64,000 nucleotides of DNA, from positions 1-64,000 of the forward strand of contig SVJO01000004.1 of NCBI GenBank assembly GCA_015068935.1. Reading direction: 5' to 3'. Each line of letters begins with the position of its first letter. The stretch's first letter is position 1. The notes below the pieces were generated by a model. That model was given only the letters and a program-made list of their open reading frames with translations, was not told the origin of the DNA and did no database searches. Positions 1 through 64,000 of the stretch are shown here, piece after piece. The translations under genes were made by a program, and so were the position numbers. This DNA comes from Oscillospiraceae bacterium. Its GTDB lineage: Bacteria; Bacillota; Clostridia; UBA1381; UBA9506.

Positions 1-2
1 GT

Positions 3-1670
3 ATTGCCGTAGGTATGGCATCAAATATATGCAGTTTTAACTTAAAGGAGGTATGTGACACAACTATTGCTCTTTTAAAGGATAAAAATGCAGATATTTA
101 CAAAACCTTGCTTGCACCTGACTTTTCGGGGGGAGCTCAGCTGATATATAATGAGGCTGACATAAGGACTATATATGAAACAGGCAGGGGAAGTATAAAG
201 CTCAGAGCTAAATACTCATACGATAAGAAAAATAACTGCATTGAGATTACGGAAATTCCATACAGTACAACAGTTGAAGCAATAATAGATAAAATTGTTG
301 AGCTTGTCAAACAGGGAAAGATTAAGGAAATTTCAGATATACGAGATGAGACCGACCTTTCAGGTCTCAAGCTTGCAATAGATTTAAAAAGAGGCACCGA
401 TTCTGAAAAGCTTATGGCTAAACTCTATAAGCAGACACCTCTGCAGGACACATTCAGCTGTAACTTTAATGTGCTAATAGATGGTTCGCCAAAGGTTTTA
501 GGTGTCAGAGAGCTTATTTTAAGCTGGGCAGATTTCAGAATTAACTGCATAAAAAGAAGGCTTCAGTTCGACCTTGACAAAAAGTCGAAAAGATTGCATC
601 TCCTCATGGGACTTAAGCAAATCCTTTTAGATATTGATAAAGCAGTTGCAATTATTAAAAACACAGAGGCAGAAGCAGACGTTGTTCCCAACTTGATGAA
701 TGGCTTTAAAATAGATATGATTCAGGCTGAATTTATAGCTGAAATCAAGTTGAGACATTTAAACAAAGAATATATTTTAAAAAGACTGGAAGATATTGAT
801 AAGCTCAATGAGGAAATTGCCGACATAACAAGAACGCTTTCAAGCGACAGTGCGGTTAAACGTGTAATAATAAAAGAACTAACGGAGCTGTCTAAAAAAC
901 ACGGCAAGGAGAGAATGACAGAAATTATTTCATCTGATAGCGTTGAGGCAATAGAAGAAGACGATTTCATTCCTGATTACAACGTAAAACTGTTTATGAC
1001 TGAGCAGAATTATGTGAAGAAAATAACGCTTGTTTCTCTCCGTGCAAGTGCCGAGCAAAAGCTTAAAGATGATGATAAAATGTTGTATGAGGCAGAGTGC
1101 TCAAATAAAGCTGAAGTGTTGTTTTTCAGTAATCGTCAAAATGTTTATAAGATGAAGGTCCATGAACTGCCTGACAGAAAAGCAAGCGATTTCGGAGAAT
1201 TTTTGCCAAACGTTTTATCCATGGAGCAGGGAGAAAAGATTATTTATATGGTTGTGACAGATAAATATGAAGGAAATATGCTGTTTGCTTTTGAAAACGG
1301 GAAAATGGCAAAAATTCCACTTTCTGCCTATGCTACAAAAACAAACAGAAAGAGACTCACCAACGCATACAGCGACAAGAGTCCGATTGCAGATTTATGT
1401 TTCCTTCCTGATGAAACAGAGCTTGTTGCTTTTTCCAATGCGAACAAGGTTTTAATATTTAAAACAGATAAAATTGCGCTGAAAACAACAAGAATGTCCC
1501 AAGGTGTTGCAGTTCTTACTCCTATTAAAGGAAGCAAACTTATAAAGGTTCAAAAGCTGGATGAGGTGACGTTTACCGATTTTGATTATTACAGAACTAA
1601 AAACATCCCAGCCCGAGGCGCTTACCTAAAGGATGAGGATGCGCCTGGTGAGCAACTGACACTAATTTAA
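3..1670 (+). CDS. GyrA/ParC-family type IIA topoisomerase subunit A, 5'-truncated by the window edge
   Basis: Frame is open to the left edge and reads IAVGMASNI..., matching the GyrA/ParC 'GIAVGMATNIPPHN' region; coiled-coil and short beta-propeller-like C-terminus follow. Confidence 0.88.
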   Translation: MAVGMASNICSFNLKEVCDTTIALLKDKNADIYKTLLAPDFSGGAQLIYNEADIRTIYETGRGSIKLRAKYSYDKKNNCIEITEIPYSTTVEAIIDKIVELVKQGKIKEISDIRDETDLSGLKLAIDLKRGTDSEKLMAKLYKQTPLQDTFSCNFNVLIDGSPKVLGVRELILSWADFRINCIKRRLQFDLDKKSKRLHLLMGLKQILLDIDKAVAIIKNTEAEADVVPNLMNGFKIDMIQAEFIAEIKLRHLNKEYILKRLEDIDKLNEEIADITRTLSSDSAVKRVIIKELTELSKKHGKERMTEIISSDSVEAIEEDDFIPDYNVKLFMTEQNYVKKITLVSLRASAEQKLKDDDKMLYEAECSNKAEVLFFSNRQNVYKMKVHELPDRKASDFGEFLPNVLSMEQGEKIIYMVVTDKYEGNMLFAFENGKMAKIPLSAYATKTNRKRLTNAYSDKSPIADLCFLPDETELVAFSNANKVLIFKTDKIALKTTRMSQGVAVLTPIKGSKLIKVQKLDEVTFTDFDYYRTKNIPARGAYLKDEDAPGEQLTLI

Positions 1671-1708
1671 GTGTTTGTAAAGATAATATTAACTTACATG
1701 GGAATTTG

Positions 1709-1736
1709 TTGACAAAATTTTATGTTATGATAAAAT
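1709..1736 (+). promoter_or_regulatory. sigma-A type promoter for htpG (TTGACA-N16-TAAAAT)
   Basis: TTGACA at 1709-1714, TAAAAT at 1731-1736, immediately upstream of the CIRCE element. Confidence 0.65.
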
Positions 1737-1741
1737 ACAGA

Positions 1742-1768
1742 TTAGCACTCGTATTTAATGAGTGCTAA
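1742..1768 (+). promoter_or_regulatory. CIRCE operator (HrcA binding site) upstream of htpG
   Basis: TTAGCACTC-N9-GAGTGCTAA, perfect match to the CIRCE consensus. Confidence 0.95.
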
Positions 1769-1791
1769 TTTACACATACGGAGGCTATAAA

Positions 1792-3660
1792 ATGGCAAAA
1801 AGACAGTTTAAATCAGAATCAAAGAGATTACTTGAGCTCATGATTAATTCAATTTATACCCATAAAGAGATATTTCTAAGAGAGCTGATATCAAATGCAT
1901 CAGATGCAATCGACAAGCTCTATTATAAAGCTCTTACAGATGAAAATATAAGCTTTAATAAGGATGACTTTTTTATTAAGATATCAGTAGATAAGGGAAA
2001 CAGAACAATCACACTCGAAGATACCGGTATCGGAATGTCTGAAGATGAACTGCATGAAAATCTGGGAACAATTGCAAAGAGCGGCTCATTGGATTTTAAA
2101 CAGAACAAGGAATCAAAAGACGGAATTGACATTATAGGACAGTTTGGTGTTGGTTTTTATTCTGCATTCATGGTGGCAGAAACTGTAACTGTTGAGACGA
2201 AAAAGCACGGAAGCGACTCAGGATATAAATGGGAATCAAGCGGTGCTGACGGGTATACTGTAAAGGAAACAGAAAAAGATAAGGCAGGAACAGTCATCAC
2301 TCTTTATCTTAAGGAAAGTACAGAAGACGAAAACTACGACGAGTTCTTAGAAGAATATCGTATATCAGGACTTATCAAAAAGTATTCCGATTATATCAGA
2401 TATCCCATAAAAATGCTTGTGACAAAATCCCGTCCTAAGACAGATAATGAAAAAGAATATGAGACATACAAAGAAGAGGAAACATTAAATTCAATGGTTC
2501 CTATCTGGAGAAAAAATAAACAAGAGCTTAGCGAGGATGATTATAAAAACTTCTACAGGGAAAAATTTTATGATTATCAGGACCCTGTTAAGACAATTCA
2601 TACATCAGCTGACGGTATGGTAAGCTATAAGGCGCTTTTATTTATTCCTTCCCATGCTCCTTTTGACTATTTTACAAAGGAATATGAAAAAGGACTTCAG
2701 CTTTATGCAAGCGGTGTAATGATAATGGATAAGTGCGAAGAACTCCTGCCTGATTGCTTTGGCTTTGTCAGGGGACTTGTTGATTCAGCCGATTTGTCTC
2801 TTAATATATCGAGGGAAATTCTTCAGCATGACAGACAGCTAAAGATTATTGCAGGCCATTTAAAGAAGAAGATAAAATCCGAGCTTCTTTTAATGCAGAA
2901 AAATGAGCGCGAAAACTATGAGAAATTCTTTGCGGCTTTTTCAAGACAGCTGAAATTCAGTGTTTACAATGAGTTTGGCAGAGAAAAAGATTTTCTGTCT
3001 GACCTTTTAATGTTCTTCTCATCAAAAGAGAAAAAACTCGTGACGCTTACAGAATATGTTGAGAGAATGGCGCAGGACCAGAAATATATCTACTATGCAA
3101 GCGGCACTACAATTGAAAAAATAGAAAAACTTCCGCAGACTGAAATGGTTTTAGATAAAGGTTATGAGATTTTATATCTCACAGAAGACGTTGATGAGTT
3201 TGCAGTGCAGATGCTCTCAAAGTTCATGGATAAAGAATTTAAGTCTGTTTCATCAGGAGATTTGGATTTGGGAGAAGATGAAAACAAGGAAGAGGTAATA
3301 GAAAACAAAGAACTTTTTGCTTTCATGAAAGATGCCTTAGGGGATAAAGTTAAAGAGGTGAAAGCATCAAAGATATTAAAAACTCATTCTGTTTGTATAA
3401 CAACTGACGGAGCGCTATCTTTGGAAATGGAAAAACTGTTAAACTCAATGCCCAGCGACAATAAGGTCAAGGCACAAAGGGTTCTTGAAATTAATGCAGA
3501 CAGTAATGTCTACAAAAAGCTCGAAAGTCTTCTCTCATCCGATAAGGATAAGCTTAGAAAGGTTACAGGGCTTTTATATGATGCTGCAATCATTGCGCAG
3601 GGCATAATGCCTGATGAACCTGTGGATTTTGCTGACGGAATTTGCGAGTTGATAGATTAA
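1792..3660 (+). CDS. htpG: Molecular chaperone HtpG (Hsp90)
   Basis: [39 protein letters not shown]..., DTGIGMS and [14 protein letters not shown] motifs; start placed at 1792 after GGAGG. Confidence 0.97.
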
Positions 3661-3679
3661 ACGATTAGGGGGAGCGTTT

Positions 3680-6259
3680 ATGACGCCGATGATGAAACAG
3701 TACCTCGCTGTAAAAGAAGATTATAAAGATACAATATTGTTTTTCAGACTGGGCGACTTTTATGAAATGTTTTTAGATGATGCGGTCATTGCATCAAGAG
3801 AGCTTGGCTTAACGCTCACAAGCAGGTCAAAAGGAGCAGAAAGGGATAAAAATCCTATGTGTGGAGTGCCTTTTCATGCTGCTGATTTATACATTTCAAA
3901 GCTGGTGTCAAAAGGGTATAAGGTCGCAATCTGCGAACAGCTCGAAGACCCTAAAATGGTTAAGGGTATCGTTAAAAGAGATGTTGTTAAAGTGGTGACA
4001 CCGGGAACGATAACTGACACAAATGCCTTAGATGATAAATCGAATAATTATCTTTGTGCAATTTACAGAGGTGACATTTGCTATGGCATAGCTTTTGCAG
4101 ATATCACCACAGGAGATTTCTTTGTAACAGAGGCGCTAGATTCTGTAAGGCTCATAAACGAAATTGCAAGATATAATCCTTCTGAAATAATTTTGAATGC
4201 TTTAGCATTTAAAGATGCATTGCTTGTCGGTGAAATAAAAAACAGGTTTTCCTGTCTTTGCGAGCAAACAAAGTTCGAGCCTCAATGGGAAAATTCCGTT
4301 GATTTAATCCTGTCAAGAATGGAAAAGGACAGCTTGTTACAGCTCGGAATCCCGCAGGAGATTCACACAGTAAATGCAACGGGGCAGATGCTTTTATATC
4401 TTGAAAATACGCAAAAATCCGTGCTTGGCAATTTGAAACAAATAAAATACTACAACTCTAATGAATATATGGACATAGATATATTCACAAGGCGAAACTT
4501 AGAGCTTACTGAGACGATGCGGACAGCCTCAAGAAAGGGCACGCTTCTTTCGGTGCTTGACAAGACTAAAACATCAATGGGCGGCAGAATGATGAGAAGT
4601 TTCATTGAAAAGCCGTTAATTAACTGCGCAGCCATACAAAAAAGGCTTTATGCGGTGAGTGAGCTGATTAAAGCTCAGGAAACAAGAGAAGATTTGAAAG
4701 AAATATTAAAATCAGTTAGCGACATAGAACGTCTCATTGGAAAGGTTGCGGCTAAAACTGCAAAAAAGAATGATTTGATTTCTTTAAAGCAGTCTTTAAA
4801 ATGCCTCCCCTACATTCTGAATCAAATAGGAGAGTTGACCTCAGCAGCATTTTGTGAGATGTGCGCTAAAACAGATACACTTTCTGATATTTTTGAGCTC
4901 ATAGATAAATCCATCTACGAGGACAAAGAGGGCGAGGATTCTGACAGAATTATAAAAGAAGGATTCTCAGAGGAACTTGATGAATATTATAATCTTATGC
5001 AAAACGGGAAATCTGCTGTTTTGCAGATGGAGGCATCAGAAAAGGAAAGAACGGGGATAAAGACCCTTAAGGTTTCTTATAATAAGGTTTTCGGTTATTA
5101 TATTGAAGTATCAAAGTCTTATAAGGATATGCTTCCTGAGGGGTATATCAGAAAGCAGACAATTGCAAACGGAGAGCGTTATATAACAGCAGAACTTAAA
5201 GAGCTTGAGGAAAAAATATTTGGAGCATCAGAAAAAATCAAAACCTTAGAGAGTATGCTCTTTTCTAGAGTGCGTGATGAAATATCAAACAGTATTGAGA
5301 GAATTTTAGATGCAGCAGACACTATTTCATATGTAGATGTTTTGTGTTCGCTGGCTGATGTTGCAGTTAAAAATAATTATACAATGCCCCATGTTGATAT
5401 GTCTGATAAACTTGAGATAACAGACGGAAGGCATCCTGTTGTTGAAAAGATGTTATCTGATGAACTCTTTGTTCCAAATGATACTTTTCTAAACTGTGAA
5501 GAAGACAGGCTCCTTATCATTACAGGTCCTAATATGGCAGGAAAATCAACATATATGCGTCAGGTTGCTTTAATTACAATAATGGCTCAGATTGGGAGCT
5601 TTGTTCCTGCTAAAGAGTGCCATATAGGAATATGCGATAAGGTGTTCACGCGTGTCGGAGCTTCTGATGACCTGTCTGCCGGACAGAGCACATTCATGGT
5701 TGAGATGACAGAAGTTTCCAATATACTTCAGCATGCAACTAAAAGAAGTCTTCTTATTCTTGATGAGATAGGAAGAGGAACAAGCACTTATGATGGTTTA
5801 TCTATTGCATGGAGCGTCTGTGAGTATGTTGCAGATAAAAGTAAGATAGGTGCAAGAACACTCTTTGCAACTCATTACCACGAGTTGACAGAGCTTGAGG
5901 ATAAACTTGACGGAGTAAAAAATTACTGTGTTGCATGTAAAAAACGCGGAGATGAAATAACCTTTTTGCGACGTATTATAAAAGGCGGAGCAGACGAAAG
6001 TTACGGAATAGAAGTTGCTGCTCTGGCGGGGCTTCCTTCTGAGGTTATAAATCGTGCAAAAGATATTTTAGCTTGTATTGACGGCACAGAAAAGGAAACA
6101 AAACAGACAGTAAGAGAAAAAGCTGAGCCTCAGGCAGAATTTAAAGATGTGAGAGGAAATGAGATAATAGAGGAGCTTGAAAAAATGGACCTTTCAACAT
6201 ATACTCCCATTGAGGCATTAAATAAGCTTTATGAATTTCAGAAGATAGCAAAAAAATAA
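3680..6259 (+). CDS. mutS: DNA mismatch repair protein MutS
   Basis: MTPMMKQYLAVKEDYKDTILFFRLGDFYEMF; Walker A TGPNMAGKSTYMRQ; DEIGRGTSTYDGLSIAW. Confidence 0.98.
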   Translation: MTPMMKQYLAVKEDYKDTILFFRLGDFYEMFLDDAVIASRELGLTLTSRSKGAERDKNPMCGVPFHAADLYISKLVSKGYKVAICEQLEDPKMVKGIVKRDVVKVVTPGTITDTNALDDKSNNYLCAIYRGDICYGIAFADITTGDFFVTEALDSVRLINEIARYNPSEIILNALAFKDALLVGEIKNRFSCLCEQTKFEPQWENSVDLILSRMEKDSLLQLGIPQEIHTVNATGQMLLYLENTQKSVLGNLKQIKYYNSNEYMDIDIFTRRNLELTETMRTASRKGTLLSVLDKTKTSMGGRMMRSFIEKPLINCAAIQKRLYAVSELIKAQETREDLKEILKSVSDIERLIGKVAAKTAKKNDLISLKQSLKCLPYILNQIGELTSAAFCEMCAKTDTLSDIFELIDKSIYEDKEGEDSDRIIKEGFSEELDEYYNLMQNGKSAVLQMEASEKERTGIKTLKVSYNKVFGYYIEVSKSYKDMLPEGYIRKQTIANGERYITAELKELEEKIFGASEKIKTLESMLFSRVRDEISNSIERILDAADTISYVDVLCSLADVAVKNNYTMPHVDMSDKLEITDGRHPVVEKMLSDELFVPNDTFLNCEEDRLLIITGPNMAGKSTYMRQVALITIMAQIGSFVPAKECHIGICDKVFTRVGASDDLSAGQSTFMVEMTEVSNILQHATKRSLLILDEIGRGTSTYDGLSIAWSVCEYVADKSKIGARTLFATHYHELTELEDKLDGVKNYCVACKKRGDEITFLRRIIKGGADESYGIEVAALAGLPSEVINRAKDILACIDGTEKETKQTVREKAEPQAEFKDVRGNEIIEELEKMDLSTYTPIEALNKLYEFQKIAKK

Positions 6260-6357
6260 AAGTTCTAATAATCAAATGTTTTAAATAGAATATACCGTAG
6301 ATAATTTTTGAAATAACACGGCTGTATCGAGAAAAGCCGGAAGGGAGAATTTACGGT

Positions 6358-6975
6358 ATGTTAAGCTGTATGGAAGATAATGAAGCAAGGCTTTCCGGCA
6401 TAGTGTCAGGTGAGCCGGAATTAAGCCATGAGGTGCATGGAGAGAGGTTTTACAAGTTCTGTGTCAAATCAAGGAGACTCAGTGAGAACGAAGATATTTT
6501 GATTGTGACAGCGCCTGAAAGTCTGTTGGCTGATAACGAGATACATGAAGGCGATTCAGTAGAGATTGGGGGACAGTTCCGTTCTTACAACAACTATAGC
6601 GGTATAGGAAACAAACTTGTTCTGACACTTTTTGCAAAGTCTCTTTATAAATGTGATGAGATTTCAGAATCATATAACGAGGTATTTTTAAACGGATATG
6701 TTTGCAAAGAGATAGTCTGCCGTGTGACACCGTTTGGAAGGGAAATAGCAGATATTCTGCTTGCTGTAAACAGAGCATATAATAAATCTGACTACATACC
6801 ATGTATAGCATGGGGGAGGAATGCGCGAAGGCTTAAAGATGTGCCTGTCGGCACTAACCTTAAAATATGCGGAAGAATGCAGTCAAGGCAATATGAGAAA
6901 AAAATCAACGAATGTGAAACTGAAAAAAAGACAGCCTTTGAGGTGTCCGTAAGTAAGGTTGAAATAGCAGAGTAA
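6358..6975 (+). CDS. Single-stranded DNA-binding / PriB-like protein with two OB-type segments
   Basis: NEARLSGIVSGEPELSHEVHGERFYKFCVKSRRLS... and NGYVCKEIVCRVTPFGREIADILLAVNRAYNKSDYIPCIAWGRNARRL resemble SSB-family OB folds. Confidence 0.7.
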   Translation: MLSCMEDNEARLSGIVSGEPELSHEVHGERFYKFCVKSRRLSENEDILIVTAPESLLADNEIHEGDSVEIGGQFRSYNNYSGIGNKLVLTLFAKSLYKCDEISESYNEVFLNGYVCKEIVCRVTPFGREIADILLAVNRAYNKSDYIPCIAWGRNARRLKDVPVGTNLKICGRMQSRQYEKKINECETEKKTAFEVSVSKVEIAE

Positions 6976-7038
6976 AAAGGTTTACCCCTTTAATATTTAT
7001 GAATCGGGGAAAGGTGAAAATATTAAATAAAAAATGTA

Positions 7039-7067
7039 TTGACAAATAAAATATATTATGATAAAAT
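7039..7067 (+). promoter_or_regulatory. Promoter of T-box 1 (TTGACA-N17-TAAAAT)
   Basis: TTGACA 7039-7044, TAAAAT 7062-7067, directly upstream of the T-box leader. Confidence 0.6.
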
Positions 7068-7077
7068 ATTTTTAATC

Positions 7078-7350
7078 GTAAACGCAGTGATGCGGAATAG
7101 TAAGCAAAAGACTTTCGCCTAAGAGAGATGCCGGGCGGTGCGAGGCATTGGGAAAGATTTGCAGAACTCACCGCGGAGCGGCTGCCGTGAACTAAAGTAG
7201 GGGCAGACGGGAACTCCCGTAACAGAGTTAAGATGTGTTGGCATCTAAAGTGCATCCGTCAGGATGAAGAAGAGTGGTACCGCGGAAACATATTTTGATT
7301 TTAACGTTTTCGTCTCTTTGGATTGACATTGAGACGAAGGCGTTTTTTTG
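7078..7350 (+). ncRNA. T-box leader, leucine-type (specifier CUC at 7167-7169)
   Basis: AGAGTGGTACCGCGG at 7271-7285; distal stem I GATGCCGGGCGGTGCGAGGCAT; specifier loop 5' AGTA and 3' GAA-CTC-A; terminator stem CGTCTC...GAGACG with T7 ending at 7349. Confidence 0.94.
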
Positions 7351-7401
7351 TTGATGAAAACAATCACATTTACATAATTGAAATTGGAAAGGGGTTTCAA
7401 A

Positions 7402-8790
7402 ATGAAAAAAATCATCATTACAGATATTACACTTAAAAAGCTTTCAGCTGATAGGGAGGTTGCCCTTCTTTTCCGTGAAAAAACAGCTGTAGCAGCCTGT
7501 GCAGATGCAGTAGGTGCAGATGCTTTAGAACTTGCACCTATAAAAAATCTTCGTGAAGATTCTATTATTTATAAAACTATTGCCCAGAATGTACAAAATG
7601 CTGTTTTGACTATTCCAGCAGGTTTCAGCAAGGAAGATATAGCTCTTGCATGGGAATGTGTTAAGGATGCAAAAAAACCGCGCCTGCAGATAGAAGTTCC
7701 GGTATCAACTGTGCAGATGGAATACACTTACCATATTAAAGCAGATAAAATGATATCAAAAATAGGCGAGCTTATTAAAGCTGCAAAAGAGTTATGTGAT
7801 GATGTGGAATTCTCAGCACTCGATGCAACACGGGCAGATATTGATTTTCTTACTGCTGCTTTAAAAGAGGCACAGGATAGCGGCGCAAGTATTGTCACAA
7901 TTTGTGATGATGCAGGTACAACACTTCCTGAAGGTATTGCATCAATAGTGGAAAAAGCGAAACAGACAGTAACTATTCCTGTTTATGTAAAAGTTTGTGA
8001 CCGCATTAATTTAGGTGTTGCATCAGCACTTTCTGCAATAGCAAAAGGTGTTGATGGTATTAAATGTGCTATGGCAGGGGAGGATGTACTTTTAATAGGA
8101 GAGCTCTCTGATGCAATAAAAGCATGCTCTAAAGAATTGTCCGCACAAACAAATATTGATGACACTAAAATACATGCAAGCATCCAGGATATGCTTACAT
8201 GCATTAATCATGAGATAAACGAAGAGACAAACACAGTTAGTGACAAAAAGAAAATTCTTCTTGACTCAGACAGTACCATCTCTCAGGTTGCGCAGGCAAC
8301 TCAGGTTTTAGGTTATGACCTTTCTGATTCTGACTGTGGAAATGTACATAAGGCACTTTTACAGATATGTGAAAAGAAAGGCGCGGTAGGTGCAAAAGAG
8401 CTTGAAGCATTAATTGCAAGCTCTGCTATGCAGGCACCATCGACATACCATTTGGAAAATTACACGACAAACAGCAGTAATCTTACAAGCTCTATGTCAC
8501 AGGTAACATTAAAATGCGATGGGGAGACTATATGCGGTGTTGCTACAGGCGATGGACCTATTGATTCTGCATTCCGAGCCATAGAACAGTGTATAGGACA
8601 TCACTATGAGCTTGATGATTTTCAGGTTCAGGCTGTAACTGAAGGGAAAGAAGCATTGGGTTCTGCCGTTGTAAAACTTCGCAACAACGGAAAATTATAT
8701 TCGGGAAACGGTATTTCAACAGATATTGTTGCCGCAAGCATAAGAGCATACATAAATGCGCTCAATAAGATTGTATTCGAGGAGGCATAA
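7402..8790 (+). CDS. LeuA-like (2-isopropylmalate synthase family) protein lacking recognisable catalytic/metal-binding motifs, with a LeuA regulatory domain
   Basis: AWECVKDAKKPRLQIEVPVSTVQMEYTYHIKADKMISKIGELIKAAKELCDDVEFSALDATRADIDFL is clearly LeuA-like; C-terminus GDGPIDSAFRAIEQCIGHHYELDDFQVQAVTEGKEALGSAVVKL...GNGISTDIVAASIRAYINALNKI matches the LeuA allosteric domain; TLRDGEQ, HCHND and GERAGN motifs are absent. Confidence 0.85.
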   Translation: MKKIIITDITLKKLSADREVALLFREKTAVAACADAVGADALELAPIKNLREDSIIYKTIAQNVQNAVLTIPAGFSKEDIALAWECVKDAKKPRLQIEVPVSTVQMEYTYHIKADKMISKIGELIKAAKELCDDVEFSALDATRADIDFLTAALKEAQDSGASIVTICDDAGTTLPEGIASIVEKAKQTVTIPVYVKVCDRINLGVASALSAIAKGVDGIKCAMAGEDVLLIGELSDAIKACSKELSAQTNIDDTKIHASIQDMLTCINHEINEETNTVSDKKKILLDSDSTISQVAQATQVLGYDLSDSDCGNVHKALLQICEKKGAVGAKELEALIASSAMQAPSTYHLENYTTNSSNLTSSMSQVTLKCDGETICGVATGDGPIDSAFRAIEQCIGHHYELDDFQVQAVTEGKEALGSAVVKLRNNGKLYSGNGISTDIVAASIRAYINALNKIVFEEA

Positions 8791-8791
8791 A

Positions 8792-11245
8792 ATGAAGATT
8801 GTATTTTCAACAAAAAATGTAAACCGTGCATCTTTCCTTGATACATGTCGCTATGCCTATGATTATGGTTTTTCAGGATTTGAAATATATGATGCTTTAA
8901 AGGAGCGCGCTCAGCACCATGACAGCTATTTGCGTCGCGAGAGAACATCGGATGCAAAAAGGAAGCTTATTAACCGCAACCTTTCAGTTCCTGCACTCCG
9001 TATGCCCTATCCGATAGAGAGCGACGACATAACAGCTGATATAGTTTCAAAATATATAGATATCGCAGCAAATGCAGGTGTTAAAAATATAATTGTGCGT
9101 GTTGAAAAAGAAATATCTTTTGATATATTAAAAGACAAACTTTCAGACGCAATAAAACGTGCCGAAAAATCTGATGTCGGAATTTTGTTTGAAACTGTGG
9201 GATATCTTTCTGACACACAAAAAGTTATTGATATTATTAACTATTTCTCATCTGCGGTAATTGGTGCATCGTGGAATGTAAGAGGAACATATTTTGGTGC
9301 AGGAGAAACAGCAGAGACAACAATTAAAACACTTGGAGCATATATAAAATACGTGCGTCTGGGTGACATGAAAAATGGAAAAACAGTTTTAATAGGGGAA
9401 GGCGAGCTTCCTGTAGAAAACTTAATCAAGGCGCTCTCTTCACTTAATTTTGATGGCTTTATCTGTGCTGCATGGAATGAGGACATTAATGATGCAGATA
9501 TCGTGCTGACTCATTTTGTAAATTATATTGCATCTCTTAAACGCGAAAAGAAAACGTATGACAAGGTATACTATAACAGAGCAAAAACAGGGACATTTGT
9601 ATGGAGGAAATATGATGTTATAGATGCAACATTTTCTGATGTGCTTGATAAAATGGCAGAAAAATATCCTGACCAGTATGCATTTAAATATCCGACACTT
9701 GATTATACAAGAACATATGAACAGTTCAGGCGCGATGTTGATGAGTGTGCCGCAGCCCTTATTTCAATTGGTGTAAAAGCAGGTGACCATGTTGCAGTAT
9801 GGGCAACAAATGTGCCTGAGTGGTTTATCACATTCTGGGCTACCACGAAAATCGGTGCAGTGCTTGTTACTGTAAATACGGCATATAAAATCCATGAGAT
9901 TGAATATCTTCTAAAGCAGTCAGACACACATACTCTTGTCATGATTGAGTACTGTAAGGATATTAACTATAAAGAAATTATCTCAGAGCTTTGTCCTGAG
10001 CTGAAAAATATCACACCGGGAGAGGCACTTTATTCAAAAAAACTTCCCTTCCTTCGCAATGTAGTAACAGTTGGCTTTTCAATGGACGGCTGTCTTACAT
10101 GGGAACAGATGCTTTCGCGGTCTTCCATGATTCCGCGTGAGGAAGTGAGAAGGCGTGCATCATTGGTTAAGCCTGATGATGTGTGTAATATGCAATATAC
10201 ATCAGGAACTACAGGATTTCCCAAAGGTGTTATGCTGACACATAGAAATATCGTAAACAACGGCAAAACTATTGGTGACAGAATGGACTTATCAACAGCT
10301 GACCGTATGATGATTCAGGTGCCGATGTTCCATTGTTTTGGAATGGTTCTTTCAATGACATCTATGATGACTCATGGCGGAACACTTTGTCCTATTCCGT
10401 ATTTTTCACCAAAATCGTCGCTTGCCTGTGTAAATGACGAACGAATAACATGCTTTAACGGAGTTCCCACAATGTTTATCGCAATGTTTAATCACGCTGA
10501 TTTTGCAAAGACAGATTTCTCATATATGAGAACTGGAATTATGGCGGGTGCAAACTGTCCTGCAGATTTAATGAGACGTGCAGCAGACGAAATGAATATG
10601 CGTGAAATCATATCGGTTTACGGCCAGACTGAAGCATCTCCCGGATGTACTATGGGAGAGGTTAACGAGGATATTGACCATCGTGTTGAAACAGTCGGAA
10701 GTGCTTTTCCTGGGGTAGAGTGTAAAATCATTGACCCTGAAACAGGCGAGGAACTTCCAGATGGTCAAAGCGGAGAATTTGTGGCTCGCGGCTTTAACAT
10801 CATGAAAGGTTATTATAAAATGCCTGAGGCAACTGCACAGGCTATAGATGCTGATGGCTGGCTTCATTCAGGGGATATTTGCATGAGAACTCCTGACGGA
10901 TATTTTAAAGTAACGGGCAGACTTAAAGACATGATTATCCGCGGTGGCGAAAATCTGTATCCGCGTGAAATAGAGGAATTTTATCTGACAAACCCAAAAG
11001 TGCGTGATGTTCAGGTTGTTGGTGTGCCTGATGAAAAATATGGTGAGGAATGTTGTGCATGGATTATTCTTCATAAGGGCGAGACAGCAGACGAAAATGA
11101 AATGAGAGAATTCGGGAATGCATATATTGCACGTCATAAAGTTCCGAGATACTTCTTGTTTGTTAATGAATTTCCTATGAATGCAGCAGGAAAAATATTA
11201 AAATATAAAATGCGTGATGAGTCAAAAGAAATTTTAGGGCTCTAA
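8792..11245 (+). CDS. Fusion: N-terminal xylose-isomerase-like TIM barrel plus C-terminal AMP-forming acyl-CoA ligase
   Basis: First ~265 aa resemble sugar isomerase/AP endonuclease 2-type barrels (GILFETVG..., GEGELPVENLIKALSSLNFDGF); the remainder carries YTSGTTGFPKGVMLTHRN, GQTEASPG, SGDICMRTPDGYFKVTGRLKDMIIRGGENLYP and AAGKILKYKM. Confidence 0.88.
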   Translation: MKIVFSTKNVNRASFLDTCRYAYDYGFSGFEIYDALKERAQHHDSYLRRERTSDAKRKLINRNLSVPALRMPYPIESDDITADIVSKYIDIAANAGVKNIIVRVEKEISFDILKDKLSDAIKRAEKSDVGILFETVGYLSDTQKVIDIINYFSSAVIGASWNVRGTYFGAGETAETTIKTLGAYIKYVRLGDMKNGKTVLIGEGELPVENLIKALSSLNFDGFICAAWNEDINDADIVLTHFVNYIASLKREKKTYDKVYYNRAKTGTFVWRKYDVIDATFSDVLDKMAEKYPDQYAFKYPTLDYTRTYEQFRRDVDECAAALISIGVKAGDHVAVWATNVPEWFITFWATTKIGAVLVTVNTAYKIHEIEYLLKQSDTHTLVMIEYCKDINYKEIISELCPELKNITPGEALYSKKLPFLRNVVTVGFSMDGCLTWEQMLSRSSMIPREEVRRRASLVKPDDVCNMQYTSGTTGFPKGVMLTHRNIVNNGKTIGDRMDLSTADRMMIQVPMFHCFGMVLSMTSMMTHGGTLCPIPYFSPKSSLACVNDERITCFNGVPTMFIAMFNHADFAKTDFSYMRTGIMAGANCPADLMRRAADEMNMREIISVYGQTEASPGCTMGEVNEDIDHRVETVGSAFPGVECKIIDPETGEELPDGQSGEFVARGFNIMKGYYKMPEATAQAIDADGWLHSGDICMRTPDGYFKVTGRLKDMIIRGGENLYPREIEEFYLTNPKVRDVQVVGVPDEKYGEECCAWIILHKGETADENEMREFGNAYIARHKVPRYFLFVNEFPMNAAGKILKYKMRDESKEILGL

Positions 11246-11270
11246 AAAACAGAAAAAATTTAAAAAACTA

Positions 11271-11299
11271 TTGACAATTTAATTTACAAGGTGTATAAT
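11271..11299 (+). promoter_or_regulatory. Promoter of T-box 2 (TTGACA-N17-TATAAT)
   Basis: TTGACA 11271-11276, TATAAT 11294-11299. Confidence 0.8.
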
Positions 11300-11309
11300 A
11301 AATTAAAAT

Positions 11310-11590
11310 TTGAATATCACAAAGAACAACTATGACGAAGACGGTCGGATTGCGTAGCTTATAGAGAGTTGCCGGTTGCTGCGAGGCAATAGTGAAGCTT
11401 TCCAATGACTTATCACTTCTGAGTTGGGGGACCGAAAGGCTTATGCTCAGTAGACTCCTTCCGTAATGCTGCGTAAAAGCAAAAGGCTTGTTAGAGCCTG
11501 GTAAGTGACGAAATTTACTTTTCGTAATTTGAGTGGTACCGCGGGTTTAATAGCTCGTCTCAAAGATAATTTTGAGACGGGTTTTTTTGT
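11310..11590 (+). ncRNA. T-box leader, branched-chain amino acid type (specifier probably CUU at 11409-11411; AUC at 11412-11414 possible)
   Basis: GAGTGGTACCGCGG at 11531-11544; distal TTGCCGGTTGCTGCGAGGCAA; terminator CGTCTCAAAgataatTTTGAGACG followed by a T-tract. Confidence 0.92.
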
Positions 11591-11651
11591 TTTATTCAAA
11601 GCCGTAGAATATAGTTTCAATAGAAACTGACGGAAAAGAAAGGAGACAAAA

Positions 11652-13955
11652 ATGGAGTACAATTTAAAAGAGGTTGCGGGCAGGATTAAAGACCTGCGCG
11701 AAGCAAAAGGCTATACACCAGACGAGCTTGCAAAGCTAACAGGTGTGTCTTTAGAGGACTATAAAATTTTAGAAGAGGGTGAAACAGATTTCAGTTTCAC
11801 ATTTATCTACAAATGCGCTAAAGCATGCGGAGTTGAGGTTGTTGATATTTTAGAGGGAACAAGCACAACTCTTACTTCTTTTGATATTACCAGAAAAGGC
11901 GAGGGACTCAAAATTATAAAAAGGCAGGGAGTTGTTTACAACAACTTAGCACCCAAGTTTAAAGGAAAACTTGCAGAACCGTTCTTGGTTAAGTTTCCAT
12001 ATCTTGAAGAAGAACAGAATGAACCCATTAAGCTTAGCTCTCATAATGGTCAGGAATTTGACGTTATTGTTAAGGGCTCACTAAAGGTTCAGGTTGGAAG
12101 TCATATTGAGATTCTTAATGAGGGCGACTCGATTTTTTATAACAGCAGTATTCCCCATGGCATGATTGCAGCAAGCGAGGGCGGATGTGAATTCCATGCT
12201 GTTGTATTAAATCCGCACGACGGACGTTTAGGCGACGAGTACCCTGAGGCTCCCTTTATAGCTGCAAAGACTGCTACGGCAGAAAACAGGACTGAAACGA
12301 CGGTTGCTGATAAATTTATCGAATCATCTTATGATGAAAACGGGGTATTCAGCGGTATCAAATTCAAAAATGACGATAAATTCAACTTTGCATTTGACTG
12401 TGTTGATAGCATAGCCGAAAAAAATCCTGATAAGCTCGCTATGATGTGGGTTGCAAATGATAAGACAGACCGAAAATTTACTTTTAGCGATATGAAGAAA
12501 TATTCAAACAAAACAGCTAACTATTTTGAATCGCTAGGCATTAAAAAAGGCGATACAGTTATGCTTGTTTTAAAGCGCCACTATCAGTTTTGGTTCTGTA
12601 TGCTTGCACTTCATAAAATCGGTGCCATTGCAATTCCTGCTACAAATCAGTTGGTTGAACATGATTTTACATACAGATATAAGGCGGCTAAAGTAAAGGC
12701 AATTGTTTGTACGGCAGACGGTGATGTATCAGAAGAAGCTGAAAAGGCTGCCGCACAATTCCCCGAAATGGTTAAAATTCTTGTAGGCGGCAAAAGGGAA
12801 GGCTGGAAAGATTTTAATGTAGAAATGGAGCGCTTTAGCACGCATTATTACCGCACAGAGAACACTCCGTGCGGAGATGACCCTATGCTGATGTTATTTA
12901 CCTCGGGAACAACAGGATATCCGCGTATTGCAACACATTCATATAAATATGCACTCGGTCATTATCCGACTGCTAAACACTGGCACAATGTAAACCCCGA
13001 CGGACTTCACTTCACAATTTCAGACACAGGCTGGGGAAAAGCACTGTGGGGCAAATTATACGGACAATGGCTTTGCGAAGCTGGAATATTTACATATGAT
13101 TTTGACAGATTTCATTCAGAGGATATTCTTCCCCTATTTAAAAAATATAATATCACAACATTCTGCGCACCGCCTACAATGTACCGTTTCTTCATTAAAG
13201 AAGACCTGTCAAAGTATGACTTATCTTCAATTGAATACGCAACAACAGCAGGTGAAGCGCTTAATCCTGAGGTTTTCAACCAGTTTAAAAAGGCAACTGG
13301 CTTAACAATCATGGAAGGTTTCGGTCAGACGGAAACAACTCTCTCAATTGCAAATTTTGTTGGGTCTACACCCAAAATCGGCTCTATGGGAAGACCAAGT
13401 CCGCTTTATGATGTTGTTATTTTGGATGCAGACGGAAATGAATGTAAGACAGGGGATACAGGTGAAATCTGTATTCGTGTAAAAGACGAAGTACCTTGCG
13501 GACTCTTTATCGGCTATTACCTTGATGAAGAAAAAACAAACGAGGTATGGTATGATGGATACTATCATACAGGAGACCAGGCAACAATGGACGAAGACGG
13601 ATATCTTTGGTATGTAGGACGTATTGATGACGTTATTAAATCGTCAGGTTATCGTATCGGACCGTTTGAGATTGAAAGTGTTATCATGGAGCTTCCTTAT
13701 GTTTTGGAATGTGCAATAACACCTGTTCCCGATGAAGTGCGCGGACAGATTGTAAAAGCGACTATAGTTTTGACAAAAGGCACTGAAGGAACAGATGAAC
13801 TCAAATGCGAAATTCAGGAATATGTTAAAACACATACTGCACCATACAAATATCCCAGAATTGTTGAATTTGTAGATGAGCTTCCAAAGACCATAAGCGG
13901 TAAAGTAAGACGCGTGGAGATTCGCAAGAATGATTTAGAAAAAATGAATAAGTAA
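11652..13955 (+). CDS. Fusion: XRE-type HTH plus cupin plus AMP-forming acyl-CoA synthetase (ACSM/acetyl-CoA synthetase-like)
   Basis: MEYNLKEVAGRIKDLREAKGYTPDELAKLTGVSLEDYKILEEGE (HTH); NGQEFDVIVKGSLKVQVGSHIEILNEGDSIFYNSSIPHGMIA (cupin); FTSGTTGYPRIATHS, GEGFGQTE-type region and ELPKTISGKVRRVEIR (ligase). Confidence 0.9.
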   Translation: MEYNLKEVAGRIKDLREAKGYTPDELAKLTGVSLEDYKILEEGETDFSFTFIYKCAKACGVEVVDILEGTSTTLTSFDITRKGEGLKIIKRQGVVYNNLAPKFKGKLAEPFLVKFPYLEEEQNEPIKLSSHNGQEFDVIVKGSLKVQVGSHIEILNEGDSIFYNSSIPHGMIAASEGGCEFHAVVLNPHDGRLGDEYPEAPFIAAKTATAENRTETTVADKFIESSYDENGVFSGIKFKNDDKFNFAFDCVDSIAEKNPDKLAMMWVANDKTDRKFTFSDMKKYSNKTANYFESLGIKKGDTVMLVLKRHYQFWFCMLALHKIGAIAIPATNQLVEHDFTYRYKAAKVKAIVCTADGDVSEEAEKAAAQFPEMVKILVGGKREGWKDFNVEMERFSTHYYRTENTPCGDDPMLMLFTSGTTGYPRIATHSYKYALGHYPTAKHWHNVNPDGLHFTISDTGWGKALWGKLYGQWLCEAGIFTYDFDRFHSEDILPLFKKYNITTFCAPPTMYRFFIKEDLSKYDLSSIEYATTAGEALNPEVFNQFKKATGLTIMEGFGQTETTLSIANFVGSTPKIGSMGRPSPLYDVVILDADGNECKTGDTGEICIRVKDEVPCGLFIGYYLDEEKTNEVWYDGYYHTGDQATMDEDGYLWYVGRIDDVIKSSGYRIGPFEIESVIMELPYVLECAITPVPDEVRGQIVKATIVLTKGTEGTDELKCEIQEYVKTHTAPYKYPRIVEFVDELPKTISGKVRRVEIRKNDLEKMNK

Positions 13956-13964
13956 ATATTTTAT

Positions 13965-14276
13965 CAAAAACGAAGGCAAATTGGCCACCACCACATAAGG
14001 AAGTGTTGGTTTCGAAGCCATATTTTCAGTTTGTACTATGTCAAAAAATGCCGAAATGCTGACACATTACGGCATTTTTGTTCCTTGTCTAATTCTAAAA
14101 ATATGAAATTCAAAACTGCACCGCATCCTAAAATCAAGATTTTTGGATGAAGTTTAAGGCAAAGAAGTCCCATAATCCTGACGGATATGGGACTTCTTTA
14201 ACGTAGAAATTCACCGAAAATACGATTTTAGGACAATACTTCCTTATGTGGTGGTGGCCTTATGCTTTCGTTTTTG
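13965..14276. mobile_element. MITE-like non-coding element with 42-43 nt terminal inverted repeats and internal hairpins
   Basis: CAAAAACGAAGGCAAATTGGCCACCACCACATAAGGAAGTGTT (13965-14007) is nearly the reverse complement of AATACTTCCTTATGTGGTGGTGGCCTTATGCTTTCGTTTTTG (14235-14276); no plausible ORF inside. Confidence 0.75.
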
Positions 14277-14289
14277 TTTTTACGTATAT

Positions 14290-14325
14290 AAAAAGGTTGT
14301 AGCATTAGCTACAACCTTTTTATTT
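14290..14325 (-). terminator. Terminator of groESL
   Basis: Perfect 14-bp stem AAAAAGGTTGTAGC-atta-GCTACAACCTTTTT. Confidence 0.85.
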
Positions 14326-14338
14326 CCTTAATTATCTA

Positions 14339-16303
<1,965 letters not shown>

Positions 16304-16336
16304 TTACAAGTTCATCAGGCAGTTGCCTTTTGTTTG

Positions 16337-16363
16337 TTAGCACTCTTGTTTCGTGAGTGCTAA
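16337..16363 (-). promoter_or_regulatory. CIRCE operator upstream of groES-groEL
   Basis: TTAGCACTC-N9-GAGTGCTAA, perfect. Confidence 0.96.
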
Positions 16364-16590
16364 TTCTTCTATTATATTACTAGTAATTGGTTTTTTTAGC
16401 AAATAATATGATGCATTAAAAAATGAAAATATATTAAATATACTTTGATTTGCTTTGAAATGCTTTAAAAAGCTCTATTTTTCTATATTTAAACAATTGG
16501 TAAAAAATAATTAAAAATTTGTACACAAATAATTGAAATACAGGAGCTTTTATGATAATATAGAAAAAAATATTCTAAGGAAAAAGAAGC

Positions 16591-17817
16591 ATGAACAAGT
16601 ATGATGTAATCGTGATTGGCGGTGGAGCGGCAGGTATGATTGCCGCGGGCAGAGCCGCAAGCATGGGCAAAAAGGTGCTTTTAGTTGAAAAAAACGAGAA
16701 GCTGGGCAAAAAAGTTTATATAACAGGAAAAGGTAGATGCAATGTAACAAACTCTGCCGACCTTGACGACATGATAAAGTGTATTCCTGTAAACGGGAGG
16801 TTTATGTACAGTGCACTTTCTAAATTTTCCAACTGGGATTTAATCGCACTTTTGTATGAAAACGGCACTCCCACAAAGGAAGAACGCGGCGGAAGAATGT
16901 TTCCCGAAAGCGATAAATCTTCTGATATAATAAAAGCTCTGTCAAAGTATGCTTTAGGCGACAATGTATTGCTTTTGCACGGAGAAGTTTTAGGACTTAT
17001 TATAAATGATAAAAAAGTGCTTGGTGTTGAGCTTAAATCAGGCGATAAGATTTTAGCTGATAAAGTCATTGTTGCAACAGGAGGAAAGAGCTATCCGCAG
17101 ACGGGTTCAACAGGCGACGGATACAGGTTTGCCCGCCTGGCAGGACATACTGTGGTTAAGCCCAAGGCAGCCTTGGTTCCTCTTGTAACAAAAGAGAAGT
17201 GGATTTCAAATCTTCAGGGGTTGTCTTTAAAAAATATCGGAATTGAAGTAACAGAAAACGGGAAAACGATATATGAGGATTTTGGAGAAATGCTGTTTAC
17301 TCATTTTGGTTTATCAGGCCCTGTAATTTTATCTTCAAGTATTCATATGTCAAATTTTAAGGATAATGAATATAAGGTGAAAATAGATTTAAAACCAGCG
17401 CTTTCTTTTGAAACTCTTGATAAAAGACTTTTAAGAGAGTTTGCTGAAACTAAAAATAAGGACTATGCAAACAGCCTAGATTCTCTCCTTCCCAAAAAAC
17501 TTATTCCTGTAATTATTCGTGAGTCGGGAATCAATCCGAGAAAAAAGGTAAACGAAATTACAAAGGAAGAGCGCCAAAGGCTTTGTAATCTTTTAAAATC
17601 ATTTGAATTTACTGTGACGGGCTTGAGGCCCATTGAGGAAGCAATCGTCACATCAGGCGGAGTCTCAGTAGGCGAGATTAATCCAAAAACTATGGAATCG
17701 AAAATTGTAGAAGGCTTATTTTTTGCAGGCGAGGTAATAGATGTTTGCGCATACACAGGAGGATACAATCTTCAAATTGCATTTTCTACGGGATATGTTG
17801 CAGGGAGCGAGGAATAA
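16591..17817 (+). CDS. HI0933/BaiN-family FAD-dependent oxidoreductase
   Basis: MNKYDVIVIGGGAAGMIAAGRAASMGKKVLLVEKNEKLGKKVYITGKGRCNVTN and C-terminal GYNLQIAFSTGYVAG. Confidence 0.93.
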   Translation: MNKYDVIVIGGGAAGMIAAGRAASMGKKVLLVEKNEKLGKKVYITGKGRCNVTNSADLDDMIKCIPVNGRFMYSALSKFSNWDLIALLYENGTPTKEERGGRMFPESDKSSDIIKALSKYALGDNVLLLHGEVLGLIINDKKVLGVELKSGDKILADKVIVATGGKSYPQTGSTGDGYRFARLAGHTVVKPKAALVPLVTKEKWISNLQGLSLKNIGIEVTENGKTIYEDFGEMLFTHFGLSGPVILSSSIHMSNFKDNEYKVKIDLKPALSFETLDKRLLREFAETKNKDYANSLDSLLPKKLIPVIIRESGINPRKKVNEITKEERQRLCNLLKSFEFTVTGLRPIEEAIVTSGGVSVGEINPKTMESKIVEGLFFAGEVIDVCAYTGGYNLQIAFSTGYVAGSEE

Positions 17818-17820
17818 AAT

Positions 17821-17868
17821 AAAAAGGCAGTTTTTTTACAAATAAAAAAACCGCCTTTTATTTTTTGC
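17821..17868. terminator. Bidirectional intrinsic terminator between convergent genes
   Basis: AAAAAGGCaGTTTTTTT-acaaat-AAAAAAACcGCCTTTT with A/T tracts. Confidence 0.75.
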
Positions 17869-17878
17869 TTTTAAGTTG

Positions 17879-18535
17879 TTATTTTCCTATGGGACAGACT
17901 TTCATGCATATTCCGCAAACAACACCGCGGCCTATATGCTGGAATTTCTCTTTCATGAATTTACTGCAGGCAAGCGCATCAATTATCGGAGTCTCAGGGC
18001 TGTCAAATGAAAATTCACGTCCTGAAAGAGCCATTGCAGGACATTCATTAACACAGATATTACATCCGACACACGCCCCTTTATATATCTGTTCATTAAA
18101 ACCCTGCGATAAATCACAGTCAGTTATGATGGTCCCAAGTCTTACGCGCGGACCGAATTTTTGAGATAAGAAAAGTGCATTTTTGCCAATTGTGCCAAGA
18201 CCTGCTTTAACTGCCTGCATTTTATGTGATAAAAGTCCCTTTGTTCCATTTATAGACTGAGAGGCTGCAACAGGGACATAACGGTATCCATTTTGTTCTA
18301 AAAGCAGGCCTATTCTCAGCAGAACATGGTCGATAAAAGCATTTACTGTTCTGTAGTGATGGAAATATGTATGAGTGGGTGCATCATCTATAGCATCAAT
18401 AACTGCATCAGAGAGCTTTACTACAATACTTATACTGTTATTTAAACCTTCATATTCCTTTAGAGGTTCGCACGGAGCAAAGCCTATATCAGACACCCCC
18501 AGAGAAAGTGCAAGATTTTTAATTTTTTCAATCAT
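17879..18535 (-). CDS. Epoxyqueuosine reductase-like double 4Fe-4S cluster protein
   Basis: GTIGKNALFLSQKFGPRVRLGTIITD, CVGCNICVNECPAMALSG, CGICMKVCPIGK; short, without a HEAT-repeat tail. Confidence 0.75.
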   Translation of the reverse strand: MIEKIKNLALSLGVSDIGFAPCEPLKEYEGLNNSISIVVKLSDAVIDAIDDAPTHTYFHHYRTVNAFIDHVLLRIGLLLEQNGYRYVPVAASQSINGTKGLLSHKMQAVKAGLGTIGKNALFLSQKFGPRVRLGTIITDCDLSQGFNEQIYKGACVGCNICVNECPAMALSGREFSFDSPETPIIDALACSKFMKEKFQHIGRGVVCGICMKVCPIGK

Positions 18536-18691
18536 TGTTTCACGTCCTTTTCACACAAATTTTACCACACTTTACGTATAAGAACAATTGTTTTTGCCAA
18601 AAATTTAAAAAAATATCAAATAATACTTGCTTTTTTTACCGTTTTAATTTAAACTATATATAGAGAAAAAAGAAACTTTTGGAGGTAACTT

Positions 18692-19249
18692 ATGATTTCA
18701 GCTGGTGATTTTAGAAACGGTATTACATTTGAATTTGAAGGAAACGTATATCAGATAGTGGAGTTTCAGCATGTTAAACCCGGTAAAGGTGCTGCATTTG
18801 TAAGAACAAAGCTAAAAAATGTTATAACAGGTTCTGTTGTAGAAAAAACTTTCCGTCCTACAGAAAAAATGCCAAAAGCGCATATTGAAAGAAAGAATAT
18901 GGCATACTCTTATAATGACGGAGATTTATATTATTTCATGGATAACGAAACATTTGACATGATGCCGCTCGGTGAAGATGCTTTGGGCGATGCACTTAAA
19001 TATGTGACAGAAAACATGAATGTGACAGTTCTCTCATACAAGGGAAACGTGTTTGGTGTAGAACCTCCGACATTTGTTGAGCTTGAGATAGCGGAGACTG
19101 AGCCCGGTGTTAAGGGTGACACAGCAACAGGCGCTACTAAGCCTGCAACACTTGAGACAGGTGCAACTATCAACGTTCCGCTCTTTGTTAATCAGGGAGA
19201 CAGAATCAGAGTTGATACAAGAACAGGCGAATACATGGAAAGAGTTTAA
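18692..19249 (+). CDS. efp: Translation elongation factor P
   Basis: [47 protein letters not shown]. Confidence 0.98.
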
Positions 19250-19297
19250 TCTCTAATTTTGCGAAAGGAGAGGCAAAAATTTTTGCCAAAGTGACTT

Positions 19298-19747
19298 ATG
19301 GGATATTTGACAGAGAAGGTTTCTTATTTAAAGGGACTTGCTGATGGAATGAAAATTGATGATTCTACAAATGAGGGAAAGCTTTTTACAAACATTCTTG
19401 ATGTTTTGGAAGAGATCTCTTCAAGTCTTGAAGATTTAAATGAGGAAGTAATTGAGAGTGAAGCAAGAATTGATGAGCTTGAAGAATTTTCAGCTGATCT
19501 TTTAGATGAACTTGAAGATTGCGATTGCGACGATTATGACTGTGATTGTGATGATTGTGATTGCGAGTATGATGAAGACGAAGAAGATATTGATTTTTAT
19601 GAGGTAGAATGTCCTTCATGTAAAGAAAAAGTATATTTTGATGAGGATATGTTAGACGAAGGCGAGATTTATTGCCCCAACTGCGAGGAAAAAATCGAAA
19701 TTGAATTTGAATGCGATTGCGATTGTGATTGTGGCTGCGAGGACTAA
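19298..19747 (+). CDS. Small CD1247-like protein with Asp/Cys-rich repeats flanking a zinc-ribbon-like motif
   Basis: MGYLTEKVSYLKGLADGMKIDDSTNEGKLFTNILDVLEEIS...; DCDCDDYDCDCDDCDCEYD; CPSCKEK...CPNCEEK; CDCDCDCGCED. Confidence 0.75.
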   Translation: MGYLTEKVSYLKGLADGMKIDDSTNEGKLFTNILDVLEEISSSLEDLNEEVIESEARIDELEEFSADLLDELEDCDCDDYDCDCDDCDCEYDEDEEDIDFYEVECPSCKEKVYFDEDMLDEGEIYCPNCEEKIEIEFECDCDCDCGCED

Positions 19748-19760
19748 TTAAAACTATAAA

Positions 19761-19797
19761 AGCCGTGGTTATTGATTTAACCACGGCTCTTTTTTTT
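19761..19797. terminator. Intrinsic terminator
   Basis: AGCCGTGGTT-attgattt-AACCACGGCT followed by T8. Confidence 0.85.
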
Positions 19798-20371
19798 ATG
19801 CTCTGCCGCCGCCTGAATTATATTTATTCATAGCGCTTTCGGCTCCGTTTTTTATTATTTCAGGAACTGCTTTTGCGGCTGTTTCGACTGATTTTGACAT
19901 TATTTTAATATCTTCATCTGTAAACTTTGCAAGCACCCAGTCTTTTAAGTCATAGCCGGGAGGCTTAGAACCGACTCCTAATTTTATACGGGGAAAGGCA
20001 TCGCTGTTTAGCTGGTATATAATTGATTTTATTCCGTTGTGACCGCCGTCAGAGCCTTTCTTTCTTATGCGCACACTTCCTGCCTCTAAGCTGACATCAT
20101 CATAGATAACGATGACATTTTCTGCAGGCACTTTATAATAATCTGCAATTTCTCTTATGCTCTCACCCGAAAGGTTTACAAAAGTCTGCGGTTTTACAAG
20201 CATAATCCGCTCGCCTTCAATTTTGCCTTCTCCGATGAGGGCTTTGTGTTTTATCTTATTTACTTTAATGTCATAAAGAGCAGCCATATAATCAATAGCA
20301 ATAAAGCCTATGTTATGCCTTGTGCTCTCATATTTTTTTCCTGGATTTCCTATTCCAACAATTATATACAT
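19796..20371 (-). CDS. pth: Peptidyl-tRNA hydrolase
   Basis: MYIIVGIGNPGKKYESTRHNIGFIAID, LVKPQTFVNLSGESI, GSDGGHNGIKSI. Confidence 0.97.
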   Translation of the reverse strand: MYIIVGIGNPGKKYESTRHNIGFIAIDYMAALYDIKVNKIKHKALIGEGKIEGERIMLVKPQTFVNLSGESIREIADYYKVPAENVIVIYDDVSLEAGSVRIRKKGSDGGHNGIKSIIYQLNSDAFPRIKLGVGSKPPGYDLKDWVLAKFTDEDIKIMSKSVETAAKAVPEIIKNGAESAMNKYNSGGGRA

Positions 20372-20376
20372 ATTTC

Positions 20377-21027
20377 TTATCCTTTCACTCTTGTTAGTGC
20401 CATTCCGTCGCCAATGGGGATTATTGTTGTGTCTAAATCATCGCGCGAACACAGCATTGTTAAAAATTCACGCATCTTATTTGTAATGGTTCTGTGTTTC
20501 CTTTTGGCAAGCTCATCTGTTGCAATCATTCCGCCATATAAAACATTATCTGTTATAATCAGTCCGCCATTTTTAATTTTTGACAGACATTTCTCAAAGA
20601 AAACTCCGCTTTGTCCTTTGGCGGCATCTATGAAAATCAAATCAAAAGGACCTTCTATTTTATCAAGCTCTTCTTCGGCATCGCCAAAAATTGTTTTAAT
20701 ATTTTGTTTTGCACCATATTTTTTTATATTAATTCTTGCATTTAAGAACATCTCTTCATCGCGTTCAATAGTTGTTATATGGGCAGTTTTTTGAGAGGCG
20801 TCATACATAAGCATAGCAGAATATCCAATTGCTGTCCCAACCTCTAATATAGTCTTTGCATTTGTAAGAGAAACTAAAAACCCCAACAATCTCCCTGCTT
20901 CGCTCTGTATTACGGGGATATGGTTTTCTCTTGCATACGCATATAACTCCTGTAAAAAAGGGGATTCTTTTTTTACTGTGTTTTTTAAATATTCAGATAT
21001 GAAATCATATGTAATATAGTTATCCAT
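20377..21027 (-). CDS. O-methyltransferase family 3 (TrmR/caffeoyl-CoA OMT-like)
   Basis: TILEVGTAIGYSAMLM, FDLIFIDAAKGQ, GGLIITDNVLYGG. Confidence 0.88.
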   Translation of the reverse strand: MDNYITYDFISEYLKNTVKKESPFLQELYAYARENHIPVIQSEAGRLLGFLVSLTNAKTILEVGTAIGYSAMLMYDASQKTAHITTIERDEEMFLNARINIKKYGAKQNIKTIFGDAEEELDKIEGPFDLIFIDAAKGQSGVFFEKCLSKIKNGGLIITDNVLYGGMIATDELAKRKHRTITNKMREFLTMLCSRDDLDTTIIPIGDGMALTRVKG

Positions 21028-23233
21028 TTTCTGTTCCTCTCAGCCACGCATCAAGTGATGAATAGCGGCATTCTTCAAAATCATTATCAACCATTTTCTG
21101 TGCCGCAATTCTGCTTCCTAAAAGTATAACACATTTTGAGGCGCGTGTTATAGCAGTGTAGAAAAGATTTCTGCTCATGAGCTTGGGAGCACCAGAAAAA
21201 ACAGGCATTACAACTACAGGGAATTCACTTCCCTGACTTTTGTGGACTGTTATTGCATATGCAAGCTCAAGTTCATCTAACGTATTATTTGAGTATGTAA
21301 CTTCTTTATCATCATCAAACACCACGCAAACACTGTCCTCATCAATAGAACTGATGAAACCCATGTCACCGTTAAAGACACCGCTACCTTCTTCTGCTCC
21401 GTCTTTCCGCTTCCAGAGAAGGTCGTAGTTATTTTTAATCTGCATGACCTTATCTCCTACACGTAAAATTCTTGACGGGAAAACCTTTTCATTTTTTTTG
21501 CCATTTTGAGGGTTTAGTGTGTCCTGCAGAATTTTATTAAGATTAATTACACCTGAAACTGTTTTTTTCATAGGTGAGATGACCTGAATATCTGTCATGG
21601 GGTTATAGCCGTATGCTTTGGGAAGTCGGTCTGAAACTAGAATTTTAACCTTATTTGCTATGTTTTCGATTCCGTTGCAGTCAACAAAGAAGAAATCCTT
21701 GTTTTTGACATTATATTGTGGATACTCTCCGTTATTTATTCTATGGGCATTAACGACTATCATACTTTCTTCTGCCTGACGGAAAACTGTGTCAAGTCTT
21801 ATCACGGGGCATGTTTTTGATTCTATAATGTCAGACAGGACATTTCCTGCACCGACAGAGGGGAGCTGGTCTGAGTCTCCGACCAGAATAAGTTTTGCCC
21901 CTGCGCTTAGTGAATCGGCAAGAGATGACATTAACAGGGAATCAATCATGCTGACTTCGTCCGCAATTATGACATCATATGGGAGAGGAAAGTCACTTCC
22001 TCTTGCAAATTCCTTAAATATGTCATCATCAGAAAAACCGATTTCGAGCAAACGGTGAATAGTCTTTGCTTCCATGCCCGTAACAGAGGTCATTCTCTTT
22101 GCAGCACGGCCCGTGGGGGCTGTAAGTGCAATTTTTTTGCCCATATCTTTAAATACATCTATAATAAATTTGATTGTTGTCGTTTTTCCTGTGCCCGGAC
22201 CTCCTGTTATTACTGTAATGCCCGATGTGACAGCTGTAATAACAGCTTTTCTCTGGGCATCTGCAAGTGTAATATCAGTATTTTTCTCGATGCGTCTGAT
22301 TATCTTTTCAGCATTTTCGCAACCGTCTTTTTTCATAGCGGCAAGTCTTTTAAGGTTTGATGCCAGCAGGCGCTCGCTATTATAGAATTCAGGAAGAAAT
22401 ATTCCTTCTTCGCCATTGACATTTGCAGAATACAGTTCTCTTTCAATTAATAGACCGACTAAACCATTTTCAGCTGCCAAATCAGAAATTTCAAGAATTT
22501 TAACAGTTAATTTTATAAGTATATCACGTGGCAGATATGTGTGACCGCCTGAAAAAGCAGAGTATAAAAGCACATATTTTATGCCTGAATGTATCCTGTG
22601 CTCATTTTCGTTTGTGATGCCCATGCCCTTTGCAATACTGTCGGATGTTTTAAAACTAATTCCCCTCACAGAGTCGCAAAGTATATACGGGTTTTCTTTT
22701 ATAAGAGCTATAGCGCTTTCTCCGAAACGGTCATAGATTTTTACGGCAAAGTTTGTAGATATTCCGAATTTGTGCAAAAAAAGAATAAGACCTTCTTTAG
22801 AGCGGATATCTTCATATGCTTTTCCAATTTTAAGAGCTTTTTTAAGGCTTATGCCGTTGATTTCTGCAAGCCGCTCAGGAGTCTCTGAAATAACTGAGAG
22901 AGTGTCCTCTAAAAAATAATTCACAATTTTTCTTGCAGTTGCCTCACGTATTCCGGGAATAACACCTGATGAAAGGTATGTCAGGATTTCCCCTGTAGTT
23001 GATGGCTTGAGCTTTTCAAAGGCGGTTACTTTAAACTGTTCACCATAAACGTAATGAGTGGTCCATATTCCGGTCACTTTCAAAAATTCACCTGCTTTTA
23101 TGTAGGGAACAGTACCTGTGCATGTAAAGAGACCAAAAGAATCGCTGTAAAATTCAAAGACAGCATATGAATTTGACTCGTTTGAAAAAATAATATTTTC
23201 AACTGAGCCTTCGTATGTGAGATATTCTTCCAC
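21020..23233 (-). CDS. recD2: RecD2-type ATP-dependent helicase
   Basis: ITGGPGTGKTTTIKFI, TAPTGRAAKRM, DEVSMIDSLLM, TVHKSQGSEFPVVVMP. Confidence 0.94.
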   Translation of the reverse strand: MEEYLTYEGSVENIIFSNESNSYAVFEFYSDSFGLFTCTGTVPYIKAGEFLKVTGIWTTHYVYGEQFKVTAFEKLKPSTTGEILTYLSSGVIPGIREATARKIVNYFLEDTLSVISETPERLAEINGISLKKALKIGKAYEDIRSKEGLILFLHKFGISTNFAVKIYDRFGESAIALIKENPYILCDSVRGISFKTSDSIAKGMGITNENEHRIHSGIKYVLLYSAFSGGHTYLPRDILIKLTVKILEISDLAAENGLVGLLIERELYSANVNGEEGIFLPEFYNSERLLASNLKRLAAMKKDGCENAEKIIRRIEKNTDITLADAQRKAVITAVTSGITVITGGPGTGKTTTIKFIIDVFKDMGKKIALTAPTGRAAKRMTSVTGMEAKTIHRLLEIGFSDDDIFKEFARGSDFPLPYDVIIADEVSMIDSLLMSSLADSLSAGAKLILVGDSDQLPSVGAGNVLSDIIESKTCPVIRLDTVFRQAEESMIVVNAHRINNGEYPQYNVKNKDFFFVDCNGIENIANKVKILVSDRLPKAYGYNPMTDIQVISPMKKTVSGVINLNKILQDTLNPQNGKKNEKVFPSRILRVGDKVMQIKNNYDLLWKRKDGAEEGSGVFNGDMGFISSIDEDSVCVVFDDDKEVTYSNNTLDELELAYAITVHKSQGSEFPVVVMPVFSGAPKLMSRNLFYTAITRASKCVILLGSRIAAQKMVDNDFEECRYSSLDAWLRGTENG

Positions 23234-23253
23234 GATTCTTCCTCCTTATTAGT

Positions 23254-24162
23254 TTATACAAGTGAATCAATATCAATATCTTTTGCAATATCAAGCCACC
23301 TGTAGCGCTCATCTCGAGTAAACCATGTAAGCTGACGCTTTGCATATCGGCGGCTGTTTTGTTTTACTTTTTCTATTGCCTCATCTTTTGTAAGATTTCC
23401 CTCAAAATATGAGACAATCTCTTTATATCCGATTCCCTGCATTGACTGCATATCGCGTGTCACTCCCGAGGCTAAGAGAGAGGACACCTCACCAAAAAGC
23501 CCGTTTTCGACCATGCTATCAACACGTCTGTTTATTCTGTCATATATAAGTGAGCGCTCAGATGAGAGCGCATACATTTTGAAGTCATAGGGGCTCGGAA
23601 CAGTTTTAGAGCGCGCGTTGTGCTGCGTCATGGTTTTACCAGTCTGATAGTATATTTCAAGCGCTCTGACAACGCGTTTTATATTATTGGGATGAATTCT
23701 CTCCGCAGACTCAGGGTCAATTTTTAAAAGCTCATCGTGTAGAGCTTCAGCCCCGATGTTTTCTGCTTTTTTGAGAAGCTCATCTCTAAGAGAATAATCT
23801 GTTTCAGTTTCCGTAAAGTTTACATTATCGACAAGAGAAGAAATATAAAGACCTGTCCCTCCTACAATTATAGGGAGTTTTCCACGTGCAGAAATATCTT
23901 CTATATGTGCTTTGGCACGCATTACAAAGTCACATACGGAAAACGAATCAGTGGGCTCTATAATATCAATCATGTAATGGGGAATTTCTTCCATTTCTTC
24001 CTTAGTAGGCTTGGCTGAGCCGATGTCTAGCTTTTTATATATTTGCACAGAATCAGCAGAGATAATTTCGCCGCTGAATTTTTTTGCAAGACTTACGGAA
24101 AGTTTTGTTTTTCCCGTGGCCGTTGGTCCGCCTATTATAATTATTTTTGTTTTGTTTTCCAT
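23254..24162 (-). CDS. miaA: tRNA dimethylallyltransferase MiaA
   Basis: MENKTKIIIIGGPTATGKTKLSVSLAKKFSGEIISADSVQIYKKLDIGSAKPT; start at 24162 leaves 1 nt after the mutL stop rather than using the longer ORF. Confidence 0.96.
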   Translation of the reverse strand: MENKTKIIIIGGPTATGKTKLSVSLAKKFSGEIISADSVQIYKKLDIGSAKPTKEEMEEIPHYMIDIIEPTDSFSVCDFVMRAKAHIEDISARGKLPIIVGGTGLYISSLVDNVNFTETETDYSLRDELLKKAENIGAEALHDELLKIDPESAERIHPNNIKRVVRALEIYYQTGKTMTQHNARSKTVPSPYDFKMYALSSERSLIYDRINRRVDSMVENGLFGEVSSLLASGVTRDMQSMQGIGYKEIVSYFEGNLTKDEAIEKVKQNSRRYAKRQLTWFTRDERYRWLDIAKDIDIDSLV

Positions 24163-24163
24163 G

Positions 24164-26125
24164 TTACACAATCCTTTTAAACTGTTTTTCAATGAAATCC
24201 TTTGTAAAAGCAATTGTAATAGGCCGTCCGTGAGGACAGGTGTTAATTTCAGGAAGAGCAAAAATATTATCTAAAAGCTCCTTTATTTCGGTATCAAACA
24301 GCTTTCTGTTTGCTTTGATTGCGCCTCTGCAGGCTATCCGATAAAGCATTTTTTCTGCAATTTGTTCATCGATATTCTTTCTGTGTGCAGAAAATAATCC
24401 GATAATTTCAATCATGGCTTCTTTGATTTCAAACTCTGTAAGCTCAAGGGGGATGCTCCTTATAATTATATCGGCTTTTCCAAACTCCTCAGCCTCAAAA
24501 CCAAGAGAACAAATATCCTCTTTATACTCACAAAAAGATGCCATTTCAGACGGAGTCAGTTTTACAACAGTCGGCGTCAGCAGAACCTGAGAAGCTATTT
24601 GTCTGTTTTTGTAGCCTTCTTTAAGGCGCTCAAAACGAAGTCTTTCGTGAGCAGCATGCTGGTCAACCATCATCATCTGACCGTCTTTTTCAATAATTAT
24701 ATATGTATCAAAAATCTGACCGCATATTTTATACATGGGTTTTTCAGGCGCTTTTTCTATACTCACCTGTATAGAAGCAGCTTTGGTGTTATCCTTAACC
24801 TCTGTCTGTTTTTCGCCGAAATCATCTTTCTCAGATTTTATAAATTCACAGGCAGGGGGCGTTTCATTTATACCTTCTATCGTGACGCTAGTTTCGCCTT
24901 TTTTGACGTCGTCAAAACACAATATACTGTCTTTTTTTTCTTCAACTGTTTCTTTTTTCTTCTCTTCTTTTAACTGAGAATATATATTTGTTATGACGGC
25001 GGGGCTGTCCTTTTTCTCAAACCTTGATGTTTCATTAAAGTTTACCGCATGCTTTTTGCGCGCAAACCCAGAAAAAAGTGATTCTTCAGCTTTTGCAGAA
25101 ATCGGTGAAGGTTTTTTCTCTACGACTGGGATAGTCTTTTTCTGATGCAACGCATTTTTTGCCGCCCAATATACTACGTGGTAAACAGATTTTTCATCTG
25201 AAAATTTTGCTTCCAGTTTGGTAGGGTGGACATTAATATCAACAAAGTGAGGGTCAATTTCAATATTGACAACACAGGAGGGGAATTTGCCAACCATAAG
25301 CTCCTGTTTATATGCCTCCTCAACAGCACGTGAAACGAGAGGGCTTTTTATGTATCTTCCGTTTACAAATACATTTTGCATATTTCTGTTAGGACGGGAC
25401 GCCTGTTCTTTCCCGAAATATCCCCGAAGAGAAATGCCGTGCTCAGAATATTCGCCCCTGACCATAGCATTTTTAATATCTTTTCCGTAAATAGAATAAA
25501 TGGCATTTAAAAGCTCTCCGTCGCCTGATGTGAAGAGCTGTTCTTTGTCATTATTCATAAACTTAAAAGAAATATCAGGGCGTGCGAGTGCGAGACGGAC
25601 AATAATATCTGCTATATAGCCTGCCTCAGTATGCTCCTTTTTTAAAAATTTCATTCTGGCGGGGGTATTTACAAAAAGGTCGCGCACGATAACGGTAGTG
25701 CCCTCAGGACAGCCTGCATCGCACGTGTCTGTTATTTCACCGCAGGAGCTTTTTATTAAAGTGCCTTCCTTTTCGCCGCGGGCTTTAGTATAGATTTCCA
25801 TGTTGCTTACAGCGGCAATGCTCGCTAGCGCCTCTCCTCTGAAACCTAAGGTGAAAATAGCATCTAAATCTTCTGCCTTTTCAATCTTGCTTGTAGCGTG
25901 CCTTATAAGTGACATAGCGGCATCTTCTTTTGTCATGCCAACACCGTCGTCTGTTATGCGTATATACTTAACACCGCCGTTTTTTATCTCTATGGTAATA
26001 TATTTGGCATTAGCATCTATTGAATTTTCCAAAAGCTCCTTTATGACAGAAGCAGGTCTTTCAACGACCTCGCCTGCCGCAATCATATTGGAAACTTTCT
26101 TATCTAATAGTTTTATTTTATTCAT
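24164..26125 (-). CDS. mutL: DNA mismatch repair protein MutL
   Basis: MNKIKLLDKKVSNMIAAGEVVERPASVIKELLENSIDA; C-terminal DQHAAHERLRFE and ACRGAIKANRKL. Confidence 0.98.
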   Translation of the reverse strand: MNKIKLLDKKVSNMIAAGEVVERPASVIKELLENSIDANAKYITIEIKNGGVKYIRITDDGVGMTKEDAAMSLIRHATSKIEKAEDLDAIFTLGFRGEALASIAAVSNMEIYTKARGEKEGTLIKSSCGEITDTCDAGCPEGTTVIVRDLFVNTPARMKFLKKEHTEAGYIADIIVRLALARPDISFKFMNNDKEQLFTSGDGELLNAIYSIYGKDIKNAMVRGEYSEHGISLRGYFGKEQASRPNRNMQNVFVNGRYIKSPLVSRAVEEAYKQELMVGKFPSCVVNIEIDPHFVDINVHPTKLEAKFSDEKSVYHVVYWAAKNALHQKKTIPVVEKKPSPISAKAEESLFSGFARKKHAVNFNETSRFEKKDSPAVITNIYSQLKEEKKKETVEEKKDSILCFDDVKKGETSVTIEGINETPPACEFIKSEKDDFGEKQTEVKDNTKAASIQVSIEKAPEKPMYKICGQIFDTYIIIEKDGQMMMVDQHAAHERLRFERLKEGYKNRQIASQVLLTPTVVKLTPSEMASFCEYKEDICSLGFEAEEFGKADIIIRSIPLELTEFEIKEAMIEIIGLFSAHRKNIDEQIAEKMLYRIACRGAIKANRKLFDTEIKELLDNIFALPEINTCPHGRPITIAFTKDFIEKQFKRIV

Positions 26126-26139
26126 TTTAAATCACCGCT

Positions 26140-27171
26140 TTAAAAGAATTTTGTAATATCTAAGTATGCTATAAAGACAGAAATCAGTAAAAGTGCAATT
26201 AATCCTATTGTGTGAACAAGCCCTTCTTTTTCAGGGGGGAGCGGTTTTCTCCTTATGAGTTCAATAAGGACAAACAGTATTCTTCCTCCGTCTAATGCAG
26301 GGATTGGAAGAAGATTGAATACTCCGAGGTTAACGGTCAGCAAAACAGCAAGCAGAATTAGGTTCATAAAACCTACGTACCCTGTTTGTGCGGCTTGCTC
26401 TACAGCTCCGCCTATTTCTGACACAATTCCGATAGGACCTGACATTTGTTCAACACCGAGTTTGCCTCTTAAAAGGTCAAAAAAAGTTTCAATTATAACA
26501 CGGGAATAAAAAACTGTTTCATGAAACGACTGTTTTAGGGTTGTAAATATGTTGTTATCCTTTTGTGCAAAGGTTATGCCGAAAATATATGTTCCGTCTT
26601 TAAATTCAGGTGTCACATTAAGTTTTATTTTTTCCCCTTTGCGGATTAATGTAAATTCAGTTTCATTTCCATTTGTGTCTGAAAGTTCAAAACGTAGAGA
26701 TTTATAAATGGGAGTGGAGGCTGAATTCACTTTTGTTATTATATCGCCTTCTTGTATGCCTGAAATGTATGCAGCGGAATTTTCTTCAACATAGGAAATC
26801 TGATTTGTAGGAATCTGAGGCATTGTCGAAGTTACTACAATCAAAAGAACAAAACCAAGAAGTATATTCATAAAAGCACCTGAAGCTAAAACAACAAGTC
26901 TTTTTAAGGGATGCTTGTTTATAAACGCACGGCTATCGCTTGACAGAGAATTTTCACCTTCTAGGGCGCAGTATCCGCCAATCGGAAGAAGTCTGAGTGA
27001 ATATTTAGTTTCGCCTTTTCCGAATGAGAAAAGTTTCGGTCCCATACCTATAGCAAACTCATGAACCTTGATGTCTGATAGCTTAGCTGCTATGAAGTGA
27101 CCTAATTCGTGCACAAATATTAAAATGGCAAAAATAATAATTGCCGCAATAATCGTCAGGATTGTATTCAT
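26140..27171 (-). CDS. rseP: Site-2 protease RseP/RasP (M50, PDZ)
   Basis: FVHELGHFIAAKLSDIKVHEFAIGMGPKLFSFGKGETKYSLRLLPIGGYCALEGE; NLLPIPALDGGRI. Confidence 0.96.
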   Translation of the reverse strand: MNTILTIIAAIIIFAILIFVHELGHFIAAKLSDIKVHEFAIGMGPKLFSFGKGETKYSLRLLPIGGYCALEGENSLSSDSRAFINKHPLKRLVVLASGAFMNILLGFVLLIVVTSTMPQIPTNQISYVEENSAAYISGIQEGDIITKVNSASTPIYKSLRFELSDTNGNETEFTLIRKGEKIKLNVTPEFKDGTYIFGITFAQKDNNIFTTLKQSFHETVFYSRVIIETFFDLLRGKLGVEQMSGPIGIVSEIGGAVEQAAQTGYVGFMNLILLAVLLTVNLGVFNLLPIPALDGGRILFVLIELIRRKPLPPEKEGLVHTIGLIALLLISVFIAYLDITKFF

Positions 27172-27240
27172 AAAGGATATCCTCCTCAGCTTACAGAAAT
27201 TATACTGGAAGGCAATTTTTGCCTTCCAGTCAAATAAAAT

Positions 27241-28389
27241 TTATATTTTGCTTTTAACGAATTCTCTTGCCCATTTATCGCAGTCATAAATGTCAGAGAG
27301 AGTAGGATTTTCAATAATTTTGTGGGCCTGCATTGCCGCCTCAACTGTTTCCGCAATATCTAAAAAGCCGATTTTGCCTGAAAGGAAAAGGAAAACCGCC
27401 TCCTCATTTGCCCCGTTTAATACACACGGCATAGTATGCCCTGTTTTTCCTGCTTTATAAGCAAGGTCAAGACAACGAAATGTTTCTCTATCAGGTTCTT
27501 CAAAGGTGAGATTGCCGCAAGTTAAAAGGTCAAGCTCATTTCCCGTCATAGGAAGTCTATTTGGATATGTTATAGCATACTGAATAGGAAGTTTCATATC
27601 GGGAGCCCCAAGCTGAGCTAAAACTGCGTTGTCGCAAAACTCTACCATTGAGTGAACAATACTTTGTCTGTGAACTAAAACTTTGATATTTTCAAATGGA
27701 ACATCAAATAAATGGAAGGCTTCGATAACCTCGAGCCCCTTATTCATTAATGAGGCAGAGTCTATAGTGATTTTTGCCCCCATATCCCAGTTGGGATGCT
27801 TTAAGGCATCTGATTTTGTAACATTTTTTAATTCGTTTAATGACCGTCCGAAAAAAGGACCGCCCGAGCATGTAAGAAGAATGCGTTTTACATTCTCTTT
27901 TGCATCTGCCCGTTTTTCCATGCACTGAAAAATAGCACTGTGTTCACTGTCTACAGGAATTATTTCTGAGCCTGTTTTTCTGCATGCCTCTTTAACAATG
28001 TCGCCTGCAGTGACAAGCGTTTCTTTATTTGCAAGACCAATTCTTTTTTTTGAGTTTATAGCAGCTAGGGTAGGCTTTAAACCTGCTATACCGACAATTC
28101 CCGTGATAACTGTGTCGCTTTTGGGAAGAGATGCAACATTTAAAATTCCTTCTTCTCCGCATAAAACCCTGCAAGACGTGTCAGAGAGTCTTGTTTTAAG
28201 GTCTGAATATTTTGTTTCATCTGTTGTGCAGACATATTCGGGCAAAAACTTTCTTGCCTGAGCTTCTAAAAGCGATATATTTGAATGTCCGCTTATTGCT
28301 TCTACAGAAAGCCCCGGTGTTGATTCTATAACATCGAGCGCCTGTGTTCCGATAGAGCCTGTAGAGCCTAAAATTGTAACATATCTCAT
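27241..28389 (-). CDS. dxr: 1-deoxy-D-xylulose 5-phosphate reductoisomerase
   Basis: YVTILGSTGSIGTQALDVI, LANKETLVTAGDIV, PVDSEHSAIFQ. Confidence 0.98.
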   Translation of the reverse strand: MRYVTILGSTGSIGTQALDVIESTPGLSVEAISGHSNISLLEAQARKFLPEYVCTTDETKYSDLKTRLSDTSCRVLCGEEGILNVASLPKSDTVITGIVGIAGLKPTLAAINSKKRIGLANKETLVTAGDIVKEACRKTGSEIIPVDSEHSAIFQCMEKRADAKENVKRILLTCSGGPFFGRSLNELKNVTKSDALKHPNWDMGAKITIDSASLMNKGLEVIEAFHLFDVPFENIKVLVHRQSIVHSMVEFCDNAVLAQLGAPDMKLPIQYAITYPNRLPMTGNELDLLTCGNLTFEEPDRETFRCLDLAYKAGKTGHTMPCVLNGANEEAVFLFLSGKIGFLDIAETVEAAMQAHKIIENPTLSDIYDCDKWAREFVKSKI

Positions 28390-29219
28390 TTGTAAATAAC
28401 CTCAAAAATTTGTAAAAAGTAGTAAACGGCAGGAGTGATAAAAATTAAGCTGTCTATCCTGTCTAAAATGCCGCCGTGACCTGGGATGAGATTTCCGAAG
28501 TCTTTGACATTACATTCACGTTTTATAAGAGATGCTGCCAAATCACCAAACTGTGAAAGAATACTTAAGATAAGCGAGATGGAGCATAGCGTACCAAGGT
28601 TTGTTTTAAATCCGAAAAACGAAATTATATATGCAAAGGCAAGTGATGAGAGGATACAGCCCACAACGCCTGAAACAGCGCCTTCGACTGTTTTGTTGGG
28701 ACTTATCTTAGGTATGAGCTTATGTTTTCCAAAAAGCATGCCGCCGATATATGCAAAGGTGTCTGTCATCCATGCGCATATTAAAGGAATAAATATGAGA
28801 ATGAATCCATATTTCATTGAATGAATAAGCGACAGATGGCATATAAACACAACTGAGTAAATAAGCGAGAAAAGAGATGTTAAAACATCTTTAAGAGTTA
28901 TTTTCCCGTTAAATATTACAGCACATATGAATAAAAGCATTATAAAAAGCATTAAAACATATAAAAGCTTTGATGTGCCAAAAAGCTCAAATGCCGGAAA
29001 GAAAAGTGAGCTCATAATAAATACCGCAAACGAGTATCCTAAAATCACAATAGGCCACTTTTTTTGTTGTGAAAAAGAAGTATAAAGCTCATGCATAGCA
29101 ATAAGCCCTGCGGCACATACCAAAATATTAAAATATACTGTTTCGGAAAATATCAAAGCCACAACAAAGACAGCGCCTATCAAGGCACTTGCCACTCTTA
29201 TGGCAACCTTTGACCACAT
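28386..29219 (-). CDS. cdsA: Phosphatidate cytidylyltransferase
   Basis: Multi-TM; GKHKLIPKISPNKTVEGAVSG and FGDLAASLIKRECNVKDFGNLIPGHGGILDRIDSL. Confidence 0.96.
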   Translation of the reverse strand: MWSKVAIRVASALIGAVFVVALIFSETVYFNILVCAAGLIAMHELYTSFSQQKKWPIVILGYSFAVFIMSSLFFPAFELFGTSKLLYVLMLFIMLLFICAVIFNGKITLKDVLTSLFSLIYSVVFICHLSLIHSMKYGFILIFIPLICAWMTDTFAYIGGMLFGKHKLIPKISPNKTVEGAVSGVVGCILSSLAFAYIISFFGFKTNLGTLCSISLILSILSQFGDLAASLIKRECNVKDFGNLIPGHGGILDRIDSLIFITPAVYYFLQIFEVIYK

Positions 29220-29263
29220 AATATATTTTCACGCCTTTCTTTTACCGTTTTTCGTTATTCCTT

Positions 29264-30025
29264 TTAAATTCCGCCAAATCGTCTGTTTCTGTTTTGATAA
29301 TCTAAAATCGCATGAGCAAAATCATCTGTTTTGAAATCAGGCCAGTTTATATCAGAAAACCAGAATTCGCTGTAGGCAGACTGCCATAAAAGGAAATTAC
29401 TCAGACGCAATTCACCGCTCGGTCTTATAATGAGGTCAACATCAGGTATTTCAGATGTATATATGTAAGACGAAATAGAATCTTCTGTTATACTATCAGG
29501 AGAAATTTCTCCTTTACTCACATTTTCAGCCAGTTTTCTTACAGAGTGAACTATTTCCTGACGTCCCCCATAGTTTATGGCAAGAAACAATACCATACCC
29601 GGATTGTCTTTTGTGTATTCTTCGATGTTATCAATTTCCTTATTAATTTCATCTGATAGTTTGGAGCGGTCGCCTATAACCTTGATGACAACATCTTTTC
29701 CTGCAAGCTGGTCTTTATCACGCAGATATTTTAAAAGCAAATCCATAAGTGCATTAACTTCTTCTTTAGGACGTTTCCAGTTTTCTGTGGAAAAAGCATA
29801 AGCTGTGAGATAACGGATGCCTAAATTCCCTGCAAACTCCGTTATTGTTTTAAGAGTCTGAGCTCCTGCACGATGCCCTGCACTTCGCGGAAGATTGCGT
29901 TTTTTTGCCCAACGTCCGTTGCCATCCATAATTATACCGACGTGGCGGGGCAGATTATCTTTGTCGATATGCGACAAAAGATAATTACTTCTTTTTTTAA
30001 GTAGCTTCCTTAAAATAGTTATCAT
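29264..30025 (-). CDS. uppS: Undecaprenyl diphosphate synthase (isoprenyl transferase)
   Basis: PRHVGIIMDGNGRWAKKRNLPRSAGHRAG; DLIIRPSGELRLSNFLLWQSAYSEFWF. Confidence 0.97.
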   Translation of the reverse strand: MITILRKLLKKRSNYLLSHIDKDNLPRHVGIIMDGNGRWAKKRNLPRSAGHRAGAQTLKTITEFAGNLGIRYLTAYAFSTENWKRPKEEVNALMDLLLKYLRDKDQLAGKDVVIKVIGDRSKLSDEINKEIDNIEEYTKDNPGMVLFLAINYGGRQEIVHSVRKLAENVSKGEISPDSITEDSISSYIYTSEIPDVDLIIRPSGELRLSNFLLWQSAYSEFWFSDINWPDFKTDDFAHAILDYQNRNRRFGGI

Positions 30026-30054
30026 CCTCTCAGATATTTACGGATAGATTAAAA

Positions 30055-30600
30055 TCAGACTTCCATTATTTCTTTCTCTTTTTTTGCAGAAATTGTATCA
30101 ACATCTTTAACATATCCGTCTGTGATGTTCTGAATATCTTTTTCATAGCCTTTCAAATCGTCTTCTGTTATTTCGCCTGCTTTTTTGCTTGCTTTCATTT
30201 TTTCAAGTTCATCACGTCTTATACCGCGAAGAGTAACCTTTGCTTCTTCTGCACGTTTTGAAATTCCTTTAACAAGTTCTTTTCTTCTCTCTTCTGTAAG
30301 AGGAGGGAATGTAAGGCGAATAACTTTTCCGTCATTGTTAGGTGTAATACCTATATCGGATTTTAAAATAGCTTTTTCAAGCTCGTGAAGAATTGTTGCA
30401 TCCCACGGCTGAATAACCAGAGTTCTTGCCTCAGGGACTGAAACAGTGCCGACCTGAGCTACAGGTGTCTGGGCGCCGTAGTAATCTACTGTAACCTTGT
30501 CAAGAATGGCAGGGTTTGCACGTCCTGCACGAATTGCGCTATAGTCGTGCTCTAGGGCATTTATTGCTTTGTCCATTTTATTTTTTAATTCTTCAAACAT
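30055..30600 (-). CDS. frr: Ribosome recycling factor
   Basis: ALEHDYSAIRAGRANPAILDKVTVDYYGAQTPVAQVGTVSVPEARTLVIQPWD. Confidence 0.98.
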   Translation of the reverse strand: MFEELKNKMDKAINALEHDYSAIRAGRANPAILDKVTVDYYGAQTPVAQVGTVSVPEARTLVIQPWDATILHELEKAILKSDIGITPNNDGKVIRLTFPPLTEERRKELVKGISKRAEEAKVTLRGIRRDELEKMKASKKAGEITEDDLKGYEKDIQNITDGYVKDVDTISAKKEKEIMEV

Positions 30601-30640
30601 ATTTTTATCCTCCTGAAATTTATTTAATAATCTTTATGTG

Positions 30641-31345
30641 TCAGTTTGAAACGATTGTTCCTATGTGCTCTCCGTCTAATACCTTTAAGATGTTTTCAGG
30701 GTCATCAAGACCGAAAACAAGGAGCGGAATATTATTGTCCATGCAAAGCGATGTTGCAGTTGAGTCCATAACCTTAAGACCGCGCCTTAAAACTTCAATA
30801 TATGAGAGCTTGTCAAAGCGCTTTGCATCAGGATTGGTTTTTGGGTCGCTGTCATAAACTCCGTCAACATTTTTTGCAAGGAAAATTGCATCTGCGCCGA
30901 TTTCTGCTGCACGGAGCGCCGCAGTTGTATCTGTTGAAAAGAACGGATTTCCTGTGCCGCAGCCGAAAATAACAACTCGGTTTTTATCTAAATGGCTTAC
31001 AGCCTTATCTCTTATGTATGTTTCTGCAATCTGGCGCATTTCAATAGCGGTTTGCACTCTTGCGGGAACACCGTTTTCTTCGAGTGAACTCTGGAGAGCA
31101 AGAGAATTTATAACTGTTCCGAGCATACCCATATGGTCAGCTTTGGTTCTGTCCATAGCTTTGCCTCTGCCTCGCCAGAAGTTGCCTGCTCCTATTACAA
31201 CTGCTACCTGTGTGCCTCGTATTAAACACTCTTTTATAATTTTTGAAATAGTGGCGAGCTTATCAAAATCTATACCTGAACCGGATTCCTGCGAGATAGC
31301 CTCGCCGCTGAGTTTTAGTAAAATTCGTTTGTATTTGACTGACAT
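30641..31345 (-). CDS. pyrH: UMP kinase
   Basis: [59 protein letters not shown]. Confidence 0.98.
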
Positions 31346-31602
31346 ATTTGCCTCCTTAAGATATTTTATTCAGCTTCTTTCCTATAATTAAAAATTTTTT
31401 TAGTTTATGCATAAAATTTCGTTAGTTATTAACATTATCAACAGGGTTGTTAACATTTTTTAAGCGATTTTAAGCGAAAAACAAAGATTATTAACAAAAA
31501 ACTGTTGATAACTTCTACTGTCTGAATGTATATAAAACTCGTTTTTTACCTAAAAATTTCCATATTATTCATTGTAAAATCAAAAAATGTACAGAAAGAA
31601 AT

Positions 31603-32076
31603 TTAATGCTCTTTTGTACCGAAAACCCATAGTCTGTTACCAAGAAAATTAACCGCAAGAGAAAACGGCGTTGCCAGAAGTTTGCAAAACAGCACTGCCA
31701 TATCATCTGTAAGTTTAAATTGAACTGAAATTACATTGAATAAAGAATTTGCAAGTCTTTCTGCGTGCAATACATCATAAAACAGATTTAAAAGAATAAT
31801 TGTAACTCCCATTGAAACTAGATTTACAATTATAAATTTCCACATTTCGCTTACCCTGACAGCTCCTTTTTTGCCAAATGTGAAATATCTGTTTAAAATA
31901 TAACTGTTTGTCATTGCGATTGCAGTTGCAAATACTTGAGCTATGTTCTTATCAATATTACAAATACTGAAAAATAATGCAAACAGGAGATAGTCAAGTG
32001 CAGTGTTCATGATGCCGATAGCACCAAATTTTATTACCTGAATTAAGTTTTTTTTCTCAGCAGTTTTCTCCATCAC
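31603..32076 (-). CDS. GtrA family membrane protein
   Basis: KFGAIGIMNTALDYLLFALFF, SYILNRYFTF, NFLGNRLWVF; four predicted TM segments. Confidence 0.9.
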   Translation of the reverse strand: MMEKTAEKKNLIQVIKFGAIGIMNTALDYLLFALFFSICNIDKNIAQVFATAIAMTNSYILNRYFTFGKKGAVRVSEMWKFIIVNLVSMGVTIILLNLFYDVLHAERLANSLFNVISVQFKLTDDMAVLFCKLLATPFSLAVNFLGNRLWVFGTKEH

Positions 32077-33004
32077 TAAATCCCTTTTTCTCTCTTATGA
32101 TGTAAAGCGGTCTATTTTTCGATTCATCATATATTCTTCCGATATATTCCCCCATAATACCGAGCATCATCAAAATGAGTCCGTTGAAGAAGAGGGGGAT
32201 GGAAATAGCACATGCCCAGCCCGGAACAGATGCATTGCCAACGTATTTAATGAGAACAGAAACAATAAGCCAGATTATACTTGAGACAGAGAGAACTGCC
32301 CCTAAAAGCGACGAGAGCTTTAAAGGCTTATATGAAAATGCAGTAAGTCCATCCATGGCAAACTTTATCATTTTCTTTAAAGGATATTTTGTCTCGCCCG
32401 CAAAACGTTCTTCTCTTATATATGTAACATCTGTTTGCTTAAAGCCTACCCAGCTTACTAAACCTCTGACATAGCGGTTCTTTTCAGTAAGCGCTGAAAG
32501 CTCGTCGCAGACTTTTCTGTCAATAAGCCTGAAATCGCCCGTATCAACAGGAATATCAACACTTGTCATGCTTTTTAAGAAACGGTAGAAAACCTTGGCT
32601 GTGAAAAGTTTGAAGAAGGTTTCACCCTTTCTTTTGGCGCGCTTTCCATATACAACGTCATAGCCTTCCTTCCATTTCTTTATCATATCAAGAATAACCT
32701 CAGGAGGGTCCTGAAGGTCAGCGTCTATAACAACAACTGCCTGACCGCTTGAGTTATCCATGCCTGCTGTGATTGCAGTCTGATGACCGAAATTGCGCGA
32801 AAAATCTATCATTTTAACATTTTTATCCTTGTCACAAAGACTAGAGAGCATTTCGCCTGTTTTATCACGGCTTCCGTCATTTACAAAAATGAGCTCATAT
32901 TCCTCATTTGTTGTATCCATAACGGACTTTAATCTTTTGTAGCTTTCTTCTATTACAAGTTCTTCATTATATGCAGGTATAACTATAGAATAACGTACAG
33001 ACAT
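32057..33004 (-). CDS. Glycosyltransferase family 2 (GtrB/DPM1-like, two C-terminal TM segments)
   Basis: YSIVIPAYNEELVIEESYKRL, VVIDADLQDPPEVI, GDFRLIDRKV; IMGEYIGRIYDESKNRPLYII. Confidence 0.93.
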   Translation of the reverse strand: MSVRYSIVIPAYNEELVIEESYKRLKSVMDTTNEEYELIFVNDGSRDKTGEMLSSLCDKDKNVKMIDFSRNFGHQTAITAGMDNSSGQAVVVIDADLQDPPEVILDMIKKWKEGYDVVYGKRAKRKGETFFKLFTAKVFYRFLKSMTSVDIPVDTGDFRLIDRKVCDELSALTEKNRYVRGLVSWVGFKQTDVTYIREERFAGETKYPLKKMIKFAMDGLTAFSYKPLKLSSLLGAVLSVSSIIWLIVSVLIKYVGNASVPGWACAISIPLFFNGLILMMLGIMGEYIGRIYDESKNRPLYIIREKKGFSDGENC

Positions 33005-33114
33005 AGTTACCTCCTATTATAATTATATAGTATAATATTAGTATATATTGCGGAAGAAAATTTGTCAAGGTTTATGGCAAAAATTTGATTCTGATTAAAA
33101 TATAAATTTGGTTG

Positions 33115-33510
33115 TTATTTTGCTATTTTTGGAACGCGCGTGGGTCTTCCGTCTTTATCTAAAGCAACAAATACGAGTGTTGCATCGTTTGTCTTTATAA
33201 CTTCACCGGTACGCAGGTTTTCGCTCGTTACGGAAACACCTATTTTCATTGAGGTATTTCCGACGGAAATCAGCTGAGCGCGGAGCTTTACCATTGAACC
33301 GAGCTTTGACGGGTGCTTAAAATCAAGCGAGTCCATCGAGACTGTTGCAACATAGCAGTTTGAGTGCTTTGAGGCAACGAGCGCTGCGGCTATATCAATC
33401 CAGTGCATGAGTGTTCCGCCTTTGAGATTTCCCAATAGATTAACGTCGTTAGGAAGGACAAGATGCACCATTTCTATAACAGATTCATTTACAGGTTTTG
33501 CTTCTATCAT
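33115..33510 (-). CDS. Hotdog-fold acyl-CoA thioesterase
   Basis: LPNDVNLLGNLKGGTLMHWIDIAAALVASKHSN. Confidence 0.88.
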   Translation of the reverse strand: MIEAKPVNESVIEMVHLVLPNDVNLLGNLKGGTLMHWIDIAAALVASKHSNCYVATVSMDSLDFKHPSKLGSMVKLRAQLISVGNTSMKIGVSVTSENLRTGEVIKTNDATLVFVALDKDGRPTRVPKIAK

Positions 33511-33595
33511 TACTCTTCTCCTATAGTAAAATCATATAAAAAATGTATTGTTCAGTCTCTAGATGCTGATAATAGCTATTATAGGCGGTGATGAA

Positions 33596-34171
33596 ATGAA
33601 ATATACAATAATTATCCTTGTGCTTTTATCAGTATTTTTTTCAGGATGCACTCTAAAGGAAAACAACGAAACTGAGAAAAAAAGAATGGTTAGGTCTGCA
33701 AATGAGGAGGAAAAAACAGTTATCTCAGATGCAGAGACCATTCTTTTGGACAAAACGGAAAGCAGGATTAATAATATAAGGCTTGCGGCTATGGCGATAG
33801 ACGGAATAGAAATAGCACATAGTGAAGTTTTTTCATTTAACGATGCAGTGGGAGAAAGGACTGCTGAGCGCGGATATAAAAAAGCGCCTGTCATAGTATA
33901 TGAGGAAAGAGAATATGATTTCGGCGGAGGCGTATGTCAGGTAAGCTCAACACTTTATCAGGCGGCAAAAGGCGCAGGACTTGAAATTACGGAACGCCAT
34001 GAACATAAAAAAGAGGTGGATTACACAAAAAAAGGCGAGGATGCCGCAGTTGATTACGGCACCCTCGATTTGAAGTTTGTAAATAACAGTTATGAACAAA
34101 TTAAAATACGTGCACATGTTTATGACGATAAAGTTAGAGTAGAGATTATAGGCCCTCCTTCCATTTTTTAA
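33596..34171 (+). CDS. VanW-like lipoprotein
   Basis: Signal/lipobox MKYTIIILVLLSVFFSGC; EVFSFNDAVGERTAERGYKKAPVI...DFGGGVCQVSSTLYQAAKGAGLEITERHEH. Confidence 0.85.
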   Translation: MKYTIIILVLLSVFFSGCTLKENNETEKKRMVRSANEEEKTVISDAETILLDKTESRINNIRLAAMAIDGIEIAHSEVFSFNDAVGERTAERGYKKAPVIVYEEREYDFGGGVCQVSSTLYQAAKGAGLEITERHEHKKEVDYTKKGEDAAVDYGTLDLKFVNNSYEQIKIRAHVYDDKVRVEIIGPPSIF

Positions 34172-34703
34172 CATAGCCTGAAAGAAGGAAAAGAACTAAA
34201 GTCGATATAACAATTTCGGGGAGCATATATCCTCCGTTATAAAGGAGGGAATAAAGCCAGACGGGAGTTCCCTCGGGTGCATAGGTATGCCAAATGAGTA
34301 TACCTGACAGAAAATGGCATATAAACCTTAGCAGCATGACAAAGGCACCTGACAGGGGAATAGCAACTTTTTTATTTTTTATGCTATTCATAAATAACCC
34401 TGAAAGACCTAAAACTGTAAATGCAACTAAATAGTCTAAAAGAATTACAAGGACATATAATAACAAACTGGGGGTTGGCGGAGGAACGATGCCTCCTGTG
34501 AGCATCTGCAGAAGTGAATAGACAAACCCTGAAAGAAGTCCCCACTTGTTTCCTAAAAGTATGCCGATGATAATTACAGGGACCATGCTCCCTGCTGTGA
34601 CTGTACCTCCGTACGGAGCATTAAACAGAACTATCATGGAAAGTATTAAAGAAAGTGCAATAAGCATAGCGCTTGTTGTTAGTTTTTTTGTCATTTTAAT
34701 CAA
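34146..34703 (-). CDS. thiT: Thiamine ECF transporter S component ThiT
   Basis: MTKKLTTSAMLIALSLILSMI...PYGGTVTAGSMVPVIIIGILLGNKWGLLSGFVYSLLQMLTGG; preceded by a TPP riboswitch. Confidence 0.92.
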   Translation of the reverse strand: MIKMTKKLTTSAMLIALSLILSMIVLFNAPYGGTVTAGSMVPVIIIGILLGNKWGLLSGFVYSLLQMLTGGIVPPPTPSLLLYVLVILLDYLVAFTVLGLSGLFMNSIKNKKVAIPLSGAFVMLLRFICHFLSGILIWHTYAPEGTPVWLYSLLYNGGYMLPEIVISTLVLFLLSGYVKKWKEGL

Positions 34704-34808
34704 CCTTTCATATAGCCGAAATCCTGCCGGTAAGGCATGTTCGGGGTGTTTTTTTTGCTTGTCGCCGAAAAACTCATTTTAAGGCTTAACCTTCACATTT
34801 CTAAGTAT

Positions 34809-34840
34809 AAAAAAAGATGCTTCCCGATTGGGAAACATCC
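34809..34840 (-). terminator. Expression-platform terminator of the TPP riboswitch
   Basis: Minus strand GATGTTTCCC-AATC-GGGAAGCATC-TTTTTTT. Confidence 0.85.
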
Positions 34841-34852
34841 GACGAAAACGAT

Positions 34853-34942
34853 ATAATTCCTACGTTGGCATTACCCAAATCAGGTTATTCCGGTTAAAGC
34901 GGCAATACGCTTACTCTCAGCCTGTTTGCACAAGCTCCCGTC
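34853..34942 (-). ncRNA. TPP riboswitch (THI element)
   Basis: Minus strand GGGAGC...CAGGCTGAGAGTAAGC...AACCTGATTTGGGTAATGCCAACGTAGGAA. Confidence 0.96.
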
Positions 34943-35023
34943 TGTTTTTAAATTGTAAATGAATTTACGGCAAAGAACCAAAGGTTCTAAAAGATTTATG
35001 TTGCGCAACAAAATCTGTGTATA

Positions 35024-35052
35024 ATTATAATCCAAAACTACACGTTTGTCAA
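35024..35052 (-). promoter_or_regulatory. Promoter of the TPP riboswitch-thiT unit
   Basis: Minus strand TTGACA (35052-35047), N17, TATAAT (35029-35024). Confidence 0.75.
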
Positions 35053-35153
35053 TAAATTTCAGAAAGATTTTATTTGATTAAATAAAAATACTCAATGTTG
35101 TTCCATTTTAGAAAAAAGTATGGTATAATATAATAATACTTTTTTTAAGGCAG

Positions 35154-38100
35154 GTGGCAAAGATGCCGATACCGAGAGGCTTAATCAGAAAAATTACGGC
35201 AAATGATGATACATATTCAAAAGCGCTTTCACTTTTTTATCAGGGAGCTGTCGGTGAGGTGCGCCTCAAAGACACGGATTTTCAGGATGAATACAAAATT
35301 TTATCGACTGTTTGCGATAACGGCAGGGAATATGAGGTTATAATCGAAATTGACAATTATAATGAGCAAATCAATGGTTATTCATGCACTTGTCCGTTGT
35401 GTCTCGATTATGACGGGGCATGCAGGCATATTGCCGCAACTTTAATTTCTCAGGAAAATAATTTCTTTAACAAAGACCCAAGAAACCGCGGAGAAAGAAA
35501 AAACAGAGAAAAAACAGATGATGATGCTCTTAAAATGATTTTAAGCTATTCACAGAAAACAGCAAACAGAACAATAGCTGCAAATTCTGTAAATACTGCC
35601 TGTTTAATCCCAATTCTTAAAATTGACGGAAATTGTCTGAAATTAGGACTCAAAATAGATGTAGGCAGAGTATATGTAATAAAAGATATCGGAGCTTTTT
35701 ATGAAAATATGAAAAGCGGAAATGTGGATAAATACGGCTCGGGTTTTATGTTTTTGCATGATGTAAATAATTTTAATGAGGACTCAAAACCTCTTTTGAA
35801 TTTCGTGATGACATATTATTCTGCACATTTAAAAGGGGCATATGAGGATAAAAAGCATATGTTAATTACAGGACACTTAACAGATAAGCTCCTTAGAATG
35901 CTTTGCGGGAAAAATGTAGATGCGGTATCAAATTCAGAGCAATTTAAAATAAAAATAACTGAGAAAATTCCTGATTTTAACATCAGTATAAAAAAGATAG
36001 GAAAAAGCTGTTTTGGAATAAGCCTTGACAATGTTGATTTTGATATTATCAAGGGGAGGAGCAGAATTTATATTAAAACGGACAAAGTAATATATTGTAC
36101 TTCAGAGGAATATACGCAAAAGTGCGGGGAGATTTTATCAATTCTTTGTGCGAGGAACACACCTCTTTGTGTTCATGCAGATGATATGGCTTCTCTTTAC
36201 AGTTCGGTTTTCAAGACGATTTCTGATTTTATTCCGATAAAATCAAGGGAAGATTTGTCTCAGTTCCGCCCTCTTCCGCTCAAAACGAAGATTTATCTTG
36301 ATTTTGAGGAGGAAAACCTTATTGCAAAGGTTATGTTTCATTACGGCGGAGAGGTTTTTGATGCCGCAGATAATAACAGAGAACCTAAAAGTGTGGGAGA
36401 TTTAGAGGGGGAACTCTGCGTTAAAACAGTGCTCATGAAATATATGCCCTCATTTTCAGAGGAACTGGGAGCATATCATACATTTGAAGAAGGCCAGATA
36501 TATGAATTTTTGACATCGGGCATAGCGGAGCTTTCTGCATATGGCGAGATATATGCTTCCGATTCTATTAAAAAAATGAAAATTAAAAGGCCGCAGAGCA
36601 TCTCTGTAGGCGCTAAACTGGATAGCGGGCTTTTAAATATTGATTTTTCATCAGATGATTTCCCGCCTGATGAGCTTAGTGAAATTTTAGAGTCATACAA
36701 GCAAACAAAAAAATATCACAGGCTTAAGGACGGCTCATTTTTATCTTTGGAAAGTGATGTATTTGTTGATATTTTAAATATAACTGAAGGATTGTCGGTA
36801 AGCGGAGATGCTTTGGCGGGAGGCGAGGTAACTGTTCCGGGCTACCGCGCTCTCTATATTGATGAAATTCTTAAAAACTCATCAATTTCTTCTGTTGAGA
36901 GAAACAGCGAACTTAAAAAACTCGTCAGGGATATGAAGTATGTCGCTGATTCTGATTTTGTTCCGCCCCAAAGTCTCAAAGGGGTTTTAAGAAATTATCA
37001 GAAAACAGGGTTCAGGTGGCTTAAGACACTTGAAATGTGCGGTTTTTCAGGAGTGCTGGCAGATGATATGGGACTTGGAAAAACATTACAGATTATATCT
37101 TTAATAAAGGACAAAAAAGATGAAAAAGGCAAAGTTGCGGCTCTTGTTGTCTGCCCTGCATCGCTTGTTTTAAACTGGGAAAGTGAAATCGAGAAATTTA
37201 GTCCAGACATAAAGGCTATATGCGTAATAGGAAATAATACTGAACGTATAGAGATAATAAAAAAAGCGGAAGATTATGATGTTTGTATAACGTCTTATGA
37301 GCTTTTAAAACGGGATATTTCAGAATATGAGAGGTTCACATTTGATTATCAGGTGGTTGACGAAGCACAATATATAAAAAATTATACAACACAGAATGCA
37401 AAAGCTGTAAAGTCTATAAAAAGCAAAACGAAATTTGCACTTACAGGAACGCCTATTGAGAACAATTTATCGGAGCTTTGGTCAATTTTTGACTTTTTAA
37501 TGCCGGGATATCTCTATTCTCACTCTTATTTTAAAAATCATTTTGAAGTGCCTGTTGTAAGAGATAAAGACAGCTCAGCAATAAAGAGATTGAAGGCGAT
37601 AGTTTCTCCTTTTATTTTAAGACGCTTAAAAAGCGATGTTTTAAAGGAACTTCCCCAAATGCATGAAACAGTTATTTATGCTAAAATGGAGGATGAGCAA
37701 AAAAAGATTTATGCAGCAAATGCTATGCAGATAAAAGAGGAATTTGCGCTTAAATCACAGGATGAAAAGGCAAATAGATTTATGGTTTTATCGATGCTTA
37801 TGCGCCTGCGTCAGCTATGCTGCCATCCAGGTCTTGTTTATGATAATTACAGTGAAGGCAGTGCAAAACTTGAGCTTTGTCTTTCGCTTTTAGAGAGTCT
37901 CAATGAAAGCGGTCACAAGGTGCTTTTATTTTCTCAGTTTACATCAATGCTGGATGTTATATCGCAAAAACTTGACGAGATGAAAATTCCGTATTATGAG
38001 ATAAGAGGTTCTACTAAAAAAGAGGAAAGGAAAGAACTTGTTGACAGATTTAATGAGGACAACACTCCTGTTTTCCTGATTTCACTAAAGGCAGGAGGTA

Positions 38101-38372
38101 CGGGACTTAACTTAACGGGAGCAGATATGGTTATTCATTACGACCCGTGGTGGAACAAAAGTGTACAGAATCAGGCGACAGACAGAGCTTACCGAATGGG
38201 ACAGAAAAAGAGTGTTCAGGTTTATAAGCTGATTGTAAAGGATTCAATAGAAGAAAAAATTTTAAAGCTTCAGGAGAAAAAATCAAATCTGGCAGACAGT
38301 ATAATTTCTGGAGGGGAGCTTGATATACTTTCCCTTTCTAAAGACGAAATTCTGAAACTTTTTGAGATTTAG
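35154..38372 (+). CDS. SWIM zinc finger plus SNF2/DEAD-like helicase
   Basis: SWIM-type CTCPLCLDYDGACRHIAATL; GVLADDMGLGKTLQIISLI, TGTPIENNLSELWSIFDFL, LFSQFTSMLDVI, DPWWNKSVQNQATDRAYRMGQ. Confidence 0.95.
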   Translation: MAKMPIPRGLIRKITANDDTYSKALSLFYQGAVGEVRLKDTDFQDEYKILSTVCDNGREYEVIIEIDNYNEQINGYSCTCPLCLDYDGACRHIAATLISQENNFFNKDPRNRGERKNREKTDDDALKMILSYSQKTANRTIAANSVNTACLIPILKIDGNCLKLGLKIDVGRVYVIKDIGAFYENMKSGNVDKYGSGFMFLHDVNNFNEDSKPLLNFVMTYYSAHLKGAYEDKKHMLITGHLTDKLLRMLCGKNVDAVSNSEQFKIKITEKIPDFNISIKKIGKSCFGISLDNVDFDIIKGRSRIYIKTDKVIYCTSEEYTQKCGEILSILCARNTPLCVHADDMASLYSSVFKTISDFIPIKSREDLSQFRPLPLKTKIYLDFEEENLIAKVMFHYGGEVFDAADNNREPKSVGDLEGELCVKTVLMKYMPSFSEELGAYHTFEEGQIYEFLTSGIAELSAYGEIYASDSIKKMKIKRPQSISVGAKLDSGLLNIDFSSDDFPPDELSEILESYKQTKKYHRLKDGSFLSLESDVFVDILNITEGLSVSGDALAGGEVTVPGYRALYIDEILKNSSISSVERNSELKKLVRDMKYVADSDFVPPQSLKGVLRNYQKTGFRWLKTLEMCGFSGVLADDMGLGKTLQIISLIKDKKDEKGKVAALVVCPASLVLNWESEIEKFSPDIKAICVIGNNTERIEIIKKAEDYDVCITSYELLKRDISEYERFTFDYQVVDEAQYIKNYTTQNAKAVKSIKSKTKFALTGTPIENNLSELWSIFDFLMPGYLYSHSYFKNHFEVPVVRDKDSSAIKRLKAIVSPFILRRLKSDVLKELPQMHETVIYAKMEDEQKKIYAANAMQIKEEFALKSQDEKANRFMVLSMLMRLRQLCCHPGLVYDNYSEGSAKLELCLSLLESLNESGHKVLLFSQFTSMLDVISQKLDEMKIPYYEIRGSTKKEERKELVDRFNEDNTPVFLISLKAGGTGLNLTGADMVIHYDPWWNKSVQNQATDRAYRMGQKKSVQVYKLIVKDSIEEKILKLQEKKSNLADSIISGGELDILSLSKDEILKLFEI

Positions 38373-38412
38373 AAGGAAGATATTAAGAATTACTTAATTA
38401 TTTTTAAAAGTA

Positions 38413-38441
38413 TTGACAATAAATAATGAAAATATTAAAAT
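38413..38441 (+). promoter_or_regulatory. Promoter of the VTT-cardiolipin synthase gene (TTGACA-N17-TAAAAT)
   Basis: TTGACA 38413-38418, TAAAAT 38436-38441; overlaps the ORF-track ATG at 38426. Confidence 0.65.
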
Positions 38442-38470
38442 ACTCAATACCAAAAGGTAGGTGGAAAGCA

Positions 38471-40678
38471 TTGGAAGAAAATAAAAAAGAAGCGGTTTTT
38501 TTAAATGTGTCAAAAGCTGTTTCAGTTATATCTGTTTTAGCTTTGGTATTATTTGTATTTATATTCAGGGAATATATTACTGTAGAAAATGTTTTGAAAA
38601 TTACACCAAAAAGCCAAAAAATCGCATCGCTTTTTTTAATAGGCTTATATATCTTGAAGTCGCTTACAATTTTGTTTCCCGCTATGGTGCTTTATATTGT
38701 CTCGGGAATTGTTTTACCTTTGCCTTTTGCTATTTTAGTAAATTTTATCGGCATGTTCTTAGAAAATACTCTGGAGTATGCAGTAGGCTACAGGGCAGGA
38801 GCAGGACTTAGTGATTATCTTGAGGGGAAATATTTAAGAATACGAAAACTTGGCGATATAACGGCAAAGAACGAATTTTTTGTTTCATATATACTGAGAA
38901 TATCTCCTTTACTCCCGGTTGGCATTGTAGGTATGCTCCTAGGGGGAAAGAGGATTGATTTTAAGAAATATACAATAGGCTCGCTTTTAGGTATGGCACC
39001 TTTTATGATTGCGGCAACAGCTTTAGGAGTAAATATTTTGAGTCCGCTTTCTTTTGAATTCTTCATATCATGCAGTTTAATTGTTTTTATTATTGCTTTA
39101 TCATTTTTATATCTTGGGCTGAGTAAAAGGAGACTTCAGAAAAGAGCAGTTAAAACAAGACCGAAATGGATGAGAATTGTATTCAGGAGACGTGTATTTG
39201 TTATACTTCTCCTTGTTTTACAGGTTTTTTTAATAGTTCTGATGTTTCTGAGTGCAGGAACAAATTATTCGGTTTTTGCACCTGTAATGTCAATAATAAG
39301 CTACGTGGTTGCTGTTTTCATATTAGGAGCAGAGGATAAGCCCGCATATAAGCTGACGTGGGTTGTTTTAATTCTTGCTTTTCCGTTCTTTGGAGGAATG
39401 TTCTATCTTATAATAAGAAATCAGTGGACAGCAAAGAGCTTTGACAAAAAGTTTAAGACGGCAGAAGAACAGTGCAGAGAATTGCTTGTGTGCGGAGACG
39501 AATCTTTAGAAAAGATTAAAGAGTTTGACAGGGCGTGTTATCTTAATTCGAATTATCTTTATTCTTATGCAGGGTTTCCGGTGTATGAAAATACTCAGGC
39601 ACAGTATTTAAAGAGCGGTGAGGAAAAATTTGAGCAGCTTGTATGTGAACTGAAAAAGGCCGAAAAATTTATATTTTTAGAGTATTTCATAATCAGTCAG
39701 GGATATATGTGGGAAACCATTTTAAAAATACTTGAAGAAAAGGCACAGAGCGGAGTAGATGTCAGGGTTATTTTTGATGACATAGGCTGTTTTATGCTTT
39801 TGCCTAAAGATTATCACAAAACTTTGGAAAAAGCACAAATTAAGTGCGTGCTTTTTAATCCTTTTGTGCCTGTTCTTTCGACTGTCCAAAACAATCGAGA
39901 CCACAGGAAAATTGCAATTATTGACGGTTTGGTTGCATTTACCGGCGGCATCAATATAGGAGATGAATACATCAACAGAGAGGAAAGGTTCGGACACTGG
40001 AAGGACTGTGCAATTATGGTCAAGGGAAAGGCAGTATGGAGTTTTACGGTGATGTTCCTTCAAATGTGGAATGTATTCAGAAAAGATGATGAGGACTTTA
40101 ATATATTCAGAGCAGAGACAGAGGAAGTCTCAGACGGATTTGTACAGCCTTACTCAGACAGACCGCTTGACGGAAAAGCCGTTGTGGAACATGTTTATAT
40201 GTCGATAATAAGCAGGGCATGTGATTATCTCTATATTACAACACCATACCTTATTTTAGAGGATTCGATGTCATCGGCGCTTTGCGAGGCGGCTAAATGC
40301 GGAGTAGATGTTAAAATCATAACACCGCATGTGCCCGATAAAGCATATGTGCATCTGACAACACGCTCATATTATGCCGAGCTTATAAAAGCAGGCGTCA
40401 AAATTTATGAGTACAAGAAGGGGTTTATTCATTCAAAGGTTTTCCTGTCAGACGATAAGACTGCATCTATAGGAACAGCAAATGCTGATTACAGGAGCCT
40501 TTATCTTCATTTTGAATGCGGCGCTCTCATTCATGGCTGTAAAACAATATATGATATAAAAAAAGATTTCTTAGAAACTCTGGATGAGTGTATAGAGATT
40601 AAAGAGAGCGATTGCAAAAGAAATTTATTTATGAGAATAATCCAAAGACTTTTAAGGCTTTTTGCACCGCTGATGTAA
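38471..40678 (+). CDS. Fusion: N-terminal VTT/DedA (TVP38/TMEM64-like) domain plus C-terminal cardiolipin synthase (PLD)
   Basis: N-terminal multi-TM VTT-like region (VNFIGMFLENTLEYAVGYRAG..., ILRISPLLPVGIVGMLLGG); two HKD motifs HRKIAIID and HSKVFLSD. TTG start at 38471 inferred from AGGTAGGTGG and promoter position; ORF track starts at 38426. Confidence 0.88.
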   Translation: MEENKKEAVFLNVSKAVSVISVLALVLFVFIFREYITVENVLKITPKSQKIASLFLIGLYILKSLTILFPAMVLYIVSGIVLPLPFAILVNFIGMFLENTLEYAVGYRAGAGLSDYLEGKYLRIRKLGDITAKNEFFVSYILRISPLLPVGIVGMLLGGKRIDFKKYTIGSLLGMAPFMIAATALGVNILSPLSFEFFISCSLIVFIIALSFLYLGLSKRRLQKRAVKTRPKWMRIVFRRRVFVILLLVLQVFLIVLMFLSAGTNYSVFAPVMSIISYVVAVFILGAEDKPAYKLTWVVLILAFPFFGGMFYLIIRNQWTAKSFDKKFKTAEEQCRELLVCGDESLEKIKEFDRACYLNSNYLYSYAGFPVYENTQAQYLKSGEEKFEQLVCELKKAEKFIFLEYFIISQGYMWETILKILEEKAQSGVDVRVIFDDIGCFMLLPKDYHKTLEKAQIKCVLFNPFVPVLSTVQNNRDHRKIAIIDGLVAFTGGINIGDEYINREERFGHWKDCAIMVKGKAVWSFTVMFLQMWNVFRKDDEDFNIFRAETEEVSDGFVQPYSDRPLDGKAVVEHVYMSIISRACDYLYITTPYLILEDSMSSALCEAAKCGVDVKIITPHVPDKAYVHLTTRSYYAELIKAGVKIYEYKKGFIHSKVFLSDDKTASIGTANADYRSLYLHFECGALIHGCKTIYDIKKDFLETLDECIEIKESDCKRNLFMRIIQRLLRLFAPLM

Positions 40679-40747
40679 ATGACTTGTATTTTTGCTGAAA
40701 AACGTGGCTATAATGTAATATATATTTTGCATTAATGAGGAAATAGC

Positions 40748-41725
40748 ATGAAAAAGAACACAAAAAATATACTTTTAGGTACAGGTATTACAGCGGCAGG
40801 ATTATCAGTTTTAGCGACAGTTTCATATAAAGTGGCTGATATGCTTGTTTCTGTTGCATTAGACAGAGAAGGACCAAAAACCTCAGGAAAATCAAAAAGA
40901 CGTATTACGGGTGCTGATATGTCATGCGCTGTGACTGCTTTGCTTGAGGAAAAAGGAAAAAGACTGCTAAAAAGTGAATTAGAACGTATAGAGATAAAGG
41001 CACATGACGGCGAAAAACTGGTAGGGCATCTCTATACTAAAGAAGGAGCAAAAAGGTTAATTATCGCCATGCATGGCTGGCGTTCATCATGGTCGCGCGA
41101 TTTCGGAATGATTTCTGAATTCTGGGAGGAAAATGACTGTAACATTCTCTATGCAGAGCAGAGAGGACAAAATGACAGCGGCGGAGACCACATGGGATTT
41201 GGAATGGTTGAGAGGCATGATTGTCACGACTGGGTTGATTGGGCAATTTCAAACATGGGAGAAAAACTTCCTATATATCTTGCAGGAATTTCTATGGGAG
41301 CAACGACGGTTCTTATGGCATCGGGAACAGAGCTTCCTGAAAATGTTTGCGGAATTATGGCTGATTGCGGGTTTACGTCAGCTGATGATATATGGAGACA
41401 TATCGCAAAGAATAATCTTAAGATTTCTTACGGTCTTATGAAGAGACTTGCAGATGGCATGTGCAGAAAAAGGATAAACATGGGACTTAAAGAATATTCT
41501 ACGATTTACGCTATGGAGAAAAATACTCTGCCTGTTTTGTTTATTCATGGGAAAACCGATAAGTTTGTGCCTGTGGAAATGACATATGAAAACTATAATG
41601 CATGCAAAGCGCCAAAAAGTCTGCTGATTGTAGATGGTGCAGGTCATGCAATGAGCTATATGACAGATAAAGTTGCTTATGAAAGGGAAGTACTGGATTT
41701 CTGGAAGAAAATTGAGACTATATAG
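40748..41725 (+). CDS. Alpha/beta hydrolase with N-terminal membrane anchor
   Basis: LIIAMHGWRSSWSRDFGMI, LAGISMGATTVLMA (GxSxG), LFIHGKTDKFVPVEM, DGAGHAMSY. Confidence 0.9.
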   Translation: MKKNTKNILLGTGITAAGLSVLATVSYKVADMLVSVALDREGPKTSGKSKRRITGADMSCAVTALLEEKGKRLLKSELERIEIKAHDGEKLVGHLYTKEGAKRLIIAMHGWRSSWSRDFGMISEFWEENDCNILYAEQRGQNDSGGDHMGFGMVERHDCHDWVDWAISNMGEKLPIYLAGISMGATTVLMASGTELPENVCGIMADCGFTSADDIWRHIAKNNLKISYGLMKRLADGMCRKRINMGLKEYSTIYAMEKNTLPVLFIHGKTDKFVPVEMTYENYNACKAPKSLLIVDGAGHAMSYMTDKVAYEREVLDFWKKIETI

Positions 41726-41741
41726 ATACGGAGGAGAAAAA

Positions 41742-42689
41742 ATGAATATTTCAGTTTTGGACATAGCAACACTTGGCGATGACTTGAGTTTTGAGTCCGT
41801 TTTAAGACTCGGAAAAGTAAAATTTTATGACCTTACCTTAAAGGAAGATGTTATCGACAGGATAAAAGATGCAGAAGTTGTTGTAATCAACAAGGTTAAG
41901 TTAAACAGCTCAAACCTCCGTTGTGCAAAAAAACTTAAACTTATCTGCATCACCGCAACGGGCTTTGACAACGTCGATATTGATTATTGCAGAGAACATG
42001 GCATTGCCGTTTGCAATGTTGCAGGTTATTCAACGGATAGTGTTGTTCAGCTTACTGTTGCAATGGCATTTTCGCTTGCAACGCATCTTTCTGTTTATGA
42101 TAATTATGTCAAGTCACAAAAATATACACAAAGCGGAATTTTTAACTGTATCAAGCCTGTATTCAGGGAAATATCAGGGCTTGTATGGGGAGTTGTAGGA
42201 CTGGGGAACATAGGAGGCAAGGTCGCACGCATTGCAAAGACAATGGGAGCAGATGTTATTGCATATAAGAGGACTCCTACAAAAGAGTTTAATTGCGTTG
42301 ATTTAGATACTCTCTGCCGTAAAAGCGACATCATAACAGTACATACACCGCTAAACGATGAAACATACCACCTTATTAATGAGAAAAGGCTTGCTCAAAT
42401 GAAGAAAAATGTCATTCTTATTAATGTAGCAAGAGGAGATGTTTTTGATGAAGAAGCAGTTACAAAGGCGGTCTTAGACGAAAAAATCGGAGCGCTTGGC
42501 ATAGATGTTTATTCTACTGAGCCCATGCAAAAGGATAGCCCGTATCAAAAACTGCTGAAAAAAGATAATGTGATTTTCACACCGCACATGGCATGGGGGG
42601 CAATAGATTCAAGGCAGAGGTGTATTGATGAGGTGGCAAAGAATATCGAAAGTTTTATAGAAGGCGGTAACAGGTCAAGAATAGTATAA
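41742..42689 (+). CDS. D-isomer-specific 2-hydroxyacid dehydrogenase
   Basis: VWGVVGLGNIGGKVARIAKTMGADVIAYKRTP; NVARGDVFDEEAVTKAV; start at 41742 after GGAGG. Confidence 0.92.
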   Translation: MNISVLDIATLGDDLSFESVLRLGKVKFYDLTLKEDVIDRIKDAEVVVINKVKLNSSNLRCAKKLKLICITATGFDNVDIDYCREHGIAVCNVAGYSTDSVVQLTVAMAFSLATHLSVYDNYVKSQKYTQSGIFNCIKPVFREISGLVWGVVGLGNIGGKVARIAKTMGADVIAYKRTPTKEFNCVDLDTLCRKSDIITVHTPLNDETYHLINEKRLAQMKKNVILINVARGDVFDEEAVTKAVLDEKIGALGIDVYSTEPMQKDSPYQKLLKKDNVIFTPHMAWGAIDSRQRCIDEVAKNIESFIEGGNRSRIV

Positions 42690-42718
42690 AAAAAGGAGCT
42701 TTTGCTCCTTTTTTTATT
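42688..42718. terminator. Bidirectional intrinsic terminator
   Basis: AAAAAAAGGAGC-tttt-GCTCCTTTTTTT between convergent genes. Confidence 0.85.
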
Positions 42719-44435
42719 TATGTGTTGCCACAGTAAAGTTTCCGAACACTTTAATTTCGTAGTCAGATTTAGAAAAGTCTGTCCTTTGACTGTACTCATA
42801 ATTAGAAAATATATAAGCATTTTTATCGCTTTTCGGAAGGGGATTGGGTATGCCTGTATAGTATCTGTCGAAGGAATTGACAAAACGGCACTCGCTGTCA
42901 GGGTTTAAGTAATCAACAGTATCTATAAAAATCTTTGGGTCAGTTTTTAAATAAAACATTGTGAGTATATATGGTGCGTTTATGTATGATGAAGAATAGA
43001 TTTTCCCCTCTGCTTTGCTTTCGGCATATTTAATTGCATCTCCATATCCGTATGAAAATGAGTGTCCAATCTCTTGCTGATAAGTTGTAAAATAGCAGGA
43101 AGAAAAGCACACAAAAGCTACTATATAAACGGCCAAGATAAGAGTTGTTACTTTCTTTAAGTGTCTCATGACAAATAACATTCCGTAAATTGTAAGGAAT
43201 GTAATGGGCATAAAGGCGAAGTTTGCACGATTAATATTGAGGGTGCTTAGGCATGCAAGAATAATGATCGAAATAAGCGCTGCAATAAATATGAAGGACG
43301 GATTGAAGCCCTTTCGTTTTTGCCATGAATCTGATATAAATGTGCACAGTCCCAAAATCATAAAGGGGAGAGAGAATAAATAAATTATTCCGTATCCTGA
43401 AACTGCATTCCATGGAAGACTGTCATTTTGAAAAAATATCACTCTTAAAAATTCAGTAAAGTTCTGTACAGGTGATGCATAAAATTCTTCTGACAAAAGT
43501 GTGACTGTAGAATTATATCTTGGGCTAATCAGCTTGGGGACAGTCATGAAACCAAAATCCATTTCAGGGGCACCAAAAAAATTAACTGCAGCAAAAAGCA
43601 TGATAGGAATTGCTGTTACAGTAAAAACTACTGCACATATTCCTAGCATTTTCCATGTTATCTTTTTATGCTTAATAAGGTAAATTGCCATGACAAATAC
43701 AAACACAGGAACAGTTATAATTGCCGTTCCGTATGCGTAAAGACACAATGCATAAATAAACAGCGAGGGAATATAAAATTTTTGTTCTTCAAAGCCTCTG
43801 ACTAAAAAATAAGTTGCTATTATAAACATGTTGGGAAGAAGATTACATTCAAGCGCCCAACGGGCCATTAGAATATGCCATGGAATTATGGCGAAAATTA
43901 ATGTTCCCAAAAGAGCGCTGTCCTTAGATAAAAGTCTTTTAAGTATGCCATAAAATGCAAAAAGAGCAAGGCAGCTAAAGAGGACATTTGTTATTCTTGC
44001 CGAAAACACATTAAGCCCCAATAGGGCAATAAAAGGTTTAGAAAAAGTGATATAAAGCGAGCTATGGCCTGAGCCCCATGCAACGGAATAAACGGGGTTG
44101 TGGTCTCCGTTCCTGTCAAAGCCGTACTCCAGGTCTGCAAATGTATCGTAGGCAACAGAAGCTTCGTCCTGATTTAAACCAAGCGGATAAATCCAGAAAA
44201 AAGCGAAGCGAACTAAAATGCCGACAATAAAAATACATATTAAAATGGTCTTATAATAATTTTTGGTTAAACCTGTGAATTTATTTAAAGGCTCAGGTAA
44301 TTTTGCCTTGCTTTTCTTATAACAAACAATCAGCGCTTCTCCGCAAAGCAAAAGCATAAGAAAAAGCAGTACTGAGGAAATTACCCTGGATGTAAATATG
44401 TCTGTTAATGTTTGCATAAATGTCATAAGCATCAC
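42714..44435 (-). CDS. Membrane glycosyltransferase of the PMT/ArnT-like (GT39/GT83) type
   Basis: Multi-TM; YPLGLNQDEASVAYDTFA near the N-terminus is typical of GT-C active-site loops. Confidence 0.75.
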   Translation of the reverse strand: MMLMTFMQTLTDIFTSRVISSVLLFLMLLLCGEALIVCYKKSKAKLPEPLNKFTGLTKNYYKTILICIFIVGILVRFAFFWIYPLGLNQDEASVAYDTFADLEYGFDRNGDHNPVYSVAWGSGHSSLYITFSKPFIALLGLNVFSARITNVLFSCLALFAFYGILKRLLSKDSALLGTLIFAIIPWHILMARWALECNLLPNMFIIATYFLVRGFEEQKFYIPSLFIYALCLYAYGTAIITVPVFVFVMAIYLIKHKKITWKMLGICAVVFTVTAIPIMLFAAVNFFGAPEMDFGFMTVPKLISPRYNSTVTLLSEEFYASPVQNFTEFLRVIFFQNDSLPWNAVSGYGIIYLFSLPFMILGLCTFISDSWQKRKGFNPSFIFIAALISIIILACLSTLNINRANFAFMPITFLTIYGMLFVMRHLKKVTTLILAVYIVAFVCFSSCYFTTYQQEIGHSFSYGYGDAIKYAESKAEGKIYSSSYINAPYILTMFYLKTDPKIFIDTVDYLNPDSECRFVNSFDRYYTGIPNPLPKSDKNAYIFSNYEYSQRTDFSKSDYEIKVFGNFTVATHK

Positions 44436-44510
44436 CCACCTTTTTATATGCTGATTATATCATAGCAGGAATGTAAAATCAACTTTTCGCCAGAAAACGG
44501 AGCAGTGTAA

Positions 44511-44558
44511 CTTCATAAATAACGGGAGAGGCTACATCCTCTCCCGTTATTTATGAAG
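44511..44558. repeat. Perfect 21-bp inverted repeat with 6-nt loop spanning the bofA stop codon
   Basis: CTTCATAAATAACGGGAGAGG-ctacat-CCTCTCCCGTTATTTATGAAG. Confidence 0.95.
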
Positions 44559-44817
44559 TGAATACAAACTTTAAAATAATTAAAAGAATCAGGCCAGGAA
44601 CTCCCAACAATCCACAAACCGCAGAAGTGACAACATTTATTCCTATAGAAAAACCTGTCTGGGAAAAAACAGTATTGAAAAGAAAAAGGCCTATTCCTCC
44701 CAAAAGAGAATTAAAAGAAAGCCAGACAACCCATTTGAGAGGTTTTGCAAAAATTCTGAATAATAAAATTGCAATTAAGGCGGCGATTATGTATGCCGCT
44801 ATTTGAAGAGGTGTCAC
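44551..44817 (-). CDS. bofA: BofA-family (pro-sigma-K processing inhibitor) protein
   Basis: FAKPLKWVVWLSFNSLLGGIGLFLFNTV...NVVTSAVCGLLGVPGLILLIILKFVF. Confidence 0.9.
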   Translation of the reverse strand: MTPLQIAAYIIAALIAILLFRIFAKPLKWVVWLSFNSLLGGIGLFLFNTVFSQTGFSIGINVVTSAVCGLLGVPGLILLIILKFVFTS

Positions 44818-45149
44818 ATTATTACACTCCCCTCATAGCTATCCCGTTTAAATACATAATCAAGATATTCATCATTTACCATGTTTTCTTTTCTTGCTAA
44901 GGAAATATAATAGTTAAGCCTTGCCTCTGCAGCAGTAAGCTCTAAAATACAACAGTTGAGCAGTTTTTCTTCAGTCACATTTTCAAAATGATTACGTTTT
45001 GATAAAACATCTGCTTTGGCTTGTTTGAGTGCCTCGCGGAAAAAAGCTTTTTTCTTTAAAAAAGCTCTCTCTGCCTGATTTTTTTCGACTTTATCGCGGT
45101 ATTTTCGCAAAATGCCTGTACTTTTTTCACTGATGCTTTGTAAAATCAT
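44814..45149 (-). CDS. YaaL-like (DUF2508) protein
   Basis: Adjacent to bofA; ELTAAEARLNYYISLARKE; start at 45149 after AGGAGG. Confidence 0.75.
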   Translation of the reverse strand: MILQSISEKSTGILRKYRDKVEKNQAERAFLKKKAFFREALKQAKADVLSKRNHFENVTEEKLLNCCILELTAAEARLNYYISLARKENMVNDEYLDYVFKRDSYEGSVIM

Positions 45150-45319
45150 AATTTTCCTCCTAAGTATTTTTAATATCATTATAAGCAGTAGCATGATGAA
45201 ATATTCCGCTTTTTATTTAAAAATTTTTTATTTGATTGTATATGAAGAATTTATAGACACAATATATAGTATGTTACAACAGTGTTTCAAAAAAAATAAA
45301 ATTTTTTTACAAAAAACAC

Positions 45320-45348
45320 TTGCAAAATTAGTAAAAATAAAGTAAAAT
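45320..45348 (+). promoter_or_regulatory. Putative dcw-cluster promoter (TTGCAA-N17-TAAAAT)
   Basis: TTGCAA 45320-45325; TAAAAT 45343-45348. Confidence 0.55.
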
Positions 45349-45431
45349 GAAATAGAAATGGAGCATTGTGGTGGAAATTGGTGAATGAATGTATCGGGTG
45401 GTGCTCCAAAAAATGAAAGGTGGTGTGAGAA

Positions 45432-45863
45432 ATGTTCATAGGTAAGTTTCAGCATACGTTTGATGACAAAGGCCGAATATTTATGCCTGCTAAATTCAGA
45501 GATGAACTGGCAGAAGGCATGGTTGCTACCATTGGTATAGATAAATGTATCTTTATTTATACAAAAGAAGAATTCTCACGCTTCCGTGAAAAACTTGACG
45601 GTGTTTCTATTACTAATAAAGAAGCAAGAAAGTTTTCGAGATTTTTCTATGGCTTTGCTTGTGAATGTGAGTGTGACAAACAGGGAAGAATTATGCTCAC
45701 GCAAGAGCTGAGGAACTATGCAGGCATTGAAAAAGAGGCTATAGTTGTAGGCGGCTCTACAAAGATTGAAATCTGGAATGCTGACAAATGGAATGAAGAT
45801 AATAATCTTGATGACTTTGATATGGATGACTTAGCACAGAACATGGCACAATTCGGGCTTTAA
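45432..45863 (+). CDS. mraZ: Transcriptional regulator MraZ
   Basis: MFIGKFQHTFDDKGRIFMPAKFRDEL; CDKQGRIMLTQELRNYAGI. Confidence 0.98.
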   Translation: MFIGKFQHTFDDKGRIFMPAKFRDELAEGMVATIGIDKCIFIYTKEEFSRFREKLDGVSITNKEARKFSRFFYGFACECECDKQGRIMLTQELRNYAGIEKEAIVVGGSTKIEIWNADKWNEDNNLDDFDMDDLAQNMAQFGL

Positions 45864-45878
45864 GAGGGGATAGATGAT

Positions 45879-46808
45879 ATGGAGTTTTATCACGTACCCG
45901 TCTTGAAGGATGAGTGTATAGAGGCTTTAAATATAAAACCTGACGGGATTATAATAGACGGAACAATAGGCGGTGCGGGCCACAGCAGCGAAATAGTAAA
46001 AAGACTTGGCTCAGGCAGGCTTATAGGGATTGACCAGGACTATAATGCAATTAATGCCGCAAAGGAAAGACTCAGCGCCTATAGAAATGTGACATTTGTT
46101 AACACCAACTTCAAGTATATAAAACAGATTCTTGCAGATTTAAATATTTCTCAGATAAATGGGGCGCTTTTGGACTTGGGCGTTTCATCTCATCAGCTTG
46201 ATACTCCCCAGAGAGGTTTTTCATATCAGGAGGATGCTCCGCTTGATATGAGAATGGACACAAGAAAGAGCTTTTCAGCTTATAATGTCGTTAATGAATA
46301 CAGCGAGGAAAGACTTGCTGAAATTATATTTAACTACGGAGAAGACAGATGGGCAAAAAGAATTGCCGAGTTTATTGTTTCAGAAAGAAAAAAATCGCCG
46401 ATTGAAACGACTTATCAGCTTGTAAGTGTCATAAAAAAGGCTGTTCCTCTCGGTGCGAGAAAAGACGGACCGCATCCCGCTAAAAGAACTTTTCAGGCTA
46501 TAAGAATTGAGGTTAACGGGGAACTTTCACTTTTAAAACAGTCTATAGAGGATTTTGCTCAAAGTTTAGCACCGGGCGGAAGACTTGCTGTTATAACCTT
46601 CCATTCTTTAGAAGACAGAATTGTAAAAAATGTTTTTGCATCACTAGCATCAGGCTGCACTTGTCCGAAAGAATTTCCCGTTTGTGTATGCGGAAAGAAA
46701 CCGGAAGGCAAAATTATCACTAAAAAACCTGTTATCTCAAATGAGGCAGAGCTTGCAGAAAACCCCAGAGCAAGGAGTGCTAAACTGAGAGTGTTTGAAA
46801 AATATTGA
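45879..46808 (+). CDS. rsmH: 16S rRNA m4C1402 methyltransferase RsmH (MraW)
   Basis: [60 protein letters not shown]. Confidence 0.98.
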
Positions 46809-46838
46809 TAAAAATATAAAGATTAAGGAGTGAGTTTG

Positions 46839-47345
46839 TTGGCTAAAAGTAATCTTGCGTATAAAGAGACAGAATTCAGCTATATGGCTATGCCTGAGAC
46901 AGAAAGAAATTCTAACTTAAGAATTCGCAGTGTGAAAACACAAAATAAAGTCGATAACGAAAAAACTGTCAGGAAAACAAAATCTAAAGCAAAGTTACAT
47001 AAAAAGACAAACCTTTCCTTGTTTTTTCTTGCAGTTATAGCATTTTTAGTGCTTAGCCGCGGTGTAATGATAACGGAAAAAATTGATAAGATTGAAGAAA
47101 AACGCGATGCACTTAATAAAATGATTGCATCAAACCAAAAAACACAGATTGAAATAGACAGTGCTCTTAATTTAAAAAATGTTGAGGAAATAGCGACACA
47201 AAGACTTAATATGGCAAGACCGGAAAAGCACCAGACTGTATATATTAAGATAGACCAAAAGGACAGTGTTGAAAAAACAGAGACTCCTGATGCAGTTGAT
47301 GCAGTAAGTAATTTTTTCGGTGCCTTAAAGGCATATTTAGATTAG
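46839..47345 (+). CDS. FtsL-like cell division protein
   Basis: Between rsmH and a class B PBP; single TM followed by a short coiled coil; TTG start inferred from AAGGAG at 46825-46830 (ORF track starts at 46830). Confidence 0.75.
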   Translation: MAKSNLAYKETEFSYMAMPETERNSNLRIRSVKTQNKVDNEKTVRKTKSKAKLHKKTNLSLFFLAVIAFLVLSRGVMITEKIDKIEEKRDALNKMIASNQKTQIEIDSALNLKNVEEIATQRLNMARPEKHQTVYIKIDQKDSVEKTETPDAVDAVSNFFGALKAYLD

Positions 47346-47522
47346 AGAGAAACTATATATAAATAGTGAAATGAACTTAGAAGGTAATGGGCGCAATTAG
47401 AAAATTGCGCCTATGCTTGATTTATAAACATATATATTTTTTGAACCTTTGCCCCGATTTCGGGGGAAAGGTGCTTTAGGTTTTAAAATCTTTCAGTGTG
47501 TAAGAAGGGAGTAATTTTGGGC

Positions 47523-49721
47523 ATGAAGGAACAATCTCCAAAAAGAAAACTCAGAATCAGAATATTTATTATGTGCGCCGTTTTCAGCGCATTTTTTGCC
47601 CTTCTTTTTTTGAGATTGGCATATATACAGCTCATAGACGGACCTAAACTTCAAAAGCTTGCCCTGGAGCAGCAGACAAGGGATAGCGCCGTTGCATCAA
47701 AAAGAGGAACAATATACGACAGAAACGGTAAAGTGCTCGCGAAAAGCTCAAGTGTTTATACTGTAACAGCAAATCCAAACGAAATACGCAAAGCGAAAAA
47801 AGATGTTAATGAAATTGCAGAAAAGCTGTCGGATGCACTTGGTATGGATGACGAAAAAATAGAGGAGCTTCTTAAAAGAGAGGTTAATCATGTTGTTATA
47901 AAAAGAAAAATTGAAGAGGAAGAATCAAATAAAGTACGTGCTCTTGAGCTTCCGGGAATAATTCTTCAGGAGGACGCAAAAAGATATTATCCTTACGGGA
48001 ACTTTGCATCTCATGTTATAGGATTTACGGGAGATGACAATCAGGGACTCGGCGGAATCGAAATGGTTTATGATGAAGAATTAAAAGGTGTTCCTGGAAG
48101 AGTTGTTGCTCTTAAAAATGCGCTTGACAGCGATATGCCCTTTAAAGAAGAAACGCATGTTGACCCGGAGGACGGAATCAATGTTGTTTTAACACTTGAT
48201 GAAACTGTTCAGCATTTTGCCGAAAAACACTTAGAGACAGCATATCTTGAAGAAAAAACATTGCAGGGTGCATCTGCAATTGTTATGGACGTTGATACAG
48301 GCGAGATTTTAGCCATGACAACAAAACCTGATTTTGATTTAAACAATCCGTTTGAGCTTATAGATGAGGCAGAAAAAGAACGAATTTCTGCTATAGCTGA
48401 TGACAAAGAAAGAGTAGCCGAGCTTTCAAATGCACTTCAGAGTATGTGGAGAAACAAGGCGGTTGTTGACTCATATGAACCAGGTTCATGTTTTAAAATT
48501 GTTACAGCATGTATGGCTTTGGAAGAGGGAGTAATCAACGAAAATTCTACTTACTATTGTCCGGGATATAAACAGGTGGAATCGCACAGAATACATTGTG
48601 CCAAAAGAGAAGGCCACGGTATGCAGAATTTAGCAGATGCTGTTAAAAACTCGTGCAATCCGGCTTTTATTGAGATTGGCATGTCAGTAGGCAATGATAC
48701 GTTCAGAAAATATTATGAGGCTTTTGGTTTTCTTGATGTGACAGGCTTTGATATTCCGGGTGAGGCGAACGGTGTTTTCTATGCTAAGGACAATTTTAAT
48801 ATTGTTGAACTTGCGACGGCATCATTCGGTCAGGGACCTAAGGTGACACCGCTTCAGATGATAACTGCTGTCAGTGCAGTTGCAAACGGTGGCAAACTCA
48901 TGAAACCATATCTTGTTAAGGAACTGGTTGATGATAATGGAAATGTTATTTCTGCAACTGAGCCGACTATTGTAAGACAGGTAATTTCTGAATCAACCTC
49001 AGAAAAAATGTGCTCTATGCTTGAAAATGTTGTTGCAAACGGCGGCGGCTCCAATGCTTATGTAAAGGGTTTCAGGGTTGCGGGAAAAACAGGAACGAGT
49101 GAAAAAATTCCAAGAGGAAGCCAGAAATATATAGCATCATTTATAGGATTTGCACCCGCAAATGACCCGAAGGTGTGCTGTCTTGTGATGCTTGACGAAC
49201 CATCAAACGGTGAATATTACGGCGGAAGAATAGCTGCACCTGTTGTAGGCAGAATACTCGAGGATACATTGAACTATTTAAATGTTGAGCCTCAGTATAC
49301 AGAACAGGAAAGACAGTCACTTGACATTTTTGTTCCTGATACAAAGGGCTTAAGTCAGGCAAATGCTATAAAAAATCTCACATCTGAAGGCTTGAAATAT
49401 ACTGTAGTAGGCTCGGGAGAAACTGTTATCAATCAGATGCCAAAGGGTGGCTCTATGGTTCCCGGAGGCTCTGTGGTTGTGCTTTATACAGAAGATGTAG
49501 CTACGAGAAAGGTTATAGTTCCCGATGTTACAAATATGTCAGTTTCTCAGGCACGTGCAAAACTTGCCGAGAGCAGACTTAACATTAATATTTCAGGTGT
49601 TACAGGAGGAAGTAATTCATCAACTCCCAATATTTCGGTTAAGCAAAGTATTATGCCTGGTGTGACTGTCGAAGAAGGAACTATAGTAGAGGTTGAGTTC
49701 AGATATCTCAATATGGACTGA
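47523..49721 (+). CDS. Class B penicillin-binding protein with C-terminal PASTA domains (FtsI/SpoVD-like)
   Basis: YEPGSCFKIVTACMALEEG (SxxK), SCNPAF (SxN), AGKTGTSEK (KTG); two PASTA repeats at the C-terminus. Start may be TTG 47517 or GTG 47496. Confidence 0.93.
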   Translation: MKEQSPKRKLRIRIFIMCAVFSAFFALLFLRLAYIQLIDGPKLQKLALEQQTRDSAVASKRGTIYDRNGKVLAKSSSVYTVTANPNEIRKAKKDVNEIAEKLSDALGMDDEKIEELLKREVNHVVIKRKIEEEESNKVRALELPGIILQEDAKRYYPYGNFASHVIGFTGDDNQGLGGIEMVYDEELKGVPGRVVALKNALDSDMPFKEETHVDPEDGINVVLTLDETVQHFAEKHLETAYLEEKTLQGASAIVMDVDTGEILAMTTKPDFDLNNPFELIDEAEKERISAIADDKERVAELSNALQSMWRNKAVVDSYEPGSCFKIVTACMALEEGVINENSTYYCPGYKQVESHRIHCAKREGHGMQNLADAVKNSCNPAFIEIGMSVGNDTFRKYYEAFGFLDVTGFDIPGEANGVFYAKDNFNIVELATASFGQGPKVTPLQMITAVSAVANGGKLMKPYLVKELVDDNGNVISATEPTIVRQVISESTSEKMCSMLENVVANGGGSNAYVKGFRVAGKTGTSEKIPRGSQKYIASFIGFAPANDPKVCCLVMLDEPSNGEYYGGRIAAPVVGRILEDTLNYLNVEPQYTEQERQSLDIFVPDTKGLSQANAIKNLTSEGLKYTVVGSGETVINQMPKGGSMVPGGSVVVLYTEDVATRKVIVPDVTNMSVSQARAKLAESRLNINISGVTGGSNSSTPNISVKQSIMPGVTVEEGTIVEVEFRYLNMD

Positions 49722-49761
49722 TTATTATGAAACAAACGTTGCAGTAAAGGAGAGACACAAA

Positions 49762-51204
49762 ATGACACTTAAAGATTTGCTCGAAGGTGTTGACATATAT
49801 GGCAAACATTTATACCCTGACACAGACATAAAAGGAATAGCATACGATTCACGGAAAGTAAGGGAAGGGTTTGTGTTTGTATGCATTAAAGGTTTTGTCA
49901 CAGACGGACACAAATATATCAGAAACGCCGTGGAAAACGGTGCCACAGTAATTGTAGCCGAGGATGACTGCGATGCATGCGGCGCTCTCCTTATAAGGAC
50001 TGAAAACACAAGAAAAGCTCTCGCTGCCATGGCATCTAATTTTTATGGAAATCCTAAGGATAAAATGAAAATTATAGGTGTAACGGGGACAAACGGGAAA
50101 ACCACATCTACGTCACTGATTAAACATGTGCTTGATTTTATGGGCAAAAAAACAGGGCTCATCGGAACAAATGCAAACATGATAGGAGACATCGTCTTAG
50201 ATGCAGAAAGAACAACTCCCGAATCGCTTGAACTTCATGAGTTATTTGCCAAAATGGTTAATGCCGGAGTGGAATACGTAATCATGGAAGTTTCGTCACA
50301 TTCTTTAGACCTTTTCAGAGTGTGGGGAATAGAGTTTGAAGTTGGAATTTTCACAAATCTGACTCAGGACCACCTTGATTTTCATGAGACAATGGATAAT
50401 TACCTTGCTGCCAAGAAAAAACTGTTTGAAATGTCGAAGGTAAGTGTAATAAATGCTGATGATGAATACGGCAGAAAAATTATAGATTCTTTTGGCGGAA
50501 AAACTGTAACATATGCAATAGAAAATGAGGCAGATTTCAAAGCGGATAATATTAAGGTTTCCCCAAAAGGTGTGTTGTTTGACGTTTATACAGAAAGCGG
50601 AAAACAGGGCTTAAGGCTTGGGATTCCCGGTAAATTTTCAGTTTATAATGCACTTTCAGTTTATGCCGCTTTAATAAGTCTTTCTATCAATGCTTCCACC
50701 ATTTCAGAGGCATTAATTGTTGCAAAGGGAGTTAAAGGAAGGGCTGAAACTGTTTATACACGCACTGACTATACAGTAATCATAGATTATGCTCATACTC
50801 CCGACGGACTTGAAAACATTATAAGAACAGTTAAAGACTTTACAGAAGGCAGAGTCATAACACTTTTCGGTTGCGGAGGAGACAGAGACAACTCAAAAAG
50901 AAGCATCATGGGACAAATCGCAGGAGAGCTGTCTGATTATTGTATTATTACATCGGATAATCCAAGGACAGAAGAGCCGATGACTATAATCCGTCAGATT
51001 GAAGAAGGAATGAAGAAAACAAACTGTAAATATACAGTAATAGAAAACAGAAAAAAAGCAATAGGTTATGCACTTTCGATTGCAAAAGCAGATGACTGTA
51101 TAATTCTTGCAGGGAAAGGGCATGAGACTTATCAGATTCTGGGCAAAGAGAAGATTCACTTTGACGAGAGAGAAGTAGTTTGGGAATTTTTAAATTTGAA
51201 ATAG
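49762..51204 (+). CDS. murE: UDP-MurNAc-tripeptide ligase MurE
   Basis: GVTGTNGKTTSTSLIKHVLD; DNPRTEEPMTII (DNPR, diaminopimelate-type). Confidence 0.97.
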   Translation: MTLKDLLEGVDIYGKHLYPDTDIKGIAYDSRKVREGFVFVCIKGFVTDGHKYIRNAVENGATVIVAEDDCDACGALLIRTENTRKALAAMASNFYGNPKDKMKIIGVTGTNGKTTSTSLIKHVLDFMGKKTGLIGTNANMIGDIVLDAERTTPESLELHELFAKMVNAGVEYVIMEVSSHSLDLFRVWGIEFEVGIFTNLTQDHLDFHETMDNYLAAKKKLFEMSKVSVINADDEYGRKIIDSFGGKTVTYAIENEADFKADNIKVSPKGVLFDVYTESGKQGLRLGIPGKFSVYNALSVYAALISLSINASTISEALIVAKGVKGRAETVYTRTDYTVIIDYAHTPDGLENIIRTVKDFTEGRVITLFGCGGDRDNSKRSIMGQIAGELSDYCIITSDNPRTEEPMTIIRQIEEGMKKTNCKYTVIENRKKAIGYALSIAKADDCIILAGKGHETYQILGKEKIHFDEREVVWEFLNLK

Positions 51205-51221
51205 TTTGAGAGGAATATAAC

Positions 51222-52601
51222 ATGAAAGCCTTAAAAGTTTCAGACGTATTAAAAGCTGCAAAAGGAAAACTGCTATCAGGAAACGGGGATGCAGTTATTA
51301 CAGATATCACCACAGACAGCAGAAAGGCAGCAAACGGCTCCCTTTTTGTACCTCTTTCAGGGGAAAAGTTTGACGGGCATGATTTTTTAGATGAGGCAAT
51401 AAAAACTGGTGCAGCAGCCGTTATTACACACAAAGGAGAAGTCCCTGAAAATGCAGGAGATGCTGCTGTAATTTGTGTAGATGATACGCTTCGTGCTTTG
51501 GGCAATATAGCCGAGTTTTACCGCTCTCTTTTTAAAGTTGACTGCGTAGCTATTACGGGAAGTGTAGGTAAAACTACAACAAAGGAAATGTGTGCATTAG
51601 TTCTTTCACAGAAATATAACGTGCATAAAAACGCAGGAAATTTTAATAATGAGATAGGTGTTCCGCTCACGGTTTTTGCTCTCGAAAAGGAGCATGAAAT
51701 TTTAATAAGTGAGATGGGAATGAGCGGTTTTGGTGAGATTGACAGAATTTCTAAAATGGTGAAACCCTCTGTCGTTATTATGACAAACATAGGCATGTCT
51801 CATATTGAGTTTTTAGGCTCTCAGGAAAATATCTTTAAGGCTAAGTCAGAATTTATGAAAAACACGAGCGAGGAAGTTGTTGTTATCATTAACGGCGATG
51901 ACAAAATTCTTCTTTCGCATAAGTGCGATTTGGGAGACAATGTAATTACTGTGGGAATAGAGAATAAGTCTTGTGATATAGTAGCAGAAGACATTTTAAG
52001 TACGGGAGAGAGCACATCATTTACAGTAAAAACTACTTCTGGACCAAGTTTTGACGTAAGTATTCCTGCTCCGGGGAAACACAATGTATATAATGCACTC
52101 TCCGCAATCGCGCTTGCTCAGGTTATGGATGTTCCTTTTGATAAGGTGCAAGAGGCATTTTTAGGATTTATTCCTGACAGTATGCGCATGTGTGTTATGG
52201 AAGAAAATGACTATACATTAATTAATGATTGTTATAATGCGGCTCCTGATTCTATGGAGGCAGCGCTAAATGTTCTTAAATCGTATGATAGCAGAAAAGT
52301 TGCTGTTTTAGGTGATATAGCATGCCTTGGCAGTTTTTCAGAAGATGCTCATATAAGGGTTGGAGCTAAGGTTTGTGAAAATGATATTGATGTTTTGGTT
52401 ACAATAGGTACGGAGGCAAAAAACATTGCACGCGGAGCTTTAGAAAACGGAATGAATAAAGATAATATTTATTCATTTGAGACTATTGATGAGGCAATTT
52501 CTAAAATTTCAGGCATTATAAAAAAAGGCGATATAATTCTCATCAAAGCATCCCGCGTGATGCAGCTTGAACGAGTAACTGCTTTTTTGAGCAATAAATA
52601 A
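51222..52601 (+). CDS. murF: UDP-MurNAc-tripeptide:D-Ala-D-Ala ligase MurF
   Basis: AITGSVGKTTTKEMCALVLSQKYNVHKNAGNFNNEIGVPLT; LINDCYNAAPDSMEAAL. Confidence 0.97.
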   Translation: MKALKVSDVLKAAKGKLLSGNGDAVITDITTDSRKAANGSLFVPLSGEKFDGHDFLDEAIKTGAAAVITHKGEVPENAGDAAVICVDDTLRALGNIAEFYRSLFKVDCVAITGSVGKTTTKEMCALVLSQKYNVHKNAGNFNNEIGVPLTVFALEKEHEILISEMGMSGFGEIDRISKMVKPSVVIMTNIGMSHIEFLGSQENIFKAKSEFMKNTSEEVVVIINGDDKILLSHKCDLGDNVITVGIENKSCDIVAEDILSTGESTSFTVKTTSGPSFDVSIPAPGKHNVYNALSAIALAQVMDVPFDKVQEAFLGFIPDSMRMCVMEENDYTLINDCYNAAPDSMEAALNVLKSYDSRKVAVLGDIACLGSFSEDAHIRVGAKVCENDIDVLVTIGTEAKNIARGALENGMNKDNIYSFETIDEAISKISGIIKKGDIILIKASRVMQLERVTAFLSNK

Positions 52602-52682
52602 GAGGAATCATATCTGCTGAAATATACGGTTAATACGAGATTTTTATGAGTGCATGTTACAGGCACAAAAGGAGAGAGTGGA

Positions 52683-53663
52683 TTGGAAAAATTAATGGTT
52701 TACAGTATTGCAATCAGCATAATAGGCAGCTTAGTCGTAACACCCATTCTGATTCCGTTTCTTAAATATTTGAAATTCGGGCAGAGCATAAGGGAAGAAG
52801 GTCCTGCATGGCACCGCAGAAAAAGTGGAACTCCGACCATGGGTGGGATATCTTTTATTCTTGTATCAGTTGCGGTGGCAGTTTTGGTGCCTTTCATATT
52901 TTATAAGCGCGTGAGCGTGGAAATGATAGCTTTGGTAGGCTCTTCTTTCCTTTTTGGAGTAATAGGTTTTGTTGATGATTTTATAAAAGTGGTCATGAAA
53001 CGAAATCTCGGTCTTTCCTCAAAGGCAAAGTTTCTCATGCAGATTTTTGTAAGTGTACTTTCAACAGTTGTGCTTGTCCATACAGGAATTATTGACGGTA
53101 TGATTATTATACCGTTTTTAAAGCATCCTGTTGATATTGGACTTTTTATTATTCCGCTTAATATTTTAGTTCAGCTTGCAGTGTCAAACAGTGCAAATTT
53201 GACTGACGGATTAGACGGACTCGCGGCATCTGTTACACTTGTAATATCACTGTCTTTAATGGCCTTTGCATATTTTATGGGGAATTTTGCTGTGTGTATT
53301 TTCATGGCGGCAATTTCCGGTGCGCTTGTAGGCTTTTTATTCTTCAACTGGAATCCCGCAAAGGTTTTTATGGGAGATACAGGCTCACTGTTTTTGGGGG
53401 GGAGTGTTGCAGTTTGTGCGGCTATGCTGAAACTGCCGATTGTACTTATCATAATTGCAGGTGTATATTTAATAGAAACTCTCTCAGTCATTATTCAGGT
53501 GACCTCATTTAAGCTTACGGGAAAGCGTGTCTTTAAAATGTCTCCTTTGCATCATCATTTTGAAATGTGCAAAATAAGTGAAAAGAAAATTGTTATGATG
53601 TTTACTGCGGCAACTATAGTGCTGTGTATAATAGGATACTTTAGTATTATTAATTTCTGTTAA
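52683..53663 (+). CDS. mraY: Phospho-MurNAc-pentapeptide transferase MraY
   Basis: GTPTMGGISFI, NLTDGLDGLA, FMGDTGSLFLG, SPLHHHFE; TTG start inferred. Confidence 0.97.
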   Translation: MEKLMVYSIAISIIGSLVVTPILIPFLKYLKFGQSIREEGPAWHRRKSGTPTMGGISFILVSVAVAVLVPFIFYKRVSVEMIALVGSSFLFGVIGFVDDFIKVVMKRNLGLSSKAKFLMQIFVSVLSTVVLVHTGIIDGMIIIPFLKHPVDIGLFIIPLNILVQLAVSNSANLTDGLDGLAASVTLVISLSLMAFAYFMGNFAVCIFMAAISGALVGFLFFNWNPAKVFMGDTGSLFLGGSVAVCAAMLKLPIVLIIIAGVYLIETLSVIIQVTSFKLTGKRVFKMSPLHHHFEMCKISEKKIVMMFTAATIVLCIIGYFSIINFC

Positions 53664-53667
53664 TCGG

Positions 53668-54852
53668 GTGGTGAAAACTGTGGCTGAACGTAGAATACAA
53701 GCGGAGTCTGGTTTAAATAGAAAAACCATGAAAAAAAACACGTCAAAGGTAAAGTCTTGCAAGGGAAAAATTGATTATGGCTTTTTGGCTGTATGTGTTA
53801 CACTCATTGTAATAGGACTTTTAATGGTTTTTTCTGCAAGCTTTCCTTCTGCTTATTACTATCAGAATAAAAACGGATATTTTTACATACAGAGACAGAC
53901 TATCTGGGCTGTAGCAGGTGCAATAGCTATGGCATTTACAATAAATTTTCCATATAAGGCATACAAAAAATTTGCAAAGATAATACTGATTGTAAGCGGA
54001 ATATTATTGCTTCTTGTTTTGATTGCAGGTAAAGAGATTAATGGTGCTAAACGATGGCTTGGAGTGGGAAGTATGACAATCCAGCCATCTGAGACGGCTA
54101 AACTGGGACTTATAATTTTCTTTGCATATCTTGTTGAAAAAGATGGAAAAAATATAGGGAAATTTAAGCCGCTTATTAAATATGCAGGAATTCTTGTTGT
54201 ATTTATGGGACTAATGATGCTTCAACCGCACTTTAGTGTGTGTATTATTATCGGTCTGACAAGTGTTGTAATGCTGATTGCAGGCGGAGCAAAAATAAGA
54301 TATTTTGCAATGGCATTAATACCTGCTATTCCTGCGGGTATTGCTTTAGTCATTTACGAGCCTTACAGACTTGCCCGCGTGCTTACGTTTTTGCATCCGT
54401 TTGAAGACACTCAGGGTGCAGGGTGGCAGGTTATACAGTCGCTTTATGCAATAGGCTCGGGAGGACTTTTCGGTGTAGGATTTGGAAATTCAAGACAAAA
54501 ATATATGTACGTTCCCGAACCCCAGAACGATTTTATCTTTTCTATCGTGTGCGAAGAACTGGGGCTCATTGGTGCAAGTGCAATTTTGCTTTTATTTGGA
54601 ATATTAATTTTCAGAGGCATGAAAATTGCAATAAATGCACCTGATACTTTTTCGTCAATGCTGGTTACGGGAATTATATCACTTGTAGCAGTTCAGGTGG
54701 TGTTAAATATTGCCGTTGTATCGTCATCTATTCCGACAACAGGCATTCCGCTACCATTCTTCAGCTATGGGGGCTCGGCGTTATTCTTCCTTATGGCATC
54801 AATGGGAATTGTTCTTAACGTTTCAAGATATTCAAAAAAGAAAGAACTTTAA
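53668..54852 (+). CDS. ftsW: SEDS-family peptidoglycan polymerase FtsW/SpoVE
   Basis: MTIQPSETAKLGLIIFFAYL; NDFIFSIVCEELGLIGA; TTGIPLPFFSYGGSALF. Confidence 0.96.
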   Translation: MVKTVAERRIQAESGLNRKTMKKNTSKVKSCKGKIDYGFLAVCVTLIVIGLLMVFSASFPSAYYYQNKNGYFYIQRQTIWAVAGAIAMAFTINFPYKAYKKFAKIILIVSGILLLLVLIAGKEINGAKRWLGVGSMTIQPSETAKLGLIIFFAYLVEKDGKNIGKFKPLIKYAGILVVFMGLMMLQPHFSVCIIIGLTSVVMLIAGGAKIRYFAMALIPAIPAGIALVIYEPYRLARVLTFLHPFEDTQGAGWQVIQSLYAIGSGGLFGVGFGNSRQKYMYVPEPQNDFIFSIVCEELGLIGASAILLLFGILIFRGMKIAINAPDTFSSMLVTGIISLVAVQVVLNIAVVSSSIPTTGIPLPFFSYGGSALFFLMASMGIVLNVSRYSKKKEL

Positions 54853-54870
54853 TTGGTTGGAGGTTTATTA

Positions 54871-55971
54871 ATGAGGCTTTTAATTTCGGGCGGAGGAACG
54901 GCAGGACATATTAATCCTGCGCTTGCTATTGCAGATATAGCTAAAAAAGAGACTGATGCAGAAATTCTCTTTGTCGGTACAGAACGCGGACTTGAGAAAA
55001 CACTTGTTACGCGTGAAGGTTATGATATAAAATTTATTGATGTCCGCGGTCTCATAAGAAGCCTTTCTTTAAAAAATTTTGTTGTTATAGCAAAATTTCT
55101 TAAAGCAATCAGCGATTGCAAAAAGATTATAAAGGATTTCAGACCTGATGTTGTTGTCGGCACGGGAGGGTATGTTTGCGCTCCTGTTATTGTTGCAGCC
55201 TCCGCGCTTGGTATTCCAAGCATTATTCATGAGCAGAATGTTATTCCGGGTGTGACAGTTAAAATAGCTGCATCGAAGGCATCCTGCATAGCAATCAGCT
55301 TTGAGGACACTTTAAAATATATTAAGCCTTCACTTCACTCAAAATGTCATATGACAGGGAATCCTTTAGATGAAAAGCTGGTCAGTGTCAATGTCAAAGA
55401 TGCTAAAGCCAGACTCGGTATGGATGATAAACCATTTATTGTTATGATAGGCGGAAGTCTTGGGGCAGAAAGAGTAAATCAGGCGATGGTTGATTTTATA
55501 AATTCATGCGACGAAAAATCGCTTTATTTTACAAGCGCTGCCGGCAAACGATATTATGATAACGTAATAGAAAAAATTGATAAGAAAAAACTTGGCGGAA
55601 ACATTAACGTTCTGCCTTATATATACAATCGTGAAGAGATTTATCCTGCAGCAGACCTTATAATATCAAGAGCAGGAGCACTCAGTGTGAGCGAAATTTG
55701 CGCTTTGGGTAAACCTTCTATATTAATTCCGTCACCGAATGTAGCACATAACCATCAGGAGTATAATGCTAAAAGTATAGAAAAAGGCGGCGGAGCTGTA
55801 GTAATTTTAGAGTCAGAACTTACAGCACAAGTTTTTAAGGAAACTGTAGAAAAAATTATATTTGATAAAGAAAAACAAAACAAAATGGGTGCATGTGCTA
55901 AAAAGATGGGCATTTGCAATGCCTCAAAGCGCATACTTGACATAATAATAAGGCTCAGTGAGAAAAAATGA
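54871..55971 (+). CDS. murG: MurG N-acetylglucosaminyltransferase
   Basis: MRLLISGGGTAGHINPALAIAD; GGSLGAERVNQ; SRAGALSVSEICALGKPSILIPSPNVAHNHQ. Confidence 0.97.
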   Translation: MRLLISGGGTAGHINPALAIADIAKKETDAEILFVGTERGLEKTLVTREGYDIKFIDVRGLIRSLSLKNFVVIAKFLKAISDCKKIIKDFRPDVVVGTGGYVCAPVIVAASALGIPSIIHEQNVIPGVTVKIAASKASCIAISFEDTLKYIKPSLHSKCHMTGNPLDEKLVSVNVKDAKARLGMDDKPFIVMIGGSLGAERVNQAMVDFINSCDEKSLYFTSAAGKRYYDNVIEKIDKKKLGGNINVLPYIYNREEIYPAADLIISRAGALSVSEICALGKPSILIPSPNVAHNHQEYNAKSIEKGGGAVVILESELTAQVFKETVEKIIFDKEKQNKMGACAKKMGICNASKRILDIIIRLSEKK

Positions 55972-56055
55972 AGTTTGTAGCAAAATAGGCACCTTGGCAT
56001 ATTATAGTAGTGTAAAGCTGTTTTTTTAAGCGGCAATAACAGGAGGTGCAATGCT

Positions 56056-57309
56056 GTGAGCAAATTGGAGATAACAGGCGGGAAAAGAATAAGAGGCATA
56101 ATAGATATGCATGGTGCTAAAAATGCTGTATTGCCGATTCTTGCTGCCACGATACTGACAAAAGGGGTAAGCGTTATACATAACTGTCCAAAGCTTAAAG
56201 ATGTTAATGTGACAGTTGATATTTTAAGATTTCTCGGGGCTTCGGTAAGAAGAGAAGAACATACTTTAATCATAGATTCCAGCGGAGATTTAAAAAGCGA
56301 TATTCCTGAAAATCTTATGCATGAACTCAGGTCTTCCATTGTTTTTATGGGGGCGATTTTAGCAAGATGCAAAAAAGCCAGGATTTCTTCACCGGGCGGA
56401 TGTGAACTCGGTCCGAGACCGATTGATTTACATATTTCCTCGCTCAGACAGCTTGGTGTTTCAGTTTTGGAGACGGAGGATTATTTGGAATGCGACTCGA
56501 AAAATTCTGCATCAGGGGAAATAGTGCTTAGCTTCCCAAGTGTTGGAGCAACTGAAAACATTATGCTGTTTTCGTGCCTTATGAGCGGAGTTACAATAAT
56601 AAGAAATGCTGCTAAAGAGCCTGAGATAGTAGACCTTGCAAATTTCCTTAATAAAATGGGAGCCAGAATCTGCGGCGCAGGAACCGATGAAATTTACATA
56701 GAGGGCGTTGAAACTCTAAATGGCACAGAGTATTCCATAATGCCTGACAGAATTGCAACTGTGACATATCTTTGCTGTGCAGCTGTGACGGGCGGAGAGA
56801 TTGAAATAAGAAGGGTTAATCCGAATGATTTAGAGGCATGCCTTGAGTGTTTCATAAGATGCGGATGCAGAATAGGAATAGGAAAAGACAGAATTTTTCT
56901 GCGTGCACCGCAGAGACTTAAGGCTATTGATTTTATTGAAACAAAGCCATATCCCAGTTTTCCCACTGATGCACAGTCCTTGTTTTTGGCTATGCTTGCT
57001 ACAGCTGACGGGAAAAGCATAATAAGAGAAAACATTTTTAAAAATCGGTTCAATGTGGCAGAGGCCCTGAAGGAAATGGGCGCAGATATCACTGTAAGCC
57101 AGCAAACAGCGCTTATCAGGGGGAAGAAAAGATTAAAGGGAGCAAATGTAAGTGCGCCTGACTTAAGGGGTGGAGCAGGACTTTGTATTGCTGCACTTGC
57201 TGCAAATGGGGTAACCCAGATAGATAAGGTTTGCTATATTGACAGAGGCTATGAAGAGATAGAAACATATTTACAAAGACTCGGTGCTAAGGTTACGCGT
57301 TTAGACTGA
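56056..57309 (+). CDS. murA: UDP-GlcNAc 1-carboxyvinyltransferase MurA
   Basis: LEITGGKRIRGIIDMHGAKNAVLPILAATIL; SSPGGCELGPRPIDLHI (catalytic C); PYPSFPTDAQSLFLAML. Confidence 0.97.
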   Translation: MSKLEITGGKRIRGIIDMHGAKNAVLPILAATILTKGVSVIHNCPKLKDVNVTVDILRFLGASVRREEHTLIIDSSGDLKSDIPENLMHELRSSIVFMGAILARCKKARISSPGGCELGPRPIDLHISSLRQLGVSVLETEDYLECDSKNSASGEIVLSFPSVGATENIMLFSCLMSGVTIIRNAAKEPEIVDLANFLNKMGARICGAGTDEIYIEGVETLNGTEYSIMPDRIATVTYLCCAAVTGGEIEIRRVNPNDLEACLECFIRCGCRIGIGKDRIFLRAPQRLKAIDFIETKPYPSFPTDAQSLFLAMLATADGKSIIRENIFKNRFNVAEALKEMGADITVSQQTALIRGKKRLKGANVSAPDLRGGAGLCIAALAANGVTQIDKVCYIDRGYEEIETYLQRLGAKVTRLD

Positions 57310-57332
57310 GCAGAATATCTAGGGGGAAGGAA

Positions 57333-58169
57333 ATGTCCAAAAAACAAAAGAAAATAAAAAAAGGTAAACTATTCAGTTTTATTTTTATAACTCTTTTAAT
57401 TTGCGCAGGAATAATATCATTTTGCCTTTTTACGCCCTTTTTCAATGTCAAAGAGCTTGCAGTTTCAGGGAATGAGACAATAGCTGACTCTGAGCTTATC
57501 GAAAGCTCAGGAATAGTTTTTGGAACAAATATATTCAGGGTAAATACGAGGGCAGTTAAAAATAATATTAAGAAAAATCCTATGGTTGATAACGTTAAGA
57601 TAAAAAGAAGAATACCAGGAAGAATAGATTTAATAGTTGAGGAAACTGCTCCTCAGCTGATTATTCCGTATATGACCGGTTGCGTTTTAATAAACGAAAA
57701 TGCAAAGGTTTTAATGCTTTCCGATGAAATTCCCGAGCTTTTAATACCAAAGGTCAGCGGAATCGAGGTGGCCGAGGCTAAAATATGTAAAAAACTTGTG
57801 CCTGAAGATAAGGTAAGTTTTGAAATGATAATGGAATGTGTCGGATATTTCCATAAGTTTGATGCCATTAAATATTTTAGAAGCATGGATTTTACAAACC
57901 TTTCAAACTTTAGCGGTGTGACGCATGAGGGTGTAAAAGTCATTTTTGGCAAAATGGAGGATTTGGAATATAAAATTAAATTCATGCAGAGTGTTATGCC
58001 AAACATAGATAAAGCAGAGGGGACTTATATAGACATATCTTCATCATCAAAAGGAATTTATGGCACACTCGACAATGAGGAAGAAGATATTTCCACACAG
58101 GAACCAGATGCTGCTGATGAGGCGAATAATACAAAAGAGAAAAATCCTTCTCCTTCGCCGGCTGTATAA
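57333..58169 (+). CDS. FtsQ/DivIB-type cell division protein (POTRA)
   Basis: Single TM then FNVKELAVSGNETIADSELIESSGIVFGTNIFRVNTRAVKNNIKKNPMVDNVKIKRRIPGRIDLIVEE. Confidence 0.93.
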   Translation: MSKKQKKIKKGKLFSFIFITLLICAGIISFCLFTPFFNVKELAVSGNETIADSELIESSGIVFGTNIFRVNTRAVKNNIKKNPMVDNVKIKRRIPGRIDLIVEETAPQLIIPYMTGCVLINENAKVLMLSDEIPELLIPKVSGIEVAEAKICKKLVPEDKVSFEMIMECVGYFHKFDAIKYFRSMDFTNLSNFSGVTHEGVKVIFGKMEDLEYKIKFMQSVMPNIDKAEGTYIDISSSSKGIYGTLDNEEEDISTQEPDAADEANNTKEKNPSPSPAV

Positions 58170-58218
58170 AAACACAAAGGAAAAAGCACTAAAAGGGATG
58201 AAACGGGGGAATGGTTAA

Positions 58219-58971
58219 GTGCAAAATAAAGATATAAAAGCGCAGATTACAATTGGAGCAATACTTCTAATTATGGCTTTTGCCATAACTGTACAGATTA
58301 AAAGCGTATCTCAGAATAAAAGTATAGCAGGCACAACAAACTTAAGAATTGACGAGCTTCTCTTAGAGCTTAAAAACGAGCGGGACAAAAATGATGAGCT
58401 CAGGATGCAGGTTGATGCATATAAAAATGATATTGACCAGTATCTTAAAGAAGCGGAAACAACCGACAATTATTCAAAGATTCTTTCAGAACAGCTCTCA
58501 AGAGCAGAGCTTTCAGCAGGCATGGTAGATGTTAAAGGCGAAGGTATTACTGTTACGTTAAATGATGCAGCCGGCAAAAGGACAGGCGCTGGAAACGTTA
58601 ATGCAAATGCGACACTTATTCATGACGAGGATATAAGAAAAGTTGTAAATGAGCTTTTTGCGGCGGGTGCAGAAGTAATAGCAGTAAACGACAGCAGATT
58701 GATTAGCACATCTGCTGTGAGGTGTGTAGGTCCTTCAATTTTGGTAAATGATACAAAAATGACTCCGCCTTATACCATAAAAGCGATAGGAAAGGCAGAA
58801 CAGCTTGAAGCTGCTCTTAATTTAAACGGCGGTGTTATTGATAATCTGAAAATATGGGGTTTTAAAATTGATATAAAAAGGCATGACGAATTAATTATTC
58901 CAAGGTATAGCGGGAAAGTGACATACGATATCGCTAAACCGATAGAAAAAAGCGGGGAGGACGGACAATGA
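58219..58971 (+). CDS. DUF881 (YlxW-like) protein
   Basis: TM plus coiled coil; GEGITVTLNDAAG; LFAAGAEVIAVNDSRLISTSAVRCVGPSILVND. Confidence 0.92.
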   Translation: MQNKDIKAQITIGAILLIMAFAITVQIKSVSQNKSIAGTTNLRIDELLLELKNERDKNDELRMQVDAYKNDIDQYLKEAETTDNYSKILSEQLSRAELSAGMVDVKGEGITVTLNDAAGKRTGAGNVNANATLIHDEDIRKVVNELFAAGAEVIAVNDSRLISTSAVRCVGPSILVNDTKMTPPYTIKAIGKAEQLEAALNLNGGVIDNLKIWGFKIDIKRHDELIIPRYSGKVTYDIAKPIEKSGEDGQ

Positions 58972-59315
58972 TTCTGATAGCATGTGTAGTAGTTGGAATT
59001 TTAATGGGAATAGTGTTTCCGTTTTATGTACCTCAGGAGTTTTCTCAGTATCTTTCGGTAGTGGTTCTTGCTATGATGGATTCTGCTTTGGGCGGCGCTT
59101 CGGCTATGGTGAGAAAGTGCTTTGATGTCAATGTGTTTGTATCAGGCTTTGCGGGTAATACTATTCTGGCTCTGTTTCTTACGTTTTTAGGAGAAAAACT
59201 TGGCGTTGACTTATTTTTAGTTGCGGTTCTTGTTTTTGGGACAAGACTTTTTAATAATTTGTCAACTATAAGAAGACATTATTTGTCAAAAATACAAATA
59301 AAATTTAAAAAATAA
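58968..59315 (+). CDS. sbp: Small basic protein Sbp (DUF1290)
   Basis: VGILMGIVFPFYVPQEFSQYLSVVVLAMMDSALGGASAMV; FGTRLFNNLSTIRRHYL. Confidence 0.92.
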   Translation: MILIACVVVGILMGIVFPFYVPQEFSQYLSVVVLAMMDSALGGASAMVRKCFDVNVFVSGFAGNTILALFLTFLGEKLGVDLFLVAVLVFGTRLFNNLSTIRRHYLSKIQIKFKK

Positions 59316-59326
59316 TAATTTAGGGG

Positions 59327-59356
59327 TTGTGTTTTTAGATTCATTTATGTTATAAT
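59327..59356 (+). promoter_or_regulatory. Putative ftsZ promoter (TTGTGT-N18-TATAAT)
   Basis: TTGTGT 59327-59332, TATAAT 59351-59356; would give a leader of roughly 190 nt. Confidence 0.5.
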
Positions 59357-59550
59357 GTATATGAGAAATTTTGTTTCGCGAAATTCTCTGACTTTTGCAT
59401 AGTCTTTTTTGTAATGTCACGGATTGTGCAAAAAGGCTCCGACAGGCTTTTACATATGATAAAATTTGTTTTTCGGGGTGTAAAATAAAACAACATATCA
59501 GAATAAATATAATTGGAAATTTTGGTATTACCAAAGAGGAGGAAGAGTAA

Positions 59551-60618
59551 GTGTTTGAGTTTGATAACGATGGTGCAAGGGTTGCACAGATTAAGGTAAT
59601 AGGTGTCGGCGGCGGCGGTAATAATGCTGTCAACAGAATGATTGATTACGGCCTTAAGGGTGTTGATTTTTTAGCAATCAACACAGATAAGCAGGCTTTG
59701 GCAAGATCTCAGGCTACACAGAAAATTCAGATTGGAGAAAAGCTCACAAAGGGTCTTGGAGCAGGCGCAAATCCAGAAGTTGGACAGAAGGCTGCTGAAG
59801 AAAGCAATGAAGAAATCGCTCAGGCTATTTCAGGCTGCGATATGGTTTTCGTTACTGCAGGTATGGGAGGCGGAACAGGAACAGGTGCTGCTCCTGCTGT
59901 AGCTGCGATTGCAAGAGAAATGGGCATTTTAACAGTTGGTATTGTTACAAAGCCTTTTGCTTTTGAAGGCAAGCAGAGAATGAAACGTGCGGAAGAGGGT
60001 ATTGCAGCTTTAAAAGATGCTGTTGATTCACTTGTTACTATCCCTAACGACAGGCTTTTGCAGGTTTCAAACCAGCATACAACATTAACAGATGCATTTA
60101 AGATGGCTGATGACGTTTTAAGACAGGGTGTTCAGGGTATTTCAGACCTCATCTCAGGTCAGGGATACATTAACCTTGACTTTGCCGATGTTGTTACTAT
60201 CATGAAAAATACAGGTATTGCTCATATGGGTGTTGGACGTGCCTCAGGTGAGAAGAGAGCAGACGAGGCTGTTAAAGCTGCAATTCAGAGTCCGCTTCTT
60301 GAAACATCGATTGACGGCGCTCGCGGCGTGCTCATTAATGTTACAGGCGGAACAGACCTTGGTATCTTTGAAATTAACAGTGCCGCTGAATTTGTTGCTG
60401 AAGCTGCTGACCCGAATGCAAATATCATCTTTGGTTCTACTATTGACGAATCACTTAAAGATGAGGTTATCATCACAGTTATTGCAACAGGCTTTGAAGG
60501 TGTTAAGGGTAAGCCTATGGGACAACTCAAAGACGTTCTTTTCGGCGGAGGAAGCTCATCACAGAAATCATCTGACGCAGCAAGCACTGACGTTGAGATT
60601 CCTGAATGGATGAAATAA
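59551..60618 (+). CDS. ftsZ: Cell division protein FtsZ
   Basis: [32 protein letters not shown]-terminal DVEIPEWMK. Confidence 0.99.
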
Positions 60619-60720
60619 TTTTTACATAATTTAATTAATAATCAGGGGCAGACCATTTGTGCTGCCCCGTTTTTGTATAAAATATTGCTATTATAAGAGT
60701 AAGAATTTGGGAGGGCAATT

Positions 60721-61209
60721 ATGTACTCCAAAAGCAAAAAGGAACGCACGAAAAAAATTATAATTATTCTTCTTATTGTGTTTGTAGTTTGCATTGTAGC
60801 ATTTATTTTTTCAAATTCATTAAAAGGTTCTCGTGACACAGTATCTCAAAGTAAAATTGTTGCCTCAAAAATTCAAAAAGTAGTCGATAGTGACAAAAAA
60901 ATCAGCAGAGATATTTTTCACGGAGTAATAAGAAAGATTGCTCATATTGCAGAGTTTTCTTTGCTTGGAATCGGATTGGGTTCAACATTTTATGCTGCTT
61001 ATTTATTCTGGGGCAAAAAATATATCAGTCTCCCGATTTTACTGGGGCTTTCTGTGGCAGTTTGCGATGAATTTATTCAGAGCTTTGGCTCCAGAAAAAG
61101 CCTGGTAAGTGATGTGCTGATAGATTTTGGAGGCATCTTATTTGGATTTCTGATAATTTTATCAATGTCATTTCTAATCAATAAAATAAGGAAGAAAAGA
61201 CAACAATAA
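60721..61209 (+). CDS. VanZ-family membrane protein
   Basis: FSNSLKGSRDTVSQS, RKIAHIAEFSLLGIGLG, CDEFIQSFGSRKSLVSDVLIDFGGILFG. Confidence 0.9.
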   Translation: MYSKSKKERTKKIIIILLIVFVVCIVAFIFSNSLKGSRDTVSQSKIVASKIQKVVDSDKKISRDIFHGVIRKIAHIAEFSLLGIGLGSTFYAAYLFWGKKYISLPILLGLSVAVCDEFIQSFGSRKSLVSDVLIDFGGILFGFLIILSMSFLINKIRKKRQQ

Positions 61210-61247
61210 TTATAATCTTTAAAATTTATGTATAGGAGAGTTTTATT

Positions 61248-61688
61248 ATGTTAAACGGAATGAGCAAAATTTTGACAGGAGACCTTTTGAAAATTTTATG
61301 CGATATGGGTCACGGTGATGAGATAATTATTGCAGATGCAAATTTTCCGGCTGATTCAATAGCAACAAGATTATATCGTCTTCCGGGACTTGATGTTTCA
61401 ACAGTGCTTGAGGCAATTAAGCCGATTTTCCCTGTTGACGTAAAATATTCAGAGAAACCTGCTGCGGTTATGGATATGACAGATTCTGACAAAGCATCAG
61501 GAATGCAACCGCCTCAGACATGGGGTGATTTTGAAGGCATTCTTAAAACAGAATACCCCGAACTGGTGATGGCTAAGCTCGAAAGATATGAATTTTATGA
61601 AAGAGCTAAAAAGGCTTATGCAGTTATACAGACAGGCGAAGAAAGAATATACGGAAATCTTTTGCTTGTAAAGGGTGTAGTGCTATAG
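61248..61688 (+). CDS. fucU: RbsD/FucU family sugar mutarotase, probably L-fucose mutarotase
   Basis: LCDMGHGDEIIIADANFPADSIATRLYRLPGLDVSTVLEAI; YEFYERAKKAYAVIQTGEERIYGNLLLVKGVV. Confidence 0.9.
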   Translation: MLNGMSKILTGDLLKILCDMGHGDEIIIADANFPADSIATRLYRLPGLDVSTVLEAIKPIFPVDVKYSEKPAAVMDMTDSDKASGMQPPQTWGDFEGILKTEYPELVMAKLERYEFYERAKKAYAVIQTGEERIYGNLLLVKGVVL

Positions 61689-61764
61689 GATTTGATTTTC
61701 TGCGTGAAAACAGGATTATAAATAAAGAAAGTTTCAACTAGTGAATAGGCAGGGGGGGTAAATT

Positions 61765-63003
61765 ATGAAGATTTTAAAACTCTCATCATATTGTTATCCT
61801 GAACAAGTTGCTTCGTCACATCTTTCAAAGGATATGAATGAGGCATATGAAAAGTCGGGTATTATATGCGAGGTCTATGCCCCTACGCCTTGCAGAGGCA
61901 TCGATGAGCAAACGCGGAAAAAATACAAAAAGATAAAATATGAAGAAATAAATAACGGACATATAAGAATTCATCGCTACAGTATGTTTAAAGAACCGAA
62001 AAATCCTGTCCTCAGAGCTTTCCGCTATACTCTATGTATTTTAAGAGGATTTATCTGTGGTCTTTTTGCAAAAGATATTGATATATTCAGTTCATCAAGC
62101 ACTCCGCCAATTAACGGACTTGTTATGTATGCTTTAAAGAAAGTTAAAAAGTATAAAACGGTTTATAGTCTGCAGGATATTTTCCCTGATTCACTGGTTA
62201 ATGCAAAGATGACAAAAAAAGGCTCGGTTTTATGGAAAATAGGAAGATTTGTTGAAAATATTACGTATAAATCAGCAGACAGAATTATAGTAATTTCAGA
62301 AGATTTTAAAAGAAATATCATGGAAAAAGGCGTGTCTGAGGACAAAATAGATGTTGTCTACAACTGGGTTAATGAACAAAAGGTTGTAAATATCGATAGG
62401 GAAGATAATAAACTTTTTGATAAGTATAATCTGGAAAGAGATAAATTTTATATTTGTTACAGCGGAAACATCGGTCTTTCTCAAAATATGGAGATGCTGA
62501 CTGATGTAGCTAAAGAGCTTGAAAAAAATGAGGATATAAGATTTGTTATAATAGGGGAGGGCGCTTTTAAGGAAAGCCTTCTCAGCATTATTGAAGAAAA
62601 ACAGGTTAAAAATATTACCGTTTTGCCGTTTCAGGATTATGAGGATATATCGCATGTATTCAGTCTTGGCGATGCAGGGCTTATCATTTCAAAAAAAGGT
62701 ATAGGAAGCAACTCTGTACCAAGTAAGACATGGAGCATTATGTCTGCGAGTCGTCCCGTTATTGCATCATTTGACAAGGGCAGTGAATTTGATTCAATTA
62801 TAACAGAAAACAATTGCGGTATTTGTGTTGAAGCTGATGATAAAGAGGCACTCATTAAGGCTGTTTTGTACATGTATGAAAATAAAGATGAAATTAAAAA
62901 AATGGGAGAAAACGGAAGAAGATTTATTCTTGAAAATCTTACAAAGGAAATCGGAACGGGTAAATCGATTTCCATCTTGAGAAAAGTATATTCCCAAAAA
63001 TAG
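61765..63003 (+). CDS. Glycosyltransferase family 4
   Basis: MKILKLSSYCYPEQVASSHL; YSGNIGLSQNMEMLTDVAKEL; SVPSKTWSIMSASRPVIASFDKGSEF. Confidence 0.92.
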   Translation: MKILKLSSYCYPEQVASSHLSKDMNEAYEKSGIICEVYAPTPCRGIDEQTRKKYKKIKYEEINNGHIRIHRYSMFKEPKNPVLRAFRYTLCILRGFICGLFAKDIDIFSSSSTPPINGLVMYALKKVKKYKTVYSLQDIFPDSLVNAKMTKKGSVLWKIGRFVENITYKSADRIIVISEDFKRNIMEKGVSEDKIDVVYNWVNEQKVVNIDREDNKLFDKYNLERDKFYICYSGNIGLSQNMEMLTDVAKELEKNEDIRFVIIGEGAFKESLLSIIEEKQVKNITVLPFQDYEDISHVFSLGDAGLIISKKGIGSNSVPSKTWSIMSASRPVIASFDKGSEFDSIITENNCGICVEADDKEALIKAVLYMYENKDEIKKMGENGRRFILENLTKEIGTGKSISILRKVYSQK

Positions 63004-63023
63004 GGTTTTATAGGAGAGAGTAT

Positions 63024-64000
63024 ATGAAAAACCTTACATCACTTTTTCTTTCACAATCTTATCAGGACACATGGGATGACTATAACCGATTACTGACAAA
63101 AGATGACTTTGCAGGTTGGGACTATATCGTTCTGACTGCTTCAAATGAGCAACAGGCAGCAGGTTTTTTGTCGCAGCTTAAAGAGAGAAAAGCTGCAGGT
63201 TTTCTGCCCTCTAAAACTAATTTTGCCGTTATTTCTGACCCTGAAGGAAAACGTGTAGGAAGCGGCGGTGCAACCCTTGGTGTACTTAAATATATAGCCC
63301 AGAGGGAAGGAAGAAATGACTTTTCAAATCTTAGAATTTTAGTTATACATTCAGGGGGAGACAGCAAACGTGTTCCTCAGTATTCAGCACTTGGAAAACT
63401 TTTTTCACCAGTACCCCACCGACTGCCTAACGGAAGGTCATCAACGCTTTTTGATGAATGTATGATTGCAATGTCTTCTGTTCCAGGCAGAATAGGAGAG
63501 GGAATGGTCCTGCTTTCAGGCGATGTCCTTTTGCTTTTTAATCCGCTTCAGATTGACTTTTCAGGAAGAACTGCTGCAGCAATTTCTTTTAAGGAAAATG
63601 TGAAAACAGGAAAAAATCATGGCGTTTATCTAAATGGCGAAAATGGGCTTGTTAAAAGATTTCTCCATAAACAGACAGAACAGTCCTTAAGAGAATACGG
63701 TGCTGTAAATGAAAACGATTGTGTTGATATAGACACCGGAGCGGTGATTTTTCCGAAAAATATGTTAAAAGCTCTTTTTGGGCTGGTTTGTACTGATGAT
63801 AAGTTTGATGAAGAGAAGTATGACAGCTATGTAAATGAAAAGGTCAGACTTTCGCTTTATGGGGATTTTTTATATCCGCTTGCCGAAGAATCGACACTTG
63901 AAGATTTTTATAAAGAAAAGTGCGAGGGGAAGTTTTGTCCCGAACTAAAAAAAGCACGGGAAAATTTATGGGAGGCACTTTCGCCCTTTAAAATGAAACT
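63024..64000 (+). CDS. Fucose-1-phosphate guanylyltransferase-like protein (N-terminal part of an FKP/fucokinase family enzyme), 3'-truncated by the window edge
   Basis: My own translation (not in the ORF track): MKNLTSLFLSQSYQDTWDDYNRLLTKDDFAGWDYIVLTASN...DPEGKRVGSGGATLGVLKYIAQ...ILVIHSGGDSKRVPQYSALGKLFSPVP. Confidence 0.85.
   Translation, partial: MKNLTSLFLSQSYQDTWDDYNRLLTKDDFAGWDYIVLTASNEQQAAGFLSQLKERKAAGFLPSKTNFAVISDPEGKRVGSGGATLGVLKYIAQREGRNDFSNLRILVIHSGGDSKRVPQYSALGKLFSPVPHRLPNGRSSTLFDECMIAMSSVPGRIGEGMVLLSGDVLLLFNPLQIDFSGRTAAAISFKENVKTGKNHGVYLNGENGLVKRFLHKQTEQSLREYGAVNENDCVDIDTGAVIFPKNMLKALFGLVCTDDKFDEEKYDSYVNEKVRLSLYGDFLYPLAEESTLEDFYKEKCEGKFCPELKKARENLWEALSPFKMK

Follow-up and report, generated by a model that had tools for sequence, protein, structure and literature searches.

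A putative LeuA-derived pseudoenzyme encoded beside an acyl-CoA ligase under a leucine T-box in ruminant-gut bacteria

Introduction

HisZ, a component of the HisG–HisZ ATP-phosphoribosyltransferase, is a regulatory pseudoenzyme subunit. The leucine pathway offers an active enzyme for comparison, LeuA, in which the Mycobacterium tuberculosis contacts to substrate, metal and acetyl-CoA include D81, H285, H287 and the GxGERxG motif, and in which subdomain I carries Y410, the residue on which leucine feedback to the LeuA active site depends (PMC2704214). Leucine can also be made without LeuA: rumen bacteria convert isovalerate to leucine by carboxylation and amination, 2-methylbutyrate to isoleucine and isobutyrate to valine (PMC7356843). 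That leucine is formed from isovalerate in the rumen was recognised in the 1960s, the carboxylation route being attributed to Allison (1962, 1966; as cited in PMC7356843). The acyl-CoA synthetase MbcS activates 2-methylbutyrate and isobutyrate, and isovalerate only poorly (PMC10026030). In the open-access literature that we searched, we came across no paper that assigns activating genes or an end-product feedback element to the isovalerate route, and no earlier description of the operon reported here or of a LeuA pseudoenzyme.

Results

The gene under study, pseudo-LeuA (PLA), occupies positions 7402..8790 on the + strand of a 64,000-nucleotide stretch from an Oscillospiraceae bacterium (the whole stretch is referred to as the window) and encodes 462 aa; its annotation rests on Pfam, an active-site alignment, an AF2 model and dN/dS. 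The original prediction of a full-length, intact ORF is correct, the frame being unbroken from the ATG at 7402 to the stop at 8788-8790, with a ribosome-binding site (GAAAGGGG) directly 5′ of the ATG. The product comprises an apparently dead HMGL-like barrel (residues 1-226; Pfam match 3.5e-27 over residues 4-226), a shortened linker (residues 227-330) and a LeuA_dimer regulatory domain (residues 331-457; 1.5e-33), and Pfam finds both domains in 52/52 family members. Matches to the NCBIfam LeuA equivalogs fall far under cut-off (TIGR00973, 226 bits vs 598.7). Structural overlay on LeuA had been named beforehand as a check, and the likeness holds: the AF2 model, computed from an alignment of 52 family members (pLDDT 85.7), has the LeuA fold, its barrel matching the LeuA structure 3ewb in a fold search (target TM-score 0.92, rmsd 1.6) and the full-length model finding, among its matches, the leucine-bound LeuA structure 3fig. 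Elsewhere in the window, a TPP riboswitch lies at 34840-34951 on the - strand (RF00059, 61.6 bits).

Aligned with LeuA of E. coli and with two LeuA sequences of its own order, PLA has LKKLSA in place of LRDGEQ, QMEY in place of HMEY, FSALD in place of FSxED and KVC in place of HCH. Residue by residue, R13 of LeuA corresponds to K12 of PLA, D14 to K13, H106 to Q105, E141 to L140, T171 to D170, H202 to K197 and H204 to C199. The losses that had been read by eye are thus confirmed, both for the catalytic Arg and metal Asp of LRDGEQ (now K12 and K13) and for the two metal-ligand His (now Lys and Cys). In the alignment, the catalytic Arg, metal-binding Asp and HxH metal ligands are changed across the PLA family, and the I-G-E-R of GIGERAGN together with the entire SGIHQDG linker segment is deleted in 79/79 aligned full-length relatives. 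The metal Asp position is variable among relatives (K, E, V, A, N and others), and newly fixed residues are seen at other sites, namely the HMEY His (Q in 72/79), the second ligand His (S in 72/79) and T171 (D in 64/79). An active site preserved in shifted positions, which would have refuted the original prediction, is ruled out by the alignment and the fold match, with the deletions recurring in every relative aligned. On this sequence evidence we consider PLA to be a catalytically dead LeuA homologue, and isopropylmalate synthase activity is inferred to be absent.

The C-terminal regulatory domain was said to be retained, and its motifs prove to be near-invariant: GDGPID; L404, F407, A418 and G420; and GxGxSxDI. 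The pocket positions G383, G385, L404, G420 and I/V387 are kept in 79/79 sequences, and F407 and A418 in 76/79 each. Correspondence with the M. tuberculosis pocket (PMC2704214) was set by motif spacing and the E. coli LeuA alignment, not by structural superposition, because the regulatory domain by itself, used as a profile against PDB sequences, gave a match too weak for direct transfer (best match 3f6g, E = 0.62). The linker segment deleted from PLA falls in LeuA subdomain I, and the disappearance of this feedback-signalling segment is consistent with an altered output. LeuA_dimer domains of citramalate synthases respond to isoleucine; given such relatives, and with no binding data, the LeuA_dimer domain of PLA could bind a ligand other than leucine. 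Most distant members excepted, identity to the window protein is 70-92% in the regulatory domain and 45-75% in the barrel.

A collection scan confirmed at least 480 candidate stretches. Nearly all of the best 80 loci among these (L060-L139) come from ruminant-gut assemblies, the remainder being a single genome from horse faeces and a small number of others, and taxonomically they comprise Clostridia/Oscillospiraceae, one Lachnospiraceae bin and three Spirochaetales bins. Set against LeuA-type controls, the PLA sequences form a single monophyletic group (support 97/98). Pairwise dN/dS is 0.04-0.09 for PLA overall, 0.07-0.17 for the barrel and 0.007-0.035 for the regulatory domain; PLA is under strong purifying selection, strongest in the regulatory domain. 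In the Spirochaetales bins (L113, L118 and L120) the PLA-ligase pair has no T-box motif 5′, and the sequences are nested within the Clostridia tree, which suggests horizontal transfer. In genome G038 (L165:2461-4212), the PLA N-terminus and the C-terminal portion of the ligase fusion lie in one ORF that has additional losses, through a real deletion or as an assembly artefact.

The neighbouring gene (8792..11245, + strand) encodes an 817-aa acyl-CoA ligase fusion in which an AP_endonuc_2 (xylose-isomerase-like) N-terminal barrel (~8792-9556; Pfam 5.9e-13) precedes an AMP-binding acyl-CoA ligase (3.1e-95). The ATP motif TSGTTGFPKG and the C-terminal Lys region NAAGKIL are intact and invariant across 24 aligned members. 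This fusion is the next gene after PLA in 80/80 loci (the best 80 of at least 480), usually 5-12 bases away, an adjacency that rules out a chance operon. Because the AF2 model of the fusion is of low quality across the ligase core (pLDDT 67), no inference on mechanism or interface was drawn from it; fold searching returned generic adenylating enzymes only.

The ligase's N-terminal barrel is without metal ligands in the main clade (D to N in 70/71, H to R in 71/71, H to R in 69/71 and E to mostly A). N162, R164 and R189 are fixed in this dead barrel. The ligands are intact in 7/7 standalone ligase fusions from genomes without PLA, and also in 2/2 of the most distant PLA partners. Because the latter retain them beside a LeuA barrel that is already dead, we infer from these alignments a suggested order of loss in which the LeuA barrel would have died first and the ligase barrel second. 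Standalone AP_endonuc_2/acyl-CoA ligase fusions of ~840 aa occur at L161, L162, L163, L164, L166, L167 and L168, with no PLA neighbour in the stretches read. A related AP-barrel/ligase fusion with a 64-68% identical ligase is found elsewhere without a PLA partner, indicating that the ligase has no inherent need of PLA.

A third gene (11652..13955, + strand) encodes a 767-aa protein that combines an XRE-HTH, a cupin and an MbcS-like acyl-CoA synthetase (Pfam HTH_3, Cupin_2 and AMP-binding), with AcylCoAsynMbcS as its top NCBIfam match (457 bits, under the cut-off of 850). It is the probable 2-methylbutyrate activator of a parallel isoleucine branch, and its HTH-cupin portion resembles a further sensor integrated into the protein. 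An amidohydrolase (Amidohydro_2) lies near the operon in 22/80 loci (L060-L139; the best 80 of at least 480) and also at L042:12752-13546.

The leucine T-box reported in front of PLA is recovered at 7078..7320 (+ strand; RF00230, 123.1 bits against a gathering score of 93); it contains the T-box sequence UGGUACCGCG and the Leu specifier CUC at 7167-7169. An isoleucine T-box leader lies at 11323..11565 (+ strand; RF00230, 93.7 bits), with specifier AUC at 11412-11414. Across the family, a Leu specifier was read in 24/25 Rfam-located T-boxes preceding PLA (23 by pattern and L138 by eye), the single exception being L132, where a proximal Ile leader stands in tandem with a Leu leader. Plain alignment had given a count of 47/52 Leu; five divergent leaders were misaligned there and were re-read from the Rfam-located leaders. 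Upstream of PLA in L042 and L043, the two most distant members, a Leu T-box was sought and none was found. The first MbcS-like synthetase has an Ile specifier in 9/9 Rfam-located leaders read, and second MbcS-like copies lying downstream (L123 and L135) have a Val T-box in 2/2.

The window's own genome holds five T-boxes: the Leu and Ile pair described above and those of pheST (UUC), a probable aspS (weak) and another acyl-CoA ligase, the UUC before pheST serving as a check on the specifier-reading rule. The last of these (L156:1489-4097, contig C41) has an apparent Tyr specifier, UAC, followed by a 544-aa acyl-CoA ligase and a phosphopantetheinyl-transferase-like gene, and possibly serves aromatic amino-acid synthesis from an arylacetate.

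Ninety-five genomes of the order, all metagenome-assembled, were surveyed, and 21 carry PLA, two of them as contig-end fragments only. True LeuA is present in 0/21 carriers vs 63/74 noncarriers (Fisher 2e-13), and ketol-acid reductoisomerase (KARI) in 1/21 vs 49/74. Fisher tests disregard relatedness and the counts carry no phylogenetic correction, leaving within-genus contrasts as the safer evidence; carriers and noncarriers are both found within genera g3, g4, g8 and g19, and therefore no single ancient split is involved. PLA replaces LeuA in carrier genomes, the two being mutually exclusive. In the window's own genome (metagenome-assembled, ~91% complete) we looked for LeuA, KARI and a LeuC-sized protein and found none. 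Its sole other HMGL-like gene encodes an oxaloacetate-decarboxylase-type protein, which rules out a second active LeuA; with no active LeuA alongside, the label "paralogue" used in the original prediction has to be dropped.

The same genome has a branched-chain aminotransferase (BCAT) and 2-oxoacid:ferredoxin oxidoreductases of the PorA and IOR types; a VorB-type subunit was sought in this ~91% complete assembly without a match. Several related loci cluster BCAT with VorB, a subunit of 2-oxoisovalerate:ferredoxin oxidoreductase, beside the PLA-ligase pair, and at L128 both score above the NCBIfam cut-off. Between the aminotransferase and VorB, L128:10905-11573 encodes a 222-aa CbiA/ParA-like P-loop protein with relatives in 10/80 loci (the best 80 of at least 480). 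The poor activity of MbcS on isovalerate would explain a separate ligase under a Leu T-box, and the adjacent ligase probably makes the leucine precursor from isovalerate, a substrate that we infer.

Discussion

The proposal that PLA is a functional pseudoenzyme is well supported by catalytic loss across a monophyletic family, purifying selection, ligase adjacency in 80/80 loci, the Leu T-box and the replacement of LeuA. Its assignment as a leucine sensor or a ligase scaffold, offered in the original prediction, is still an inference, there being no leucine-binding or complex data; the isovalerate-carboxylation context, the siblings with Ile and Val T-boxes and the dead N-terminal barrel of the ligase were outside that prediction's view.

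We propose that PLA is a LeuA-derived leucine-feedback subunit of the adjacent ligase in an isovalerate-carboxylation route to leucine, a reading to which we assign a probability of about 0.55. Observed directly are the loss of the active site, the selection, the operon and T-box architecture and the mutual exclusion with LeuA; leucine binding, a complex, the substrate and the direction of control are inferred. Under this proposal, carrier bacteria have lost the 2-isopropylmalate route, and isovalerate from the gut would be converted to isovaleryl-CoA by the adjacent ligase, reductively carboxylated to 2-oxoisocaproate by a VOR-type ferredoxin oxidoreductase and transaminated to leucine by IlvE. 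Uncharged tRNA-Leu would turn the operon on via the T-box and so set the amount of ligase. The C-terminal domain of PLA is predicted still to bind leucine and form a dimer, with catalysis gone, and PLA most likely binds the ligase, perhaps via the dead barrel fused to it, restraining it in trans at high leucine as the fast end-product brake formerly within LeuA. The ligase, as the new first committed step, would thereby regain end-product feedback through PLA. Several points count against the proposal: the T-box on its own could supply leucine control, related ligase fusions exist without PLA, the ligand of the LeuA_dimer domain could be another one, the ~91% complete genome of the window yielded no VorB-type match, and no Leu T-box was found before the gene in L042 and L043. 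A more specific version, which we advance tentatively and at somewhat worse than even odds, is a two-pseudoenzyme allosteric module in which PLA, docked on the ligase's own dead TIM barrel (whose metal site is intact in relatives), exerts feedback in trans on the ligase and controls the conversion of isovalerate to leucine in ruminant-gut bacteria.

The main rival is that PLA is a structural subunit only, an obligate scaffold or stabilizer of the ligase whose LeuA_dimer domain is kept for dimerization and not for leucine sensing. Adjacency in 80/80 of the best loci fits this, the C-terminal domain of LeuA also serves as a dimer domain, and the feedback-signal linker is deleted. However, the near-frozen motifs cover the leucine-pocket glycines and hydrophobics and not the dimer surface alone, the T-box shows that the operon responds to leucine status, and scaffolding by itself leaves the recruitment of a LeuA unexplained; we regard this rival as unlikely, though it deserves to be taken seriously. 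That the pocket is kept for some other ligand, such as isoleucine, valine, isovalerate or an acyl-CoA, finds a precedent in the isoleucine response of citramalate synthases and a hint in the tandem Ile and Leu T-boxes of L132, but the Leu specifier is almost universal before PLA and isoleucine and valine are served by their own T-box-controlled synthetases, leaving us with little credence in it.

Two further explanations concern the barrel and the gene as a whole. A repurposed barrel, catalysing a novel reaction of this pathway without need of a metal, might account for the residues newly fixed at some former active-site positions (Q 72/79, S 72/79, D 64/79) and for a barrel dN/dS that is still low (0.07-0.17). 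It is nonetheless improbable in view of the variable metal Asp position, the deletion of active-site-lining segments in every member aligned and a barrel whose conservation lies plainly below that of the regulatory domain. A degenerating pseudogene, frameshift or assembly error, for which the loss of every catalytic residue could be cited, is ruled out for practical purposes: in at least 80 assemblies the PLA frame is open and synteny is preserved, with the Leu T-box kept, and a low dN/dS (0.04-0.09) combined with a regulatory domain more conserved than the barrel is impossible for a pseudogene in free fall.

If the leucine-feedback reading of PLA is true, a whole regulatory domain has moved between chemically unrelated committed-step enzymes through loss of the old active site and retention of the sensor. 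The operon offers a candidate activation gene and feedback element for the isovalerate route, with T-box specifiers that name each ligase's amino acid. Members of the PLA family are common in genomes from the ruminant gut, a habitat in which branched-chain acids act as growth factors and are also given as feed additives; naming by domain content would mistake PLA for 2-isopropylmalate synthase and wrongly predict the classical pathway.

Among known systems, LeuA itself (PF00682 plus PF08502; structures 3ewb, 3rmj, 1sr9 and leucine-bound 3fig) shares with PLA its two-domain build, fold and regulatory motifs, whereas PLA lacks the metal ligands, the catalytic Arg, His and Glu, GxGERAGN and the SGIHQDG segment, and its gene stands in for LeuA and not beside it. 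Like the T-box-controlled amino-acid genes of a published survey, the operon has a specifier that matches the product amino acid, and a term search of the survey's main text returned no acyl-CoA ligase (PMC2494555). MbcS activates short branched-chain acids, as the ligases described here are proposed to do, but supplies fatty-acid synthesis and is poor on isovalerate (PMC10026030). The rumen isovalerate carboxylation pathway is the proposed context of the PLA-ligase operon, which would take in its isovalerate, 2-methylbutyrate and isobutyrate branches. As with HisZ, a former enzyme persists as the obligate neighbour of the enzyme for the committed step in an amino-acid pathway; unlike HisZ, PLA retains LeuA's own end-product domain, which would now serve an unrelated acyl-CoA ligase in place of a Claisen-type synthase, and is a fresh variation on the theme of the pseudoenzyme regulator.
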